Positions 1 through 64,000 of a stretch of 64,000 nt of DNA are shown one piece after another. Position numbers and translations under genes: made by a program. The notes under the pieces were generated by a model. The model was not told the origin of the DNA. It ran no database searches and was given only the letters and a program-made list of their open reading frames with translations. The DNA comes from Candidatus Gastranaerophilales bacterium (GTDB lineage: Bacteria > Cyanobacteriota > Vampirovibrionia > Gastranaerophilales > Gastranaerophilaceae), in NCBI GenBank assembly GCA_944323995.1, contig CALUUN010000034.1, positions 1 to 64,000 on the forward strand, given 5' to 3'. How positions within the stretch are numbered: the stretch's first letter is position 1; the number at the start of each line of letters is the position of its first letter.

Positions 1-2043
1 TTAGTATGTACAAATTTGGGTTTCATATTCCAAATACTCCTTAGATTTCTTATAGCTTGCAAGCCAAGCTCTATCCTCATTACAAGTGCACCCATATTCC
101 AGCAGATATTCATATTTTTCTCTGCTAGTTCTAAATAATGGTTTAACTTTTGGATTATACTTTTGAGGTTTTTCTTTTGTTTTCTTAATTTTTGAAGATA
201 CTACTGCGGTATGTACTTCTTCTTTTCCTTCTGCATGTTTACTCTCAATAAGGTTGCACGTAGCCTTTTCGCCACTCTGGTCATAATCCTCAATATCACA
301 CTTTAAAATTTCTAAATCTTCAATATTCAAAAACTCCTTGCAGGCTTTTATTGTCTTGTTTTTAAGCTGTTTTTGCTTTTGTATTTTTTGCTTGTAATCT
401 TCTATGTCTTCTATTTCACCTGTATAATGAGCTAATGGGTGTGTTAAAGTAATTCTATCCGCTCGGCACAAAAATTTACCTGACATCGTATAAATATTGA
501 TATAGCTTAAATCAAAAAGACTGTATTTTATTATTACTTTTTGTCTTATTCCGTACAAAGCATCATTAAAATACCAACTGTTTAAAAATCGTATTCCCTG
601 ACTTGAAATTGTTTTTATTTCTTGAGCTAACATCAAATCATCTAACTCGTTGTCATTTATTTTATCTTTATTAACACCGTTAAACATTTCTTGAATCGTT
701 TTTGATTTATCATTTGGGCAAGGCAAAGAATTTTTATACAAAAGCCAACTATTTATCATTTGAATTGTTTGTTGAATTGTAGGGATAAATTCTGTATGAA
801 TTGCACAATGAAATTTCTCATTCCTTTTTAGTCTTGCAGGCTTATTTTCTATACTTCTTCCAATGTAGCTTGGTAACAGCTTTTCAAAACTTTCCTGCAT
901 TTCAAGAAAGAACCTTTCAATAACTTTAGTCCTTGCATTATATGGATTTGCAAAAATTGTTGTTATTCCAAGTTTTTCATAAATTCCTTTTAAACCAATT
1001 TCATTAAAATTTGCACTACCTAGGAAATATTTACCCCTGAAGGCTCTGCCATTGTCTAAATAAACAAATTTTGGTATTTTACCTAAATTTAAAATTGCGT
1101 TGCGAAGTGCTGAAGCAATATTTTGAGTATTCTCTTCAAGCATAATTTCATAACCTACTAATGCAGTTGATTTCCAATCTAGAAAACCGATTAAAGTCGC
1201 TCTACAAGGTTTGCCCGTAAAAGGATTAATTACTTGAAAATTTAATCGTTTACCGTCAGCTACCAAAACTTCTCCGACTTCTATTTTTGAAATATCTCTT
1301 TTAATATGCGGAATAACATCTTCTTTTAACGCTTTTTCACCATCCCTTAAAAGAGTCCATTTATCAAAATAATTTGATTTATACCAATTAGCAAATTTTC
1401 TGAATGTTGAAGGAGAAGGGATATATTCCGCACTCTGAGTTTTTAGAACGTACTGAGTTAAAGATATTGCTTTTCCGATACTGAATTTATTTGGGTGCAG
1501 AAGCAGCTTCATAAATATCTTTTTTTCATAATCCGTTAAACAGGTTCTTGAATAATCTTCATAATGATAGTTTGGAATTAAAAGTTCATAATTATTACTA
1601 TTTCCTAAAATTCGTTTCCATCGCTGAAGTGTGCCTATTGAAACACTTCCGAGTTTTGCATAAATCTCCGGATACAAAACTTGTGCGTTGTATGCACCTA
1701 AAAAATCTGTATCAAACCGCGTTTTATTCTGCTGATATCTGCGTTCGTTTTTCCATATATGTATTAAATCCAATCCTGCAAGTGCAATAACTTTTGCTTT
1801 ATTGGGTTTGTGAAAATCTATAGGTGCCGGAAGTTGTTTAACTTCATAAGTCGGGACAATTTTTGAGTAATACTTTTCCTGAAGCTCCGATTCAATGCTT
1901 GATAGCAGAATCTCAAAACTTTTTCCGCCTTTAACTGTAATTTCTCTGGTAATGTATTTTTCCTTTGATAACCGAATAGCACGGGTACTCACACCTTTTA
2001 GTTCTGCTAATTCTTTGATTGTAATGTATTTTTCATTATCCAT
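1..2043 (-). CDS. Mu-like phage transposase (MuA family, DDE recombinase)
   Basis: This 680-residue protein would cut and join prophage ends during Mu-type replicative transposition. An N-terminal MerR/Mu-like DNA-binding segment (about residues 5-60) is followed by an rve-type integrase core. The presumed catalytic triad is D263 (in VADGK), D330 (in YLDNGRAF) and E376 (in VIERFFLE). A basic, lysine-rich tail follows, as in MuA. The length is close to MuA (about 660). The stop codon lies on the first three bases, so the gene is complete and the MuB-like partner would lie outside the window to the left. It is divergent from a small XRE-type gene, the same arrangement as the Mu repressor and early operon. 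Family is confident; activity is inferred. Confidence 0.93.
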   Translation of the reverse strand: MDNEKYITIKELAELKGVSTRAIRLSKEKYITREITVKGGKSFEILLSSIESELQEKYYSKIVPTYEVKQLPAPIDFHKPNKAKVIALAGLDLIHIWKNERRYQQNKTRFDTDFLGAYNAQVLYPEIYAKLGSVSIGTLQRWKRILGNSNNYELLIPNYHYEDYSRTCLTDYEKKIFMKLLLHPNKFSIGKAISLTQYVLKTQSAEYIPSPSTFRKFANWYKSNYFDKWTLLRDGEKALKEDVIPHIKRDISKIEVGEVLVADGKRLNFQVINPFTGKPCRATLIGFLDWKSTALVGYEIMLEENTQNIASALRNAILNLGKIPKFVYLDNGRAFRGKYFLGSANFNEIGLKGIYEKLGITTIFANPYNARTKVIERFFLEMQESFEKLLPSYIGRSIENKPARLKRNEKFHCAIHTEFIPTIQQTIQMINSWLLYKNSLPCPNDKSKTIQEMFNGVNKDKINDNELDDLMLAQEIKTISSQGIRFLNSWYFNDALYGIRQKVIIKYSLFDLSYINIYTMSGKFLCRADRITLTHPLAHYTGEIEDIEDYKQKIQKQKQLKNKTIKACKEFLNIEDLEILKCDIEDYDQSGEKATCNLIESKHAEGKEEVHTAVVSSKIKKTKEKPQKYNPKVKPLFRTSREKYEYLLEYGCTCNEDRAWLASYKKSKEYLEYETQICTY

Positions 2044-2268
2044 ACCACCATTAATGACTCTGAACTCGGAAGAATGGAACTGTTTCCGACTAACTTTGTA
2101 TCATTTCGACACAGCGCGTGTGAGCAGAGGGTGAAAACCGTAAGGTGCACCCGTTTAACGCGAACGAAGCAAGAATAGTTGGAAGTAAATCTGGACTTGA
2201 TGTTTCTGCAAAACGAGTTAAAATGTGTGTACCCCAACACATACCCCAACTAATTTTAAGGAGTTTTT
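2044..2268. promoter_or_regulatory. Divergent control region of the Mu-like early operon
   Basis: This 225-base gap separates the transposase from the divergent regulator. A nested inverted repeat pairs CGCGT near 2119 with ACGCG near 2157, enclosing GGGTG/CACCC. Just before the regulator's ribosome site, TACCCCAAC occurs twice at 2230-2238 and 2242-2250, a 12-base period. Flanking TGTGT and ACACA give partial dyad symmetry. By analogy with Mu, these are candidate operators for the repressor. No gene is visible in the gap. Confidence 0.45.
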
Positions 2269-2544
2269 ATGCGTAAAGAATTAAGAAAACAGATTGAATT
2301 ACTTGAACAAAAAATGTCAAAGAGCCCAAATAATATGAAAAATGGCGGTAGTCATTTTCTGTATCGCAGAGAAAGAATGATACGTTTTAAAATGTTACAG
2401 AAAAATATGCCACAAAAAATGCTAGCAAAAAGGTTAAATTTGACTGAAAGCTATATCTCAAAACTAATTACCGGGGAAAGATACAGCCAAGAGTTTGAAA
2501 TTTTTATTACTAAACATCTTGAAATAAATTATTGTTTTATATGA
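2269..2544 (+). CDS. XRE-like helix-turn-helix regulator, candidate Mu-like repressor
   Basis: A 91-residue basic protein with an HTH of the Cro/C1 type at about residues 45-75 (QKMLAKRLNLTESYISKLITG pattern). The N-terminal 30 residues look helical and charged. TTTTAAGGAG sits just ahead of the ATG as the ribosome-binding site. Its position, divergent from the transposase, is that of the Mu c repressor, so control of lysogeny is the simplest reading. It could equally be a small Cro/Ner-type protein. No similarity to Mu c itself is claimed. Confidence 0.6.
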   Translation: MRKELRKQIELLEQKMSKSPNNMKNGGSHFLYRRERMIRFKMLQKNMPQKMLAKRLNLTESYISKLITGERYSQEFEIFITKHLEINYCFI

Positions 2545-2579
2545 ATAATAATTTAATAGGTTGCGTAATTTAATAAAAT

Positions 2580-2846
2580 TTATTTCTTGTTATTTTCACT
2601 ATTATAAGATTCAACTATTTTGTATATATTTTCTAAAAAATCAGTAGCATCCTTACCATTTTTTAGTTGTTCTTTTTTCAAATTATACTCATTATTTATT
2701 CTTTGTATAATATAATTTTTATAATCAGGACTTATCCAAGGATTTTGCATAACTTGTTGTATTGCTTGATTATATTGAAAATCAGTTGAATAATCTAAAC
2801 CGCTAAATAAAGCTTTAAAAAAATTAAAAATATCTTTATCTTGCAT
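2580..2846 (-). CDS. Small hypothetical protein
   Basis: An acidic, soluble 88-residue protein rich in Asn, Tyr and Lys, with no signal peptide or membrane segment. I do not recognise a family. A clean AAAGGAG five bases before the ATG at 2846 makes this start better than the in-frame GTG two codons upstream. It lies immediately downstream, on the same strand, of the secreted YDKYG-repeat gene, with 15 bases between them, so the two are probably co-transcribed. It could be a partner of that protein, but nothing in the sequence says so. Confidence 0.5.
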   Translation of the reverse strand: MQDKDIFNFFKALFSGLDYSTDFQYNQAIQQVMQNPWISPDYKNYIIQRINNEYNLKKEQLKNGKDATDFLENIYKIVESYNSENNKK

Positions 2847-2861
2847 ATACACTCCTTTTTT

Positions 2862-3272
2862 TTACTTGTAGCTTCCGACTTTTCTGCCGTATTTGTCGTA
2901 TTCTGTAATTCTACCTGATGAGTCTTTTTTGAATGAACCTACTTTTTGACCGTATTTATTGTATTTTGTTGTTACACCGTTAGAGTTTGTTTTGTAACTC
3001 CCAGTTTTCTGACCGTATTTGTCGTAGGAATTATACCCGGATGAAGTCTTTTTGAAGCTTCCTGTCTTTTGTCTATATTTGTCATATTTATTATACCCAG
3101 AGTAAGTTTCTTTATACGAGCCAGTTTTAGAACCGTATCTGTCATAAGAATTGTAGCCTGAAGTTGTTTGCCTGTAAGAACCTGTCTTTTGACCATACCT
3201 ATCATAGGACGTAACTGCAAAAGCAATATTTGCAGAGAACAACATTAATAATAAAACTAAGAATTTTTTCAC
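2862..3272 (-). CDS. Secreted protein of six YDKYGQKTGSYK-type repeats
   Basis: A 136-residue protein with a classical signal peptide (MKKFLVLLLMLFSANIAFA, cleavage near residue 19). The mature part is almost entirely six tandem copies of a roughly 20-residue unit with consensus YDKYGxKxGSYK plus a Ser/Thr/Gly-rich linker. The units are basic and rich in Tyr and Gly, suggesting an extracellular or surface-binding repeat. The start is GTG, with AAGAGA about nine bases upstream. The repeats are also visible at DNA level, which allows copy-number change by recombination. Function unknown; an adhesive or wall/DNA-binding role is only a guess. Confidence 0.7.
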   Translation of the reverse strand: MKKFLVLLLMLFSANIAFAVTSYDRYGQKTGSYRQTTSGYNSYDRYGSKTGSYKETYSGYNKYDKYRQKTGSFKKTSSGYNSYDKYGQKTGSYKTNSNGVTTKYNKYGQKVGSFKKDSSGRITEYDKYGRKVGSYK

Positions 3273-3387
3273 ATTTATATCTCTTCAACTATTTTAGCAC
3301 TACTATTTATTTTATTTAAAAACTATTGTTGCAAAAATAGAATTTTCTATTTTTATGCTATCATAAAAATAGCTCTGGAGGTTCTTA

Positions 3388-6300
3388 ATGGCTTGTAACA
3401 GTACAGATACTAGGTTTTTTACAAATTCTGATGGTTCTAATTTGTATGAACGTTTTAATCATACGCTGAAAAATGCTCAGTATTTTGATGCTCTGGTGGG
3501 TTATTTTCGTACAAGCGGTTTTCATAGATTATATAAATCTTTTGATAAAGTCGAAAAAATAAGAATATTAGTTGGAATCAATGTTGACAGGCAAGTTTTT
3601 GATGCTATTGAAACTATCAGACAGCAAAAACTGGATTTTAATTCTCAAATTAAAATAAAAGAACAATTTAAGGAAGAAATAAAAAGAGAATTTGAAAATT
3701 CTGAAGATACAGAAAACGTTGATTTTGGTATAAAAAAATTTAAAGAGCTTTTGCAAGCTGGGAAATTAGAACTTAGGGCTTGTCGTGAAAAAAATATCCA
3801 TGCAAAAGTGTATATTACAAGATATAATGAGGATATGCCAATATATGGTTCTGTAATAACAGGTTCAAGCAATTTTACTGAAAATGGATTAAATGCTCAG
3901 TATGAATTTAATGTAGAGTTAAAGGATACTCCTGATGTAAAATATGCCTTAGAGAGATTTGAAGAATTATGGGAAAAAGCCATCCCAATATCAGATGATT
4001 ATATTGATGCAATTGAAACTAAAACTTGGCTAAATGAAAAAATAACACCGTATGAAATTTATTTGAAATTTTTATACGAATATTTTTATGACGAAATTAA
4101 TATAGAGAACATTTTTACAAAGGATGATTTGCCGGATAACTACTTGAAACTTGATTATCAAGTAAATGCAATCGCAAAGATTGACAAAATTGTGAAAGAA
4201 TATAATGGTGTATTTATTTCAGACGTTGTTGGTTTAGGTAAAACTTATATTGCAGCTATGTATGCTAAAATTTTAACAGGAAAAATTTTAGTTATAGCAC
4301 CTCCTCCAATTATTCCAAACTGGATAGGTGCATTTAAAGATTTTGACATAAAATCTAAGAATTATGATATTGAATCAAGCGGAATGTTGCAAAAAATTGC
4401 CAATAGAATTGAGAAAGCAGATTCTTGTGGTGAAAAGTTATATGACTATATCTTCATAGATGAAGCTCACCGATTTAGAAATGGAAATAATACTCAATAT
4501 GATTTAATAAAAAGAATTTGCCTAAATAAAAAAGTTATTTTAATAAGTGCTACTCCTTTGAATAACACATTTTTTGACTTTTACCATTTGATATCACTAT
4601 TCCAAAATCCTGTTGATAGTGATATTCCGGGCTTACCAAATTTAGAAGCATTTTTTGCGAATAGACGAAATGAAATTAAAACTATAGAAAAGCAATGTGG
4701 TGGTAAAGATTCTCCTGAATATATAAATGCCGTAAAAAGAGTTTCTCAAGAAGTTAGAGATAAAATTCTTAAATATTTAATGATAAGAAGAACCAGAACA
4801 GACATAAAGAAATATTTTCAAAAGGATATAAAGAAACAAGGTTTATTTTTCCCTGAAGTTCAAACCCCAGAAAGGCTTGTTTACGAATTTGATACACATA
4901 CAAATGAAGTGTTTGAAAAAACGATAAAAACAATTGGAACTAAAGATACACCAAAAAATGAAAAATTAACATATGCAAGATATGCTCCAAAAACATATTT
5001 AATAAATAAACAATTAACGGCTTTTGAAGAAACTCAACAAAGAAACAATGTGGGCTTTATGAAAAGCCGTTTGGTAAAAAGACTTGAAAGTTCCAAATAT
5101 GCATTTGAAATGACATTAAAACGTTCAATCAAGTCTCATGAAAAAATGATTAAAATGTATGAAACGGGCTCAGTCTATATTAGCAAAGATATCAACGTTT
5201 TGGACTATATTGATGATGATACAAAAACAATAGAAGATTTATTGGAAAAAGGCAAAGAAAAAGAACTTGAGATATTTTCTTCAGCTGATTTCAGCGAAGA
5301 TTTTATAAAAAATATTAAACAAGATTTATCTTTATTAAAAGTATTATTATCCGAATGGCAATCAATAAAGCACGATTATAAACAAGAAGAATTTATAAGT
5401 CAGCTGCATTCTAATAAATTATTAAAAGATAAAAAAATAGTAATTTTTACAGAATCCGCAGAAACTGCTGCAAACATATATAGTATTCTAAAAGATGAAT
5501 ACGGAGATTCTGTACTATATTATTCTTCAGGGCAAAAAGATGAATTAAAAGATGTTATAAAATATAACTATGATCCAAATCAAAAAGAATATGAACAAGA
5601 AGATAAAATTAAATTATTAATAACAACCGATGTATTGGCAGAAGGTATAAACCTGCATCGTTCAAATATTATAGTAAATTATGACTTACCTTGGAATCCA
5701 ACCAGAGTCCTGCAAAGAGTAGGGCGTGTTAACCGTGTTGGGACGAAACACGACAAGGTCTATATTTTTAACTTTTTCCCAACATCAGAAACCGATAAAC
5801 AATTGGGACTTGAAAATAGTATTATTGCAAAAATTCAAGCCTTTCATAATGCTTTAGGTGAAGATGCAAAATATTTAAGCGAAGAGGAAGAAGTTGAATC
5901 ATATAATTTAAGAGGGGAACAGTTATACAGGACTCTAAAATCCAAAGAAACATTTAATGAAGATGATGAAGAAAGCCCAGAGTTAAAATATATTTCTATA
6001 TTAAGAAATATAAGAGATAAAAAAACTGACTTGTATGCAAAAATAGCTGAACTTCCCAAGAAAATAAGAACTGCAAAAGATTATGATGATATTTCTTCTG
6101 ATTCCTTAATTACCTTCTTTAGAAAAGGTAAATTACGCAAATTCTGTATTACAAAGGGAGATGCGTCTGTTGAAATACCTTTTGATGAGGCTGTTAAATA
6201 TTTTGAATGCGAACCTAATGAAAAAATGAAACAACTTCCAAACAGATATTTTGATTTTCTTGCTAAAAACAAAGAATTATTTGGGCAGCCTATTGATACT

Positions 6301-6633
6301 GAGCCGATGATGGTAAGAAAGGGTCGCTCTAAAATGGACAAAATAGTTAAAGATTTAAAGGGGCTTTTAAATTGTCCAAAATATACACAAGATGAAAAAG
6401 TTTATTTGCAGACTGTAATCAATGCATTTGGAAACAGAAAAATTGCAGATGCAATAGCTAAAAAGTTAAATAATTTCTTTGAAAATGAATTTGACGATAT
6501 TAAATTACTAGCAGGCATAAAATCAATTGTTCCTGATATCTATTTATATCAAGATGAGAAAAATAAGTCCGAAAAAACTTCTCAAAAAAGAGAGATTGTG
6601 TTGTCCGAATTTTTATATAAAAAAGGAGAGTAA
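3388..6633 (+). CDS. PLD-nuclease/SNF2 helicase fusion, defence-like
   Basis: A 1081-residue protein. Residues about 20-200 form a phospholipase-D-like nuclease domain with HAK at 138-140 and GSSN at 159-162; the canonical HKD aspartate is not obvious, so it is a single, degenerate HKD half-site. A superfamily 2 SNF2-type helicase follows: GLGKT at 282-286, DEAH at 358-361, SATPLNN (motif III), and a C-terminal RecA lobe ending in QRVGRVNR (motif VI). It would translocate on DNA and couple ATP use to end-processing. GGAGG precedes the ATG. Its stop overlaps the next start (TAATG), indicating translational coupling with the methylase. Such pairs are known from defence islands; I cannot assign a named system. 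Confidence 0.85.
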   Translation: MACNSTDTRFFTNSDGSNLYERFNHTLKNAQYFDALVGYFRTSGFHRLYKSFDKVEKIRILVGINVDRQVFDAIETIRQQKLDFNSQIKIKEQFKEEIKREFENSEDTENVDFGIKKFKELLQAGKLELRACREKNIHAKVYITRYNEDMPIYGSVITGSSNFTENGLNAQYEFNVELKDTPDVKYALERFEELWEKAIPISDDYIDAIETKTWLNEKITPYEIYLKFLYEYFYDEINIENIFTKDDLPDNYLKLDYQVNAIAKIDKIVKEYNGVFISDVVGLGKTYIAAMYAKILTGKILVIAPPPIIPNWIGAFKDFDIKSKNYDIESSGMLQKIANRIEKADSCGEKLYDYIFIDEAHRFRNGNNTQYDLIKRICLNKKVILISATPLNNTFFDFYHLISLFQNPVDSDIPGLPNLEAFFANRRNEIKTIEKQCGGKDSPEYINAVKRVSQEVRDKILKYLMIRRTRTDIKKYFQKDIKKQGLFFPEVQTPERLVYEFDTHTNEVFEKTIKTIGTKDTPKNEKLTYARYAPKTYLINKQLTAFEETQQRNNVGFMKSRLVKRLESSKYAFEMTLKRSIKSHEKMIKMYETGSVYISKDINVLDYIDDDTKTIEDLLEKGKEKELEIFSSADFSEDFIKNIKQDLSLLKVLLSEWQSIKHDYKQEEFISQLHSNKLLKDKKIVIFTESAETAANIYSILKDEYGDSVLYYSSGQKDELKDVIKYNYDPNQKEYEQEDKIKLLITTDVLAEGINLHRSNIIVNYDLPWNPTRVLQRVGRVNRVGTKHDKVYIFNFFPTSETDKQLGLENSIIAKIQAFHNALGEDAKYLSEEEEVESYNLRGEQLYRTLKSKETFNEDDEESPELKYISILRNIRDKKTDLYAKIAELPKKIRTAKDYDDISSDSLITFFRKGKLRKFCITKGDASVEIPFDEAVKYFECEPNEKMKQLPNRYFDFLAKNKELFGQPIDTEPMMVRKGRSKMDKIVKDLKGLLNCPKYTQDEKVYLQTVINAFGNRKIADAIAKKLNNFFENEFDDIKLLAGIKSIVPDIYLYQDEKNKSEKTSQKREIVLSEFLYKKGE

Positions 6634-9600
6634 TGGTAAACACTGTTAATGCAACTATTGTAAAGGATACTTTTAATAAAGAATATAATGAAGATGATTT
6701 TAAAATATTTATTTCAGAATTACTCCCAAATGCCAACTTGAGTTCTGAAATTGAACACAGAATTCAACTGCCACAAACTTATAATGATTTTATCAGAAGT
6801 GCAAAACGAATTGCAAAATATAACTACATTTCTCAAGAGTATAACGAGGAAAAAGTGCTTGATGTATTAGTTGTAAAACTCAAAAAAACAACTTCTATTG
6901 ATAGAGCAAGAACAGCACAACGTAATTTTATAGCGAGATATCTAAACGGGAGTAGAAGCTACCAAAAAGATGCAGCATTAGTTGCTTTTATATCAGAAGA
7001 TGAAAACGGTAATATCTCTCCTGACTGGCGTTTTTCATTAATCCAAATGAATTATGTGACAGAAATAATTGAGGATGCTAATGGCAAGAAAAAAAGAAAA
7101 ACTTCTGTAGAGCTAACTCCTGCAAAGAGATTTTCCTTTTTGGTAGGTGCAAATGAAGATACTCATACTGCACAAAAGCAATTTTTCACTTGCCTTGAAA
7201 AATCTTCAAAAGGCGAGCCAATTACAATCGAAGATTTGGTTCAGGCATTTGATATCGAAAAAGTTTCAAAAGAATTCTTTGATAAGTATAAAAATCTTTA
7301 TCTAAAACTTAAAGCTGAACTGCAAAAACTTAAAGATACCGATAAAGAAGTTTTCGAAGATTTTAATAAACATAATATAAATCTGGATGATTTTGCTAAA
7401 AAAACATTAGGGCAACTTGTATTTTTATACTTTATTCAAAAAAAAGGTTGGCTTGGTGTAAAAAAAGATGAAAACTGGGGACAGGGCGATAAGAAGTTTC
7501 TTAGAAATCTATTTAACAAAAAATATTGCGAATATAATAATTTCTTTAATGATGTCTTAGAACATTTATTCTATGAAGCATTGGCAACAGATAGAGGTGT
7601 CGGAGCTTGGTTTGACAAGCTAAATTGCAGAATACCTTTTTTAAATGGCGGTTTATTTGAACCGGTAAACGGATATGAATATGAAAGAACCAATTTAACA
7701 ATAGACAACAATCTATTTAAAGAAATATTTGATACTTTTGATTTATATAATTTTACGGTAAAGGAAGACGAGCCTTTAGAAAAAGAAGTTGCAATTGATC
7801 CTGAAATGCTTGGTAAAGTTTTTGAAAACTTACTTCCAGAAAACATTAGAAAAGGTAACGGTGCTTTTTATACTCCTCGAGAAATCGTTCACTATATGTG
7901 TCAAGAAAGCTTGATTAATTATCTATATAACAAGATTAACATTAAAGAGGAGCCTTTAACTACAGAAGAAAAAGAGAAACAGTTAAAACTTTTAAAAACA
8001 AAAAAAGAAAAAGAGCAGTTAAAATTAACTCAAGAAGTTTTAGAAGAAATAATTTCAAAAGATGACATCAATTATTTAATAAAAAAGGGTGATTCTACAT
8101 ATTCAAATAAAGATGTAAATGCCGAATTACCTGAATCTATTAAAAAGAATGCCAAAATAATAGATGATGCTTTAAATCATATCAAAGTTTGTGACCCTGC
8201 AATCGGATCAGGGGCTTTCCCTGTAGGAATGATGAATGAAATTGTAAGGGCTAGGGCAGCCTTGAACGATGTTTTAAATACTCCTGACAGACCAACTTAT
8301 GCACTAAAAAGAAATGCTATAGAAAATTCCATATATGGCGTAGATATAGACCCTGGAGCAGTCGAAATTGCAAAATTAAGGTTCTGGTTATCTTTGGTTG
8401 TAGATGAAGAGGATATTAAAAACATAAGACCACTACCTAACCTTGATTATAAAATAATGCAGGGTAACTCGCTAATTACGAGCTATGAAGGGATTGATTT
8501 TGATGAAATAGTTGCAAATCAGCCTACAGAAAAGCAACTTGATTTGTTTGCATCAAAAAGTGAAAAAATAACTGAAAAAATATCTCAAAAACAAAATGAA
8601 TTTTTAAAAACCCCATATGCGACAAAAAAAGGTGAAATAAAACAAGAAATAGAAGATTTAATTGTTGAACTTGTTAAAACAAAATTTGAAGAAAAAGCAG
8701 AAATAGAAGGCAAACCAAAAAATTTCTATGAAGAAAAAATTAGAAATTTTGCACAAAATAAAGAAAACAGAAATTTCTTCCCTTGGAAACTGTTTTTTGC
8801 AGATGCGTTTGAAAAAGGTGGCTTTGATGTTGTTATTGCAAATCCTCCATATTTAAAAGAGAGAGATCATCAAAAAGAATTTGAACCGGTAAATAATTCT
8901 ATATTTGGTCAAAAGTATCATCAAGGTAAAATGGATTTTTGGTATTACTTTTTACATAAAGCAATCGATATTGTTTCGGTAAGAAGTATTATTACCTTTA
9001 TAACTCCGAGATATTGGCTAAATAGTGCTGGAGCAAGAAAATTAATATTGAGAATTAAAGAGAACTTATCTTTTGTTGATTTAGTTGACATAGGGAAATT
9101 AAAAGTTTTTGCAGATGTAGCAGGTTATCATATGACAGCAACATATTGTAAAACAAAATATTTTAGTACATTTGCGTATCATAAGCTTGAAAATAGCGTT
9201 AAATACATCAATGCAGAAGATGATAATGTAAATAAAACAACTATTATGTTAAATAACAATAGTATATATTCTCAAAATTTCGAAATTATATTGAGTCATG
9301 AAGCACAAAAAGAATATCCTAATGCTCAACCATTGGGTACCTTGTATGAAGTTTCTCAAGGTGTTGTTGAATCTATTGATAAAATTAGTAAAAAACAAAA
9401 AACTTTAACATTAAGAAATGATATTTTTGTAGGCCAAGGGGTTTTTGTATTATCAGATACAGAAATTGAGGATTTACATTTATCAAGTAGTGAAAAAAAA
9501 TGTATAAAAAAGTATGCAGAATCTAATATATTCAAAAAATATTATACCAATAATAAACATTTAAAAAATTTAATATATTCAGATAAAAATATAAAAAATG

Positions 9601-10193
9601 AAATATCTAAAAATCCCGAATATTGTAATTTAAAAAGGCATTTAGATAACTTCGAAGAATTTATAACTTCTTCGAATGCACCATATGGTTTGCATAGGCC
9701 ACGAGATATTAAATTTTTTGAAAATCCTAAGATAATATTTAAAGGAATGTTTTCAACAAACGAATTCGTTTATGATGAATCAAATTTATATGTGGGAATG
9801 TCTTGTATATTAATAATAGAAAAAAATAATGTTGGTAATAATTTAAAATACTTACTAGGTATTTTAAATTCAAAATTTGCATTAAATTGGTTTTTTCAAA
9901 ATGGAAAAAAACGTGGAGGTGGGGTTGATATAGGAGTTGACAAGCTAAGAACATTTCCTGTTATAAATACTTCCAATCAAGGAAAAATCCAAAAAATTGT
10001 AGACGAAATTATACAATTAACAAATTCTAAAGACTATATTAGCAATAATCAAAAGCAACAGGCTGTCAAAGAATATGAAAATCAAATAGATATTTTGGTT
10101 TATAAACTCTACGATCTTACGTATGACGAAGTCTTAGTAATTGATAAAGATTTTTCCCTATCAGAAGAACAATACAATAATTATAATATATAG
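6633..10193 (+). CDS. Eco57I-type N6-adenine DNA methylase, large single-chain
   Basis: A 1186-residue class I SAM-dependent DNA methyltransferase. Motif I is DPAIGSGAF at about 521-529 (SAM binding) and motif IV is NPPY at 737-740, the N6-adenine catalytic motif. NGAFYTPREIVHYM before motif I is typical of Eco57I/PglX-like enzymes. The C-terminal 350 residues should carry target recognition. The N-terminal 250 residues are not a recognisable restriction nuclease to me, so cleavage may depend on the upstream helicase/PLD partner. Translation is coupled to that gene (TAATG overlap with AAAAGGAGAG before it). Self-marking of host DNA within a restriction or exclusion system is the likely job. 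Confidence 0.88.
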   Translation: MVNTVNATIVKDTFNKEYNEDDFKIFISELLPNANLSSEIEHRIQLPQTYNDFIRSAKRIAKYNYISQEYNEEKVLDVLVVKLKKTTSIDRARTAQRNFIARYLNGSRSYQKDAALVAFISEDENGNISPDWRFSLIQMNYVTEIIEDANGKKKRKTSVELTPAKRFSFLVGANEDTHTAQKQFFTCLEKSSKGEPITIEDLVQAFDIEKVSKEFFDKYKNLYLKLKAELQKLKDTDKEVFEDFNKHNINLDDFAKKTLGQLVFLYFIQKKGWLGVKKDENWGQGDKKFLRNLFNKKYCEYNNFFNDVLEHLFYEALATDRGVGAWFDKLNCRIPFLNGGLFEPVNGYEYERTNLTIDNNLFKEIFDTFDLYNFTVKEDEPLEKEVAIDPEMLGKVFENLLPENIRKGNGAFYTPREIVHYMCQESLINYLYNKINIKEEPLTTEEKEKQLKLLKTKKEKEQLKLTQEVLEEIISKDDINYLIKKGDSTYSNKDVNAELPESIKKNAKIIDDALNHIKVCDPAIGSGAFPVGMMNEIVRARAALNDVLNTPDRPTYALKRNAIENSIYGVDIDPGAVEIAKLRFWLSLVVDEEDIKNIRPLPNLDYKIMQGNSLITSYEGIDFDEIVANQPTEKQLDLFASKSEKITEKISQKQNEFLKTPYATKKGEIKQEIEDLIVELVKTKFEEKAEIEGKPKNFYEEKIRNFAQNKENRNFFPWKLFFADAFEKGGFDVVIANPPYLKERDHQKEFEPVNNSIFGQKYHQGKMDFWYYFLHKAIDIVSVRSIITFITPRYWLNSAGARKLILRIKENLSFVDLVDIGKLKVFADVAGYHMTATYCKTKYFSTFAYHKLENSVKYINAEDDNVNKTTIMLNNNSIYSQNFEIILSHEAQKEYPNAQPLGTLYEVSQGVVESIDKISKKQKTLTLRNDIFVGQGVFVLSDTEIEDLHLSSSEKKCIKKYAESNIFKKYYTNNKHLKNLIYSDKNIKNEISKNPEYCNLKRHLDNFEEFITSSNAPYGLHRPRDIKFFENPKIIFKGMFSTNEFVYDESNLYVGMSCILIIEKNNVGNNLKYLLGILNSKFALNWFFQNGKKRGGGVDIGVDKLRTFPVINTSNQGKIQKIVDEIIQLTNSKDYISNNQKQQAVKEYENQIDILVYKLYDLTYDEVLVIDKDFSLSEEQYNNYNI

Positions 10194-10198
10194 GTATC

Positions 10199-11314
10199 AT
10201 GAATATACAAAATTTAATAAAAAATTCTACCGAAAATGACTACATAGATTTTAAAAGCAAATGGTATACAAAAGGGCAAAAAATTAACTTGATACACGAT
10301 ATTTTATGTCTAAGTAATTCATTGAGCGATAACAAAGAACGCTATATTTTTATTGGGATAAAAGAAAATTCTAAGAATAAAATAAAGGAATTTTTTGATA
10401 TAACTACAGATGAAAATATTTTAAAAGCAGAAGATATAATACAAATTCTAAGAAATTATATGGCTGTTATCCCTGGAATAGAAGTTTTTCGAATTAATAT
10501 TAATAATAAGAATATTGATGTAATTAAAATTACCCCTCAAAATAGGGATTTACCATATGTGTTAAATAAATCCTTTGAAATAAAAATGGAAAATAATAAA
10601 TTAAAAAAAATAATGAAAAATGCAATATATTCACGAAATAGCTCTCAAAATACCCCTATTGATGAATCTTGCGAGAAAGAAATTGCAAAGGAATTATTTG
10701 CAAGGCAAAGAGGAGAACATTTACCACCTTTGGAAAGATTTAAAATGTACTTAGAAAATACAAATGGTTGGCGTCTTTCGCAAAATAACGATTTGAAAAA
10801 TTATTATTATAATGATAATTATAAATTCAAAATTAAAAGAATAGAAAATGAAAATAATATCAGATTTTTAAGCAAAATAAATTGTTACCATGAAGTGCTT
10901 GTAGATGTTGGATGGGGGGTGGATTATTGGAATCATCATAAATGGGCTTATGATGATTTCTATACTTGGTTTAACATTGAATTATGGGCTGATGAGACAT
11001 TGATAGATACTTTAACAATAATGCAAGTTTTTGCCAAGCATTATTTTGCAGATAAGGGGCATTTTGTAGATACTTTTTACATACCAACAAGAGATTATTT
11101 AGGAATTTCAAACATAAAAACAAAAAATGACATTTTAAATTCTTACATATGGAAAATATGCAAAATTTTATACAGATGTGAATTGCAATCAGATGAAGTG
11201 TTTGATAACGAAGAACCATCATTAATTTTAGATTATTTAAATTATGACTTTATTAAAAATCCATCAAAATATATCGATGATAATAAAAACTGGATATATA
11301 AAAATAATGATTAG
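10199..11314 (+). CDS. AlbA_2/Schlafen-type domain protein, third gene of the defence operon
   Basis: A 371-residue protein. The first 130 residues match the AlbA_2 (Schlafen/divergent AAA-4) fold by pattern: ENDYIDFKSKW, then a hydrophobic strand with DILCLSNSLSD, then RYIFIGIKE. The C-terminal 200 residues are rich in Tyr, Trp and Asn and unrecognised. It begins five bases after the methylase stop with only a weak ribosome site, so it is read as part of the same operon. AlbA_2 proteins occur often in defence loci as nucleic-acid-binding or nuclease modules. Its stop overlaps the end of a decayed phage gene on the other strand. Its role here is inferred from context. Confidence 0.7.
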   Translation: MNIQNLIKNSTENDYIDFKSKWYTKGQKINLIHDILCLSNSLSDNKERYIFIGIKENSKNKIKEFFDITTDENILKAEDIIQILRNYMAVIPGIEVFRININNKNIDVIKITPQNRDLPYVLNKSFEIKMENNKLKKIMKNAIYSRNSSQNTPIDESCEKEIAKELFARQRGEHLPPLERFKMYLENTNGWRLSQNNDLKNYYYNDNYKFKIKRIENENNIRFLSKINCYHEVLVDVGWGVDYWNHHKWAYDDFYTWFNIELWADETLIDTLTIMQVFAKHYFADKGHFVDTFYIPTRDYLGISNIKTKNDILNSYIWKICKILYRCELQSDEVFDNEEPSLILDYLNYDFIKNPSKYIDDNKNWIYKNND

Positions 11315-11575
11315 CAGTTAAAATATTTGCCAATTTCCAATATTACTTCATTAAAATCCTTATCTGACAATTTTAAATATGCTCTTGCAGGTATAGTTGC
11401 AGATTGATTTTTACCAACTTGACCTACAAGTTGGTGAATTGCTGTATAATCAAGATTTGAGCCAATAACCGCAGAATCATTGTCATAAAAAGTGCTAATG
11501 GGAGATAATAATCTACTTAAGCCATTTCAGTCTTTTTTCTTCTTGTTTAATTCTTTTGTAATAAGTAATAATTTG
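11311..11575 (-). pseudogene. Decayed phage virion morphogenesis protein (Mu gpG-like), C-terminal part
   Basis: On the minus strand one frame reads RLLSPISTFYD, then AVIGSNLDYTAIHQL, then IPARAYLKLSD and ends in YFNC. This is the C-terminal signature of the Mu gpG/phage virion morphogenesis family (VIGTN..YA.IHQ..., IPARP.L.LSD). An in-frame TGA at 11527-11529 interrupts it, and upstream codons (KYQDKLLLITKELNKKK) continue the same frame before similarity is lost near 11575. No start codon or remaining late genes are present. It shows that a Mu-like prophage, or a second copy, once occupied this place. The family call rests on my own pattern recognition. Confidence 0.7.
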
Positions 11576-11631
11576 TCTTGATATTTAATATCTTTCGAGT
11601 GATAAATACGACACCTGAAAAAGGAGGTCGT

Positions 11632-11856
11632 ATGAGTAAAAGCAAGAAATACAGAATTAAACAAAAAGATTTTAAGAAGTTAGAGAAATTAGCTGAGCGG
11701 ATTTACAATACAGTTACTGTTATTGATTATTTTTGCAGGACACAACAAGAGATTGAAGAGCTATATAATCTTACCCCAATCGTAGAAAATTTAAGGAGAG
11801 ATTCTGATACTGTAAACGCATATTTTATAAATTATCCTGACAACAAGAATTTTTAA
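11632..11856 (+). CDS. Small hypothetical protein, phage-like cluster
   Basis: A 74-residue basic protein beginning MSKSKKYRIKQKDFKK, mostly helical by composition. AAAAAGGAGG sits directly before the ATG and decides this start over the longer in-frame opening upstream. I do not recognise a family. It is the first of four small same-strand genes between the defence operon and the tRNA-Ala boundary, typical of phage early or accessory genes. Confidence 0.6.
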   Translation: MSKSKKYRIKQKDFKKLEKLAERIYNTVTVIDYFCRTQQEIEELYNLTPIVENLRRDSDTVNAYFINYPDNKNF

Positions 11857-11995
11857 ATGGTATTTAAAACTTGTTTTAATACTGTTCAAAAAGTGTTCAA
11901 AAAATGGATTGTGTCTGATTGATACATTTTGAAAGAGTTTGCTTGATATTTTACTCATTAAGAGTGATGAATGTCATTGCTGATAAGAGGTAACA

Positions 11996-12214
11996 ATGAT
12001 TGAATTAGGCAAAAAATACAAACTAAAAAAGATTAGAGGTTTTGAAAACTCTGATAATGAGTATTACAAAGTAATTGGCTTCTACAACTTCGACACTGTA
12101 ATTTGTGAAAACGCATACAAAGAAAGATTTGTATTCTTGAAGGAGTTTTTAATAGACCCACAAAAGCGTGATGATATTTATTCAGATTTGATACTTGAAA
12201 GGAGTGAAGAATGA
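11996..12214 (+). CDS. Small hypothetical protein
   Basis: A 72-residue charged protein (MIELGKKYKLKKIRGFENSD start), probably a small beta-barrel by its alternation of Lys and hydrophobic residues. AAGAGG lies six bases before the ATG. The last four bases overlap the next start (ATGA), so translation is coupled. Unknown family; likely a phage or island accessory gene. Confidence 0.6.
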   Translation: MIELGKKYKLKKIRGFENSDNEYYKVIGFYNFDTVICENAYKERFVFLKEFLIDPQKRDDIYSDLILERSEE

Positions 12215-12411
12215 CAGAAAAAGACTATGCACTTTATGGAACAAAGGTTTTGAATTTAAAAACACAAGAAATCGGATTGCTGATTTGTATTTGGAAAAAT
12301 AAGTTTGTCGATGCAGAGGTAGATTACGCAACTTGTGTTGATAAACAAGGCAAAAGGTACAATATAGAGCTTGATAATATAAGAGGGTTTGAAGATGATT
12401 TTGAAAAATAA
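12211..12411 (+). CDS. Small hypothetical protein
   Basis: A 66-residue protein whose composition resembles its upstream neighbour (short strands, Lys/Asp rich, ending in GFEDDFEK), with a strong GAAAGGAG ahead of the ATG. It overlaps both neighbours: 4 bases with the gene before and 17 with the gene after. The three therefore form one tightly packed unit. No family recognised. Confidence 0.6.
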   Translation: MTEKDYALYGTKVLNLKTQEIGLLICIWKNKFVDAEVDYATCVDKQGKRYNIELDNIRGFEDDFEK

Positions 12412-12628
12412 GCTGACACGAGAAACTTTAGAAATAACTTATCCTGAATTTAGAAAAAAGTTTGCAAAAGAAATCAGGACTGCTTTTGAAAGTTATCGTA
12501 GAACACAGCTAAATAAGTATTCTTATAACTTTAAAGATGATAACTCTATGGAATACAATTTCTACTTCCAATTACAATGGAACTTCAATCACTTTGGAAA
12601 TTCTAATTGGTATATTGAAAATATGTAA
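12395..12628 (+). CDS. Small hypothetical protein, aromatic-rich
   Basis: A 77-residue protein starting MILKNKLTRETLEI, with an aromatic and Asn-rich C-terminus (QLQWNFNHFGNSNWYIENM). The ATG at 12395 is preferred over an in-frame TTG two codons earlier. It overlaps the preceding gene in another frame. The family looks like small phage/plasmid proteins, but I cannot name it. A strong palindromic terminator follows within 30 bases. Confidence 0.6.
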   Translation: MILKNKLTRETLEITYPEFRKKFAKEIRTAFESYRRTQLNKYSYNFKDDNSMEYNFYFQLQWNFNHFGNSNWYIENM

Positions 12629-12653
12629 TTTTTGAACATTTATTAAACAGTTG

Positions 12654-12687
12654 TTAAACGGTATTTAAATACCGTTTAAATTTTTTC
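12654..12687 (+). terminator. Rho-independent terminator of the small-gene cluster
   Basis: A perfect 26-base palindrome at 12654-12679 (arm TTAAACGGTATTT) followed by ATTTTTTC. It ends the four small genes on the plus strand. The 130 bases from here to the tRNA terminator contain no gene I can see. Confidence 0.75.
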
Positions 12688-12820
12688 AAAATCTTTTTAA
12701 TAATAAGTATTTTTTGTCAAAACTTTCCTACTTACATGTCAAACTCGCGATACTTTTTCTCAAAAACCATGACACATGACAATCATTGTCCTATTAATTT
12801 ATACATGGCTAAAAGCCACT

Positions 12821-12845
12821 AAAAAAGAGCCTTTTCGGCTCTTTT
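12821..12845 (-). terminator. Terminator of the mrnC-tRNA-Ala transcript
   Basis: Hairpin AAAGAGCC/GGCTCTTT with a four-base loop, followed on the minus strand by six Ts. It sits eight bases beyond the 3' end of the tRNA and marks the boundary between core DNA and the accessory region to the left. Confidence 0.85.
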
Positions 12846-12852
12846 AAAAATT

Positions 12853-12925
12853 TGGAGGTTAGGAGATTCGAACTCCTGACCCTCTGCGTGCAAAGCAGAT
12901 GCTCTACCAGCTGAGCTAAACCCCC
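12853..12925 (-). tRNA. tRNA-Ala(UGC)
   Basis: A 73-base cloverleaf on the minus strand. The acceptor is GGGGGTT paired to AACCTCC with discriminator A, and the G3:U70 pair is the alanine identity element. The D-arm contains AGCTCAGCTGGTAGAGC, the anticodon loop is TTTGCAC with anticodon TGC, and the T-arm holds GTTCGAATC. CCA is not encoded. Its 3' end faces the AT-rich accessory region, a common integration boundary. It lies downstream of mrnC on the same strand. Confidence 0.97.
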
Positions 12926-12990
12926 AAGGGTTAAATTCAATTGTCACAATTTTTATTTTACATGATGAATTTTTTTTGTAAAGCCCTATT

Positions 12991-13347
12991 TTATAATTTT
13001 TCGTCAAATTTTTTAAAAATATAAGAAAGCCGTTCCTTATCATTCAGATACCAGAACCCGATTAATGCTTCAAAAGCGGTTGCCTGTCTGTATTCACTCT
13101 GGCAAGAACGTCTTGCGACAGGCACGGGAAGGTTTCTGGCGCGTCTTACAATTTCAAGTTCATCTATTGTTAATTCAGCCTCTGTTTGTTTAAGCATTTG
13201 GGCCTGATATGCTGCATTAACCTTTTCTGTCGTTATTTTATGAAGTTCTTTTGTATTACAAGTTTTCAGTATTGTGTGCTCGCGGATAAAAAGTTCCCAC
13301 ACGGCATCACCGAGGTGTGCGTAATTTCTTAAATTTATTTCACTCAT
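12991..13347 (-). CDS. mrnC: Mini-ribonuclease III
   Basis: A 118-residue RNase III catalytic domain without a double-stranded RNA-binding domain, the hallmark of Mini-III. The signature NYAHLGDAVWELFIRE near the N-terminus holds the catalytic Asp/Glu region, and ATAFEALIGFWYL near the C-terminus matches the second acidic patch (EALIG). In Firmicutes the enzyme matures 23S rRNA ends; it is also found in Cyanobacteria, which fits the proposed lineage. tRNA-Ala lies downstream on the same strand, probably in one transcript. The start is the only ATG that leaves the motif intact. Confidence 0.93.
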   Translation of the reverse strand: MSEINLRNYAHLGDAVWELFIREHTILKTCNTKELHKITTEKVNAAYQAQMLKQTEAELTIDELEIVRRARNLPVPVARRSCQSEYRQATAFEALIGFWYLNDKERLSYIFKKFDEKL

Positions 13348-13427
13348 ACATTAATTTTACTATAAACAATTTTTAACAATTTGTATTCCTTCCTTGCTTA
13401 TGTAATAATACAAGAAAAGGAGCACGG

Positions 13428-14063
13428 ATGAAAAGATTTCTGGTAAGTTTATTAATTTGTTTTTCGGCCGCAGGAACGGTTGCTTTTGCAGGCGGGAATT
13501 ATGATATAAATAACAGTCTTGTTTTTGACACCGAAACCAAAACAAAATATAAAGAAGCTAAATTTTCGTCATACAAACCGCGCAGAATTTTTACCGACGA
13601 TTTAAAATTTAACCGCAATTTCGCAGATCAGGTAAGAAAAGAACGCGCCGCTGTTTCCAATGCTTTAGGACTTTCGGAAGAACAGGTTAAAATACGAGTC
13701 GAATTAACCAGAAAAAATTCAGCGGTTCTTGAAGAAAAATTCCGCATACTTTATGATGAAAATTACAAACTTAAAGTTCTTAAAGCTGAAAAGGCCTCCA
13801 AAAATGACATCAAAGCCCAGCAGGAAAAAGTTAATAACATAAAAAAAGAGATAAAAGCCGTTGTTGAAGAAGAAAACAAAGAATTTAACAAAATCCTCGA
13901 CCGCCAGCAGCGCTCAAAACTCAGAATGATTCAAAAACTTCAGCGCAAAGCAATGAAAGAAAGCGGCAAAGAAAAAAATTATTACAAATCCAATCCGAAA
14001 ATGCGCCCGTTTGCTATGCCGGAAAAACAAAACTTTGATTCAGTAACCGGCGAACTGGAATAA
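13428..14063 (+). CDS. Periplasmic Spy/CpxP-like helical protein
   Basis: A 211-residue protein with a signal peptide (MKRFLVSLLICFSAAGTVAFA). The mature region is highly charged and helical at about residues 70-190, with ALGLSEEQ and ILDRQQRSKLR segments resembling the LTxxQ motifs of Spy/CpxP-type envelope stress chaperones. AAAAGGAG stands before the ATG. No membrane anchor follows the signal. Family resemblance is by motif only; a structural role in the periplasm is the safe statement. Confidence 0.7.
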   Translation: MKRFLVSLLICFSAAGTVAFAGGNYDINNSLVFDTETKTKYKEAKFSSYKPRRIFTDDLKFNRNFADQVRKERAAVSNALGLSEEQVKIRVELTRKNSAVLEEKFRILYDENYKLKVLKAEKASKNDIKAQQEKVNNIKKEIKAVVEEENKEFNKILDRQQRSKLRMIQKLQRKAMKESGKEKNYYKSNPKMRPFAMPEKQNFDSVTGELE

Positions 14064-14082
14064 TAATTTTATGTAATCTAAA

Positions 14083-14130
14083 CCCGCGCGTCTTTGCGAA
14101 TTTCACCTGCCGATGTCGTGCGGATGCCCG
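14083..14130. other. GC-rich intergenic patch
   Basis: A 48-base stretch far richer in G and C than its surroundings (starts CCCGCGCGTCTTTGCG, ends GGATGCCCG) lies alone in an AT-rich gap between the Spy-like gene and the grpE promoter. No clean hairpin or reading frame is visible. It could be a copy of a dispersed intergenic repeat. Confidence 0.3.
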
Positions 14131-14156
14131 AAATATTAAAAAATAATAAATTTAAC

Positions 14157-14184
14157 TTGTTTATTGCTTTTGATAAATTATAAT
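14157..14184 (+). promoter_or_regulatory. Promoter of the grpE-dnaJ operon
   Basis: TTGTTT at 14157-14162 and TATAAT at 14179-14184, spaced by 16 bases, lie just before grpE. No CIRCE-type inverted repeat is visible, so heat-shock control by HrcA is not supported here. Confidence 0.65.
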
Positions 14185-14204
14185 ATAGGAAAAGGGGAAA
14201 AATC

Positions 14205-14759
14205 ATGAGCCATAAACATAACAATCCGTTTAATAAAGATGCTGAACCTGAAGTTCCGGCAAAAGACGAATCCGAAGAACTAACACCCGATGAAGAAGTT
14301 AAAGGCGATGATAACAAACTTCAGGAAGAATATGACAGATTAAACCAGCAGTATATAAGACTTGCGGCTGATTTTGACAACTACAGAAAACGTCAGGAAC
14401 AGGAACGCGAAAATCTTTTGAAATTCGGTGCCGAAAACGCACTTAAAAAAATGCTTGAAATCCTTGATAATTTTGAACGCGGCGAAAAAGCACTTGAAAA
14501 CGTTGAGGATTGCAAACAGGTCAAAGACAGCTTTAACCTTATTCACAAACAGGTTGTTGAAACTTTGCAAAAACTCGGAATGGAAGAAATCGACGCTGAC
14601 GGCAAAGAATTTGACCCGAATTTTCACGATGCGGTTATGCAAACCCCGACAAGTGAACATCCTGAACATACGATTATTAATGTTCTTCAAAAAGGATACA
14701 AAATGGGCGACAAAGTGCTTCGTCCGGCATTAGTCAATGTGGCGACAGCCGAAAATTAA
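14205..14759 (+). CDS. grpE: Nucleotide exchange factor GrpE
   Basis: A 184-residue co-chaperone that releases ADP from DnaK. A disordered acidic N-terminus (Glu/Asp/Pro rich to about residue 45) is followed by a long coiled coil (LRLAADFDNYRKR-type segment) and a C-terminal beta domain with the conserved GKEFDPNFHDAVM and VLQKGYKMGDKVLRPALV motifs. AAAAGGGG precedes the ATG. dnaJ follows 15 bases later; dnaK and hrcA are not next door, unlike many genomes. Confidence 0.97.
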   Translation: MSHKHNNPFNKDAEPEVPAKDESEELTPDEEVKGDDNKLQEEYDRLNQQYIRLAADFDNYRKRQEQERENLLKFGAENALKKMLEILDNFERGEKALENVEDCKQVKDSFNLIHKQVVETLQKLGMEEIDADGKEFDPNFHDAVMQTPTSEHPEHTIINVLQKGYKMGDKVLRPALVNVATAEN

Positions 14760-14774
14760 TTATTTTGAGGAAGA

Positions 14775-15905
14775 ATGACAGATTATTACGAAATACTCGG
14801 AGTAGCGAAAAACGCAACTAAAGACGAAATAAAATCAGCTTTCAGAAAAAAAGCCAGACAATATCACCCTGATGTAAACAAGGCACCGGATGCGGAAGAA
14901 AAGTTTAAAGAACTCGGCAAAGCCTATGAAACATTGATGGATGATAACAAACGCGCCACATACGACCGTTTCGGCGAGGACGGATTGAAAAACGCCGGAT
15001 TTGACACCGGCGGCCCGTTTGCAGGCGGTTTTGGAGATTTAAACGACATATTTAATTCATTTTTCGGCGGAATGGGATTTGGTTTCGGCGGTACAAGACA
15101 CGATCCGAACGCACCCGAAAGAGGCGACGATTTAAGACTCGATATAGAAATTGAGTTTGAACAGGCAATTTTCGGGATGAATAAAGAAATAAAATTTGAC
15201 CATCTTGAAACCTGCACCGAATGCGGCGGCACAGGTGCGGCAAAAGGCTCCAAACCCGTAACATGCAGAACTTGCGGCGGTTCAGGACAGGTTCAGACGG
15301 TTGCAAGAACTCCGCTCGGCGCATTTACTCAAATAAGTGTGTGTCCCGACTGCCACGGTTCAGGACAGAAAATTGAAACTCCGTGCCCTGTCTGCAAAGG
15401 CCATGGCAGAGTCGAAAAAGAAAAGAAAATTGAAATAAAAATTCCGGCAGGCGTTGACAATCATTCCAAAATCCGTGTTGCCCGCGAAGGTGATGCCGGT
15501 ATAAATAACGGCCCCGCAGGTGACTTGTTTGTTGTTTTGCACGTCAAACCGTCTGAATATTTTCAAAGAGACGGCCTGAATGTATTCACACAGCTTGAAA
15601 TTTCGCCGGCACAGGCGGTTCTGGGCGATGAAGTTGTTGTCAAAACCCTTGACGGTGAACAAAAAATACAAATTCAAGCAGGAATTCAAAGCGGAAATAC
15701 CATTAAAATAAAAGGTGCGGGGGTTCCGGTTATCTCAAGACCTTCGCAGCGCGGTGATCACATTGTTGTCGTGACCGTAAAAACCCCGACACAGCTTTCT
15801 GATGAAGAAAAAAATCTTTACAGAAGACTTTATGAAATAAATACAAATAAAAAACCCCAGGAATCTTTAATGTCTAAAGTGAAAGGAGTTTTTAACAATG
15901 CGTAA
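14775..15905 (+). CDS. dnaJ: Chaperone DnaJ (Hsp40)
   Basis: A 376-residue type I Hsp40. The J-domain at residues 1-70 contains the HPD motif (YHPDVN) that stimulates DnaK ATPase. A Gly/Phe-rich linker (FNSFFGGMGFGFGG) follows. Four CxxCxGxG zinc modules follow (CTECGGTG, CRTCGGSG, CPDCHGSG, CPVCKGHG) and then two substrate-binding beta domains. GAGGAAG precedes the ATG. The last eight bases overlap the start of the next gene, whose ribosome site lies inside dnaJ. Confidence 0.98.
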   Translation: MTDYYEILGVAKNATKDEIKSAFRKKARQYHPDVNKAPDAEEKFKELGKAYETLMDDNKRATYDRFGEDGLKNAGFDTGGPFAGGFGDLNDIFNSFFGGMGFGFGGTRHDPNAPERGDDLRLDIEIEFEQAIFGMNKEIKFDHLETCTECGGTGAAKGSKPVTCRTCGGSGQVQTVARTPLGAFTQISVCPDCHGSGQKIETPCPVCKGHGRVEKEKKIEIKIPAGVDNHSKIRVAREGDAGINNGPAGDLFVVLHVKPSEYFQRDGLNVFTQLEISPAQAVLGDEVVVKTLDGEQKIQIQAGIQSGNTIKIKGAGVPVISRPSQRGDHIVVVTVKTPTQLSDEEKNLYRRLYEINTNKKPQESLMSKVKGVFNNA

Positions 15906-17328
15906 AATTTTAATTATTATATTTTTAATGTTTTTGACGGCCGGTGTTACTTTTGCGGCAAAAATTCCGAAAGATGTGCAGGGGTTTGTTGAAAAATCTT
16001 TTCCCGAAACGGATTTCAGATTTGACGGTGTAATTATTCTGCCGGATTCCACCATATATCTTCCGCTGTTTCCCGCAAAACCTCTTGAGCCGGAAACAAT
16101 TGAAATCAGATCAACAATTCCTGCCGGAAAAACGCTTTCGGACAAACCCGAAATCGTAATTCTCAATAACAATTATGTTCTTTTAAAAGTGATTAACGAC
16201 AAATCAGGTAAAAAGACGGTTCTTGCGCCTGCGGATATTCCGGAAGAAATAAGGAACGGGCTTTTGCCTCAGGATATGCTTGTGCCCAGAGGGCTTATGA
16301 TTCCGGAAAGCCTCAAAGGAATTATCGGAAATCTTAATATTTCTCTTGCGGAAGATCCGGGGCTGAAAGTTGAAGTTCCTCAGTCCAAAAATCCTAATAC
16401 TCAAAACAAAGTAATTCCGGCGGAAGAATTGAAGAATAAAACTTTTTATATCGCGACCGGATATTCAAAAAACATTCAGGTTATAAATTCCGAGAACAAA
16501 TCGCCTGCTTATGCTCTGGCGCAGAATTATGTTCCGAACAATATGAAAGGATACAAAGACAAATTTTTGCTGGTAACTTCTTTTGCAAGCCCGGTGATGA
16601 ATGTTATTTCGCTTGCGGATGAGGCGATAATAAAAGAAATTATTTTTACTTCAAATCCCGATGAAATATTAATTGACAGAGAAAAAAATATTGCATACGT
16701 TTCCTGTCCTTCAGAGGCGAGTATTTTTGTTGTTAACCTTGACACCATGACGCTTTCAAAACAGATAAAAATAAACGGTATGTGCGAAAGGTTGACATTA
16801 AGCAGCGACGGTACAAAAATTTTCTACGCCGACAAAAAAACAAATGAAATCTGGGCAATTGAACTTGATAACAACTATTTGCTGAAAGATATAGGAAAAT
16901 TTCCAAATGTTTCCAAAATCGCGTTTAACAATAATAAAATATACATAACAAGCCGCACAAAAAACCACCTTGCAATTATTGACTATGCAACAAACGGGCT
17001 TATTGCGGAAATCAAAATTACGTCCAAACCTGTTGATATGATTACGTATGAAAACAATTTGTTTATCCTCGGCGCTCAGGAAAACAATATTATGGTAATA
17101 GATACAAAAACAGACGAAATTACCGATTCTCTGTTTTTGAACACCAACGGTTTTGCAACGAATATGACGCCGATTGACGGAACAAATCTTGCAATAGTTT
17201 CGGATTCCAGAGCATCAATATACTGTGTTCTTGATATGGCAAAAAAACAAATTGTAAAAGCAAGCGCCATTGAAGTTCCGATAAGATCAATCGTTGTGAC
17301 AGACAGAGTGAAAAAACTTAACAAATGA
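15898..17328 (+). CDS. Secreted YVTN/YncE-like beta-propeller protein
   Basis: A 476-residue protein with a signal peptide (MRKILIIIFLMFLTAGVTFA). Residues about 170-470 form repeated strands of the pattern seen in YVTN/YncE propellers, for example IAYVSCPSEASIFVVNLDT and IYITSRTKNHLAIIDYAT, in blocks of roughly 40 residues. The N-terminal 150 residues are a separate domain I do not recognise. AAAGGAG lies inside the end of dnaJ, and the gene overlaps the next by four bases (ATGA). A periplasmic binding or scaffold role is inferred; no catalytic motif is seen. Confidence 0.72.
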   Translation: MRKILIIIFLMFLTAGVTFAAKIPKDVQGFVEKSFPETDFRFDGVIILPDSTIYLPLFPAKPLEPETIEIRSTIPAGKTLSDKPEIVILNNNYVLLKVINDKSGKKTVLAPADIPEEIRNGLLPQDMLVPRGLMIPESLKGIIGNLNISLAEDPGLKVEVPQSKNPNTQNKVIPAEELKNKTFYIATGYSKNIQVINSENKSPAYALAQNYVPNNMKGYKDKFLLVTSFASPVMNVISLADEAIIKEIIFTSNPDEILIDREKNIAYVSCPSEASIFVVNLDTMTLSKQIKINGMCERLTLSSDGTKIFYADKKTNEIWAIELDNNYLLKDIGKFPNVSKIAFNNNKIYITSRTKNHLAIIDYATNGLIAEIKITSKPVDMITYENNLFILGAQENNIMVIDTKTDEITDSLFLNTNGFATNMTPIDGTNLAIVSDSRASIYCVLDMAKKQIVKASAIEVPIRSIVVTDRVKKLNK

Positions 17329-17894
17329 TAACTTACTTTGACAAAACAACTGAAGATGTGCTTGAAAGTCTTGAATTAACCCAAAAGAATTTTTGGAATA
17401 TTTCAAGAGTGACGGGCGAATTTTTGTATACGCTTATAAAATCCGCAGATTGTAAAAATGTTCTTGAAATCGGCACCTCAAACGGTTATTCCGGAATATG
17501 GCTCGGCAAAGCGCTCAAAGAAACCGGCGGGCATTTGACCACAATTGAATTCTGGGAAAAACGTTTTTCAATAGCCCGTGAAAACTTTGAAAAATGCGGA
17601 ATTGATGACTGCATTTCAATTGTTCAGGGGTCGGCATGCGATATTTTGAAAACTCTGCCCGACGATTTTAAGATTGATTTTGCCTTTATAGACGCAAACA
17701 AAAAAGAATACGTTGATTATTTTGAACTCATACATCCTCACCTTATATCAGGGGGATTTATTGCATGCGATAACGTACTTTCGCACAAAGAAAAAACAAA
17801 AAGTTTTATTGATGCAATAAATAAACACCCCGATTACGAAAATGTCGTCCTGAACCTGCCTGCGGGACTTTCTCTTGCAAGAAAAATCCGCTGA
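17325..17894 (+). CDS. SAM-dependent O-methyltransferase (class I, methyltransferase-3 type)
   Basis: A 189-residue protein. The SAM-binding motif is VLEIGTSNGYSGIWL at about residues 45-59, followed by GGHLTTIEFW (acidic ribose-binding loop) and IDFAFIDANKKEYVDYF, the metal- and catechol-type signature of the caffeoyl-CoA/catechol O-methyltransferase family. Bacterial members methylate small phenolics or tRNA hydroxyuridine (TrmR-like), so the substrate is unknown. It is translationally coupled to the propeller gene by an ATGA overlap and closes the grpE-dnaJ operon. Confidence 0.82.
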   Translation: MITYFDKTTEDVLESLELTQKNFWNISRVTGEFLYTLIKSADCKNVLEIGTSNGYSGIWLGKALKETGGHLTTIEFWEKRFSIARENFEKCGIDDCISIVQGSACDILKTLPDDFKIDFAFIDANKKEYVDYFELIHPHLISGGFIACDNVLSHKEKTKSFIDAINKHPDYENVVLNLPAGLSLARKIR

Positions 17895-17983
17895 ACCTTA
17901 ACTATTTTTAACATGTTACTTGATTATTTTAATTTTTAGGATATTATTAGATTACACAACTAGCTAGAAAAGGAATTAAAATT

Positions 17984-18175
17984 ATGTCAAAACAATGTGA
18001 AATTTGCGGTAAAAAACCGATTAAGGCTGCGAAATTAACATTTTCGCATAAGCAAATCGTTCATACACAGGAACCTAACCTGCAATCTGTAAAAGCCGTT
18101 GTAAACGGACAGACCAAAAGAATTAAAGTTTGCACCTCATGCTTAAGAGCAGGCAAAGTTCAAAAAGCTGTTTAA
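17984..18175 (+). CDS. rpmB: 50S ribosomal protein bL28
   Basis: A 63-residue basic protein with the L28 pattern: CEICGKKP at the N-terminus, SHKQIVHTQEPNLQ in the middle and VCTSCLRAGKV at the end. The two CxxC pairs (residues 5/8 and 50/53) mark the zinc-binding C+ form. AAAAGGAA lies upstream of the ATG. It is transcribed alone and closed by a strong terminator. Confidence 0.96.
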   Translation: MSKQCEICGKKPIKAAKLTFSHKQIVHTQEPNLQSVKAVVNGQTKRIKVCTSCLRAGKVQKAV

Positions 18176-18187
18176 TTTATGAACATA

Positions 18188-18210
18188 AAGCCCTTTATAA
18201 GGGCTTTTTT
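18188..18210 (+). terminator. rpmB terminator
   Basis: Hairpin AAGCCCTT/AAGGGCTT with a TAT-type loop followed by six Ts, 12 bases after the rpmB stop. Confidence 0.85.
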
Positions 18211-18353
18211 AGTGCATAATTTTGTCATTAAAACTTTACTGCAGCCGGAATTTTATTATTTTATTAAGCGATGTAACAAGAATATCTTTAATTATTTGTC
18301 TTTTTGTTACAAATTTACTAAAATATAATTGGGGAAAACTTGAGGGATATGCA

Positions 18354-18836
18354 ATGTTAAAAGAAGAAACAGGAGCCAAAACTTTATCACCTAAGGAAGT
18401 CAGAAATATTCTTAATGCCGATAATAAGGAGATTGTCGATCTTTGCAGGCAGGCAGCTATTTTGCCGAAAAAAAACGCAAAAGGCCAGACATATTTTTCT
18501 TATGATGAAGTAAAACATTTGAGAGAAATTCAGGCGCAAAAGGCTTTGAATCTGCCGGTAGAAAAAAACACTTCCGCAGTTGCGGGTATTTTGACTTCTA
18601 TAAGAAATATGGAAATGACTTTGAGCGACAAAATCGCAAAAGTTATTGATGAAAAACTTGAGGGGATGGATGAGGTTGTTGTTGAACTTATCCGCTGCAA
18701 AACCGATAACGAAACTTTGAAACAAAAAATTATTGATTTAAACAAAGAAGTTTATCAGCTTAAAAATGACTTAAACAGCTACAAACACGTCGGGCTCGGA
18801 CTTTATAAGAAAAAAGAGCGCCACGTTTGGGAATAA
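18354..18836 (+). CDS. MerR-like HTH protein with coiled coil, upstream of recA
   Basis: A 160-residue protein. Residues about 10-60 ([33 protein letters not shown]) look like a MerR/excisionase-type winged helix. The rest is a coiled coil with heptads (residues about 90-150) ending in KKKERHVWE. The ATG at 18354 has GAGGG nearby; in-frame codons upstream form an implausible hydrophobic stretch with no ribosome site. It ends 14 bases before recA, so the pair is probably one operon. Possibly a DNA-binding or segregation-type regulator; not identified further. Confidence 0.65.
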
Positions 18837-18850
18837 TAAAGGGATTTAAA

Positions 18851-19861
18851 ATGGCCGTAAAAGAAGAAACCAATATTGAAGAAAGAAATAAAGCACTAAA
18901 ATTAGCAATAGAAAAAATAGAAAAAGATTTCGGCAAAGGTTCAATCATGAAACTTGGCGATAAAGCTACTGTGAATGTTGATGCGATACCTACCGGATCT
19001 CTTGCGCTTGATATAGCGCTCGGCGTCGGCGGAGTGCCGCGCGGACGTATTATTGAAATTTACGGCCCGGAAAGCTCCGGTAAAACAACACTTGCGCAGC
19101 ATATTGTTGCTGAATGCCAAAAACGCGGCGGTATTGCGGCTTTTGTTGACGCCGAACACGCGCTTGACCCTGAATATGCAAGAAATCTCGGCGTTCAGGT
19201 TGATGATTTGCTGATTTCACAGCCGGATACCGGTGAACAGGCTCTTGATATTACCGAAGAACTCGTGAGATCGGGCGCTGTTGACGTTGTCGTTGTCGAT
19301 TCGGTTGCGGCACTTGTGCCTAAAGCAGAAATTGAAGGCTCTATGGAAGATCAACAAATGGGTCTGCAGGCACGTTTGATGTCAAAAGCCTTGAGAAAAC
19401 TTACTGGCATTATCGGCAAAACAAATACTACAGTAATTTTCATCAACCAGCTGCGTATGAAAATCGGCGTTATGTACGGAAACCCTGAAACAACTACCGG
19501 CGGCAACGCTTTGAAATACTACGCAAGTGTCCGTATGGAAATCAGACGTGTTGAAGGCTTAAAAGGCGAAAACGGTGATGTGGGCAACCATGTCAGAGTA
19601 AAAGTTTTGAAAAATAAAGTTGCACCTCCTTTCAGAACTGCCGAATTTGATATTATTTTCGGCAAAGGTATCTGCAAAATCGGAAACATTCTTGATGTTG
19701 CGGTTAACCTTGATATTGTTAAGAAAGCCGGTGCATGGTTCAGTTATAACGATGAAAAACTTGGTCAGGGCAGGGATAAAGCAAAAGAATTTCTTGCTGA
19801 AAATCCTGATATTCTGGCTGAAATTGAAAACCTTGTACGCGAAAAACTTTCACAGCAATAG
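18851..19861 (+). CDS. recA: Recombinase RecA
   Basis: A 336-residue RecA with the full set of signatures. [10 protein letters not shown] lies at the N-terminus, the Walker A motif is [20 protein letters not shown] holds Walker B, the L1 region is present, and the L2 region lies near [20 protein letters not shown]. It forms filaments on single-stranded DNA for strand exchange and LexA-type cleavage. The start MAVKEETN at 18851 matches the usual N-terminus; an eight-codon upstream extension lacks support. No SOS box was recognised upstream. Confidence 0.98.
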
Positions 19862-19957
19862 TTTTGTTGTAAATATTTGTAAATACAGTTTTTTACAGGT
19901 AGCAAGTATTTTTGTGTTTGTTTTTAGTATAATCGTATTATAAATTGGAGGCATGAC

Positions 19958-20860
19958 ATGCAAGTAAATGCAATAAATTCTTTCAGCAGCGTAAATTTTG
20001 CAGGCAGACACAACAGCAAAAAAGCTGAAAAACGAAATCCCGAAAATCTTCCCGTACAAAGTTCAAAAGGTTTTATGAGCAAATTAACCGCTCCGGCCGC
20101 AGCCGCTTTATTTTTGGTTCCGGCAATGACAGTTCCGTCTTCATGTACAAAAATTGATGTACGTGCAACTGCAGGAGTAACAATACCGTTCACTCCGTGT
20201 CCTTCTGATACGGTTGTTATTCGTGATACAATTTATATTCCGCCGGAATTTGAATTTCCTTACGAAATTTCAGATTCGCTCAACCACTGGAGAGGCGAAA
20301 TCTTAGACGTTCCCGTTGAAGGCGACGACGGAAATCTTGATAACAAAGCACTATTGTATCTGGCAGGCAAAAGACAGTATTTTATGGATCGTCCGGAATA
20401 TATCAAACTCAATCTTGAACGTTCAAGAAATGACGAAGCCCGCTATGACCATGTAATTGCAGATTCAATAAAAAATGACATCAGCATAACAAAAGTTGAA
20501 CCGGGTGATATTACCGTTGTAAAAGGCGACGGCACAATTACCGACAATGTAAGCGGACTTATGTTCAACGAAGACGGTTACAAAACTTTTGCACATTCAA
20601 ACGGCAAAGATTCAATATATGTTTATCCGAAAATGACTTCTGGCGAATACAACGGCAAATTCGTTCAAAATAACGTTGTAGGCAGAGGTTATCTGGATAA
20701 GAGCAGATACGGCGAAAACGTTCTGTTAATAACTTATATGGAACCTGCAACTCCGAATGAATACGCCACTCAAGAGCACTACATTGATGTCGAAGGACTG
20801 ACAATGGATGTTGACCAGCTAAAAGATATGGCGGAAGAAAAAGTTATTATTGAAGATTAA
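19958..20860 (+). CDS. Hypothetical protein with internal hydrophobic/lipobox-like segment
   Basis: A 300-residue protein of unknown function. The first 45 residues are polar (MQVNAINSFSSVNFAGR), followed by a hydrophobic stretch at about residues 48-66 ending in VPSSC. The remaining beta-rich domain has repeated Val/Asp/Tyr segments. The hydrophobic stretch plus cysteine resembles a lipoprotein signal, but it lies far from the N-terminus. GGAGG precedes the ATG. A similar internal arrangement occurs in the 595-residue protein at 21343-23130. A terminator closes the gene. Confidence 0.65.
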   Translation: MQVNAINSFSSVNFAGRHNSKKAEKRNPENLPVQSSKGFMSKLTAPAAAALFLVPAMTVPSSCTKIDVRATAGVTIPFTPCPSDTVVIRDTIYIPPEFEFPYEISDSLNHWRGEILDVPVEGDDGNLDNKALLYLAGKRQYFMDRPEYIKLNLERSRNDEARYDHVIADSIKNDISITKVEPGDITVVKGDGTITDNVSGLMFNEDGYKTFAHSNGKDSIYVYPKMTSGEYNGKFVQNNVVGRGYLDKSRYGENVLLITYMEPATPNEYATQEHYIDVEGLTMDVDQLKDMAEEKVIIED

Positions 20861-20870
20861 TCTCCTCTGA

Positions 20871-20898
20871 AAAAGCACCCTTAAAAGGGTGCTTTTTT
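20871..20898 (+). terminator. Bidirectional terminator between convergent genes
   Basis: AAAAGCACCC/GGGTGCTTTT with a short loop and T-runs on both strands. It ends the 300-residue gene on the plus strand and the XRE gene on the minus strand. Confidence 0.85.
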
Positions 20899-21301
20899 AA
20901 TGTATTTGAAAAACGCATTTTGTACAGTGAGCTTTCGGATGAAGAACAAGATTATCTTCAAGATCATACATCCTCTCAACTTTTGTCACAAGCGGCGCGC
21001 CGCATTTAGGACATTTTAACCCGCCTGCACCGTTTAATATTAATTCTTTCAGGCTTTCTATAATCTGCAGTGATACAAAATCGTTTCGGAAATCTTTTTC
21101 AAGCCTTCTGATTTCTTCAGGGTGACACTTAAGCCCTTTTGCAAGGTTCTGCCGGACAGTTACGGATAAAAAAAGTTCTTTGCCGGATTCTATATCTTCA
21201 ATAAGGGTTAAATCCAGATTTGACTTGATTGCTAAACCTTTGGCAGAAAGCCCCAGATCCTCTCTTTTTTGTTGAACAAATTGTGCCAGAGTCTTTTTCA
21301 T
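20897..21301 (-). CDS. XRE-family regulator with C-terminal zinc-ribbon-like segment
   Basis: A 134-residue protein. An HTH of the Cro/C1 type lies at residues about 5-60 (LAQFVQQKREDLGLSAKGLA). The C-terminal 45 residues have CPKCGAPL and later HCTKC, a candidate four-Cys zinc ribbon. The -10 box TATAAT, preceded by TGC (extended -10), ends seven bases before the ATG. There is no room for a Shine-Dalgarno site, so the mRNA is probably leaderless. Target unknown. Confidence 0.72.
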   Translation of the reverse strand: MKKTLAQFVQQKREDLGLSAKGLAIKSNLDLTLIEDIESGKELFLSVTVRQNLAKGLKCHPEEIRRLEKDFRNDFVSLQIIESLKELILNGAGGLKCPKCGAPLVTKVERMYDLEDNLVLHPKAHCTKCVFQIH

Positions 21302-21318
21302 ACCAAAAATTATAGCAT

Positions 21319-21344
21319 AAAAAAAGCCCCGAAGGGCTTTTTTT
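21319..21344. terminator. Terminator, T-runs on both strands
   Basis: AAAAAAAGCCCC GA GGGGCTTTTTTT-type hairpin (arms AAGCCC/GGGCTT), overlapping the stop of the 595-residue gene on the minus strand. It also sits just upstream of the leaderless promoter of the XRE gene. Confidence 0.8.
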
Positions 21345-23130
21345 AATATTCAACGCTTGCACCGGCATTTGCATACATCGACCATTGATTCAGGTATCTG
21401 AAGTTTCTGTCTGCAATATCTTGTGCACCTTCAAGATTGCCTTCTTTTTCTCTGTAGTAGTTTTCAGCTTCTTGCGCATTTTTATTTGCGTCAAATCTGT
21501 TGTTTTCACTCGGGAAATACTGGATGAATGTACCGTTTGCCCTGTCAATCAATCCCATATTAACTTCGGTGTCACTGTATGCTTGCATCAGATATTTTTC
21601 TTCAAATTTATTTTCGCCGGTTTTAACAAAAGCGATAATACTTGTTCCTGCTTGTGTTGAAGGGATTTCGTAGCCGTCGTATGTAAATGACGTATCAAAA
21701 TCAACTTCACGCTGCAAATATATTTCTTTGCCGTCTTTGTCTTTGATTAAAATACCGCCTTTGTTGTCCTGCTCCTGACCGTTGACCACAAGTTTGAACT
21801 GTCCTGCTTCAACTTTTTCAACAGGGCCTTCAAAAGCAAGAGAACCTATGTTGCCTTTGACTGCAGGATTACCTTCAACCACATCACTTATATGCTGCGG
21901 TGTTGCAAGAGCCATACTAAATACGGGTTTTTCGGCATTTTCTGCGGTTTCCGGTTCGTTATGCAATAGCGCGTATGAACCTTTATTTCCGACTTTCGTA
22001 TCAGTTACGATTTCCGTATTATTGTCAGGCGAAACATTTATACCCATGTCGTAGAACATGTTATACAATTCTTTTGTTGTACTGCCGTTTTGAATTGTAG
22101 TTGCACCGCCGATTGTATGAATCAGGCCGTTGTCAAAATTAACGTCTGCATTGCCGTTATTGACCGTAAAGTTGTATCCGACACCTTCTTCTGTTTTTAA
22201 ACCGCCGCCGATTTGATTGATATAATCAACAACATTTGTTACGGTAATATCATTTTGCGGTGCAATGTAAAGTTTAATCTTATCACCTATCTGAATGTAA
22301 GGTCTGACTGTATCAGTACCTTCTAAATCATAACCATATTTAAACTCTGCGCCGTCTGCAGTTTTTCTGCTCAAATCGTATTCTTCTCCGGTTTTATAGT
22401 CGATTAAGATCTTTCTATCTTCATCATAAAACACATCCGGATTTTTTATTTCTGCCGCATCAGGATTATTAAGGAAGTTAACATTATAGTCTGCCATTTG
22501 TCTATTTGTGACTGTAATTAAAACAGGATCCGGTTCAAAGTCTTCTTTTGAACAAGAAGCCAGTGCGCCTGCACCTGCGAGTGCTGCCCCGCCTTTAACT
22601 ACAGCAGCGCTTCCTGCTGCAGCTGTTCCGACGACAGCTGCTCCGCCGACAGTTGCAAGAGTTGCCAGACCTCGGCCTAAGCCTTTGATTTGACCGCCGG
22701 TTTTTCGATTACCCCATTCATTCAGAGCATCAATTTTTTCTCCGACCCAGGCAAGTGCTTTTTTATAGAATGGCTGCTCGGGTTCTTTAGGTTGATTAAG
22801 GAATCTCACCTTTGTCCCTTCCGCAAATAATTGCGGTTGGCCGTTATAACCTTTTGCATAATCAATTTCAAATTCAACAGAACCGTCAGGGTTGGTAATT
22901 CTTGTAATACCGTTGCCCTGATATGCTCTTTGCGGTTGTCCTTTTTCAATCGTAACACCTTTATCCAGATCAGGCTTGTTATCACCGCCTAAACCTTTGG
23001 CAAGTTCTTCATTTTGTCTTGCGGCATTTGATCTGTCAATTTCTGCCTGCATTTCTGGCGTAATTTCCACATAATTCTTTGGCTGCTGCACTTCATCCTT
23101 TTTAGGCCAAAAACCATATTCATTGTACAT
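21343..23130 (-). CDS. Large hypothetical protein with internal Ala/Gly membrane stretch and Cys
   Basis: A 595-residue acidic protein of unknown function. The first 165 residues are polar and soluble. Then a 35-residue Ala/Gly/Val-rich hydrophobic stretch ends in ALASCSKEDF, resembling a lipobox in an unusual internal position. The 390-residue C-terminal domain is beta-rich, with repeated Asn/Asp/Gly motifs. GAAAGGAG precedes the ATG. No catalytic motif is seen. The arrangement (polar head, hydrophobic stretch, Cys, beta domain) is shared with the smaller protein at 19958-20860, hinting at related envelope proteins. Confidence 0.65.
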   Translation of the reverse strand: MYNEYGFWPKKDEVQQPKNYVEITPEMQAEIDRSNAARQNEELAKGLGGDNKPDLDKGVTIEKGQPQRAYQGNGITRITNPDGSVEFEIDYAKGYNGQPQLFAEGTKVRFLNQPKEPEQPFYKKALAWVGEKIDALNEWGNRKTGGQIKGLGRGLATLATVGGAAVVGTAAAGSAAVVKGGAALAGAGALASCSKEDFEPDPVLITVTNRQMADYNVNFLNNPDAAEIKNPDVFYDEDRKILIDYKTGEEYDLSRKTADGAEFKYGYDLEGTDTVRPYIQIGDKIKLYIAPQNDITVTNVVDYINQIGGGLKTEEGVGYNFTVNNGNADVNFDNGLIHTIGGATTIQNGSTTKELYNMFYDMGINVSPDNNTEIVTDTKVGNKGSYALLHNEPETAENAEKPVFSMALATPQHISDVVEGNPAVKGNIGSLAFEGPVEKVEAGQFKLVVNGQEQDNKGGILIKDKDGKEIYLQREVDFDTSFTYDGYEIPSTQAGTSIIAFVKTGENKFEEKYLMQAYSDTEVNMGLIDRANGTFIQYFPSENNRFDANKNAQEAENYYREKEGNLEGAQDIADRNFRYLNQWSMYANAGASVEY

Positions 23131-23319
23131 CGAGTTTTCTCCTTTCGTAGTACACGTTATAACCTTCTATATACCCTTATGTCGGCATGATTTATTATTT
23201 TCTTTAATATGAAAAAAAATTTTTGGGATATAGAATAAGGCTGAATAGTGGTGAGCGTGCGGATTTTGGAAAAATAAAATTTAAATTTACAATCTGTAAC
23301 ATGAATTAAAAAAAGCAGC

Positions 23320-23347
23320 TTGAAATTTAGATAATTGACGTTATAAT
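23320..23347 (+). promoter_or_regulatory. Promoter upstream of the tmRNA region
   Basis: TTGAAA at 23320-23325 and TATAAT at 23342-23347 with a 16-base spacer. The start point would fall near 23354, ahead of both the structured RNA candidate and tmRNA, so the two may share one transcript. The rest of the gap from 23131 shows no gene. Confidence 0.65.
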
Positions 23348-23371
23348 ATATATACGGAACATTGAAAATAT

Positions 23372-23494
23372 GGGGACGTCCGAAAAGGCGTAAGCCGGAG
23401 TAAAAGTCTGGCTTGCAGAACTGCAAGACAAGACTTTACTCAACAATAGCGACGTAAGAGTTTTGATAAAAACTCCACAGGAGCTGACGTCCCG
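23372..23494 (+). ncRNA. Candidate structured RNA upstream of tmRNA (three hairpins closed by a stem)
   Basis: A closing stem pairs GGGACGTC (23373-23380) with GACGTCCC (23486-23493). Inside are three hairpins. The first is GGC-GTAA-GCC (23387-23396). The second, at 23398-23441, has outer GAGTAAA/TTTACTC arms and inner TTGCAG/CTGCAA. The third is GAGTTTT-GATA-AAAACTC (23458-23475). Two loops fit stable tetraloops. GGGGACGTCCG is repeated exactly as the 5' end of tmRNA at 23508, so the 3' closing strand could pair with either copy. No known RNA family is recognised. Confidence 0.6.
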
Positions 23495-23507
23495 AATAAC
23501 ATTTTAT

Positions 23508-23901
23508 GGGGACGTCCGGATTAGACAGGATGTTTGATTAATGTAGGCTGCGAGTCCGAGCGCTGTTCTCGGTTATCAACGAGCTAAGCAAATTAAATGC
23601 TGAAAACAACGTAATCAAAGCTGATTTTTCAAGAGCATACGCTCTTGCTGCCTAAGCGCAGTCAGCCACTTCAATAGCCCAGCTTGCCGGCTGTTGGGGT
23701 CCATTATGCAAGACGCAGTACGTTGATGATGGTAGGCGTATCAAGATAACCATCAAAGGTTTAGAGTTTCCTTTAAATAAAACCTAGGACTGATTTAACG
23801 GTCGTGATATTTTCCGGAATCAGTTGAGCAGATAAATATCTACACTCGTAGAGGCTTATGTTGGTCCATTTTGGACGTGGGTTCGAGTCCCACCGTCTCC
23901 A
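23508..23901 (+). ncRNA. ssrA: Transfer-messenger RNA (tmRNA), one-piece
   Basis: The acceptor stem pairs 5' GGGGACG with 3' CGTCTCC plus discriminator A, including the G3:U70 alanine identity pair. GATTAGACAGG near the 5' end matches the conserved tRNA-like domain, and GTGGGTTCGAGTCCCAC near the 3' end is the T-arm. The tag frame lies at 23599-23655 and reads AENNVIKADFSRAYALAA then TAA; the ALAA end is the degradation signal. It rescues stalled ribosomes with SmpB (not in the window). It is not permuted into two pieces. A terminator follows. Confidence 0.95.
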
Positions 23902-23905
23902 CATA

Positions 23906-23940
23906 AAAGAGAGGTAAGGTTTTCCTTAGCCTCTTTTTTA
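23906..23940 (+). terminator. tmRNA terminator
   Basis: GAGG-TAAGG / CCTTA-G-CCTC hairpin with a TTTT loop, followed by six Ts, five bases after the tmRNA end. Confidence 0.85.
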
Positions 23941-23941
23941 T

Positions 23942-24262
23942 TTAGCTGTAGTAAGATTAAATCCAAGAATAAAAAAAGGAAATATTCCGATTAAATCTAT
24001 TAATTGGAATGCCGGTATCGCAGATACAATTCTCAATCCGAGAAAATTTGACAGATATTCAAGCGTTCAAAACGCTACATTATATAACCCGAGAATTGAT
24101 AATGACAATAATTTTTCTGCGACAATTGTTGATTATTATAACTTCAATAAAAAACCCTGGTCAGCAAATATGCCTGACAATTGGGGATATAAAATGCAGC
24201 AAAATGGTAATTTGGAAAATTATTATAATTTGATTGAAATTACTAAAAACTTGAAAAAATAA
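23942..24262 (+). pseudogene. 5'-truncated gene fragment next to tmRNA
   Basis: One open frame of about 106 codons ends at TAA 24260-24262 and reads like real protein (for example SINWNAGIADTILNPRKFDR, then NPRIDNDNNFSATIVDYYNF, then NWGYKMQQNGNLENYYNLIE). It has no ATG, GTG or TTG near its beginning and no ribosome site, and it starts directly after the tmRNA terminator. The simplest reading is the C-terminal remnant of a gene whose front was lost, perhaps by an integration or excision event at ssrA. Family not recognised. Confidence 0.55.
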
Positions 24263-24273
24263 TCACCTGGGTA

Positions 24274-24302
24274 TTGACTTACCTGTTTGGGTAATATATA
24301 AT
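24274..24302 (+). promoter_or_regulatory. Strong sigma-70-type promoter
   Basis: TTGACT at 24274-24279, 17-base spacer, TATAAT at 24297-24302: nearly consensus. It drives the membrane protein gene starting at 24324. Confidence 0.8.
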
Positions 24303-24323
24303 AACACAAAAACAGGAAGTATT

Positions 24324-25046
24324 ATGAATAAAAGAGAATTATTTACCACAAAATTTTACAGAAATCCGATAGCATTATTTGCGGGTTTGACGGTATTGTT
24401 TGCAATCGTAGTTTACGTAAATACAGGGTTTCATATCCCGGACTACTATGTTAACAGGCATATGCTTGAAGAAATACGGAATATGCTGGATAGTGTAGAT
24501 TCAAATTTTCTTTACATAGAGCCGGGATATATAAACCTTAAATATGATTTTCAGAATTTACTATTTCAGATTTTCACATGGAGCTTAAGTTTTTTAATTT
24601 TTACATCTGCTATGAAGATCACATCCTGGCAAGATTTTAAAACTCTACCGGTGATAACAAACAAAAAATTTATCTATCTATGGCTGAATTTAGGCGCATT
24701 ATTAATTATTATACTAAAAATGAATTTAAATTTTAACCTATGCACCACACTTGTGAGACCTATGTTTGATCATTCCACGGGGTATTGTTGTATATTTGTA
24801 GTTACTGCATGGACGCTGTTCGCAATTGTTTACTGTCTGATTGCAAATACTCTGTTTTTTCTCGTTTATAACAAAAACATAAGGAGCAGGATTATACGCG
24901 CACTTTTTTATTTAGGGATAGCTTTTGTTCTGTTTAATACAGCAATATTACACTCCGGTAACTATTCACCGTCTTATCTTTTGTTTGAGCTGTCTGATAT
25001 AATATGGATTTATCTTCTGCTGTCGGCGATAAAAATATCAGAATAG
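24324..25046 (+). CDS. Polytopic membrane protein of unknown function
   Basis: A 240-residue protein with about six hydrophobic segments (roughly residues 15-32, 75-95, 110-128, 150-172, 185-205 and 215-235). A 40-residue extracytoplasmic loop with several charged residues follows the first segment. No transporter or enzyme motif is recognised. AGGAAG stands before the ATG, and a near-consensus promoter sits directly upstream, so it is probably well expressed and monocistronic. Confidence 0.7.
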   Translation: MNKRELFTTKFYRNPIALFAGLTVLFAIVVYVNTGFHIPDYYVNRHMLEEIRNMLDSVDSNFLYIEPGYINLKYDFQNLLFQIFTWSLSFLIFTSAMKITSWQDFKTLPVITNKKFIYLWLNLGALLIIILKMNLNFNLCTTLVRPMFDHSTGYCCIFVVTAWTLFAIVYCLIANTLFFLVYNKNIRSRIIRALFYLGIAFVLFNTAILHSGNYSPSYLLFELSDIIWIYLLLSAIKISE

Positions 25047-25156
25047 GTTAATCGGGTAATTCTCAAATATTCTTTATTGATAAAAAATATGATAAGGAAT
25101 TAGGAAATGATAGAAAAATTTTTCGAGTTTTTAAATATTCGTGCTAGAATACACAT

Positions 25157-25915
25157 ATGGAAAAGAAAGTTTTTACGGAATCTGTTAAAATAAGATATTC
25201 CGAAATGGATTTTGATTTAGTGTTGAAACCTTCTGTTTTGCTGCATTTTTTGCAGGATATGGCAAGTGATAACGCGGAACAATTAGGTTTTGGGTATTCG
25301 TTCATTGTTAAAAAAAATCTGGCATGGTTTTTGCTCAAATACAGAATTGAATTTGAGGATTATCCCTGCGGCTTGTATGACTTAAGGCTTACGACAGAGC
25401 CAAGAGGCTATAATAAACTCTTTGCGTTCCGTGATTTCGGGATTTATGACGGCGAAAAACTTCTCGGCAGAGCCGCAAGCACCTGGTCGCTTGTGGATTT
25501 GGATACAAAAAGCCTTGTGCCTGTTGCATCGGCACTTGAGAATAATCCGTATATGCAGCCCTTTGAAAAACGCGAAAATGATTTGATTTATGAAAAAGTA
25601 CGGCCGCTTGAACATGTTGATGTCGAAAAAATCTTTGAGATAAGATTTGATGATATTGATGTCAACAAACACGTAAATAACGCCAATTACATCATCTGGG
25701 CTTTTGAATCCCTTGATTTTGATTTCAGAGGCAGAAAAAAACTTAAAAGCCTTGATATCGTATTTAAAAAAGAAATTAAATTCGGGAATAAGATTTTATC
25801 TCAGGCGGAAATTTCCGGTGATATTACAAACCATGTTCTGAAGAATGCAGAAACAGGCGAAGATTTGTGCCTGATAAGTGCAAAATGGACGGATAAAGCG
25901 CAAAAAATAATTTGA
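25157..25915 (+). CDS. Acyl-ACP thioesterase-like protein (two hotdog domains)
   Basis: A 252-residue protein with tandem hotdog folds. The first begins VKIRYSEMDFDLVLKPSVLLHFLQD. The second contains IRFDDIDVNKHVNNANYIIWAFE, carrying the Asn-His pair typical of plant and bacterial FAT-type acyl-ACP thioesterases. It would release free fatty acids from ACP and so set membrane acyl length. The length fits bacterial members. There is no Shine-Dalgarno site: TGCTAGAAT (extended -10) ends six bases before the ATG, so the transcript is probably leaderless. Confidence 0.85.
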   Translation: MEKKVFTESVKIRYSEMDFDLVLKPSVLLHFLQDMASDNAEQLGFGYSFIVKKNLAWFLLKYRIEFEDYPCGLYDLRLTTEPRGYNKLFAFRDFGIYDGEKLLGRAASTWSLVDLDTKSLVPVASALENNPYMQPFEKRENDLIYEKVRPLEHVDVEKIFEIRFDDIDVNKHVNNANYIIWAFESLDFDFRGRKKLKSLDIVFKKEIKFGNKILSQAEISGDITNHVLKNAETGEDLCLISAKWTDKAQKII

Positions 25916-26006
25916 CGGGTTTTAGTAATATTACTTAAAATAAACTTGTAGATACAGCCTCAAAGATTTATAATAAACATGCTCGGCACAACAGAAAGGA
26001 TTAAGA

Positions 26007-27020
26007 ATGGTTTTAGAAATGACATTTCCGCATCTGGAACGCGCAATTAACCCCACCCACGACATAAAACTTTTTGCGGGACGCTCCAATCCGAAACTCG
26101 CGCAGGAAATTGCGGATTATCTGGGTACAACTATAGGCCCGATGGTTGTTAAGAATTTTGCGGACGGAGAAATTTATGTTCAGGTAAAAGAAAGCGTCCG
26201 CGGAGATGATGTTTTTATAATCCAGCCTCTGTGCAATCCGGTTAATGAAAACCTGATGGAATTATTGATTATAATTGATGCGTTCAAACGTGCAAGCGCA
26301 AAAACAATTACCGCCGTAATTCCGTATTACGGATATGCAAGACAGGACAGAAAAACTTCCGGCCGTGAAGCAATTACCGCAAAACTCGTTGCCGATTTAT
26401 TAACAACAGCCGGTGCAAACAGGGTTCTTGCAATGGATTTGCATACCGGACAAATTCAAGGGTTCTTTAATATTCTTGTTGACCATATTTTTGCAACTCC
26501 TATTCTTGTAAATTATATAAAAAGTTTGAATATAAATCCTGACGATATGGTTGCAGTAAGCCCTGATACAGGCGGTGTTCAAAGAACAAGACATTTTGCA
26601 AAACAAATAGGCTGCCCGCTGGCGATTATCGACAAGCGCAGAGATAAGCATAACGAAGCAATAGCATCTCACGTAATAGGTGATGTTAAAGGCAAAGTGT
26701 GCGTAATGTTTGACGATATGATAGATACTGCCGGAACTATCTGCGAAGCATCCAAACTTCTGGTAAGAGAAGGTGCAAAAGAGGTTTATGTATGCGCTGC
26801 GCATCCGGTATTTTCAGGCCCTGCCGTAGAAAGACTTGCGTCAGCGCCGATAAAAGAATGCGTTGTGACAAATACTATTCCGCTTGATATGGATAAAATG
26901 CCTCCGAATATTAAACAGCTTTCGGTTGCACCGCTTCTGGGACAGGCAATTTCCAGAATACACGATGATGAATCCGTTAGCTCGCTTTTCGGATTTGAAA
27001 AAGATATTCAGGTGTCATAA
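26007..27020 (+). CDS. prs: Ribose-phosphate pyrophosphokinase
   Basis: A 337-residue PRPP synthase making PRPP from ribose-5-phosphate and ATP. Class I signatures are present: NFADGEIYVQVKESVRG near the N-terminus, YYGYARQDRK in the ATP-binding flexible region, DLHTGQIQGFF (metal-binding), and the PRPP loop VMFDDMIDTAGTI. AAAGGA lies before the ATG. It feeds nucleotide, His, Trp and NAD synthesis. An RNA hairpin element follows the gene and an orphan PRTase-like gene lies nearby. Confidence 0.97.
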   Translation: MVLEMTFPHLERAINPTHDIKLFAGRSNPKLAQEIADYLGTTIGPMVVKNFADGEIYVQVKESVRGDDVFIIQPLCNPVNENLMELLIIIDAFKRASAKTITAVIPYYGYARQDRKTSGREAITAKLVADLLTTAGANRVLAMDLHTGQIQGFFNILVDHIFATPILVNYIKSLNINPDDMVAVSPDTGGVQRTRHFAKQIGCPLAIIDKRRDKHNEAIASHVIGDVKGKVCVMFDDMIDTAGTICEASKLLVREGAKEVYVCAAHPVFSGPAVERLASAPIKECVVTNTIPLDMDKMPPNIKQLSVAPLLGQAISRIHDDESVSSLFGFEKDIQVS

Positions 27021-27066
27021 TACATCAAACGGATGAGATTTTTATAAAAAATAAAAGTTTATGAAA

Positions 27067-27163
27067 ACGGCTGCCGATTAAAGGATTATGATATGAAAAA
27101 CCACGGTTTTTCATACCTCCTCCCCAAGTCTGGTAGCCGTTCTTTTGAAGACGGCTTTTTTTT
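27067..27163 (+). ncRNA. Candidate small RNA with Yfr1-like layout, or switchable terminator after prs
   Basis: A first hairpin AUGAAAAACC/GGUUUUUCAU (27093-27114) is followed by a 20-base unpaired pyrimidine-rich linker starting ACCUCCUCCCC (27115-27125). A terminator hairpin AGCCGU/ACGGCU (27135-27156) with eight Ts ends it. This order, with a UCCUC core between two stems, is the layout of cyanobacterial Yfr1 (ACUCCUCACAC). Upstream, ACGGCTGCC (27067-27075) can pair with GGTAGCCGT (27132-27140), which would break the terminator. It could be a free sRNA or a prs 3' element; no clear own promoter. Confidence 0.5.
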
Positions 27164-27230
27164 ATGCAAAAAAGCAGATTTCCATCATAAATATGATAAA
27201 AAAATTTCTTTATACGCGTAGAATATAGGC

Positions 27231-27554
27231 ATGTACGAGTACGAATTGGAATATGAAGACAAAGAGCTCAAAAAAGTAGGTCTGGAGCTTATGTTTATGA
27301 CGCCGGAAAAATGCGGAAATGCCGGAGGCATTACCTCGGTTGAACTTGCAAAACTCGTTGATTTACCCCTTGAAACAGTTAAAAAGAAATTGAACATTTT
27401 GAAAGATGCCGGCATTGTCCGTGTCAAAGGCATCAACCCCAAATTCTGGAAATTTGATGAATATAATTTTCAAAGAATGGATGAACATGATGAAATTTTC
27501 AGACTGCTTTGCAGTTTTGACGACGTGGATTTCGACAGATATTTTCAATATTAG
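27231..27554 (+). CDS. Small winged-helix regulator
   Basis: A 107-residue protein with a winged-helix pattern at residues about 28-75: GGITSVELAKLVDLPLETVKKKLNILKDAGIVRVKG is an ArsR/MarR-like recognition unit followed by a wing (PKFWKFDEYNF). The N-terminus is acidic. TAGAAT ends six bases before the ATG and there is no Shine-Dalgarno site, so the mRNA is probably leaderless. Target unknown; it is divergent from nothing and precedes the PRTase-like gene. Confidence 0.7.
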   Translation: MYEYELEYEDKELKKVGLELMFMTPEKCGNAGGITSVELAKLVDLPLETVKKKLNILKDAGIVRVKGINPKFWKFDEYNFQRMDEHDEIFRLLCSFDDVDFDRYFQY

Positions 27555-27587
27555 CAAAAATAATTTTCACGGATTTTATATTCGTGT

Positions 27588-29240
27588 ATGCAAATAAACA
27601 AGATTTCCGCATTAGTTTCATACCCCGTATTTACCGCGCAAAAAAGTAATATCCCCTCCGGCAGGCCGGATACGTTTGAACGCCGTGAAACCGTCTGCAA
27701 GCCTTTCAATCTCAATAGGGAAATTGACAGAACTTATAAAAACATAAAAAAATCCGCCGGAATTATTTCACCCGCAAAGGTAGAGCATTCAGCCGCAAAT
27801 GTTCTTGACAGGCTTGGTGATTATACAAGCCCGAAAGAAGTTTTTCAGGCAATGGAAATTTTGACTCAATATTCAAATTTTAACAGTATTTCAAATCTTC
27901 AATACTGGCTGCGTGATAAAAATATCAAGGTTATTGCAAATCTTCCGCAAATTTTTAAAGATGAAAGAATTGATAAAATTCCGCTTTCGCTTACAAATGT
28001 TTTGCATTATTTTTCTTTAAAAAACTTCGGATTTTCAAACGATTCTTCAATATCAAGCATTGTACATCTTTTTCCGAAAGCGGTTATTATGGATTCCAAT
28101 CTTGCGGACACTCTCGGGCGGCTTAACGAAAATTACAGAAAATCAATTTTTGACAAAAAAATTGAAGATGAACTGCTTGTTCCGGTTTATTTAAAAAATT
28201 TTGAAAACGGATATAATTTTTTAAGACAGGATCTTAATCTTGAGGATTTGGCGGTTGATGTTATAAGAAGGGCAAAAACAACCCCTTATGACGGAACTTT
28301 TAAAGAAAGGGTCGAATACGTCCTGAATGCGGAAAATTTAAAACGGTTTGAAAAACTCGGAATCAAGCCCGAGATAATAGAATATGTTCCGGAATTTAAG
28401 TCAATATTTTATCCGGCACCGGTAAGAATTGCCAATAATCTTAACCCTAAAATTATCTGCGAAAAAGATTTGAAAAATTTTATAAAAGAAATATCTCCTG
28501 ATGATGTTGAATATAAGGAAGTTTATCAAAAGTATTATATTGATTTTTTGAACGAAATGTTCAGTGTAATTACACCGAAAAAGTATGCCGATTTATTAAA
28601 AGACATGCATGAAAATCTGCTTTTGTATTTGCAAAAACAAAACAAATCACTTGATAACACGTATTTTGTAATACCTTCCCCTATCAAAAGTTTTGTTGCG
28701 GCGAATTATCAATACCAGTTCATAAACGAGAAAGCGCATGACAGATTTATTTATTACAAAGGATCAAAAGATTTTATAAAATCCGGCGGAAAACTCGACA
28801 AACTTCCCGACAATTCAACCGTTGTGGTTCTTGATGATTGTGTTGCAACGGGCATGTCAATGCTTTATGAAGTATTTAATTATTCGGCGCTTTGCGAGAG
28901 TAAAATTCTCCGTGATAAAAATATAGGAGTGGTAATTGCACCGGTTGTAATTACACAGGCCGGACTGCGTAATATAAAAGAAGTAACTGAAAAAAACGGC
29001 AGGGAAAAAATTGACAAAATTATTCCCGGAAAAATTCTTCCGGCATGGCCGGATAAAAGACATGAGTTTCTTGAAAAATTATACAAATACTTTGTGCCGA
29101 ATGAAACCGACAGGATGACAGCGGTTGTGTTTCCTTATATGGGGCCGGATACAAACTGTTTCAGATTTATCCCGCTGTATCAAAAATTTCTCTACGCTCC
29201 GCAGGCTCAAAAAGAAACTCTGGATGAGTTTTGTATTTAG
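27588..29240 (+). CDS. Orphan phosphoribosyltransferase-like protein
   Basis: A 550-residue protein with a short polar N-terminus (MQINKISALVSYPVFTAQ). The first 350 residues are helical and unrecognised. Residues about 375-520 look like a type I PRTase domain: FVIPSPIKSFVAANYQYQ, then STVVVLDDCVATGMSM, matching the PRPP-binding DDxxATG loop. No base-specific hood motif (such as pyrE, apt or hpt) is seen. TATATT ends five bases before the ATG, so it may be leaderless. It lies in a prs neighbourhood, consistent with a PRPP-linked function. Novel architecture. Confidence 0.65.
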   Translation: MQINKISALVSYPVFTAQKSNIPSGRPDTFERRETVCKPFNLNREIDRTYKNIKKSAGIISPAKVEHSAANVLDRLGDYTSPKEVFQAMEILTQYSNFNSISNLQYWLRDKNIKVIANLPQIFKDERIDKIPLSLTNVLHYFSLKNFGFSNDSSISSIVHLFPKAVIMDSNLADTLGRLNENYRKSIFDKKIEDELLVPVYLKNFENGYNFLRQDLNLEDLAVDVIRRAKTTPYDGTFKERVEYVLNAENLKRFEKLGIKPEIIEYVPEFKSIFYPAPVRIANNLNPKIICEKDLKNFIKEISPDDVEYKEVYQKYYIDFLNEMFSVITPKKYADLLKDMHENLLLYLQKQNKSLDNTYFVIPSPIKSFVAANYQYQFINEKAHDRFIYYKGSKDFIKSGGKLDKLPDNSTVVVLDDCVATGMSMLYEVFNYSALCESKILRDKNIGVVIAPVVITQAGLRNIKEVTEKNGREKIDKIIPGKILPAWPDKRHEFLEKLYKYFVPNETDRMTAVVFPYMGPDTNCFRFIPLYQKFLYAPQAQKETLDEFCI

Positions 29241-29241
29241 A

Positions 29242-30576
29242 TTATTTCCCGATACAAAAATGATCGAAAATATTGTTTAAAATATCATCCGTTATAACTT
29301 CGCCGGTAATTTCATCAAGATAAAGCAGGGCTGATTTTACGTCAATAGAAATCAAATCCTGTAATTCATTTGCTTTTGCAGCTTCAAGTGCCTGAATTAA
29401 ACTTTCACGGCATTTCAAAAGACAATCCTGCTGGCGTTTATTTGTTATAAATTCGGTATCTTCAAGCGAAAAATTACATACAATATTTTTGATTTGGTTT
29501 CTTAATTCATCAAGCCCTTCGCCGGTTAATGCTGAAATATAAATGGCGTCATCAGAGCGATTTTTTGTAAGGTCGCATTTGTTAGCTATTTTGAGATAAG
29601 TTTTGTCTTTTATTAAATCAAAAATGTTTTTATCCTGTTCATCCATGCCGGTTTGTGCGTTATACAAAAACAGAATTAAATCAGCCTCATCAGCAGACTG
29701 TTTTGAAAATTCAATCCCGATTTCTTCAACTTTTCCGACTTCATCAGTATCTCTTATGCCGGCCGTATCAATGAGCGTAACGGCAACATCCATATCAAGA
29801 GTTTCTTTCAAAACATCACGGGTAGTTCCTGCAATATCGGTAACAATGGCGCGTTCGGTATTTAAGAGTTTATTAAACAGCGAAGATTTACCGGCGTTGG
29901 GTTTTCCGACAATAGCAACTTTTACACCCTGACGCATAATATCGGAGGATTTTGCACAGGCGAGAATTCTGTCAATTTCTTTTAGAGCATTTTCAAACTC
30001 TTCAATGAGGTAATCGTATTCCGGCTCTTTTACGTCATCAGGAAAATCAATACCGGCAACGATTTTAGAAAGTACGTTAAAAATTCCGCCCTTAATTTCA
30101 TTTATTTTTTCAGCCAGAACTCCTGAGAGGTTTTTGGCGGATTGGATTGCGAAGTTTTGAGTTTTTGCATGGATTAAGTCCGCGACCGCTTCGGCTTGAG
30201 AAAGGTCAAGTTTTTTATTAAGAAAAGCCCGTTTGGTAAATTCACCGCGTTCAGCTGTTCTTGCACCGTTTTTTAGAACCAGATCAAGAATGTTTCTCAC
30301 AACATTAATTCCGCCGTGGCATTGAATTTCTACAACATCTTCGCCAGTGTAGCTGTTGGGGTTTTTAAAGGCAAGAACTATTACTTCGTCAATTTTTGTT
30401 CCGTTATCTTGAATCCAGCCGTGAGAAATTTTTCCGGATTCAAGTTTTTTGCCTTTGAAAATTTTTCCGGCAATTTCAAAACTCTTGTCGCCCGAAATTC
30501 TTATTACACCGACACCGCCTGTGCCGATCGGGGTTGCGATTGCAGCTATTGTATCAAATTCCTGAATTATGTTCAT
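29242..30576 (-). CDS. mnmE: tRNA modification GTPase MnmE
   Basis: A 444-residue protein that, with MnmG, installs the cmnm5U34 modification. The N-terminal formyl-THF-binding domain begins DTIAAIATPIGTGGVGVIRISG. The G domain has GKPNAGKS (G1), a T-rich switch, DTAGIRDT (G3) and NKCD (G4). The C-terminus ends FCIGK, the catalytic Cys motif. The length is normal. It is convergent with the PRTase-like gene, one base apart. Confidence 0.97.
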   Translation of the reverse strand: MNIIQEFDTIAAIATPIGTGGVGVIRISGDKSFEIAGKIFKGKKLESGKISHGWIQDNGTKIDEVIVLAFKNPNSYTGEDVVEIQCHGGINVVRNILDLVLKNGARTAERGEFTKRAFLNKKLDLSQAEAVADLIHAKTQNFAIQSAKNLSGVLAEKINEIKGGIFNVLSKIVAGIDFPDDVKEPEYDYLIEEFENALKEIDRILACAKSSDIMRQGVKVAIVGKPNAGKSSLFNKLLNTERAIVTDIAGTTRDVLKETLDMDVAVTLIDTAGIRDTDEVGKVEEIGIEFSKQSADEADLILFLYNAQTGMDEQDKNIFDLIKDKTYLKIANKCDLTKNRSDDAIYISALTGEGLDELRNQIKNIVCNFSLEDTEFITNKRQQDCLLKCRESLIQALEAAKANELQDLISIDVKSALLYLDEITGEVITDDILNNIFDHFCIGK

Positions 30577-30591
30577 AATTCAATTATACAT

Positions 30592-30618
30592 GAAAAAACG
30601 GGCAAAAGCCCGTTTTTT
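30592..30618. terminator. Strong terminator with T-runs on both strands
   Basis: AAACGGGC AAAA GCCCGTTT hairpin followed by T-runs. It ends the 216-residue gene on the minus strand and separates it from mnmE, which must have its own start nearby. Confidence 0.85.
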
Positions 30619-31269
30619 TTAAGCCGTAAATTTTGAAGCAAGCATTGCCGCTTTTATGGCAGTTTCTATTGGCAGCTGATAACGCTGCAGATTTGCGTTG
30701 TAAGCGTTCTGGTTGTAGGAGTTTCCGGAGGCTGAATTGCTCTGTGAAAGCCCCATGTAATTCAGCGCATTGTTATTAATCTGATTTTGAATATCATTCA
30801 AGAAATTCAGATAATTGTATCTTTGAGTTAACTCGTTGTTATACAAAGAGCTGCGCTGCGCTTCAATATCCTGCGCCAGATCGCTGATAGCTGCCGCACG
30901 GTTTTCTTCAATATCGTTCAGATTGTCCATAAATATTGAATTGTTGAGGTTGCCGAAACGTGAAGCAACATCATTTTTCAAATCATCCATAATAGGGTCA
31001 TAGATGTCGTTGATTGTCTGCACTCCGCGGTTTTTGTAAGCCTCAAGCTGCGAATTTATGTCTTTTCTGGTATCGTTTGAAAAAACATTAATCTGCGGCA
31101 GAGAAGTCAAAAACGAATTTTGTGCATAATCGTAGATGTTTTTTTCGGTTTCGGGCATGTTATAGGTTGAATTAACCGTGTTGCCTTTTTTTGAAGTTGA
31201 TGCAACGGTATTGCCGTTTAGTGTTACGGTACCGCTTGAGTATGAGGGGTATTTTGAACTTTTTCCCAT
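30619..31269 (-). CDS. Asn/Ser-rich hypothetical protein
   Basis: A 216-residue protein with no signal peptide. The N-terminus is Ser/Thr/Asn rich (GKSSKYPSYSSGTVTLNGN), the centre (about residues 60-160) is a long helix with coiled-coil heptads, and the C-terminus is Asn/Gln rich, ending in a short amphipathic helix. The style resembles phage virion or injection proteins, but it sits among core genes with AGAAAGGAAC before the ATG. Function unknown. Confidence 0.55.
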   Translation of the reverse strand: MGKSSKYPSYSSGTVTLNGNTVASTSKKGNTVNSTYNMPETEKNIYDYAQNSFLTSLPQINVFSNDTRKDINSQLEAYKNRGVQTINDIYDPIMDDLKNDVASRFGNLNNSIFMDNLNDIEENRAAAISDLAQDIEAQRSSLYNNELTQRYNYLNFLNDIQNQINNNALNYMGLSQSNSASGNSYNQNAYNANLQRYQLPIETAIKAAMLASKFTA

Positions 31270-31339
31270 AATTTGTTCCTTTCTGCAGGAACAAGGGCAA
31301 TATTATTGGCATATATATTATACCATATATCTGCCGTTT

Positions 31340-31368
31340 TTGTAAATATTACTTTTTTAATGTATAAT
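31340..31368 (+). promoter_or_regulatory. Promoter of a leaderless TPR gene
   Basis: TTGTAA at 31340-31345, 17-base spacer, TATAAT at 31363-31368. The ATG lies at 31376, only seven bases beyond the -10 box, so transcription would start at or next to the start codon. Confidence 0.75.
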
Positions 31369-31375
31369 AAAAGTT

Positions 31376-33127
31376 ATGGAAGAGATTAATAAACTTATTG
31401 CGGATAACAATTTTGCTCAGGCAAAGAGCAAACTGGAAGAACTTTTAAAAACAGATAATAAAAATATTGAAGCTCTGAAACTTCTCGGGCTGTGTTATGT
31501 CAACCTTGAACAGTATGATGAAGGCAGAAAAGTCTTTGAAACAGTCGTAAAATATCTGCCTGACGATGCCTCAAGCTGGTTTTATCTTGCAAACTGCTAC
31601 GATAATCTGAATGATTTGCTGCATGCAAAAACCGCATATCTTGAAGTTATAAAACTCAGAAAAGAATTTATAGATGCATATAAAAACCTCTGCGTTGTTT
31701 ATGTCAAATCCAATCAGGCCGAAAAAGCCGTTGAGCTCGGTAAAAAAGCGCTCGAAACAGTTCAGGATGATTATTCAATTTATTATATAATCGGTACGGC
31801 CTGCATGACTTTGAAAAATTTTGAAGAAAGCGTCTATTACCTTGAAAAAGCACTTGAATTGAACCCCGAACATTCACAGCTTTATAATAATCTCGGCACC
31901 TGTTATGTCACAATAGGAAACCTTGACAAGGCTTATGAAAATTACCTCAAAGCAAGTGAATATGATCCGGAAAGCTCTGTTACCTATTTCAATATAGCAT
32001 CAATTTTGCAAATCCAAAACAAACACAAAGAAGCATGCGAATATTTCAAAAAAGCCTATGCAAAAGAGCCGCTTGACAGCTATCTTATAGCTCTTGCGCT
32101 GTCGGAAGTCAAATCCGGCGATATAAAATCCGCCATAGAACATTACAAATATCTTATTGTTCATTATCCGGAAAAACATAATTTTCAGTACAATCTTGTC
32201 TGCTGTTATGAAATGACCGGAGAATATCAGCTTGCGGTAAATATTTTGCAGCATCTTGTCATGCTTAATCCCAAATCCGTAAGCATGGCGCACAAACTCG
32301 CAAATCTTTATCTAAAAATTAAACAGCCGCTTTATGCAAAAGAGATTTATGAAAAAATCCTCCGTCAGGGAAATGTTTCGTTTGAACTTTATTATGAATT
32401 TGCCCATGTCTGCATTATGACAAACGACCTTGACAGAGCTGAAAAAATATTGAAAAAAGTTATTGAATTGAACCCTGAATACGCTGCAGCACACAAAGAC
32501 CTCGGCGTAATTTATCTTACAAAACGTCTGTTTGATTATGCAAAAGATGAATTTGAAAAAGCGTTTAAAATCAATCCGCAAAACTTTTCAATACTGTTTG
32601 AATATGCAAACTACCTTCATGCAACAAATGATTTTAAAAATGCAAATGATATGTATGAAAAAGCACTGGCGCTTGAACCTGAAAATCCCAATGCGCTTGC
32701 ATTTTCCGCGTTGAATAAAATTCAGCTTCAAGATTTTGAAAAAGCAAAAGAACAAATTGATTCCGCATTAAAATTTGCAAACGATCAGCCGTTCTTGCTT
32801 TTTATCGCAGGTAAAGTCAGATTTTTGCTGAAAGATTATGAGGATGCAAAAATGTATCTGGTAAAATCTTTTGAACTTGATAAAACGGATGAATGTGAAA
32901 ACCTGCTCGGGCTTTGTTATTTTGAATCCGGAAATTATGAACAGGCAAACAATATATTCAAAAATCTGCTTGAAAAAAATCCGATGAATATTAACATTCT
33001 TTTAAACAGCGCCAGATGTTTTGAAAAAACGGGCGATAACTCCTCGGCGCTTATGCAGCTGGAAAAAGCGGTTGAAATATTCCCCGATTTTGAAGAAGCG
33101 CATGAACTTATACGCAAACTCTCTTAA
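31376..33127 (+). CDS. Tetratricopeptide-repeat protein
   Basis: A 583-residue protein made almost wholly of about 16 TPR units of 34 residues, with the usual pattern (W/Y-LG-Y-A-A-P), for example NNLGTCYVTIGNLDKAYENY. There is no signal peptide or membrane segment, so it is probably a cytoplasmic scaffold. It has a clear promoter but no ribosome site, and is read as leaderless. Partners unknown; a second, exported TPR protein lies 1.4 kb downstream. Confidence 0.85.
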   Translation: MEEINKLIADNNFAQAKSKLEELLKTDNKNIEALKLLGLCYVNLEQYDEGRKVFETVVKYLPDDASSWFYLANCYDNLNDLLHAKTAYLEVIKLRKEFIDAYKNLCVVYVKSNQAEKAVELGKKALETVQDDYSIYYIIGTACMTLKNFEESVYYLEKALELNPEHSQLYNNLGTCYVTIGNLDKAYENYLKASEYDPESSVTYFNIASILQIQNKHKEACEYFKKAYAKEPLDSYLIALALSEVKSGDIKSAIEHYKYLIVHYPEKHNFQYNLVCCYEMTGEYQLAVNILQHLVMLNPKSVSMAHKLANLYLKIKQPLYAKEIYEKILRQGNVSFELYYEFAHVCIMTNDLDRAEKILKKVIELNPEYAAAHKDLGVIYLTKRLFDYAKDEFEKAFKINPQNFSILFEYANYLHATNDFKNANDMYEKALALEPENPNALAFSALNKIQLQDFEKAKEQIDSALKFANDQPFLLFIAGKVRFLLKDYEDAKMYLVKSFELDKTDECENLLGLCYFESGNYEQANNIFKNLLEKNPMNINILLNSARCFEKTGDNSSALMQLEKAVEIFPDFEEAHELIRKLS

Positions 33128-33134
33128 ATACTAA

Positions 33135-33177
33135 AAAATCGGCTTTCGATGACAGCCGACTTTTAAGATTTTTTTTC
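33135..33177 (+). terminator. Terminator of the TPR gene
   Basis: Hairpin TCGGCT/AGCCGA with a nine-base loop, followed by CTTTT and eight further Ts. Confidence 0.7.
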
Positions 33178-33192
33178 TATCAGGTTTGAGAT

Positions 33193-33351
33193 TTATGCAA
33201 GTCCCAGAACCTTTTTGTACCATGAGAATGTTTCCAGTTCCAACCCGTTGAAGGTTGTCTTTAAACATTGAGCTTTAAGGTAGTTTTCAAATTCGTCGTT
33301 GAATTTGGATTTAACCTTCTTTTCTTCAGTTTTCGTTACGACTTTTGACAT
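33193..33351 (-). CDS. Small conserved-looking protein (52 residues)
   Basis: A 52-residue protein, MSKVVTKTEEKKVKSKFNDEF at its start and ending WYKKVLGLA. It is lysine-rich and probably helical. AAAAGGAGTAGGA lies seven bases before the ATG, an excellent ribosome site that supports a real gene. No family recognised. Monocistronic on the minus strand. Confidence 0.65.
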   Translation of the reverse strand: MSKVVTKTEEKKVKSKFNDEFENYLKAQCLKTTFNGLELETFSWYKKVLGLA

Positions 33352-33559
33352 AGAATCCTACTCCTTTTTCTTTTAAGTTATTCAAGTCGATAACTTTTGT
33401 GTATATTATATCATGTTTTTATGAATTTTTCTAGTAGTATAAAAGAGCTAAAAATAAAAACTTGCGTCTTGTAAGGAAAAAGAATGTAAATTTTTGTAAA
33501 TATTTTGACTCAGTATTATTTGTTTAATTTGATTAATTCTTTTGTGTTAATATTTAGGT

Positions 33560-34474
33560 ATGATTTTTATCGGGGAAAATATCCATATAATTTCCAAATC
33601 AGTGAGAGCTGCAATAGAATCTCATGATGAAAATTTTATTATCAATCTTTTGAAGCTGCAGGACAAAATGGACTGCGTTGATTTGAATATCGGGCCTGCA
33701 AGAAAAGGTTCAATATTTGAATGGCTTGTCCCGCTCGTCAAAAAACATTCCGGTTTAAAAATTTCATTTGATACAACAAACCCCGCAGAAATGAAAAAAG
33801 GGCTTGAACTGTTCAAAAACAACGCGGATTGTTTTATTAACAGCGCTTCAAAAGATGAAGAACGATTTGAAAAAATGACTGATATGGCGCTTGAATACGG
33901 CTGCAATCTAATTTTGCTGACGCTTGATAAAGAAACCGGTATCCCGAAAACTTCTGACGGACGGCTTGAAATTGCGTTTGAACTTTACGAAAAATGTCTT
34001 TCCAAAGGGCTGGAGCCGGAAAAACTATTCTTTGATCCGCTGGTTTTGCCTTTAAGCGTTGACCAGAGTCAGGCAATGGAAGCCGTAAATACAATAAGAA
34101 TGATAAAAGAAAGTTTTGACCCGCCGGTTAAAACGGTTGTCGGACTTTCAAACGTTTCAAACGGCTCGCCTGTCGAAATCAGACCTTTGATTAACCGCGT
34201 GTTTGCATGTTTTGCATACGGTGCCGGACTTGATGCGGCTATTATTGACGCAAAAGATATTGAGCTTTACAGAATTGTTAATATGCTTAAAAATAATACT
34301 CCTTCAGATAAAATTGATGAACTTTACAAAAAAATAACGGAAACCGTTAAAAATTTTGGAGAAATTTCTGATATAGAGTATGATGTTAATTGTCAGGAAC
34401 AGCAAAAAATTATTAAAGCTGCAGAAGTTATATCAGGAGAGAAAATTTATTCTCACAGCTTTACACAAATCTGA
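33560..34474 (+). CDS. Methyltetrahydrofolate methyltransferase-like protein (pterin-binding TIM barrel)
   Basis: A 304-residue protein of the pterin-binding family (DHPS/MetH/AcsE). It opens MIFIGENIHIISKSVRAAI (family GERIN-like motif), then DCVDLNIGPARKG, ISFDTTNP, FINSASKDEE, FDPLVLPLS and TVVGLSNVSNGSP, the loops that line the pterin pocket in AcsE and the MetH methyl-folate domain. It would move a methyl group from methyl-H4folate to a corrinoid protein, but no corrinoid partner is in the window. TAATAT ends six bases before the ATG with no ribosome site, so it is probably leaderless. Confidence 0.85.
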   Translation: MIFIGENIHIISKSVRAAIESHDENFIINLLKLQDKMDCVDLNIGPARKGSIFEWLVPLVKKHSGLKISFDTTNPAEMKKGLELFKNNADCFINSASKDEERFEKMTDMALEYGCNLILLTLDKETGIPKTSDGRLEIAFELYEKCLSKGLEPEKLFFDPLVLPLSVDQSQAMEAVNTIRMIKESFDPPVKTVVGLSNVSNGSPVEIRPLINRVFACFAYGAGLDAAIIDAKDIELYRIVNMLKNNTPSDKIDELYKKITETVKNFGEISDIEYDVNCQEQQKIIKAAEVISGEKIYSHSFTQI

Positions 34475-34508
34475 TTTTTTGCTAAAATATAATTGAGGAG
34501 CAGGGAAA

Positions 34509-36542
34509 ATTAAGAATCGGCTTTTAATATCTACGATAATAGCTTTATCACTGACGGGAGTTTCGGCACAGGCTTATATGACCCCCGAAGTTAACACTTT
34601 GTATCAGGAAGCATGTTCTGCCGAATATCAAAACGATTTGCCGGGCGCAATTGAAAAACTTAAAAAGGCAATTTCGCTTTCCGGAAATGACAGTCTTTTA
34701 TTCACAAAACTCGGCGGAATTTATTCCGAAATCGGCGAATATGACAAAGCGCTTGAGGCTTATTCCGGCGCAATTGAACTTAAGCCGGATGATGCATTTA
34801 TATACATAAGCGTCGGCAGTATTTATGAAACTCAGGGCAAATACAAAGAGGCACTTGAAGCGTACAATAAGGCTTTACAGATTTTCCCCGAATATAAATA
34901 CAACCTTTTAAATATTGCAAATGTTCAATATAAAATGCGGGATTACAAACCTGCTGCCGATACTTACAAAAAATTTCTTGAAATATACCCCCAGCATCAG
35001 GAAGCACGCGAAAATCTTGCCGCCGCATACTTGAGTCTTGATATGGCCGACAAAGCCGCAGTTGAATACGAAACCCTGTATAACAGAAATCCCTCCGCAT
35101 TTAAAGATTATGCAAACTACGGGATTGCACTCGTAAAAACAGGCAGCTACTCAAAAGGTGCCGAAATTCTTGAAAAAGCCATTGAACGCGATTCGGCAAA
35201 CACTTCATGCCATATAAGTCTTGCTCTTGCTTATCAGGAACTTGATAACAACGAAATGGCTCTTGAACAGTATGAAATCGTATTTAAACAACTCCCTAAC
35301 CTTCATTCAATCAGACTTGATTATGCAAATCTGCTGGCCGATATGAAGAAGAATCAAGAAGCGGTTGAACAATACAAAATCTATGTTCAGAATTATCCGT
35401 CGGATGCAAGGGCTTACAAAAACATGGCTATTGTTTATAAACGCATGAATGACATTGATTCAGCTATAACAAATTTTGAAAAAGCGCTTGCATACAAAGC
35501 CGATGACATCGAGGTTAAAACAGATCTTGCGTCCTGTTACCATACCAAAAAAGATTACATTACGGCATTAAAATATTACGATGAAGTTTTAAAAGTAAAA
35601 CCTGATGATATCGGAATAAAAACAAATAAAGCCTTTGCGCTCCATGCTCTTGAACAATACAACGATGCAATTGCATTGTATCAGGAAATTTTGGCGGCAA
35701 AAGACAATCCGACCGTAAAATCAAATATGGAAAAAGCCGTTGTTGCACAAGGATTTGTTTACCTGAATGCAAAAGATTTTTCAAAGGCTTCCGAATACCT
35801 GCAAAAAGCTGTTACCGCAAACTCGGCTGATGATTACGCATACTACGGGCTTGCAAAAGCCTACCGCGGACTTGAGTTAAACGAAAAAGCCGGCGAAATG
35901 TATGAAAAAGCCATTGCCTTAAACCCTGACAAAACTTTGTACAGCAACGAATACGGCGACTTTATTTCTCAATTATACAGCACGCAGGTTAATGTATCTG
36001 ATACTGCAGAAGGTGATTTGCCGGAAATTTCGCTTAACGATAAGGGCGAAATAAAAACCCGGCAGCCCGTTGTTGATATGAAAAAGAACAAAGACTTAAT
36101 TTTGCTGGGCGATGAAAATTACAGAAAAAAAGATTATGAGCCGGCAATAACGAACTATCAGCAGGCACTGGAAATAAACCCCAACGACGAAGTTACTCTG
36201 TTGAAAATCGGAAATATTTATAAAATCAAAAACGATAATAAGAACGCTGCGGATTTTTACAAACGCGCAATTGTTGTAAAACCGGATTATGCAGACGGCT
36301 GGTTTAATCTCGGACTTGTTTACGCAAACGAAAAAAACATGCCGGAGGCCAAAAAATCTTTCAGCAAAGTGGTTGAAATAGATCCCGAATACGCATACGC
36401 TTATTATGCACTTGCCATAGCCTCCGAGGAAGAAAACAACAAAGCTGATGCTCTCAAATACTATAAGGCATTTTTGCAGTATAACAAGGATGCAAACATG
36501 GTTGCCGATGTGGAAAATAAAATCAGAAGTCTGGAAAAATGA
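34509..36542 (+). CDS. Exported TPR protein with ATT start codon
   Basis: Read from ATT at 34509 the protein has 677 residues and a textbook signal peptide (KNRLLISTIIALSLTGVSAQA), followed by about 18 TPR units. The next ATG (34578) would cut the signal off just after its cleavage site. No ATG, GTG or TTG precedes it in frame before a TGA at 34494-34496. GAGGAG at 34495-34500 gives the right spacing (eight bases) to ATT, and TATAAT lies just upstream. ATT initiation is therefore the best reading. It is coupled to the downstream lipoprotein gene by ATGA. A periplasmic scaffold role is inferred. Confidence 0.8.
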   Translation: MKNRLLISTIIALSLTGVSAQAYMTPEVNTLYQEACSAEYQNDLPGAIEKLKKAISLSGNDSLLFTKLGGIYSEIGEYDKALEAYSGAIELKPDDAFIYISVGSIYETQGKYKEALEAYNKALQIFPEYKYNLLNIANVQYKMRDYKPAADTYKKFLEIYPQHQEARENLAAAYLSLDMADKAAVEYETLYNRNPSAFKDYANYGIALVKTGSYSKGAEILEKAIERDSANTSCHISLALAYQELDNNEMALEQYEIVFKQLPNLHSIRLDYANLLADMKKNQEAVEQYKIYVQNYPSDARAYKNMAIVYKRMNDIDSAITNFEKALAYKADDIEVKTDLASCYHTKKDYITALKYYDEVLKVKPDDIGIKTNKAFALHALEQYNDAIALYQEILAAKDNPTVKSNMEKAVVAQGFVYLNAKDFSKASEYLQKAVTANSADDYAYYGLAKAYRGLELNEKAGEMYEKAIALNPDKTLYSNEYGDFISQLYSTQVNVSDTAEGDLPEISLNDKGEIKTRQPVVDMKKNKDLILLGDENYRKKDYEPAITNYQQALEINPNDEVTLLKIGNIYKIKNDNKNAADFYKRAIVVKPDYADGWFNLGLVYANEKNMPEAKKSFSKVVEIDPEYAYAYYALAIASEEENNKADALKYYKAFLQYNKDANMVADVENKIRSLEK

Positions 36543-36946
36543 AAAAAATAATTCTTTGTTTTCTTATGCTTTTTGTAATGACGGTTTTTTCAGCCTGTTC
36601 AAGGGACAAAGCGGCAATTTTGTTTAATCGGGAAAAAATAACAGCACAGAACGTAATGAATTATAGTTCTGTTTTCAGCCCGAATCAGAGGATATATTAT
36701 TTGATTTTAATCCCGAAAAAAATTAAAACCCGCACAATAGAGATTCATGTTATAAAAAAAGACAATGATTATATGCGGCTGGGTTATAACCTGTACTGGA
36801 GCTATTCGGCATATTTAAAAGACGACCAGATGTATTATTATGATGACTATGTAGTAATTTCAGAACCCGGGGCTTATGTAATGAGAGTTTATTCAAAAGA
36901 CAACCCGACAAAAACTCTTTGTATGTCGCAGTTTTTTGTAAAATAG
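36539..36946 (+). CDS. Small lipoprotein
   Basis: A 135-residue protein with a type II signal peptide; the lipobox VFSAC ends at residue 20. The mature part is beta-rich with many Tyr residues (KKDNDYMRLGYNLYWSYSAYL). It overlaps the TPR gene by four bases, so the two are made together. An outer-membrane-anchored partner of the TPR protein is a reasonable guess. No family recognised. Confidence 0.75.
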   Translation: MKKIILCFLMLFVMTVFSACSRDKAAILFNREKITAQNVMNYSSVFSPNQRIYYLILIPKKIKTRTIEIHVIKKDNDYMRLGYNLYWSYSAYLKDDQMYYYDDYVVISEPGAYVMRVYSKDNPTKTLCMSQFFVK

Positions 36947-36949
36947 TAT

Positions 36950-36978
36950 AAAAAAGCGCCTCATAAGAGGCGCTTTTT
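36950..36978. terminator. Bidirectional terminator between lipoprotein gene and gyrA
   Basis: AAAAAGCGCCTC/GAGGCGCTTTTT hairpin with ATAA loop and T-runs on both strands; serves the plus-strand operon and gyrA. Confidence 0.85.
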
Positions 36979-36979
36979 G

Positions 36980-39529
36980 CTATTCCTGATTATTATCCAG
37001 CAAACTTGTTTGTTCTACGGTCGGGACTGATTGTTCAGGCACTGTTTCGGATTTAATAGTCACATCATCCTCATCGGGATTGATGATTTTGTTAACCGAA
37101 ACAACCGAATCATTGTCAACAAGGTTCTGTGCTCTCACACCGGTTGCCGGACGGCCCTGCTGAGAAATCGAACCTGCATTAATACGTGTGACAATACCGT
37201 TTGCGGTAACAAGCATAATATCATCGCTGTCTTTTACAATAGTGAGAGCAACAAGTCTTGATGAACTTGTTTTGAACTTGGTGGCGATTAAACCTATTCC
37301 GCCTCTGTTTTGAGTTCTGAATTCGGAAAGTTTTGTACGTTTGCCGAACCCGTCGGATGTAACCACGAGAAGGTCTGCGTCATAGTCTTTCGGAACAATA
37401 TCGCATCCTACGATTTCGTCGCCGGAGCGCAATTTCATGGAAGTTACGCCGCGGGCGCTTCTGCCCAGAGGTCTTAAATCCTGAATCGGGAATCTTATTG
37501 CCATACCGCAGGAAGTTCCGATAATTATTTCGTCTTTTGCGGTTGCAAGTTTTACCCAGTTGAGTTTGTCGCCTTCTTCAAGACCGATTGCAATAATACC
37601 GTTTCTTCTGATATTTGCAAAGTTATCAAGTTCTATACGTTTGATATAGCCTTTTTTGGTAAGCATAATCAAATTCAAATCGTGCGAGAATGAGCTTACC
37701 GGAACCACTGCAGTGATACTTTCATCCTGTTCTATCGGAAGAACATTTACTATCGGCAAACCTTTTGCCTGACGTCCGCCTTCGGGGAAGTCGTAAACAT
37801 TCAGACTGTACACCGTTCCTTTTGAAGAGAAGAACAGAACTTTATCGTGCATCATTGCCGTAAAGAAGTGCTGAATATCGTCATCTTCTTTTGTTTTGAT
37901 GCCCGATTTACCGCGGGTTGCACGGTTTTGTCTTTCAAATGTATCAAGCGAAATACGTTTCAAATACCCTTGATGCGTAATAAATACTGCCATCGGCGTA
38001 TTCGGAGTTAAATCTTCAATAGTCACTTCGCCCTGTTCGGGAAGGATTTGAGTTTTTCTGTCGTCGCCGTATTTTTCTTTATCTTCAAGAAGTTCCGCTT
38101 TAATAATGTTGAGAACTTTCTGGCGGCTTGCGAGGATATCTTCATATTCCGCAATTTTCTTGATTAATTCGTCGTATTCGGCTTTAACTTTATCCTGTTC
38201 CAAACCTGTCAAACGTCTTAACTGCATTTCCAAAATAGCGTTTGACTGATCCGCATCAAGTCCGAATCTTGACATCAGGGCTGTTCTCGCATCGTCAATT
38301 GTTTTTGATTTTTTGATAATTTCAATAACTTCGTCGATTGAACCGAGTGCGATAATCAAACCTGCCAAAATATGCGCTCTGATTTTAGCTTTTTTAAGGA
38401 AGAAAATAGTTCTTCTGGTAACTATTTCGACTCTGTGTTCAACAAATTCATCCAGAACCTGTTTCAAATTCATCAAGCGCGGCTGTTTCCCGCACAGAGC
38501 AAGCATATTAACGCCAAAAGTCGTTGCAAGCTGTGTATACTTGAACAAATTATTTTTAACGACATCGGGTTTAGCATCGCGTTTAAGCTCAATAACAATT
38601 CTCATACCCTCGCGGTCGGATTCGTCGCGGATGTCGGAAATTCCCGTAATTCTTTGTTCTTTAACCAGATCGGCAATTTTTTCAATAAGCATTGATTTAT
38701 TGACCTGATAAGGAATTTCAGTAACAACGATAGCGGTGCGTGATTGTCTTCCGCCGCCGCCTGCGATTTCTTCAAAACCGGCCACGGCTGACATTTTTAT
38801 TGAACCTCTGCCTGTTTCATAGGCCTGTTTGATATCATTAAGCCCGATAATGGTTGCCGCAGTCGGGAAATCAGGGCCTTTAATGTATTCCATAAGCTCG
38901 CTGACCGTGATATCCGGATTATCAATCAAAGCAATCGTACCGTCAACGATTTCGCAAAGGTTATGCGGAGGAATATTCGTTGCCATACCTACAGCAATAC
39001 CGGAAACTCCGTTTAACAAAAGCATTGGAAGTCTTACGGGCAGAACCGAGGGTTCTTGAAGCGAGCCGTCGAAGTTAGGTTCAAACTCAACCGTTTCGCA
39101 GTCAATATCGGCGAGCATTGATTGAGTAATCTTATGCATTCTGGCTTCTGTATAACGCATTGCGGCAGCTCCGTCGCCGTCGACCGAACCGAAGTTTCCG
39201 TGGCCGTCTACCGTCAGGTATCTGGTTGAAAAATCCTGCGCCATACGCACAAGCGCTTCATAAACCGCACTGTCGCCGTGCGGGTGATATTTACCGAGAA
39301 CTTCACCGACTATACGTGCACATTTTTTAAATGGTTTGTCAGGAGTCATCCCGAGTTCATTCATTGCGTATAAAATACGTCTGTGAACCGGTTTGAGCCC
39401 GTCTCGCACATCAGGCAGCGCACGTCCTACAATAACGCTCATCGCATAATCTATGTATGAACGTTTCATTTCTTCTCTTATATTAACCGGAACTATCTTT
39501 CCGTCATCAAAAATATTCTGCTGTGTCAA
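36980..39529 (-). CDS. gyrA: DNA gyrase subunit A
   Basis: An 849-residue type IIA topoisomerase subunit. The catalytic Tyr lies in [11 protein letters not shown], and the breakage-reunion domain begins [27 protein letters not shown] matches the quinolone-resistance region. The C-terminal beta-pinwheel has a GyrA-box-like [10 protein letters not shown], favouring GyrA over ParC. The start is read as TTG at 39529, seven bases after AAGGAG; the ATG 15 codons further upstream would place that ribosome site inside the gene. No gyrB is in the window. Confidence 0.95.
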
Positions 39530-39618
39530 AAGTCTTCTCCTTACGTCTATACTGAAATTATAGCACAAAAACAATGTAAATGCCTATTTTTAAAGGAATC
39601 TTTACATAGGGTTAAGGA

Positions 39619-41277
39619 TTATTTCAACTTGCAGACATAAATTTCATATATTGGTTTTCTGTGGCCGAATACTGAGTATTCAACGGTTTGGCAGTTTCTG
39701 ATTTTTGTAATTTCACCGTTTGAATATTTTGAAAGTCCCTGTTCCAATAGCGGCAAATCCTGATTAATAAGTCCTATAGCAAGATTTGAGTATATAAAAT
39801 ACAGGTTTTTGCTGTCTTTGAAAATTTCGCCCAGATGATTTTCAAGATATTTATTTTTGTAATACATATTATAAATATCTTTGTTATAAAAACCTTTTGA
39901 AGAGAGGTTTTCGGGCATTACAAAACCGATATATTGTGCATTCGGGTTTTGGGCGGGCGCAATATAGCATGCCATAAATGTTCCGCACAATACGGTTGAA
40001 TTGTCCTCTATATTAAGGTTTTGAATTTGTATAACGCTATTCGGACTGAGCCACGGAATATTTTTGGATATTGAATTGCGGCTTTTGTATGTTACGGCAT
40101 ACAAAAGCAAAATCATTATTATTGCGTAACAGTGCATTTTTTTGTTGCAAATAACCGCGAAGAAAATATATATAATCACCGGAGCCAGCATAAAAAGCGG
40201 TATTATATATCTGATGTTTGCAAAGATTAAAAGGTTAATATAGTAGGTAAATCCTACAAAATATATGAGTGCATAAAAAACATTAATCTCCGTAATTTTG
40301 TTTATCCTGTTTTTGACAGCCGTACTTTTTAAAAGAAAAACAAATGCGGCTATTGCGGCAAATGTTAATGCTGATTTCAGGTCAAAATATTTAAACTCAA
40401 TCCCTACAAATAATCTTTCGGCAGAGTTCAGCAGCGGATAAAAAATGTATTCAAAAATATTTTTCGGCAAAAGATGCCTCATTTCATCATACAAAAAATA
40501 ATAATCCGAACCGAAAGGCGAATGGAAAATATTGTTCAGATACGGAAAAACAGGATTACGGAACTTTGTCCACAAAAGATATGTCCAGTACCCGTTTGTT
40601 ATCAAAAATCCGAAAAACATCCCTAAAATAAGCATTCCGATTTTTTTAAAAGGATTTTTAACCTGATTTTTTAATGCAAGAATTACTAACGGCAATGATG
40701 CCGCGTAAACTATGTTTGTATATTTTAATCCGACAACAAGGCCTGTGAGCACCCCGCAAAAAATCAAAACTCCGCTTTTGCAGTTTTCTTTGAATAAGTT
40801 TTTCAAAAGAAAATAAAATGCGAGCATAATTAAGATTGCGGATTGTATGTCGTTTGATTCAAACGTAATACAGCAGAGCAAAATGGGTGATGAAGCCGCT
40901 GTTATAATGCTGAATAATTCTGCAAAAATTTTGTCTTTATAAATGTTTTTAAAAACAAAATCATAAACTTTATAGCATACAAACATCAAAATTCCGTATT
41001 TCAAACTTGAAACAAAAAGCAAAACAAGCGGATGATTATTCAATTTTTCAACCGTAAAGTACATCAAAGCGTCATAGAGCGGATTGTAATACGTTCGGGT
41101 CAAACTCGGCAGAAAATCAATATCAATCCTGTTGTGTAAAAACGCCCAGCCGTTGTAATAATGATAATAATACAGGTCGTTACTCGGAAGCTGGAAAAGA
41201 TAAACGCTTAAAAAACAACTAAGGCACAAAAATAAAATAAATATCTCAATCTCAACCAATCTGTTCTTTTTTTCCAT
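39619..41277 (-). CDS. GT-C type membrane glycosyltransferase (polyprenyl-phosphate-sugar dependent)
   Basis: A 552-residue membrane protein with about 10-12 hydrophobic segments. Early extracytoplasmic NDLYYYHYYNGWAFLHNRID has the aspartate-bearing loop expected of GT-C enzymes (PMT/GT87-like). It ends in a 130-residue soluble tail. It follows, two bases away, a DPM1-like GT2 that could load its lipid-linked sugar. The prepilin gene lies at the head of the same operon, so pilin or surface glycan glycosylation is the likely context. Substrate unknown. Confidence 0.72.
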   Translation of the reverse strand: MEKKNRLVEIEIFILFLCLSCFLSVYLFQLPSNDLYYYHYYNGWAFLHNRIDIDFLPSLTRTYYNPLYDALMYFTVEKLNNHPLVLLFVSSLKYGILMFVCYKVYDFVFKNIYKDKIFAELFSIITAASSPILLCCITFESNDIQSAILIMLAFYFLLKNLFKENCKSGVLIFCGVLTGLVVGLKYTNIVYAASLPLVILALKNQVKNPFKKIGMLILGMFFGFLITNGYWTYLLWTKFRNPVFPYLNNIFHSPFGSDYYFLYDEMRHLLPKNIFEYIFYPLLNSAERLFVGIEFKYFDLKSALTFAAIAAFVFLLKSTAVKNRINKITEINVFYALIYFVGFTYYINLLIFANIRYIIPLFMLAPVIIYIFFAVICNKKMHCYAIIMILLLYAVTYKSRNSISKNIPWLSPNSVIQIQNLNIEDNSTVLCGTFMACYIAPAQNPNAQYIGFVMPENLSSKGFYNKDIYNMYYKNKYLENHLGEIFKDSKNLYFIYSNLAIGLINQDLPLLEQGLSKYSNGEITKIRNCQTVEYSVFGHRKPIYEIYVCKLK

Positions 41278-41278
41278 A

Positions 41279-41974
41279 TCAGTAATTAATCCGTTCTCTA
41301 ATCATATAAGACAAAATTCTGAATCCGTCACGCCACGGTCTTAGATGCGGTTTTCTGCCGTTTATTCCTTTGTGCAGAGAAATTGGCACCTCAACTATTT
41401 CAAAATTGTGTTTTGCAAATTCAACAAGCATTTCTGTTGCAAATTCCATGCCTGTTGTTTTAAAATTTATTTTTTCAAGCGCGCTTTTTCTGATTAAACG
41501 CAAGCCGCACTGGGAATCCGTCAGGTTTGTTCCGAACAAAAAATTCAAAACAAACGTTAAAAAAGGAGTGCCGATATATCTGTTCAAAAACGGCATGGCG
41601 CCCGCCTGTATACAGCCTTTAAATCTTGAACCGATAACCATATCAACCGAATCATCAAGTTTGTCCAGCAACAGCGGAATTTCCAGAAAATCATAAGTGT
41701 TATCGGCATCGCCCATTATAATATAATCGCAATCAGCATGTTCAAACCCATGCCGCAGAGCATGCCCGTAACCTTTTTGTAAACAAATTGTTACATCAGC
41801 GTTGTTTTCTTCTGCTATTTTTGATGTCTTGTCAACCGACCCGTTATCAACAACGAGAATTTCGCCTGTAATATTTAATTTACTGAAAACCTGCCGGCAT
41901 TTGTCAATACAAACGCCGACAGTCTTTTCTTCGTTTAAACACGGTATTACGACAATTATGGTTTTATATTTCAT
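41279..41974 (-). CDS. Family 2 glycosyltransferase (dolichyl-phosphate-mannose synthase-like)
   Basis: A 231-residue GT-A enzyme. IIVVIPCLNEEKTVG is the GT2 entry, ILVVDNGSVDKTSKIA the nucleotide-binding region, and DYIIMGDADNTYDF holds the DxD metal site. There is no transmembrane segment. It would transfer a sugar from a nucleotide donor to polyprenyl phosphate. It begins one base after the prepilin stop and ends two bases before the GT-C gene. Confidence 0.9.
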   Translation of the reverse strand: MKYKTIIVVIPCLNEEKTVGVCIDKCRQVFSKLNITGEILVVDNGSVDKTSKIAEENNADVTICLQKGYGHALRHGFEHADCDYIIMGDADNTYDFLEIPLLLDKLDDSVDMVIGSRFKGCIQAGAMPFLNRYIGTPFLTFVLNFLFGTNLTDSQCGLRLIRKSALEKINFKTTGMEFATEMLVEFAKHNFEIVEVPISLHKGINGRKPHLRPWRDGFRILSYMIRERINY

Positions 41975-41975
41975 T

Positions 41976-43118
41976 TTATTTATCTGCTATACAAATTGCA
42001 ATACTAGAACTGTTATTTCTTAATTGTTCAACTATCGGGTTTGCTGAATGGGAAGTTGTCATTTCTGTAATCAATTTACCCAAATCCAAGCCAACGCCAA
42101 GATTAGGATAATCAGTTGGTGCTTCTAAATTAAACCATAATATATCGTTTGGATTAAATCCAAAGGATAGGTATTTATTAGGGTCACAGTCTGCTGTTAT
42201 ATAAGCAGTTGAGCCTGTACCAACTTCTCTGACGTCGCAGAAGATGGACATTAAGGCATTCAAATGCGCCTCGGAGTACGTTAGCATTTTATCAACGCCG
42301 CCGCATTCTTTTACTGCTCCTGCCCAGTAGTCGTTATCTTCGTAACATTGTTGTATTCCCAATTCATCTTTCAACTCTTCGCATTCGGATTTAGACAACG
42401 GTTCCGGATGAAACGGTGCAGTAAAACATATTGTTCCGTCCGCTACGCAAAAACCGCCTTCCACTCCGCCGAGACTTTTAACATTTGCATTATTTCTCAA
42501 ATCTTTTAACACTGTATTTGGCGCTTTAAATCCTGTTGTATCATAGAGTATAGCAAGACAGTCAGAACCTGTAATCTGGTTTGAATAAGGATCCTGTTTG
42601 CACTCCGGATTATAAGCAATTACGGCGTTTGTTCCGTTTGCAAACTGAACCCCGACTGTTTCGGTGCCCCAGTCATCCTGACCGAAGTTTTTTGCATTTT
42701 TTATCTCTGACATTTCAACTTCTTCTATGCCCTGACCTTCTTTGCCCCACCAAACTTTATCCGCAAAACATGATGTTATTTCATCATTTTTACAAATCTT
42801 ATTAATTTTCATGTGTTTTGAAAGTTCATTCACAAAATCCGTTGTTGTCGGATATCCGGCAAGACTTGCCTGCGTATTCATCACTTTTAAAGCCTCTTCC
42901 AGTTTTCTTTCAAAAACTTCCGACGAAGTCTGCCAGGAACGCTCCTGAAAATTCTGCACAAGCGCTGGCACCGTCAATGCCGCAACAATACCTATAATTG
43001 CAAGCGATATTAATACCTCCGCAAGAGTAAACCCTTCTGACGGGTTGTGCTGCCCGGCTTGCGCCGGCGTAAAAGCGTTTTTTCGATTACGCTTTGTAAT
43101 AGTTCTTCCAAATCTCAT
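41976..43118 (-). CDS. Long prepilin-like protein (type IV/II), with in-frame leader insertion
   Basis: A 380-residue protein with the class III signal GFTLAEVLISLAIIGIVAALT (cleavage after Gly, then Phe, Thr and Glu+5), followed by a long helix with SWQTSSEVFERKLEEALKVM and a large C-terminal domain with many Cys. It is a clear paralog of the prepilin at 54770-55795; shared blocks include NFQERSWQTSS, DDWGTET/NDWGTET, DPYSNQITG and YWAGAVK. A 12-residue segment PAQAGQHNPSEG interrupts the leader here and is absent from the paralog. It heads an operon with two glycosyltransferases and is divergent from an XRE gene. Confidence 0.88.
   Translation of the reverse strand: MRFGRTITKRNRKNAFTPAQAGQHNPSEGFTLAEVLISLAIIGIVAALTVPALVQNFQERSWQTSSEVFERKLEEALKVMNTQASLAGYPTTTDFVNELSKHMKINKICKNDEITSCFADKVWWGKEGQGIEEVEMSEIKNAKNFGQDDWGTETVGVQFANGTNAVIAYNPECKQDPYSNQITGSDCLAILYDTTGFKAPNTVLKDLRNNANVKSLGGVEGGFCVADGTICFTAPFHPEPLSKSECEELKDELGIQQCYEDNDYWAGAVKECGGVDKMLTYSEAHLNALMSIFCDVREVGTGSTAYITADCDPNKYLSFGFNPNDILWFNLEAPTDYPNLGVGLDLGKLITEMTTSHSANPIVEQLRNNSSSIAICIADK
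43029..43068. repeat. Palindromic GC-rich insertion inside the prepilin leader
   Basis: In-frame 36-base segment (codons 43032-43067) encoding PAQAGQHNPSEG. On DNA it contains two hairpins: GCCGGC-GCAA-GCCGGGC (minus strand, 43052-43068) and AACCC/GGGTT (43029-43045). It is much richer in G and C than its surroundings and is missing from the paralogous gene. It looks like a small mobile palindrome that inserts in frame, similar in idea to Rickettsia palindromic elements. Confidence 0.5.
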
Positions 43119-43138
43119 AATTCACTCCTTATTTTAAA

Positions 43139-43156
43139 TGTGATTAATTAGTCACA
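43139..43156. promoter_or_regulatory. Inverted repeat between prepilin and divergent XRE gene
   Basis: TGTGATTAATTAGTCACA: arms TGTGA/TCACA around TTAATTAG. The ATTAATTAG core recurs in the matching place before the second prepilin (55840-55848). Candidate operator for the adjacent XRE proteins. Confidence 0.5.
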
Positions 43157-43190
43157 GTATATTTAATATTATATACATATAATTAAAATT

Positions 43191-43415
43191 ATGCAAGTAT
43201 TTAACGACTACAATCACAAAATCAGCAAAAGGATACGCGAATACAGAAAAAAGCGGCACCTTTCACAGGAACAGCTTGCAGAACTTATTGATTGCAGCCG
43301 TGAACATATTGCCCGTGTCGAAAACGGAAAAATCAACCTCGGACTGGATAACTTTATCCGGCTTGCGACGGTTTTTGAGGTTTCACTTGACGAACTTGCC
43401 GGATATAAAAGATAA
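43191..43415 (+). CDS. Small XRE regulator, divergent from prepilin
   Basis: A 74-residue HTH protein: the Cro/C1 domain (ISKRIREYRKKRHLSQEQLAEL, then REHIARVENGK) fills nearly the whole chain. TATAAT at 43178-43183 ends seven bases before the ATG, leaving no ribosome site: leaderless. The paralog at 55896 sits in the same relation to the other prepilin. It probably controls the prepilin and itself through the inverted repeat between them. Confidence 0.8.
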   Translation: MQVFNDYNHKISKRIREYRKKRHLSQEQLAELIDCSREHIARVENGKINLGLDNFIRLATVFEVSLDELAGYKR

Positions 43416-43510
43416 TTTTTTTGCATCAAATTAAGATAATATTAAAATATTGAGCCTGCGTCTGTTTTATAATATAATTTATTTATTGATAAAAAAGAGA
43501 GAGGTAATTT

Positions 43511-44326
43511 ATGATACACGAAACAGCTATTATTCACCCGTCAGCACAGATTGCGGAAGATGCAATAATCGGGCCTTATGTTGTTATAGGCGAAAATGTT
43601 AAAATCGGAAGCAAAACAAGGGTTATATCAAACGCACACATTGAATTTGCCGAAATCGGCGAAAGATGTACGATTTCTCCGTTCGCAACCATAGGTTCCG
43701 AACCGCAGGATCTGGGTTATAAAGGTGAAGCAACAAAAGTTGTTATCGGAAATGACACAATCATAAAAGAAAACGTCACAATCCACAGAGGCGCTGCCTG
43801 CGGTGATTTTACAACCAGAATCGGAAACAAATGTCTGCTTATGGTGGGTTCACATATTGCACATAACTGCGTCCTTGCCGATGAAGTAATTCTTGCAAAC
43901 CTTGTAACACTCGGCGGGCATGTTCATGTCGGTTTCGGTGCATTTGTCGGCGGAATGAGCGTTTTCCACCAGAATATAAGAATAGGCGATATGTCGATTG
44001 TTTCAGGATTTTCGGCATCACGTCAGGACATCCTCCCGTATTCAAAAGGCGAAGGCCGTCCGCCCGTTCCGCGTGCAATCAACGTTATTGCAATGAAACG
44101 CCGCGGTGTGCCGCTTGATGTCAGAACTCATACAAATGAAGCCTTTAAACTTTTGATTTCCGACGAATACAACACAACTCAGGCAATCGAAAAAATTAAG
44201 GCCGAAATCCCGATGAATGAATACATTGAAAAAATGATTGATTTTATCCAAACATCAAAACGCGGCGTGCTTCTCAAATCTCACAAGCACGGCTATCAAT
44301 CACTTGAAGGCGGCGAAGATGAATAA
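43511..44326 (+). CDS. lpxA: Acyl-ACP-UDP-N-acetylglucosamine O-acyltransferase LpxA
   Basis: A 271-residue left-handed beta-helix enzyme, first step of lipid A synthesis. About 18 hexapeptide repeats run from residue 4, with TIHRGAA and the catalytic-His region SHIAHNCVLADEV, and a helical C-terminal domain (VRTHTNEAFKLLI). The length is normal. GAGAGAGGTAA precedes the ATG. It implies an outer membrane with lipid A. The next gene starts inside its last codons. Confidence 0.95.
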   Translation: MIHETAIIHPSAQIAEDAIIGPYVVIGENVKIGSKTRVISNAHIEFAEIGERCTISPFATIGSEPQDLGYKGEATKVVIGNDTIIKENVTIHRGAACGDFTTRIGNKCLLMVGSHIAHNCVLADEVILANLVTLGGHVHVGFGAFVGGMSVFHQNIRIGDMSIVSGFSASRQDILPYSKGEGRPPVPRAINVIAMKRRGVPLDVRTHTNEAFKLLISDEYNTTQAIEKIKAEIPMNEYIEKMIDFIQTSKRGVLLKSHKHGYQSLEGGEDE

Positions 44327-45425
44327 AACCGTCTGGGAAAAATATGCCGAAGTTCTGGCTGATTATTCGGTCGATGTTCAAAAAGGCGATCTGGTTGTAA
44401 TCAGAGCCGAAAGTATTTATGCAAAAGACCTCGTAAGAGCTGTTTATAAAAGAGTTCTTGAGCGCGGCGGCAATCCTCTTGTCAGAACGGGTTTCGGCGA
44501 TATGTCAGAATTGTTTATCAAATACGCATCGGATGAACAGCTTGATTATGTTGACCCGATTACAAAACTTGAGTATGAAACGGCTGACAAGTTTATTTCA
44601 ATCGGCGGCCCGTTAAATACAAAAAGTATGGCCCATGCGGATTTGACCAAACTTGCACGACGCGGCAAAGCCGCAAAAAAACTTTCCGGAATTTTGATGA
44701 AACGTTCGGCAGAAGGTACCGCAAAATGGGTTATCGCTGATGTTCCGACTCACGCACTCGCGCAGGAAGCCGGAATGTCTTTTGATGAATATTCGGAATT
44801 CCTTTTCAAATCCTGCTATCTTGATATGGATAATCCGATTGAAAAACTCAAAGAACTTGATTTAAAACAAACCGCCTGGGCAAATTATTTGAATAACGTC
44901 AAAAAACTCCATATAACAGGCGACAGAACAGATATCACCTTTAATGTCGAAGGCAGAAAATGGATTAGCTGTTCGGGCTTGAATAACTACCCTGACGGTG
45001 AAGTTTTCACCTCCCCCGTTGAGGACGATATTAACGGCGAAATTTATTTTGATTATCCGCAAAATTACCGCGGAAACGGAGCCCAAGGGGTTCACCTGCA
45101 GGTCGAAAACGGTATAGTAATTAAAGCGAAAGCCGAAAAGGGCGAAGAATTTCTTAACGCAATGCTTGATATGGATGAAGGCTCCCGCAAAATAGGCGAA
45201 ATCGCCGTCGGGACAAATGACATGATTCAGGAAATTACAGGCAATATCCTTTTTGATGAAAAAATCGGCGGAGCAATCCATATGGCAGTCGGTGCATCTT
45301 ATCCGGAAACAGGCGGAAAAAATGTTTCGGGACTGCACTGGGATTTAATCAAAAATATGAAAAACGGCGGAAAAATCTTTACCGATAACGTTTTGATTTA
45401 TGAAAACGGCAAATTCATAATATAA
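44319..45425 (+). CDS. M29-family aminopeptidase
   Basis: A 368-residue metallopeptidase of the AmpS/AmpT/PepS type. The metal-binding Glu lies in DGEVFTSP; IHMAVGASYPETGGKN and SGLHWDLI hold the His and Asp ligands. The start MNKTVWEKYAEVLADYSVDVQ matches the family's N-terminus; it overlaps lpxA by eight bases. It removes N-terminal residues from peptides in the cytoplasm. The pairing with lpxA looks positional only. Confidence 0.9.
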   Translation: MNKTVWEKYAEVLADYSVDVQKGDLVVIRAESIYAKDLVRAVYKRVLERGGNPLVRTGFGDMSELFIKYASDEQLDYVDPITKLEYETADKFISIGGPLNTKSMAHADLTKLARRGKAAKKLSGILMKRSAEGTAKWVIADVPTHALAQEAGMSFDEYSEFLFKSCYLDMDNPIEKLKELDLKQTAWANYLNNVKKLHITGDRTDITFNVEGRKWISCSGLNNYPDGEVFTSPVEDDINGEIYFDYPQNYRGNGAQGVHLQVENGIVIKAKAEKGEEFLNAMLDMDEGSRKIGEIAVGTNDMIQEITGNILFDEKIGGAIHMAVGASYPETGGKNVSGLHWDLIKNMKNGGKIFTDNVLIYENGKFII

Positions 45426-45429
45426 AATA

Positions 45430-45594
45430 TTATGTATAAAGCTGCTTAAAAATAAAATCGTTGTCAATTTTTGTGTCATCAGCGCTCTGCTGTGCCATAA
45501 AAATACTCGGATTGTTCTCCGGAAGTTTTTTGTCCAGATTTTGTATAATCTTACCTACATTCATACCCGTTATCGGTTTAATCGGTTCTGCCAT
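45430..45594 (-). CDS. Small hypothetical protein (54 residues)
   Basis: A 54-residue polar protein starting MAEPIKPITGMNVGKIIQNLD and ending FKQLYT. AAGGAGATAAATT precedes the ATG, a strong ribosome site. It is convergent with the aminopeptidase gene, five bases from its stop. No family recognised. Confidence 0.6.
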   Translation of the reverse strand: MAEPIKPITGMNVGKIIQNLDKKLPENNPSIFMAQQSADDTKIDNDFIFKQLYT

Positions 45595-45723
45595 AATTTA
45601 TCTCCTTAATACCGGACGGATTTTTTGCGGCAAAACTTTCGGATTTTTAAAGGATTTTTTACAATAAGTTACATTGACAAATGATTGTTGCGGTGTTAGA
45701 ATTTTATTCCCAAGGAGAAATTT

Positions 45724-46047
45724 ATGGCAAAAATTACACCGATAATGCGGCAGTTGACATCATTGAAAACAGATCTGGTTTTTTCGGCAGCAACAGGCGA
45801 TTATAAAGGTTACAAAAAAGCTGCGATTGAATATGCTAAACTTGCGGTTGACCATTTTGACGAAGCGGTAAAGGCTCCGTCGCCGCAAATGAAAGCACCT
45901 TTGTTTTCTTCTTACGGATTGAAAATGGCAAAAGTGTGGTTTATGGATAAATTCAGAAAGAAAACTCCGGCTGAAAAAGCGTTTTTAAAACTTGCAAAAG
46001 AATTTAAAGCTAAAAAAGAATTATCGGATAAAATCCGGTATGTATAA
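45724..46047 (+). CDS. Small hypothetical protein
   Basis: A 107-residue basic, helical protein (MAKITPIMRQLTSLKTDLVF start, Lys-rich C-terminus). CAAGGAG lies eight bases before the ATG. No signal or membrane segment. Family unknown; might be specific to this lineage. Confidence 0.6.
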   Translation: MAKITPIMRQLTSLKTDLVFSAATGDYKGYKKAAIEYAKLAVDHFDEAVKAPSPQMKAPLFSSYGLKMAKVWFMDKFRKKTPAEKAFLKLAKEFKAKKELSDKIRYV

Positions 46048-46131
46048 AAAAATTTTTCCGCATGATTTGCATGACAATAATGTACATTTTTGTTTTATCT
46101 GGTATAATAAAAACGAAAAGGGAGAATAATT

Positions 46132-47169
46132 ATTATTATCAGGTTGACACATGCACATATAATCGGAACAATTATCGCCTATATTCTCGGCGTATTTCTG
46201 GTTCCTCTGGTAATAAGTTTTTCTAAAAAAGAAGGACTTGTCGATGTTCCGAACGAACGCAAAATCCATACAAAACCGATTTCACGCATCGGAGGCGTTG
46301 CGATTTGGACAAGTACAATGCTTACTTTTTTATGCCTTGTGTTTTTAAGTTATTACCCGTACGGCAGTCTTTTGTCGGGAATTTTGCTCGGAAGTTCTCT
46401 GATGTTTCTGCTCGGGCTTGTTGATGATGTATACGGACTCGGTGCAAAATTTAAACTGTTTATACAGGTGGCAATTGCTACGCTTGTTTATCTTCTGGGA
46501 GTTCAAATAAATGAAATTCCGCTTTTCGGCGGGATTGATTTAGGAATTTTTTCTTATCCGATTACCTTGTTATGGATTGTCGGGATAAGCAATGCGGTCA
46601 ATTTTATTGACGGAGTTGACGGACTTGCGGGTTCTGTTGTTACGGTTAACGCTATTACCCTTGCAATTATTGCGGTTGCAATGACGCCGTCCAACCCGAT
46701 AAGTGCTTTAATCGGATTTATTCTAGCAGGTTCCATGCTTGCGTTTTTGACTTATAACTTTAATCCTGCAAAAATCTTCATGGGCGACAGCGGTGCGTTG
46801 TTTTCGGGATTTTTGCTTGCGGCAATATCAATTACCGGCGTTATGAAAGCTGCAACACTTGCGATTATTCTGCCGTTTGTGGTTCTGGCGGTGCCGATTA
46901 TGGATATTACCTATTCCTCTTTAAGAAGAATTTATAAGGGGCAATCTCCCTTTGTGGCCGACGCAGAACACATTCACCACAAACTCTTGCATGCCGGATT
47001 CTCCCAGAAAAAAACCGTCGTTATCCTCACATCGGTTGCAATTATTGCCGGTGCGCTTGCATCTCTGTTTTTGGGAACAAATACCATTAAACACTACTTT
47101 ATGTATATTCTTGCTATTGTGTTAATAATGTTTGCCCTGAATTTGATAAAACTCTTGACAAAAAAGTAA
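46132..47169 (+). CDS. Undecaprenyl-phosphate sugar-1-phosphate transferase (WecA/TagO/MraY family)
   Basis: A roughly 340-residue membrane enzyme with about 11 hydrophobic segments. Signatures are DVPNERKIHTKPISRIGG (first cytosolic loop), LGLVDDVYGL (the DD pair), NAVNFIDGVDGLAG, FMGDSGAL and a His-rich loop EHIHHKLL. It would transfer GlcNAc-1-P or a similar sugar to undecaprenyl phosphate, starting surface glycans. The start is uncertain: no ATG is in frame. TTG at 46144 is about 19 bases from AAAGGGAG, while ATT at 46132 or 46135 has normal spacing. Confidence 0.9.
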   Translation: MIIRLTHAHIIGTIIAYILGVFLVPLVISFSKKEGLVDVPNERKIHTKPISRIGGVAIWTSTMLTFLCLVFLSYYPYGSLLSGILLGSSLMFLLGLVDDVYGLGAKFKLFIQVAIATLVYLLGVQINEIPLFGGIDLGIFSYPITLLWIVGISNAVNFIDGVDGLAGSVVTVNAITLAIIAVAMTPSNPISALIGFILAGSMLAFLTYNFNPAKIFMGDSGALFSGFLLAAISITGVMKAATLAIILPFVVLAVPIMDITYSSLRRIYKGQSPFVADAEHIHHKLLHAGFSQKKTVVILTSVAIIAGALASLFLGTNTIKHYFMYILAIVLIMFALNLIKLLTKK

Positions 47170-47324
47170 TTATCGTTTATAATGCACTACGAACCAAAGA
47201 TTTTATAACTCAGTTTTAAATAGTGTTTATTTAAAATATTTAAGTGTAAATCTTGCCATATTATAAAAAACGGAATTTATTTTTTAAAGTTCCGGCAGGT
47301 ACACGTATAAAAAGGATTTATATT

Positions 47325-47720
47325 ATGACAGTACAGAGAGTGGAAGAAAATCAATCAGGATTGGTACACGGAATGCAGGCAGCAGCAGCCGGCGCCGTTG
47401 CGGGTTATGCCGCAAAGTATGCTTTGCCGCTGACAAGTCAGGAGATGGATACGGATTACAAACATGTCGTCAATCTGATTAAAAGAAATACTATTAAATC
47501 AAAACATGAGTTTATGAAGGAAATCAAGGATTTGCCGTCAAGATCTCTGGCACAGGATGCGTTTATAGCTTCTTCAAAAGATTTTGCAAAACGCAGCGTC
47601 TGCACTTACAACCTTGCGCTGAAAAAAATCAGACCGGCCGCACCGTTTATTATTGCAGGTGCTGTCACAGGACTTCTCACATCATTTGTCAGCAACGTAT
47701 TGAGAACTGATGTTAATTAA
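47325..47720 (+). CDS. Small protein with two hydrophobic segments
   Basis: A 131-residue protein. An Ala/Gly-rich segment at about residues 17-35 and another at 103-125 could span or associate with a membrane; the middle is charged and helical. AAAAAGGA sits before the ATG at 47325, which is preferred over upstream in-frame codons. Its last eight bases overlap the end of tyrA on the other strand. Unknown family. Confidence 0.55.
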   Translation: MTVQRVEENQSGLVHGMQAAAAGAVAGYAAKYALPLTSQEMDTDYKHVVNLIKRNTIKSKHEFMKEIKDLPSRSLAQDAFIASSKDFAKRSVCTYNLALKKIRPAAPFIIAGAVTGLLTSFVSNVLRTDVN

Positions 47721-48480
47721 ACATTTTTTGGCGTTCTGATTTAATTTGTTTTATTGTTTCGGCGTAATTTTTGCCTGTCAAATCTCCGAGCGATTTGTAG
47801 AGTTTCAAAATTGCTGTTTGAATATTTTCCGCATTCATATTAACCATATCGCATGCCATCTCCTCATTTGACATTGCAAGACGTGTCATATCACGGAAGC
47901 CCGAGGAGGCAATATTAAGCGCAAGTTTGTTTTCGCTTGCCGCTAAAAAAAGCGCCTGTGCAACCACCATGGGCATGTGCGAAATGAGAGCAACCGCCTG
48001 ATCATGTTCTTTCGGCGTTGTAATAACAGGCTCTGCGCCCATTTTTTTTATTAAACTTTCAAGAGTTATTCTGGCTTCTTTCGGAACTATAAAACAAGGT
48101 GTCAGAACCCATTTTGCCCCTTTAAAAAGTCCGTCAAAAGAGTTTTCAAATCCTCTGTGCTCGGTTCCAGCCATCGGATGTGACGGGATAAAAATATAGG
48201 GCCGCTGCTTTTGACAGACAAAAGTTTTCAGGCTGCAAACATCGGTTACTATGGTATCCGGACTCAAAACATGTTCAAGCGTATCAAGAACCTCAAGCGT
48301 CTTATTCATTGCCGTGCAGACAAAAACAACTTTACAGTCTTTCAAAATATTATAATCCGCCGTAATATTCGGCAAAAAACCCTGCATGGAATTTGAAACC
48401 GCACAAACATCATACCCTGATGCCGTGAGCGACTTGAAAACAGACCCGCCTATAAGACCTAAACCTACAATTCCGATCAT
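47713..48480 (-). CDS. tyrA: Prephenate/arogenate dehydrogenase
   Basis: A 255-residue NAD(P)-binding dehydrogenase of tyrosine synthesis. GIVGLGLIGGSVFKSL is the Rossmann motif. PSHPMAGTEHRGFENS holds the substrate-binding His, and HDQAVALISHMPMVVAQALF is the conserved helix. There is no ACT domain, so no built-in tyrosine control. Length typical for a single-domain enzyme. Monocistronic. Confidence 0.93.
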   Translation of the reverse strand: MIGIVGLGLIGGSVFKSLTASGYDVCAVSNSMQGFLPNITADYNILKDCKVVFVCTAMNKTLEVLDTLEHVLSPDTIVTDVCSLKTFVCQKQRPYIFIPSHPMAGTEHRGFENSFDGLFKGAKWVLTPCFIVPKEARITLESLIKKMGAEPVITTPKEHDQAVALISHMPMVVAQALFLAASENKLALNIASSGFRDMTRLAMSNEEMACDMVNMNAENIQTAILKLYKSLGDLTGKNYAETIKQIKSERQKMFN

Positions 48481-48541
48481 AAATTTATTGTAGCATATTT
48501 TTTCAGGATTACAAGTTTATTTACATTATTGATTTGCCGCT

Positions 48542-48566
48542 AAAAAAGCCCCGATATCGGGGCTTT
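48542..48566 (-). terminator. fabF terminator
   Basis: Hairpin AAAGCCCCGAT/ATCGGGGCTTT with six Ts on the minus strand, directly after the fabF stop. Confidence 0.85.
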
Positions 48567-48569
48567 CAA

Positions 48570-49820
48570 CTAAATTTCTTTAAATACTAACGAAGCGTTT
48601 TGTCCTCCAAATCCGAAAGAATTTGAAAGCGCCGCATGCACTTCAGCCTTTTGAGCCTTGTGAGGAACATAATTCAAATCACCGACTTTTTCGTCCTGAT
48701 TGTCAAGATTAATTGTCGGAGGAACTATATTTTCATTAATTGTTTTGACACATGCAATTGCTTCAATAGCACCGGTTGCACCGAGAACATGTCCGTGCAT
48801 TGATTTTGTAGAACTTACTCGCAAGTTCGGATTTTGCTGTTTATTGCCGAACAATCTTTCGATTGCGTTTGATTCGGCAATATCTCCGAGTCCCGTGCTT
48901 GTTCCGTGTGCGTTAATATATTGAATGTCGCCGGTTTTCAAACCTGCATCCATAAGCGCAAATTCCATGGATTTTGTAGCACCTTTGCCGTCCGGACACG
49001 GAGCAACAACATCATAAGCGTCAGCTGTCTGGCCGTAGCCGGCAATTTCCGCATAAATTTTAGCGCCGCGTTTTTTGGCATGTTCATATTCTTCAAGAAC
49101 CAGAACGCCTGCACCTTCAGACATTACAAAACCGTCACGGTCTTTGTCAAACGGACGTGATGCTTTTTCGGGTTCGTCATTTCTGTGCGAAAGCGTTCTT
49201 GCACTTGCAAACGCTCCGATACCGACATCACAAATTGTTGCCTCTGTACCGCCTGCAACAACAATATCTGCATCTCCGTATTGAATTGTTCTGAATGCAT
49301 CACCGATTGTATGGGTTCCGGTTGCGCAAGCTGAAACTACAACTTTGTTTACACCTTTATAACCGTACTTGATTGAAATTCTTCCTGACGGCATGTTTAC
49401 AATCATCATAGGAATCGTAAACGGTGAACATTTGTTCGGGCCTTTTTCCAGAATACGGACATGGTTTTCTTCAAAAGTTCTGAAACCGCCGGCTGCGGAA
49501 CTTACCATAACACCTATTCTGTATGGGTCAACATCATTTACTTCAGCCAGTTTTGCATCGGCAATAGCTTCATCTGCAGCCACCATGGCAAATTGAATAA
49601 ATCTGTCCATTCTTTTGGCTTCTTTCGGATCCAGATATTGTTCAGGATCAAAATCTTTGACTTCGCCTGAAATCTTCACAACATGTTTTGATATATCTAT
49701 GGATTCGGAAGTGCTGATTCCGCTTTTACCTTCAACCAGGCTGTTCCACAACTTATCAACGCCCACACCAAATGGTGAAACCGCTCCCAGCCCTGTGATT
49801 ACTACTCTTCTTTTCATCAT
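48570..49820 (-). CDS. fabF: 3-oxoacyl-ACP synthase II (FabF)
   Basis: A 416-residue condensing enzyme of fatty-acid elongation. It has VITGLGAVSPFGVG at the N-terminus, the nucleophile Cys in VSACATGTHTIG, and the two catalytic His in INAHGTSTGLGD and SMHGHVLGA. AAAGGGATTAGAG precedes ATGATG; either Met may be used. It follows acpP on the same strand, with a 12-base hairpin between them. Confidence 0.97.
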   Translation of the reverse strand: MMKRRVVITGLGAVSPFGVGVDKLWNSLVEGKSGISTSESIDISKHVVKISGEVKDFDPEQYLDPKEAKRMDRFIQFAMVAADEAIADAKLAEVNDVDPYRIGVMVSSAAGGFRTFEENHVRILEKGPNKCSPFTIPMMIVNMPSGRISIKYGYKGVNKVVVSACATGTHTIGDAFRTIQYGDADIVVAGGTEATICDVGIGAFASARTLSHRNDEPEKASRPFDKDRDGFVMSEGAGVLVLEEYEHAKKRGAKIYAEIAGYGQTADAYDVVAPCPDGKGATKSMEFALMDAGLKTGDIQYINAHGTSTGLGDIAESNAIERLFGNKQQNPNLRVSSTKSMHGHVLGATGAIEAIACVKTINENIVPPTINLDNQDEKVGDLNYVPHKAQKAEVHAALSNSFGFGGQNASLVFKEI

Positions 49821-49844
49821 CTCTAATCCCTTTATAATAAATAT

Positions 49845-49875
49845 GCGAGAATGAGAGAATATTTCTCACTCTCGC
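49845..49875 (-). promoter_or_regulatory. Hairpin in the acpP-fabF gap
   Basis: Arms GCGAGAGTGAGA and TCTCATTCTCGC pair over 12 bases (one G-U) around a seven-base loop, with no T-run. It is not a terminator; it may be a processing site that lets acpP and fabF be expressed at different levels. Confidence 0.55.
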
Positions 49876-49906
49876 AAACTTTTCAACGAATAAATTATTT
49901 ATTCAA

Positions 49907-50137
49907 TTATGAGTGTGAATCAATGTAATTTACAGCGTCTTGAACTGTCTGGATTTTTTCAGCTTCTTCATCAGGAATTTCGCAGCCGAATTCTTCTTCA
50001 AAAGCCATTACCAATTCAACAGTATCAAGTGAATCTGCACCCAAATCAGCTGTAAAGCTGGCTTGCGGAGTAACTAATGCTTCATCTACGCTTAATTGAT
50101 CTACTACAACTTTTTTAACTTTTTCAAATGTACTCAT
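49907..50137 (-). CDS. acpP: Acyl carrier protein
   Basis: A 76-residue acidic carrier with the phosphopantetheine serine in [22 protein letters not shown] precedes the ATG. It sits between fabG and fabF. An inverted repeat lies in its leader and a terminator separates it from fabG, so it has its own promoter (TATAAT near 50191). Confidence 0.98.
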
Positions 50138-50155
50138 TTCTTCTTCCTCATTAAT

Positions 50156-50168
50156 TAGTGTATCACTA
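50156..50168. promoter_or_regulatory. Inverted repeat in the acpP leader
   Basis: TAGTG-TAT-CACTA, a perfect 13-base dyad about 20 bases before the acpP start and downstream of the -10 box. A possible operator for a fatty-acid regulator. Confidence 0.45.
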
Positions 50169-50266
50169 CTTCGTCATTTTTAATTATACTATTTAAAGAT
50201 AAATTTGCAACCGATTTAAAAAATTGTTACATTTTAATCTGCAAAAGCATAAACAATTCAAGAATT

Positions 50267-50294
50267 AAAAAGGGAAACATTAGTTTCCCTTTTT
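50267..50294. terminator. Terminator after fabG
   Basis: AAAAAGGGAAAC/GTTTCCCTTTTT hairpin with ATTA-type loop; T-run on both strands. Separates fabG-fabD transcription from acpP. Confidence 0.8.
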
Positions 50295-50311
50295 ACATGA
50301 TGTTCAAAAAA

Positions 50312-51043
50312 TTATAACATCAAACCGCCTGCAACTTCGATAGCCTGACCGGTTACGTAGTCGGTATCAAGTGCGAGGAATTTAACAACTTTGGCGATAT
50401 CTTCCGGAGTTCCGAGTCGTTTCATCGGAATAGCTTTTAAGTATTCATCAATATTCGGAAGTTCAGCTGTCATTGCAGTTTGAATAAATCCGGGACATAC
50501 AGCGTTAACTCTGATGTTTCTTGAGCCGAATTCTTTTGCAAGAGTTTGAGTCAAACCGATCAAACCGGCTTTTGAAGCGGAGTAGTTAGCCTGTCCTGCG
50601 TTGCCGTGGCGTCCTACAATACTTGACATGTTGATGATTGAACCCTGACGGGCTTTTGTCATGTGTTTAATTACGGCATGAGTTACGCAATATGCGCTTG
50701 TAAGGTTGATTTTGATAACTCTTTCCCACTGTTCCATATCCATTCTTAAGAACAGACCGTCTTTTGTAATACCGGCGTTGTTGAGCAAAATATCAATTTT
50801 TCCGTGTTCGGCAATCATTTTGTCAACGTTTTCTTTTACGGCTTCATCATTTGATACGTCAAAGCTGTAAAAATAAGCATTCACACCGCAAGCCTTGATT
50901 TCGTCAAGTGCCGGCTGAGCTTTTTCAGCGTCACAAATATCGTTAATAATAATGTCGCAGCCTGCTTTTGCAAGTTCCAACGCGCAAGCAAGACCTATAC
51001 CGCGTGAGCCGCCCGTAATTAAAGCAATTTTTCTTTCTGTCAT
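50312..51043 (-). CDS. fabG: 3-oxoacyl-ACP reductase (FabG)
   Basis: A 243-residue short-chain dehydrogenase. ALITGGSRGIGLA is the NADPH loop, NNAGITKDG is present, and the catalytic Ser/Tyr/Lys lie in NMSSIVGRHGNAGQANYSAS, where YSASK is the Y-x3-K motif. GAGAAAAG precedes the ATG. It reduces 3-oxoacyl-ACP in elongation. It follows fabD by 21 bases. Confidence 0.96.
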   Translation of the reverse strand: MTERKIALITGGSRGIGLACALELAKAGCDIIINDICDAEKAQPALDEIKACGVNAYFYSFDVSNDEAVKENVDKMIAEHGKIDILLNNAGITKDGLFLRMDMEQWERVIKINLTSAYCVTHAVIKHMTKARQGSIINMSSIVGRHGNAGQANYSASKAGLIGLTQTLAKEFGSRNIRVNAVCPGFIQTAMTAELPNIDEYLKAIPMKRLGTPEDIAKVVKFLALDTDYVTGQAIEVAGGLML

Positions 51044-51064
51044 TAACTTTTCTCCTTATTTTTT

Positions 51065-52018
51065 CTATACACCTGCCATCAGTTCACTAAGGGCAGAAAC
51101 AGCAGCATCCAGAGATGCCTTGTCATACACATTATAAACAACCGCATCCGGAGCAATTTTTTTGTTCAAGCCTGCCAGAACTTTGCCCGGGCCGATTTCT
51201 ATGAAGATTTCAACACCTTCCGATACCATTTTTTCAATAGTTTGAGTCCAGTGAACGGATGAATAAATCTGCTGAGGCATTTTTCTTCTGAAATCTTCGC
51301 TTTCTGTGGTTTCTTCCGCATCAACGTTTGTTATAACAGGAATTGATGCATTATTCAAATCCAAATTTGATACAAATGAAGCAAATTCTTTGCCTGCGTT
51401 TTCCATATATTTGGAATGGAAAGCGCCTGAAACAGCCAGAGGCACGACACGTCTTACGCCGTTTTGAAGCATATAATCAGATGCAGCCTTAACCGCAGCT
51501 TCATCACCCGTAATAACCACCTGCGAAGGTGAATTATAATTTGCAACGTCAACGTAGCCTATTTTTGAGCCTTCAATAAGACCCGCTTTTAACTGTTCTT
51601 CTGATGCGTTCAAAACAGCAGCCATTGCGCCGCCTTTTGTTGAACCCATCAAGTCAGCTCTTTTTTGAATTGCTTTTAAAGCGGTTTCAAGCGGCATAAC
51701 ACCTGCCGCATACATGGCACAGTATTCTCCCAGACTGTGTCCGGCTGTATAATCGGGTTCTATATTAATTTCGGATTTCAATGCTTCCATTGCCGCGATT
51801 GACATTGTAACTATTGCAGGCTGTGTGTTAACAGTCTGTTTTAAATCTTCCTCGGGGCCTTCAAAACATATTTTTGAAATATTTTTGCCTAAAGTTGAAT
51901 CCGCAGTGTCAAAAACATTTTTTGCACATTCATAATTTTCATACAAATCTTTTCCCATTCCGACGCTCTGTGAGCCCTGTCCCGGAAATAAAAAAGCAAT
52001 CTTTTTACTCATAAACAT
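51065..52018 (-). CDS. fabD: Malonyl-CoA:ACP transacylase (FabD)
   Basis: A 317-residue acyltransferase. FLFPGQGSQSVGMG and the nucleophile motif GHSLGEYCAMY are clear, and the catalytic His lies in VSGAFHSKYM. It loads ACP with malonate. GAGAGGGATA lies before ATG-TTT-ATG; the first or third codon may be used. It is the first gene of the fab cluster in transcription order, with its own promoter. Confidence 0.96.
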   Translation of the reverse strand: MFMSKKIAFLFPGQGSQSVGMGKDLYENYECAKNVFDTADSTLGKNISKICFEGPEEDLKQTVNTQPAIVTMSIAAMEALKSEINIEPDYTAGHSLGEYCAMYAAGVMPLETALKAIQKRADLMGSTKGGAMAAVLNASEEQLKAGLIEGSKIGYVDVANYNSPSQVVITGDEAAVKAASDYMLQNGVRRVVPLAVSGAFHSKYMENAGKEFASFVSNLDLNNASIPVITNVDAEETTESEDFRRKMPQQIYSSVHWTQTIEKMVSEGVEIFIEIGPGKVLAGLNKKIAPDAVVYNVYDKASLDAAVSALSELMAGV

Positions 52019-52044
52019 TATCCCTCTCGCTATCTTTTTATTTA

Positions 52045-52072
52045 ATTATACAAAAAACATACGAAAAGTAAA
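52045..52072 (-). promoter_or_regulatory. Promoter of fabD-fabG
   Basis: On the minus strand TTTACT (52072-52067), 16-base spacer, TATAAT (52050-52045). No FapR-type operator was recognised beside it. Confidence 0.55.
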
Positions 52073-52219
52073 TCCGGCGTTACATGCTGTTATAAAACTT
52101 AATGAGCATGTGCCGGAAAGTTTTCTGATAACAAAATTTAAAGGTTGCAAAATGTTAACATCCAAAAACCGCTGTATAGCCGGAAAACCGATTTATTTGT
52201 CAATTCCGGTGTTTTTTTT
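52073..52219 (+). promoter_or_regulatory. Structured gap before the GH57 gene
   Basis: Two elements on the plus strand. The first is an imperfect hairpin CCGGC..ACATGCT / AGCATGT..GCCGG at 52074-52116. The second is a terminator-like hairpin CCGGAA/TTCCGG at 52180-52209 followed by eight Ts (52212-52219). A TATAAT follows before the GH57 start. This could be a small RNA ending before the gene, or a leader with an attenuator. Confidence 0.4.
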
Positions 52220-52260
52220 GCAAAATAATGCTATAATAATTTCATCAGGAAAAATATCTT

Positions 52261-54495
52261 ATGATGAGCAAAACAAAAAAGTTATCAATTGCATTCTACT
52301 GGCATATGCACCAGCCTGTTTATCAATTAAGTCCTGACGGTGATTATCTTATGCCGTGGGTCAGACTTCATGCCGTAAAAGATTATCTTGACATGGTTGA
52401 AATTCTGGACAAATTCAAAAGACTTAAACTCAATTTTAACCTTGTTCCGGTACTTTTGGATTGTATAATTGATTATGCCGAACACGGCATGCATGATATT
52501 CATTCAAGGCTTACCGTAACTCCGGTTGATATGCTCTCTGATGATGCAAAACTTTTTATCATAAACAACTTTTTTGATGCAAATTATCAATCAATGATTT
52601 TTCCGCAGGAAGAATACAGCCGGCTTTATCATAAAATTCAATCAAATCCCGATGCCGGAATTAATATTTTTACAGATCAGGAATATTCAGACTTAATGGC
52701 ACTGTTTAATCTGGCATGGTTTGACCCTGTTCACAGAACAAAGTACCCCGAAATTAAAAAACTCTATAAAAAAGGCCACGGCTATACACTTGATGACAGA
52801 ATAAGAATTATTGAACTCCAGCGGGAAATTATGCGGCAGATTATACCCGCTTATAAAAAATATCTTGATAAAGGCAGAATTGAAATTACAACAAGCCCTT
52901 ATTATCATCCGATTTTGCCTATTTTGCTGGATAACAGAAGTATTAAAAAAACTACCGAAAACGCACCGCAAAATCTCAAAACATATCTTGACGGAAAAAT
53001 GCAAACCGCAATGGCGCTTGACAGAATTGAAGAACTTTTCGGCAAACGTCCGCGGGGCATATGGCCGTCCGAACAATGTGTAAGCCCGAAAACACTCTAT
53101 ATGCTTTCAACTCTCGGGGTTGAATGGACAATTTCGGATGAAGGGATTCTCTCCGATTCAATAAACTTTGAATTTATAAGGGATTTTAAAGGACATCTTG
53201 AAGATCCTTATCACCTGATGAAATCTTACAATTACAAATCAAGAAACAGAGATATCAAAATAATTTTCCGTGACGGAACTTTGCCCAATCTTATAAGTTT
53301 TGAATATCCGAACCACAATCCGATTGCTGCGGCAAACGACCTTTACGACAGGATAAAAGTTATTCAAAGCAAACTTTTGTCATCACCTGATTCAAACCAC
53401 CTTTTGACAATTGCAATGGACGGCGAAAACTGCTGGGAAAATTACATGGAAGACGGATTTTCATTCTTGAAAACTATTTATACTCTGCTTGAAAATGATG
53501 ATTCTGTCGAAACCGTTCTTATAAGCGATTATCTGGACAAAGAAAAATCTCACAGACCGCTTCCGAAAATAAGCTCCGGCTCCTGGATAAACAGGAACTT
53601 TAAATTGTGGATTGATGAACCGTTAAAAAATCTTGCGTGGAATTATCTTCAAAAAGTGCGGCATGATTTTTCAAAATTTGTTAAAGAATTTCCGCTCAAT
53701 CCGCACATTGAATACGCAAGGCGTGAGTTATTTATCTGTGAAGGCAGCGACTGGTTCTGGTGGTACGGTGAACCGAACGACTCCGGACGCGATAATATTT
53801 TTGATTATCTTTTCAGAGAACATTTAAAAAATATTTATATTTATCTTGGCAAAGAAGTCCCTGATTATCTTGAAGAACCGTTGACCAATGCGTTTACCAA
53901 ACCTTCAAGATATCCGAAATGCGAATTTACTCCTGAAATTGACGGGAATAAGGACAACGATTCATGGCTTAACGCAGGATGTATTGATATTCCGGACGGC
54001 CCCGTGCTTCGGGATTCTAAATTCTTCGACAGGATTTGCTACGGATATGATAAAGATAATTTTTACATTAGATTTTATCTGAATAAATACATCCTTGAAA
54101 ATCCGGAATCCAAGAAAAAAACTTATGAAATGTATATATATATGCGAAATACAAACAAAAAACATTCGCTTTCTCCAATCAGGTTAATAAACAAAACCGA
54201 AAACGTTCTGCCGCTGTTGAAAGAAAAATTCCACAACGAATTTGAAATATCAATTCAAAACGACGAATTAAAAACAGCGAGATTAATAAAATCTTTGCCG
54301 GGCAATATATGGATTTTGCAGCCGGAAAAAGAAATACGAATTGTTTACAACAACACGGTAGACATAAGTATTCCGTTTGATTTGTTAGGAACAGAACATT
54401 CCGAATTCCTTGAATTTATGTTTATAAGTGCAAATTCGGGAGTTAAAGAATATTGTATTCCTTATGAAATGCTCATAACTGTTCCGCGAATGTAA
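52261..54495 (+). CDS. GH57 glycoside hydrolase (amylase/glucanotransferase type)
   Basis: A 744-residue protein with the GH57 opening LSIAFYWHMHQPVYQL (metal/substrate His), then GIWPSEQCVSP with the catalytic Glu motif region, and LTIAMDGENCWENY with the catalytic Asp. A C-terminal beta-sandwich of about 170 residues follows. No signal peptide, so it acts on cytoplasmic glycogen or maltodextrin. TCAGGAAA precedes the ATG. Whether it is an amylopullulanase-like or a transferase member cannot be told here. Confidence 0.9.
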   Translation: MMSKTKKLSIAFYWHMHQPVYQLSPDGDYLMPWVRLHAVKDYLDMVEILDKFKRLKLNFNLVPVLLDCIIDYAEHGMHDIHSRLTVTPVDMLSDDAKLFIINNFFDANYQSMIFPQEEYSRLYHKIQSNPDAGINIFTDQEYSDLMALFNLAWFDPVHRTKYPEIKKLYKKGHGYTLDDRIRIIELQREIMRQIIPAYKKYLDKGRIEITTSPYYHPILPILLDNRSIKKTTENAPQNLKTYLDGKMQTAMALDRIEELFGKRPRGIWPSEQCVSPKTLYMLSTLGVEWTISDEGILSDSINFEFIRDFKGHLEDPYHLMKSYNYKSRNRDIKIIFRDGTLPNLISFEYPNHNPIAAANDLYDRIKVIQSKLLSSPDSNHLLTIAMDGENCWENYMEDGFSFLKTIYTLLENDDSVETVLISDYLDKEKSHRPLPKISSGSWINRNFKLWIDEPLKNLAWNYLQKVRHDFSKFVKEFPLNPHIEYARRELFICEGSDWFWWYGEPNDSGRDNIFDYLFREHLKNIYIYLGKEVPDYLEEPLTNAFTKPSRYPKCEFTPEIDGNKDNDSWLNAGCIDIPDGPVLRDSKFFDRICYGYDKDNFYIRFYLNKYILENPESKKKTYEMYIYMRNTNKKHSLSPIRLINKTENVLPLLKEKFHNEFEISIQNDELKTARLIKSLPGNIWILQPEKEIRIVYNNTVDISIPFDLLGTEHSEFLEFMFISANSGVKEYCIPYEMLITVPRM

Positions 54496-54573
54496 AATGT
54501 TGTAACATTTGTTCCGGAAACCTCAAAGTTTTCTTTTTTTTGTACGTTATTAATAAACAAACGGAGTCAGATA

Positions 54574-54759
54574 ATGGTTGATTTCTCAGACAAAATTCCA
54601 AACGGTTTGCCGAAACTTCCCGATAATTATTGGGAAATGCAGCACTATGAAAAAAATAACCAGCTTAATGAAACCAATATCTTTGATAATACCGTTAAAA
54701 CAAGCCTCAACGATATTACAAACGAAATTTCCATATTTAAAAAGCGAATAAATGAATAA
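54574..54759 (+). CDS. Small hypothetical protein (61 residues)
   Basis: A 61-residue acidic protein (MVDFSDKIPNGLPKLPDNYW start), with an Asn/Asp-rich middle and a helical end. ACGGAG lies ten bases before the ATG. It is convergent with the second prepilin gene. No family recognised. Confidence 0.55.
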   Translation: MVDFSDKIPNGLPKLPDNYWEMQHYEKNNQLNETNIFDNTVKTSLNDITNEISIFKKRINE

Positions 54760-54769
54760 GGTTAGATAA

Positions 54770-55795
54770 TTACTCAACTATACAAACAGCCGTATTTTGC
54801 GCCGAACGGTTAAAATAACACTGTAACGTTCGATCTGAGTCAAATACCACACCAGTAAGCAGATTTTCCATACCGCTTTCGGCATTAGACATAAAATACA
54901 GTGTGCCGTTGCCTTTTGTTACAAAGCCCAATTTTGACAATCTGTCATCATACCGTGTTAAGTTTCCTGCACTGCCTGTAATACCTTCCGAATTATAAAT
55001 ATAATTTGCAAACCTGCTTATCTGATTTAAGTTGGCCATCTTGTTGATTCCTCCGCAGGTTTTTACGGCTCCGGCCCAGTAATCAGTTATATTATAGCAT
55101 TTATATATCCCAAGACTGTCTTTTATTTGGTTACATTCTGTTTCCGTCAAACCCTCGGGATAAAACGGCGCCGAAAAGCATGTACTGCCGTCTTTTATTA
55201 AACATTTATTCAGAAACGAATTGATTCCCCTAACATCTTTTGTAAAAGTATCAGGGCTTTTATAACCTGATGTATCATACACAAGTGAGATACAGTTAGT
55301 TCCGGTTATTTGATTACTATACGGATCCTGTCTGCAGTCAGGGTTATAAGCGATTACACCCGTTACACCGTTTGCAAACTGAACGCCGGCTGTTTCGGTG
55401 CCCCAATCATTCATACCGAGGTCCGCAGCAGTTTTTAATGCTGTCATATCAACAGTTTCTGTTTCGGATTTGTCTTCAAGGTTGACTATTTCCCAGACAA
55501 TTTTTTCCTCAAAACAAGATGCAATTTCATCGCTATTACATATTTTAGTTATTTTAATATGCTTTGAAAGTTCATTAACAAACTCTTCCGTAGTTCTGTG
55601 ACCTGCAAGAACAGCCTCTGAGTTCATAATTTTAAGAGCTTCCGTAAGTTTTCTCTCAAAAACATTCGACGATGTCTGCCATGAACGTTCCTGAAAATTC
55701 TGAATGACAGACGGTATAGTCAGTGCCGCCAAAATTCCCGTAATTGCAAGAGTAATCAACATTTCAGCAAGCGTAAAAGCGTTAATCTTTTTCAT
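54770..55795 (-). CDS. Long prepilin-like protein (type IV/II), second copy
   Basis: A 341-residue protein with leader MKKINA then FTLAEMLITLAITGILAALT, a long N-terminal helix and a Cys-rich C-terminal domain. It is a paralog of 41976-43118 along most of its length (shared NFQERSWQTSS, NDWGTET, DPYSNQITG, YWAGAVK). Its cleavage residue is Ala rather than Gly (NA-FTLAE), which is unusual. It has a short ordinary leader without the 12-residue insertion. It is divergent from a small XRE gene, like the other copy, but is not followed by glycosyltransferases. Confidence 0.88.
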   Translation of the reverse strand: MKKINAFTLAEMLITLAITGILAALTIPSVIQNFQERSWQTSSNVFERKLTEALKIMNSEAVLAGHRTTEEFVNELSKHIKITKICNSDEIASCFEEKIVWEIVNLEDKSETETVDMTALKTAADLGMNDWGTETAGVQFANGVTGVIAYNPDCRQDPYSNQITGTNCISLVYDTSGYKSPDTFTKDVRGINSFLNKCLIKDGSTCFSAPFYPEGLTETECNQIKDSLGIYKCYNITDYWAGAVKTCGGINKMANLNQISRFANYIYNSEGITGSAGNLTRYDDRLSKLGFVTKGNGTLYFMSNAESGMENLLTGVVFDSDRTLQCYFNRSAQNTAVCIVE

Positions 55796-55822
55796 TTTCT
55801 CCCTTTCAAATTATTCTTGATA

Positions 55823-55851
55823 TTAGCATTATAATATGTATTAATTAGCAT
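55823..55851. promoter_or_regulatory. Repeat/dyad between second prepilin and XRE gene
   Basis: TTAGCAT occurs at 55823-55829 and 55845-55851, 22 bases (two helical turns) apart. The second is part of a dyad ATGTATTAATTAGCAT. The ATTAATTAG core is identical to that in the first prepilin's control region (43139-43156). Confidence 0.5.
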
Positions 55852-55895
55852 GTCAATACGATTTATATATCATTTAAAAACTGTAAAATGGTAAT

Positions 55896-56117
55896 ATGCA
55901 ATATGAAGAACTGGCAAAAAAATTTGGAATCCGCCTAAAATATTACCGGAACATGCGTAATCTTACGCAAGAACAGCTTTCCGAGAAAATAGGCGCTGAC
56001 GTCCGTTATATCAGCGATATTGAGCGCGGTAAACGTAACATTACTTTTAAAACTCTTTCAAAATTCAGCGAAACCCTCAATGTAGAAATCGCTTCGTTAT
56101 TTAACTTTGCAGATTAA
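55896..56117 (+). CDS. Small XRE regulator, divergent from second prepilin
   Basis: A 73-residue HTH protein (FGIRLKYYRNMRNLTQEQLSEK, then RYISDIERGKRNI). TAAAAT ends six bases before the ATG, with no ribosome site: leaderless. It resembles the XRE at 43191 in size, layout and position, and probably controls the adjacent prepilin. Confidence 0.8.
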   Translation: MQYEELAKKFGIRLKYYRNMRNLTQEQLSEKIGADVRYISDIERGKRNITFKTLSKFSETLNVEIASLFNFAD

Positions 56118-56123
56118 TCCGTA

Positions 56124-56459
56124 TTATTTCCAATAAACTTTGAACCTTTTAATTTCCTCAAGAGTTTTATGATAATTCCCTTTAAAACAAATAGTTCTAT
56201 CATCAATGTAAAGATAAGATGCCAGTTTTACATTAGTTACATCTTTAAAAAATTTATCTAAATTATTGTTAATTAACCATTTAGTTGCAAGCATTAAATT
56301 TCTTGATGTAAAAAGATATAGTTCAGCTCTTTGAGATAAAATTTCTAAAAATTCATAAGCCCCGACTTTAATTTCAGGAATATAATTTTCATTAAATTTC
56401 TCTTTTCCGTATTCATTTAGCACACCGTCTAAATCTATAAGTATCTTTTTAGTATACAT
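56124..56459 (-). CDS. HAD-superfamily phosphatase, 5'-nucleotidase-like
   Basis: A 111-residue HAD protein. ILIDLDGVLNEYG carries the DxDG nucleophile motif, LYLFTSRN motif II, and YIDDRTICF motif IV. It lacks a cap domain of normal size, like small 5'(3')-deoxyribonucleotidase relatives. The Met at 56459 is preferred because in-frame codons further upstream belong to the divergent XRE region. It is divergent from the XRE gene at 56527 and shares its control region. Confidence 0.75.
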   Translation of the reverse strand: MYTKKILIDLDGVLNEYGKEKFNENYIPEIKVGAYEFLEILSQRAELYLFTSRNLMLATKWLINNNLDKFFKDVTNVKLASYLYIDDRTICFKGNYHKTLEEIKRFKVYWK

Positions 56460-56472
56460 AAATATTATCCTA

Positions 56473-56509
56473 TTGTTGCTAGTAGTACTAGTTGTATATA
56501 ATGCTAGTA
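56473..56509 (+). promoter_or_regulatory. Promoter with operator palindrome before XRE gene
   Basis: TTGTTG at 56473-56478 and TATAAT at 56497-56502 with an 18-base spacer. The spacer begins with the perfect 13-base palindrome CTAGTA-G-TACTAG (56479-56491). A second CTAGTA half-site lies at 56504-56509, about 25 bases on. The layout is typical of autorepression or controller-protein operators. Confidence 0.6.
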
Positions 56510-56526
56510 TAGCTAACAATTTAAAA

Positions 56527-56742
56527 ATGAACAAGTCTTTTTTAGAAAAATTAGCAAAAAGGTTAAAACATCTGAGAAAAGAAAGAAAATTAACACAAGA
56601 TGATCTTGGAGTAAATGGAGTTTCAAGGTCAATGATCAGCTTACTTGAACTTGCCAGAACAGATATAACAGTTTCTAAATTAAAAATAATCGCAGACAAT
56701 TTAGGAGTTGAAATCAAAGACCTATTTGATTTCAAAGATTAA
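56527..56742 (+). CDS. XRE regulator, controller-type
   Basis: A 71-residue HTH protein (FLEKLAKRLKHLRKERKLTQDD, then SRSMISLLELARTDITVSKL). The size and fold match small C-type controllers. The ATG at 56527 is chosen because codons upstream would cover its own promoter. It sits just before the second defence-like cluster and may control it and the HAD gene. Confidence 0.75.
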   Translation: MNKSFLEKLAKRLKHLRKERKLTQDDLGVNGVSRSMISLLELARTDITVSKLKIIADNLGVEIKDLFDFKD

Positions 56743-57046
56743 TGATACAATGTGCAAACGAGTGCAAAAAATGAGTAGTTGAGTAGACCTTGCTATTATT
56801 GAGTTTTAATGGTGGAGCGAACAGTCCTGTGAGCAACAGGCTCTCATAATAATACTTTTGGAACAATTTTTATTATATTAAAATCGGAAATTCCCTGCTA
56901 AATTAAAAATCATGGAAAAGTCACCGATTTTTGTTCAAGAATTTAAAATCATTGCTGCATAAGGTTTTTAAGACATATTCCCTGCAAGATAAAAAACAGG
57001 GAATATGCAGTAGATTTTTATTGTATAATAGAAACAAAAGGAAGTT
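56743..57046. promoter_or_regulatory. Gap before the defence-like cluster, with an inverted repeat at the promoter
   Basis: No gene is seen in these 304 bases. A short hairpin CCTGT/ACAGG lies near 56833-56847. A perfect 11-base inverted repeat CATATTCCCTG/CAGGGAATATG at 56974-57007 overlaps the place of the -35 box; TATAAT follows at 57024-57029 and AAAAGGAAG precedes the gene. ATTCCCTGC also occurs once more near 56890. A repressor site is likely. Confidence 0.5.
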
Positions 57047-58978
57047 ATGCGCGCATATTATTCAGAAAAAGTTTCAAAATTTTTAAGTACATCAGAGCAT
57101 GAAATTCTTGGTCAATTACTAATGAACCATTGTTTTCCTAATGATTTGGAACAGAAACGTGCTTGGGGTGAGCAAATTCATATTTTAAAACAAAATCTTG
57201 TTGATTTTCCAAATGCAACTTTATTTTTTGAATTTTCAATTCCTAGAATGGGTAAAAGAGTTGATAATATTTTGTTGCTTAATGGAATTATATATTTATT
57301 AGAATTCAAAATATTTGCTAAAAGTTATGAATCTTACGCTATAGACCAGGTTGTTGACTACGCCCTTGATTTAAAGAATTTTCATTCTGGGAGTCATAAT
57401 AAAACAATTGTACCAATTTTGGTTTCAACAATGGCGAAAGAAGCTAAAAATGAAGTGCTATTTGCTGAGGATAAAGTTTCTATTTGTCTTAAAACAAATG
57501 CTAATAACTTAGGAAAATTAATTAAAAATATTGATATAAAATATAGAAAAGAACCTTTCGATGTTCAAGAATGGTTAAATTCTTCGTATAAACCTACACC
57601 AACAATTATTGAAGCAGCACAAGCATTATATGCAAATCATTCTGTTGAAGATATCTCTAGACATGGTGCAGAGGCAATTAATCTTACACTCACAAAAAAT
57701 ACTGTTGAAAAAATTATTAAAGATAGTAAGAATAATAAACAAAAATCAATTTGTTTAATAACTGGGGTGCCAGGGGCTGGAAAAACTTTAGCAGGTTTGG
57801 ATATAGCAACTAGTTCAATGAATTATGACAAGGATGAACAAGCTTGTTTTTTATCAGGTAATGGCCCTTTAGTTAAAGTTTTAAGGGAAGCTTTAATACG
57901 AAATAAATCACAGTTAGGAAATATATCAAAGAAAAAGGTTGAACCACAAGTCTGTGCATTTATTCAAAATATTCATCATTTTAGAGACGAGTATGTAGAA
58001 GACTTGAATCCTCCAATTGAAAAGGTAGTTATTTTCGATGAAGCACAAAGAGCTTGGAATAAAGAGCAAGCCTCAAAATTTATGAATAAGAAAAGTAAAA
58101 TTAAAAATTTTAACTATTCAGAACCAGAATTTTTGCTTGGAGTTATGGATAGGCATCCTGATTGGTGTGTAGTCATATGTTTAATTGGTGAGGGACAGGA
58201 AATCAATACAGGTGAAGCTGGACTAGAAGAATGGTTTAACGCATTGAAAGAAAAATATCCAAATTGGAGAATATACTGTTCACACCATATCGATTATTCA
58301 TCCCATACAAAAGTTTGTACAAAAAATGAACTACACTTAAGTGTTTCGTTACGTTCTTTTAAAAGTGCTAAATTATCCGATTTTATTAATAATTTAATAG
58401 ATAATAAACCGAATGTGGCAAGAAATATTTATAAGGAGTTATCAAAAGAATACCCAATCTTAGTTACAAGAAATTTTGAACAAGCTAAAACTTGGGTAAG
58501 ACAGAATGCTCGCGGTTCTGAGCGTACAGGATTGCTTGCTCATTCCAATGCCATACGTCTAAAGCCATATGGTATATTCGTTAAATCTAAAATTGATTGT
58601 ACTAATTGGTTTTTAAATAGAAGAGAAGATGTCCGTTCCTCATGTGCACTTGAAGATTGTGCAACAGAGTTTGATGTTCAGGGGCTAGAACTTGATTGGA
58701 CTGTTGTTGCTTGGGATGCAAATTTAAGATATAACAAATGCTGGGAATATCTGAAGTTTTCTGGTGATAAATGGAAACACATCAATAATATTGACGACAA
58801 AAAATATCTTTTAAATTCATATAGAGTATTAATGACACGTGCTAGACAGGGGATGGTAATATTTGTGCCTTATGGAGATGAAAGAGACGAAACAAGAACC
58901 CCAAAATTTTATGATGGTATATATAAATATTTACAAGAATGTGGTATTAAAGATTTAGACTATTTAGGAACAGTATAA
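57047..58978 (+). CDS. PD-(D/E)XK nuclease-like plus DUF2075 ATPase/helicase
   Basis: A 643-residue protein. Near residues 73-88, RVDNILLLNG..YLLEFK has the D-x(n)-ExK pattern of a PD-(D/E)XK nuclease. A DUF2075 NTPase follows: Walker A GVPGAGKT at 240-247, Walker B FDEAQRAW at 330-337, and late motifs with DCATEFDVQGLELD and YRVLMTRARQG. The family is known from restriction and phage-defence loci. TATAAT and AAAAGGAAG precede the ATG. The stop overlaps the next start (TAATG), coupling it to the cyclase-like gene. Confidence 0.8.
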   Translation: MRAYYSEKVSKFLSTSEHEILGQLLMNHCFPNDLEQKRAWGEQIHILKQNLVDFPNATLFFEFSIPRMGKRVDNILLLNGIIYLLEFKIFAKSYESYAIDQVVDYALDLKNFHSGSHNKTIVPILVSTMAKEAKNEVLFAEDKVSICLKTNANNLGKLIKNIDIKYRKEPFDVQEWLNSSYKPTPTIIEAAQALYANHSVEDISRHGAEAINLTLTKNTVEKIIKDSKNNKQKSICLITGVPGAGKTLAGLDIATSSMNYDKDEQACFLSGNGPLVKVLREALIRNKSQLGNISKKKVEPQVCAFIQNIHHFRDEYVEDLNPPIEKVVIFDEAQRAWNKEQASKFMNKKSKIKNFNYSEPEFLLGVMDRHPDWCVVICLIGEGQEINTGEAGLEEWFNALKEKYPNWRIYCSHHIDYSSHTKVCTKNELHLSVSLRSFKSAKLSDFINNLIDNKPNVARNIYKELSKEYPILVTRNFEQAKTWVRQNARGSERTGLLAHSNAIRLKPYGIFVKSKIDCTNWFLNRREDVRSSCALEDCATEFDVQGLELDWTVVAWDANLRYNKCWEYLKFSGDKWKHINNIDDKKYLLNSYRVLMTRARQGMVIFVPYGDERDETRTPKFYDGIYKYLQECGIKDLDYLGTV

Positions 58979-59702
58979 TGGTTTATAGAACAGGACAAAT
59001 GCGATATTCCCAAACACAACTTTGTACTTCAAAATATTGTATTGCATATTTAGATATTTTAGGGTCTAAAAATCTTATTGATAATGATAAGAATAATGAA
59101 TTTTTAAATTATTTAAACATGCTTTGTGGTGATGCTTTGTTAGAAGTTAGTTCTAATAAAGATATTTTTATAAAAATTTTTCCGATAATATTTTATTGGC
59201 AGTTAATACGGAATTTGAAGCTCAAATAAGAAAAGAAAGAATAGAAGCATTAATTAATAGAGTAGGAAATATTCAAAATGAAATATTACGTTATGGGTAT
59301 TTGGTACGTGGTGCAATAGTAGAAGGTGACTTTTTTCATAATGATGTGATTGTATATGGAAAAGCCTTAGTTAATGCTGTAAATGATGAAGAACAAATTG
59401 CAATATATACCAGAGTAATAGTTCAGAAGGACATTGTTGAATTATTGCCGCATTATTTTATAATGGATGAAGATAATTTAGGATTTTTAAATCAATTCAT
59501 CTTTAGTCATGCACTAGAATATGTAAACTTTAAGCATCAATTACTGGAGATGCTTAAAAAAAATCCAGATAAAAAGCATAAACAAAAAATAATGTGGATT
59601 ATAAATTATTATAATAATTATTTAAGCTTTAATAAAGCTAAATTACCAGCAAAAACATTTATAACAGAACAAGATATAAATGTCAAAATTGAGGATACTT
59701 AA
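58978..59702 (+). pseudogene. Cyclase-like (palm-fold) protein split by a one-base frameshift
   Basis: Two overlapping frames together give a 241-residue protein. The first carries YCIAYLDILGSKNLI with D26, the second RGAIVEGDFFHNDVIVYGKA. This is the layout of nucleotidyl-cyclase/palm-type enzymes (DILG.K, FSDN, RG.I..G). The frames join if the five-T run at 59177-59181 had one more T, restoring KIFSDNILLAV with the second metal Asp. It could be a true mutation, an assembly error, phase variation or slippage. Translation is coupled to the DUF2075 gene. Similarity to Pycsar-type cyclases is only inferred. Confidence 0.6.
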
Positions 59703-59765
59703 TAATTGTAAATTTTATATTTATAGGTATTATGACGATTGTACAAATTTTTATATAATAAGAAT

Positions 59766-61148
59766 ATGAAAAAAAAATTAGTAAAAGAAATATTAAAGTA
59801 CTATTTAAACAGCCAAAGTTACAAAGGCTATACTCTTCCACAATTATATGAACAATATCAAGATATAAGTGAAATAAAAAATATAATTATTGAATTGATA
59901 AAAGATAATTTTTTGGATTTATATTATTGTACTACTAATCATTTTGTGAAAAATTTTGACTTAAATATTTCTTTAGAACAAAAAATTGATTTTATAAATA
60001 ATTTACCAAACTCTTATAAACCTGAAATTTGGGAAGAAATTAAAATCGATGAAAAAAATAGCATAAAACTTGTTTGTGATAATATTTTACCCCCAATATC
60101 ACTATTTCCCACTTCAAATATTATAAAAGAATATATAAAAAATAAACCAAAATATTACAAATTACCGCCATTTAATAAAATGTTACTGGAAGGAATGCCT
60201 CATTTACATTTTTTATATTTTAGGATTGATGTTTTAAATAGATTTCTTTATGATCCAAGATATGTAGTTTACAATATGGACTTTACAGGTTCAATATATT
60301 ATAAAGTAGATAACTCTGACAATGAAAAGGATGAAAATAATATTTATTTAAGTCATTTTGGGTTAGCATATAATAGTAAAACTAATGAAAATGTTATAAC
60401 TATATTTCCTCATGATTTAGTAAAACTGTCACTTAAGCACCAATACTATTTCTATTCATATTTGTTTGATAATCAAGAAGACTTTGTTCCGGATATATCA
60501 TATTATAAAAACGTAATGGGAGAAATTGCTGATGGAATATCAATTTTTTCCGCATTTTTTGAGGAGATGAAACTAATTAATAAGATGTTTGACATTATTT
60601 GTGGGAAAAAATTATTTAAAAAAATATTTGAATATAGTCAAGAAAATCGTCCTGAATATTTTCATCCATTTATGATGCCAACAAAAACGATGTATCATAA
60701 TTTTTGTAGAACTATATATAGAATATTGGTTGAACAACTTGATAGAGACGCAATAATAGCATTTGCGCAAAAAATAAAAGTCGAGTTGGATAATATAGAA
60801 AAAACGCGTCCAATGACATTATTACAACAGTTATTTAGCAAAGGTTTTAAAACTTTAGATGGTAGTGACATTGGAAAAGAAATTATAAGTATTTGGAAAA
60901 AGGAGTTACATGAATGCCGTAATAAAATATCTCATTCTTTTGTAGATGATATATATGCTACAAATATCTTTGAAAAATACAGAAATACTATTAATGAGGC
61001 ATATAAATCGCTACGTTTAATAAGATTAGTATTATCATCTATTCCTGAAATTAAAGATGCTATAAAAAATGATGAAATAGAAATTTCTGAAGAACTTTAT
61101 CTAGGTAATATAAATATGTATTTTGCACCTTTGAAAAGACTTCAATAA
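59766..61148 (+). CDS. HEPN-motif protein, candidate effector
   Basis: A 460-residue protein of unknown family. The N-terminal 100 residues look like a winged-helix unit (KKLVKEILKYYLNSQ, then SEIKNIIIELIKDNF). The middle is unrecognised. Near the C-terminus RNKISH at residues 385-390 fits the R-x4-H HEPN ribonuclease motif in a helical setting. TATAAT at 59754-59759 ends six bases before ATG 59766: leaderless, so it has its own promoter despite following the cyclase-like gene by 63 bases. A toxin-like RNase triggered by the neighbours is a hypothesis. Confidence 0.6.
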   Translation: MKKKLVKEILKYYLNSQSYKGYTLPQLYEQYQDISEIKNIIIELIKDNFLDLYYCTTNHFVKNFDLNISLEQKIDFINNLPNSYKPEIWEEIKIDEKNSIKLVCDNILPPISLFPTSNIIKEYIKNKPKYYKLPPFNKMLLEGMPHLHFLYFRIDVLNRFLYDPRYVVYNMDFTGSIYYKVDNSDNEKDENNIYLSHFGLAYNSKTNENVITIFPHDLVKLSLKHQYYFYSYLFDNQEDFVPDISYYKNVMGEIADGISIFSAFFEEMKLINKMFDIICGKKLFKKIFEYSQENRPEYFHPFMMPTKTMYHNFCRTIYRILVEQLDRDAIIAFAQKIKVELDNIEKTRPMTLLQQLFSKGFKTLDGSDIGKEIISIWKKELHECRNKISHSFVDDIYATNIFEKYRNTINEAYKSLRLIRLVLSSIPEIKDAIKNDEIEISEELYLGNINMYFAPLKRLQ

Positions 61149-61200
61149 AAAAAGAATTATCATATTTGTTCCATTACTGTCTTTTTAATATTATTAAAAT

Positions 61201-61560
61201 ATGGAGTGTATTTTAAAAGACATTATAAAAATTCAAAAAGCAATAAGGGAAAAATCTCTTGTTATTTTTGTAGGAGCAGGGGTTTCTGCAAATTCCGGAG
61301 TGCCAACTTGGGGAACATTAATAGATAAAATTGCTAAAGAATTAAAAATAGAAAAAGATATTCAACAGAATGAATATTTGAAAATTGCTCAATATTATTA
61401 TAATAATAATCCAAAAACTTTTTTCACTAGTATTAAAAATTTTTTAGATGTAGAACGGCAACTTAATAGTATAAACGAATATTTGTTTAAAGAATTTAAG
61501 CCGAAATATTTCGTTACAACAAACTATGATGATACTCTGGAAAAGATTAATCCTACAGGT
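61201..61560 (+). pseudogene. Truncated SIR2-like gene
   Basis: The first 120 residues of a SIR2_2-type protein: IFVGAGVSANSG at 22-33 (NAD-binding loop) and FVTTNYDDTLEK at 104-115. SIR2 homology stops near 61560, where GC-richer sequence with hairpins begins; the open frame runs on to 61716 but no longer looks like SIR2. Intact SIR2 proteins are NADases of several defence systems. The rest of the gene is not found in the window, so this copy was cut by an insertion or deletion. Confidence 0.75.
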
Positions 61561-61645
61561 ATAGCACATTATACGGTTGAATTATATATCCATCCCCGGT
61601 ACCCAATCGGGATTACGAATATTTCCGAGACTAACCGGACCATTG

Positions 61646-62314
61646 TCAAATTCCATTTGTTTTATAATTTTGCTTTCCTTGATTTGGAAATTTATACAAC
61701 AATCGCATATTTTTAATATCATACTTAGGTAGTTTATAATCAGAGATTTTTTTGCTTATTTTATTTAATTCATTCTGTTTCTGTTCTATATAATTGCCAA
61801 GCTCAACTAATTGTGAATCGTCGACATTATATTTTTTAAAATAAGGATAAAAACATTCTGCCAATGCCCCGCTCCAGTCAGTCGGATAACCACCGAAAGG
61901 TATAAGAAGATACTTATCAGTAATATGCAAAATATCAGCATATACAATAAATTCCAAGCTTTCAAGAACTCTTTCATAATCATTTAACTTCTCTCCATAA
62001 TCCTGCAAAGATAATTTTTTAGAAGGGTTTTTCAGAAAGTCTTCATAAAGCCTGTCGGCTTTCTTTATGATTTCATCCATCTCATTTTTTGTTTTGGGAA
62101 CTTCTGCCGCCAGATAAGTTTCTACTTCAGATTTATAGTGTTTAGTGAAGAACATGCAATTATGTTTTTTCGCATATTCTTGCAAATTAGTTATTTGATA
62201 ATACAAGAACTGCATATGACCGCTCATAACAATATGCGGAAGCTGTCTTAAAAATACAAAGCTGCCGAAAAATAAAAATACTAAAATTGATATAATTATT
62301 AATTTGTTTTTCAT
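61646..62314 (-). CDS. Membrane-anchored hypothetical protein inside the SIR2 insertion
   Basis: A 222-residue protein with an N-terminal anchor (residues 5-22, LIIISILVFLFFGSFVFL), then a helical periplasmic-type domain with conserved-looking LLIPFGGYPTDWSGALAECF. ACAGGAAT precedes the ATG. It lies directly downstream, on the same strand, of the multi-hairpin RNA candidate, which may be its leader or its neighbour. Base use resembles core genes more than the AT-rich genes around it. Family unknown. Confidence 0.6.
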   Translation of the reverse strand: MKNKLIIISILVFLFFGSFVFLRQLPHIVMSGHMQFLYYQITNLQEYAKKHNCMFFTKHYKSEVETYLAAEVPKTKNEMDEIIKKADRLYEDFLKNPSKKLSLQDYGEKLNDYERVLESLEFIVYADILHITDKYLLIPFGGYPTDWSGALAECFYPYFKKYNVDDSQLVELGNYIEQKQNELNKISKKISDYKLPKYDIKNMRLLYKFPNQGKQNYKTNGI

Positions 62315-62360
62315 TTAAAATTCCTGTATTTAATTTAGCATATTATTCTTTATGTAAGAA

Positions 62361-62728
62361 CCCGTGTCTGCGACAGCAGGCAGAATTTAAGCACTGCTAT
62401 CGCAAGACGGGAAAGAGATACGCAGATGATAAATCAAACTGCACTCTTTTGCTCCCGGCGTCTGCCGGAGACAAGTCCCCTTAAACTTACGTCCGAAACG
62501 GTTCACGGTGATTTAGCCATACGCATCATGCTGACTTGTCTATTAATTAATCTATATATAAACCGGTTGAAGAACAGACGCCACCCTGCTCTTGAGGGAT
62601 ACATAATGCATTGCCCACCGCTCGTCTGGCATCTACGAGCTACGACAACCGGCTTGTCTGATTATGAGGACTCCCGCACCCCTCTGTCAGCTTACTGCTC
62701 CGGAAGGGAGATTTACCGTATCAGACAA
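62361..62728 (-). ncRNA. Large multi-hairpin RNA candidate (about 368 nt)
   Basis: A GC-rich, gene-free stretch in AT-rich DNA with five consecutive closed stems. They are TTGTCTGAT/ATCAGACAA (62728-62720 with 62662-62654), CCGGTTG/CAACCGG (62652-62563, with inner GCTCGT/ACGAGC), GACAAGTC/GACTTGTC (62540-62470), CCGGC/GCCGG (62468-62455) and an 18-pair stem at 62411-62361. In the last, two mismatches on the plus strand become G-U pairs on the minus strand, favouring minus-strand RNA. A promoter lies just upstream and an open frame just downstream. Family not identified. Confidence 0.6.
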
Positions 62729-62755
62729 TTATATAATAAACTCTTGTTACGACAA
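62728..62755 (-). promoter_or_regulatory. Promoter before the multi-hairpin RNA
   Basis: On the minus strand TTGTCG (62755-62750), 16-base spacer, TATAAT (62733-62728). The predicted start lies within the first stem, so the exact 5' end is uncertain. Confidence 0.5.
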
Positions 62756-62771
62756 AAATGGTCGTAATATG

Positions 62772-63326
62772 TTAGTATAAGTAATCTGAAATCTTATCCA
62801 TATACATTTTTGCTTTTTTTATATTAAAAGTTTGAGCATATACTTCTTTAAGATTATAGTTATTTACAAATGGGGACAAAATTTTATAAAATTCTTTTAA
62901 AAATATTTTTTTGTCAATTAAAATATCACATTCTATTTTGTATAAATTTAAATCATAATCATCTATAATATTATTTGCAAATGATGCATATAACTCATAA
63001 TCATGTGCAAAAATAAATCTTATATTCTTTTCGTCTATGCTCTTGACATATAATAAAGGTAAACTACCCTCATTGTCAGGGAAAAAAGCAATATCATCCT
63101 TTAAATTTATAATTTCTGCTAAAAATTGAATTAAATCAAAAGTATCTGTCATTACTGTGCTGTATTGAATATAAAATTTCTTTTTATCTTTTTCTAAATC
63201 AATATAAACCCAACCATTTTGCTCTTTGATTGTTAAAACAGAGAAGTTGCTATATTGGTTTGGTTTTGATTGATTAACAAAATCTATAATTTCATTTTCA
63301 GTATTTATATCGCCTATTATTATCAT
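62772..63326 (-). CDS. Hypothetical protein, paralog of its neighbour (immunity-like)
   Basis: A 184-residue acidic soluble protein. Its middle (LIQFLAEIINLKDDIAFFPDNEGSLPLLYVK pattern) and the following FIFAHDYELYASFANN and DILIDKKIFLKEFYK segments align by eye with the gene at 63408-63998. Paired small acidic paralogs of this kind often are immunity proteins for polymorphic toxins, but no toxin is in view. GAGGAAT precedes the ATG. Confidence 0.6.
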   Translation of the reverse strand: MIIIGDINTENEIIDFVNQSKPNQYSNFSVLTIKEQNGWVYIDLEKDKKKFYIQYSTVMTDTFDLIQFLAEIINLKDDIAFFPDNEGSLPLLYVKSIDEKNIRFIFAHDYELYASFANNIIDDYDLNLYKIECDILIDKKIFLKEFYKILSPFVNNYNLKEVYAQTFNIKKAKMYMDKISDYLY

Positions 63327-63407
63327 TCAAATTCCTCCTGATATTTTTCTTTTATCAATTTACAGATTTCAATGAGGTGATTGAGATTACAGAGATATAT
63401 AAAAATT

Positions 63408-63998
63408 TTAAAGATATTGCTCTATTATAGGAGAACCTTTTTGTAATTCGATAAATTGGTTTAACATCCAATTGCAAGTATATTGTTTCGTGTCAGTATT
63501 TTTTATAACATTTTTAATTGTCGAATAGAATGTTCTTATAAAATTTTTTTTGTCTGTAATTATATCTTGTCGTATTTTATATGCTTCTGTTTCTATATAT
63601 TTCGAAAATTGCTTTCTTTGTGATAAATGTATAAATCTAATTTTGTCATTTATTTTTTTTACAAATAGAAATGTATCAGGACCTTCTTCTTCACAATAAA
63701 AATATATCTCATCTTCTTTTGAAATTATAATTGCTTCTAAAAATCTTAACAAATGTGCCGGAGTATTAACTGCTTCAGCAAGCCAGAATATACTTTTTCC
63801 ATAATCAGTTTCAAATAAAAATTCTAAATCAACATAATACGCATTTGCTATGGTTATGTTGAGTTTGTTCGTTTCAATCGGGATTGAAGTTTCTATTAAT
63901 TGTTCAAATGTAATTTTTTCATTTTTGCTATATTCATTCCAGGTTTGTTTGGAAAAATCTTGAACAATTTGCCATATAGGTGTTTCCTTTAAATTCAT
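63408..63998 (-). CDS. Hypothetical protein, paralog of its neighbour (immunity-like)
   Basis: A 196-residue protein aligned with the preceding gene by HLLRFLEAIIISKEDEIYFY, LFVKKINDKIRFIHLSQRKQFSKY and DIITDKKNFIRTFYS segments. It has an extra 55-residue N-terminal part. The start at 63998 is two bases from the window end; an upstream start outside the window cannot be excluded. Same strand and 81 bases from its paralog, so they may be co-transcribed. Function unknown. Confidence 0.55.
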   Translation of the reverse strand: MNLKETPIWQIVQDFSKQTWNEYSKNEKITFEQLIETSIPIETNKLNITIANAYYVDLEFLFETDYGKSIFWLAEAVNTPAHLLRFLEAIIISKEDEIYFYCEEEGPDTFLFVKKINDKIRFIHLSQRKQFSKYIETEAYKIRQDIITDKKNFIRTFYSTIKNVIKNTDTKQYTCNWMLNQFIELQKGSPIIEQYL

Positions 63999-64000
63999 AT

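What the first reader, a model, noticed from the sequence alone, without database searches (positions are those of the whole stretch)
57047..61148. Nuclease/DUF2075 ATPase + cyclase-like + HEPN protein: possible new signalling defence system
A PD-(D/E)XK plus DUF2075 NTPase is translationally coupled (TAATG) to a palm/cyclase-like protein, followed by a protein with an R-x4-H HEPN motif. Next to it lie a SIR2 remnant and an XRE controller. Sensor, messenger enzyme and RNase effector is a logical set, but the combination matches no system I can name (not CBASS, Pycsar or Thoeris as known).
Basis: inference. Interest (0 to 1): 0.75.

Follow-up and report, generated by a model that had tools for sequence, protein, structure and literature searches.

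The report
Defence cluster with orphan cyclase-like protein
A gut bacterium carries a row of four anti-virus genes that mostly occur separately in other genomes, so they are probably not one new system, but the second gene (broken here) belongs to an undescribed family of cyclase-like proteins often built into the restriction operons of other microbes.

Summary
The genes are real but do not form one new signalling system. p1 (57047-58978) is PADLOC candidate PDC-S41: a PD-(D/E)XK nuclease joined to a Schlafen-type helicase. p3 carries a conserved HEPN motif. SIR2 is a remnant. An intact p1-p2-p3-SIR2 block (95% DNA identity) lies in another Gastranaerophilales genome. Elsewhere p1, p3 and SIR2 nearly always occur without the others; p2 adjoins p1 in one further, distant genome. 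The lasting result is p2. Its AlphaFold model (pLDDT 92) matches class III adenylyl/guanylyl cyclases, and both metal-binding Asp are present in all 86 members read. The family has no Pfam, PADLOC or NCBIfam model. In 25 of 80 loci from a genome scan (0 of 38 control regions) it lies beside type I restriction-modification genes; in 12 loci read it sits between hsdM and hsdS, as one to three tandem copies. Other members adjoin Shedu, AbiH, AbiEii, Dsr1, TIR or PDC-S41 genes. It was recruited into type I operons repeatedly. Cyclase activity is unproven: the canonical Asn/Arg pair is missing and no effector recurs.

The parts
56804..61544 (+). Block shared with genome G102 (other genus of the same family), 95.1% DNA identity: the mobile cassette p1-p2-p3-SIR2(5' part)
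   Evidence: blastn of the window against L008
57047..58978 (+). p1: PD-(D/E)XK nuclease + Schlafen group 3 (DUF2075) helicase, 643 aa; PADLOC PDC-S41
   Evidence: PDLC05014 E=5.3e-281 full length; PF09848 E=1e-80
57263..57361 (+). p1 nuclease motif D73...E86-x-K88...Q101-x3-Y105
   Evidence: invariant in 12 relatives
57764..57787 (+). p1 Walker A (GVPGAGKT, residues 240-247)
   Evidence: alignment of 12 relatives
58978..59702 (+). p2: class III cyclase-like protein, pseudogene here (frameshift near 59181); intact 241-aa copy in G102
   Evidence: ORFs; comparison with G102; fold of the intact relative
59053..59055 (+). p2 codon of first metal-binding Asp (D26)
   Evidence: invariant in 64 aligned and 86 checked relatives
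59184..59186 (+). p2 codon of second metal-binding Asp (D70), just after the frameshift
   Evidence: invariant in 64 aligned and 86 checked relatives
59766..61148 (+). p3: HEPN-like protein, 460 aa from ATG 59766 (469 aa from TTG 59739)
   Evidence: ORF; the start agrees with the relative L009; weak HEPN Pfam matches in relatives
60918..60935 (+). p3 R-x4-H motif (RNKISH, residues 394-399)
   Evidence: kept in relatives of 22-70% identity; truncated in L006
61201..61716 (+). SIR2 remnant; homology to the intact 1006-aa protein of G102 ends at 61544

Best explanation
The locus is a small defence island of units that are largely separate elsewhere, shared as one 4.7-kb block between two genera of gut Gastranaerophilales. 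p1 is a single-protein defence candidate (PDC-S41): a helicase that probably recognises foreign or abnormal nucleic acid and licenses its own PD-(D/E)XK nuclease. p3 is a HEPN RNase-type effector found alone elsewhere. SIR2 is a dead remnant of an NADase-type protein. p2 is a decayed copy of an undescribed class III cyclase-like family that travels as an accessory of other defence genes, most often inside type I restriction-modification operons. Its most likely role is a nucleotide-binding or nucleotide-cyclising accessory that responds when its partner defence enzyme is engaged or blocked, as PrrC does for its type I enzyme. Shown: the p2 fold (predicted, high confidence), its invariant Asp pair, its genomic contexts, and the separate occurrence of p1, p3 and SIR2. 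Inferred: every biochemical activity and the coupling of p2 to its partner.
For: p1 full-length PDC-S41, with p2 nearby in only two lineages among 16 loci read. p3 without p1/p2 in four genomes. SIR2 relatives apart from p1-p3. p2 model pLDDT 92.4; the 50 best PDB matches listed are class III cyclases. D26, D70, R111 in all 86 p2 proteins. Type I hsd genes within 3 kb in 25 of 80 p2 loci, same-strand adjacent in 19, against 0 of 38 control regions; hsdM-p2-hsdS in 12 loci. The type I context needs at least 18 changes on the p2 tree. Other defence neighbours.
Against: In G102 the four genes are co-directional with short gaps, so they may be co-transcribed and could still cooperate. p1 and p2 are near each other in a second, distant lineage (L138). 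Many p2 loci in Clostridia have no defence neighbour that I recognise. The control regions come only from the Gastranaerophilales family. The p3 fold is unresolved.
Confidence: 0.7

Rival explanations
1. One reading: p1 senses phage, p2 makes a cyclic nucleotide, and p3 (HEPN) and SIR2 are effectors that it switches on; one multi-gene signalling defence system.
For: Same order and strand with short gaps in G102, 95% identical and so moved as one block. p2 has a class III cyclase fold with both metal ligands. p1 and p2 are near each other in L138 as well.
Against: p1, p3 and SIR2 mostly occur without each other. p3 and p2 are together nowhere else seen. p2 partners many unrelated defence genes. 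In the window p2 and SIR2 are broken while p1 and p3 are intact.
Confidence: 0.12
2. p2 is an active class III cyclase, a Pycsar-like messenger enzyme whose effector is a changing neighbour (TIR, HEPN, SIR2) or lies elsewhere in the genome.
For: Invariant D26/D70/R111 and mostly conserved K66; class III fold; a TIR gene between p2 and hsdS in L136 and a TIR-like gene after p2 in L119.
Against: Canonical Asn/Arg positions not conserved; only 1 of 64 members matches PycC, weakly (E=0.0023); no Pfam family matches more than 3 of 90 non-Hsd neighbours.
Confidence: 0.35
3. p2 is a catalytically silent nucleotide-binding regulator (class III fold reused) that tunes or chaperones its partner defence enzyme, for instance type I restriction.
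For: Tight, often overlapping placement next to type I genes; no recurrent effector; canonical Asn/Arg pair missing.
Against: Both metal-binding Asp and R111 are kept in all 86 proteins, tandem copies included, which is unusual for a dead enzyme.
Confidence: 0.3
4. p2 is merely a passenger of defence islands or phage-derived cargo (for example counter-defence) with no working link to its neighbours.
For: Many p2 loci in Clostridia lack a recognised defence neighbour; distant relatives in three viral contigs and two PHROG families.
Against: One to three p2 genes between hsdM and hsdS on the same strand, with overlapping ends, in bacteria of several phyla and an archaeon; a passenger would rarely keep the operon readable.
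Confidence: 0.2

Closest known systems
PDC-S41 (PADLOC phage-defence candidate, single gene)
   Same: p1 matches the model end to end (E=5.3e-281), same two domains
   Different: Nothing notable; in the window and in L138 a p2 gene lies nearby
Nhi / AbiO nuclease-helicase defence proteins
   Same: Helicase segment of p1 resembles both (E=3.9e-5 and 1e-6); nuclease plus helicase in one chain works alike
   Different: Only the ATPase part (residues 219-352) matches; no full-length membership
Class III nucleotidyl cyclases (CyaB, Ma1120, CyaC)
   Same: p2 model has their fold, both metal Asp, mostly the Lys four residues before the second Asp
   Different: Asn/Arg positions not conserved; 10-19% identity over the listed structural matches; no Pfam match; context in defence operons
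Pycsar cyclase PycC
   Same: Class III-type fold, Asp pair 44 residues apart, defence setting
   Different: 1 of 64 members matches the PycC model, weakly; no fixed PycTIR/PycTM effector
PrrC-type proteins embedded in type I R-M operons (own knowledge)
   Same: A non-hsd gene inside the hsd operon, as p2 is in 12 loci
   Different: p2 has a cyclase fold, not an anticodon nuclease; guard function untested; the window copy is not in an hsd operon
HEPN_MAE_28990 family (PF18737; PMC3710099)
   Same: C-terminal region of two p3 family members matches weakly (best E=0.0017); R-x4-H motif
   Different: Below the Pfam cut-off; the first 300 residues of p3 have no Pfam match

Membership tests
PDC-S41 (p1) | Full-length match to PDLC05014 | tested here: met
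   E=5.3e-281, residues 1-638 on profile 1-654 of 657
PDC-S41 (p1) | Acts as a single-gene defence | not testable with these tools
   Mostly solitary in 16 loci read, activity unknown
Nhi / AbiO (p1) | Match beyond the ATPase segment | tested here: not met
   Only residues 219-352 match
Class III nucleotidyl cyclase (p2) | Class III fold | tested here: met
   AF2 pLDDT 92.4, Foldseek best E=3.6e-6, prob 1.0
Class III nucleotidyl cyclase (p2) | Two metal-binding Asp | tested here: met
   D26 and D70 in 86 of 86
Class III nucleotidyl cyclase (p2) | Asn/Arg pair that supports the transition state | tested here: not met
   Equivalent positions 132 and 136, placed by eye from the motif, are V/L/I and variable
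Class III nucleotidyl cyclase (p2) | Makes a cyclic nucleotide | not testable with these tools
   No assay
Pycsar (p2 as PycC) | Matches the PycC models | tested here: not met
   No match for the G102 p2; 1 of 64 relatives at E=0.0023
Pycsar | Adjacent PycTIR or PycTM effector | tested here: not met
   No recurrent effector; window and G102 have HEPN and SIR2; L119 has a TIR-like gene (E=0.0011)
CBASS | CD-NTase with cap effector | tested here: not met
   No CD-NTase model among the PADLOC matches of p1-p3 and SIR2
Thoeris | ThsA SIR2 plus ThsB TIR | tested here: not met
   Only the SIR2 domain resembles ThsA; no TIR gene among p1-p3
HEPN (p3) | R-x4-H motif conserved in relatives | tested here: met
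   Kept in five of six, the sixth truncated
HEPN (p3) | HEPN fold or a Pfam match above cut-off | tested here: inconclusive
   AF2 pLDDT 35; Pfam E=0.0017 at best, below cut-off
Type I R-M accessory (p2 family) | Same-strand placement inside hsd operons in several lineages | tested here: met
   19 of 80 loci adjacent on the same strand, 12 hsdM-p2-hsdS loci in bacteria and an archaeon. Not met for the window copy itself

The most novel reading that the evidence does not exclude
p2 is the founding family of a restriction-embedded messenger enzyme: a class III-like cyclase held silent by its type I R-M complex (or other partner) that makes a nucleotide signal when phage blocks or engages the partner, so that restriction and abortive infection are wired together.
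Probability: 0.2. Interest if true: 0.85.

Novelty: new variant of a known kind. Interest (0 to 1): 0.5.

Why it matters
A widespread, unmodelled cyclase-like family that sits inside type I restriction operons and beside Shedu, AbiH, AbiEii, Dsr1 and PDC-S41 genes would link restriction to nucleotide signalling, two arms of bacterial immunity usually treated as separate. It gives a compact set of genes to test and a profile that defence-finding tools lack. The window itself matters less: its p2 and SIR2 are broken.

Tried and rejected
One multi-gene system: rejected because p1, p3 and SIR2 mostly occur apart. XRE gene as controller: rejected, it lies outside the shared block. p2 as a plain Pycsar cyclase: no model match for the intact relative, no fixed effector. 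p3 structure: two near-identical sequences gave a useless model. Viral contigs: no p1 or p3 relatives, none for p2 with a single query, three distant ones with an alignment. Phages: no p2 or p3 match by tblastn, one p1 match in an unverified faecal contig. Papers: none found that describe p2-like proteins in type I operons, or PDC-S41 by name; most subscription papers are not in the library. Literature on Nhi was listed but not read.
Full report
THE OBSERVATION. The window is contig C34 of a 1.75-Mb genome, a Gastranaerophilales relative judging from its nearest matches. The ORFs are as described with one important exception. p1 (57047-58978, 643 aa) is intact. p2 is not: the cyclase-like reading is split into 58978-59229 and 59196-59702. 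Comparison with a 95% identical block in another genome of the family (G102 = CALVBD010000003.1, L008/L074) shows loss of one T in a T-run near 59181. A real mutation cannot be told from an assembly error without reads. p3 (ORF 59739-61148, likely start ATG 59766) and a truncated SIR2 (61201-61716) follow. In G102 the order p1 (639 aa), p2 (241 aa), p3 (469 aa), SIR2 (1006 aa) is intact. The shared block runs from 56804 to 61544 and excludes the XRE gene. The TAATG overlap of p1 and p2 is not conserved: G102 has a 10-nt gap.

P1. Full-length match to PADLOC PDC-S41 (E=5.3e-281) and Pfam SLFN-g3 helicase (E=1e-80). D73, E86-x-K88 and Q101-x3-Y105 are invariant in 12 relatives, as are the Walker motifs, so a PD-(D/E)XK nuclease joined to a helicase is well supported by sequence. 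I read 16 p1 loci: the window, G102, L138, a Persicobacter plasmid gene (L011), L012, L013, L031-L035 and L210-L214. A p2 relative is nearby only in the window/G102 block and in L138 (Bacilli), where a PDC-S22 (KilA-N) gene lies between. Some contigs end close to p1 (L033, L211, L012), so a few neighbours may be missed. p1 is therefore mainly a stand-alone gene.

P3. The R-x4-H motif (RNKISH) is kept as RNRISH and RQKPAH in relatives of 22-70% identity; the Tenacibaculum copy is truncated there. Two members match a HEPN Pfam model weakly (E=0.0017 at best). The structure job had only two near-identical sequences and failed (pLDDT 35). p3 stands without p1 or p2 in L009 (same host family) and in Agrobacterium, Tenacibaculum and Mycobacterium plasmids. 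HEPN is likely by motif; the fold is unproven.

SIR2. The window piece keeps 125 aligned residues of the 1006-aa G102 protein and lacks the rest of the catalytic domain. Relatives occur in G106, G126, G182 and G288; in the three of these that also hold p2 (G106, G182, G288) p2 is on other contigs.

P2, THE INTERESTING PART. The intact G102 p2 matches no model in Pfam (above cut-off), PADLOC or NCBIfam. Over 64 relatives only stray single matches appear, one of them PycC at E=0.0023. Phage families phrog_23933 and phrog_21097, both of unknown function, do match. AlphaFold2 on a 64-sequence alignment gave pLDDT 92.4 and pTM 0.89. The 50 best PDB matches listed by Foldseek are class III adenylyl or guanylyl cyclases, from E=3.6e-6, target TM up to 0.69. 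D26, D70 and R111 are present in all 86 p2 proteins checked, tandem copies included; K66, four residues before D70 and the place of the base-selecting Lys of adenylyl cyclases (own knowledge), is Lys in 56 of 64. Part of this conservation follows from the search patterns, which contain these motifs, but each hit needed only one pattern, and the plasmid relatives found by tblastn keep D26, D70 and R111 too. The positions of the canonical Asn and Arg (132, 136; placed by eye from the motif) are not conserved. The spacing of 44 residues between the Asp equals that in PycC proteins (D62/D106, D102/D146; PMC11224242) and is general for class III (own knowledge).

CONTEXT OF P2. One genome scan returned 80 loci in Gastranaerophilales, Elusimicrobia, Clostridia, Bacilli, Lentisphaerae, Chloroflexi, Proteobacteria, Acidobacteria and a Methanocorpusculaceae archaeon. 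A type I hsd gene lies within 3 kb in 25 of 80 and is the same-strand neighbour in 19, often with overlapping ends; none of 38 control regions of the same host family (12.7 kb each) holds one. The control covers only the Gastranaerophilales part. The order hsdM - p2 - hsdS, sometimes with another gene between, is seen in L100, L102, L104, L106, L114, L115, L118, L135, L136, L142, L143 and L219, with two or three tandem p2 in L100, L102, L106, L114 and L142. Representative HsdM, HsdS and HsdR were confirmed; the rest were labelled by similarity to seeds chosen from these loci. Outside type I operons p2 adjoins AbiH (L101), Shedu (L120) and a TIR-like gene (L119), and AbiEii (L015) and Dsr1 (L016) on plasmids; Fic, RhuM and BrxL genes occur among the neighbours. 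Of 90 non-Hsd neighbours no Pfam family matches more than three: there is no standing effector. On a tree of 81 p2 proteins the type I context needs at least 18 changes, 12 forced by well-supported branches, so p2 has entered or left such operons many times. Searched by profile, p2 occurs in 18 of 292 genomes of the window's phylum and in 9 of 245 genomes of the class of L111, a Clostridiaceae bacterium; many of the latter have no defence neighbour that I recognise.

INTERPRETATION. The window is a small island of units that are largely separate elsewhere. That p1 cuts nucleic acid after recognition by its helicase, and that p3 cuts RNA, is inferred from the families. For p2 a nucleotide-binding or nucleotide-cyclising accessory seems most likely. 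The kept Asp ligands argue for catalysis; the missing Asn/Arg and the lack of an effector argue for a regulator. Placement inside hsd operons recalls PrrC (own knowledge), hence the guard model. No step of this coupling has been shown. The confidences given to the rival readings of p2 are for p2 alone and do not exclude the best explanation, which leaves its chemistry open.

VERDICT. The parts are right, the system is not, and a better finding lies beneath: an undescribed, mobile, class III cyclase-like family tied to type I restriction. Novelty: new variant of a known kind. Interest 0.5, because the family is real and testable but its activity and role are unknown and the window copy is broken.

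Noticed in passing
window 56122-56741: A HAD-like phosphatase gene (minus strand) and an XRE regulator; the same stretch (80-84% DNA identity) lies in L096, which also carries a p2 gene about 1.3 kb further on.
   Followed up: partly
L154, L155, L156 (viral contigs): Distant p2 relatives in virus-like contigs; p2 also matches phage families of unknown function (phrog_23933, phrog_21097), so phages or prophages may carry this family.
   Followed up: partly
L008:2503-5523 (minus strand): The intact 1006-aa SIR2 protein has a ThsA/Dsr-like SIR2 domain and a long C-terminal part without a Pfam or PADLOC match; relatives in four more Gastranaerophilales genomes, three of them seemingly broken or split.
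   Followed up: partly
L100:3174-5494, L114:4466-7620, L142:5923-8170: Two or three tandem, diverged p2 copies between hsdM and hsdS, all with both metal-binding Asp; this would fit heterodimeric cyclases.
   Followed up: partly
L136:2403-3245: A TIR-domain gene between p2 and hsdS inside a type I operon of a Cyanobacteria-class genome (UBA3803): a candidate effector for p2.
   Followed up: no
window 62772-63998: Two related small genes of unknown function on the minus strand downstream of the island.
   Followed up: no
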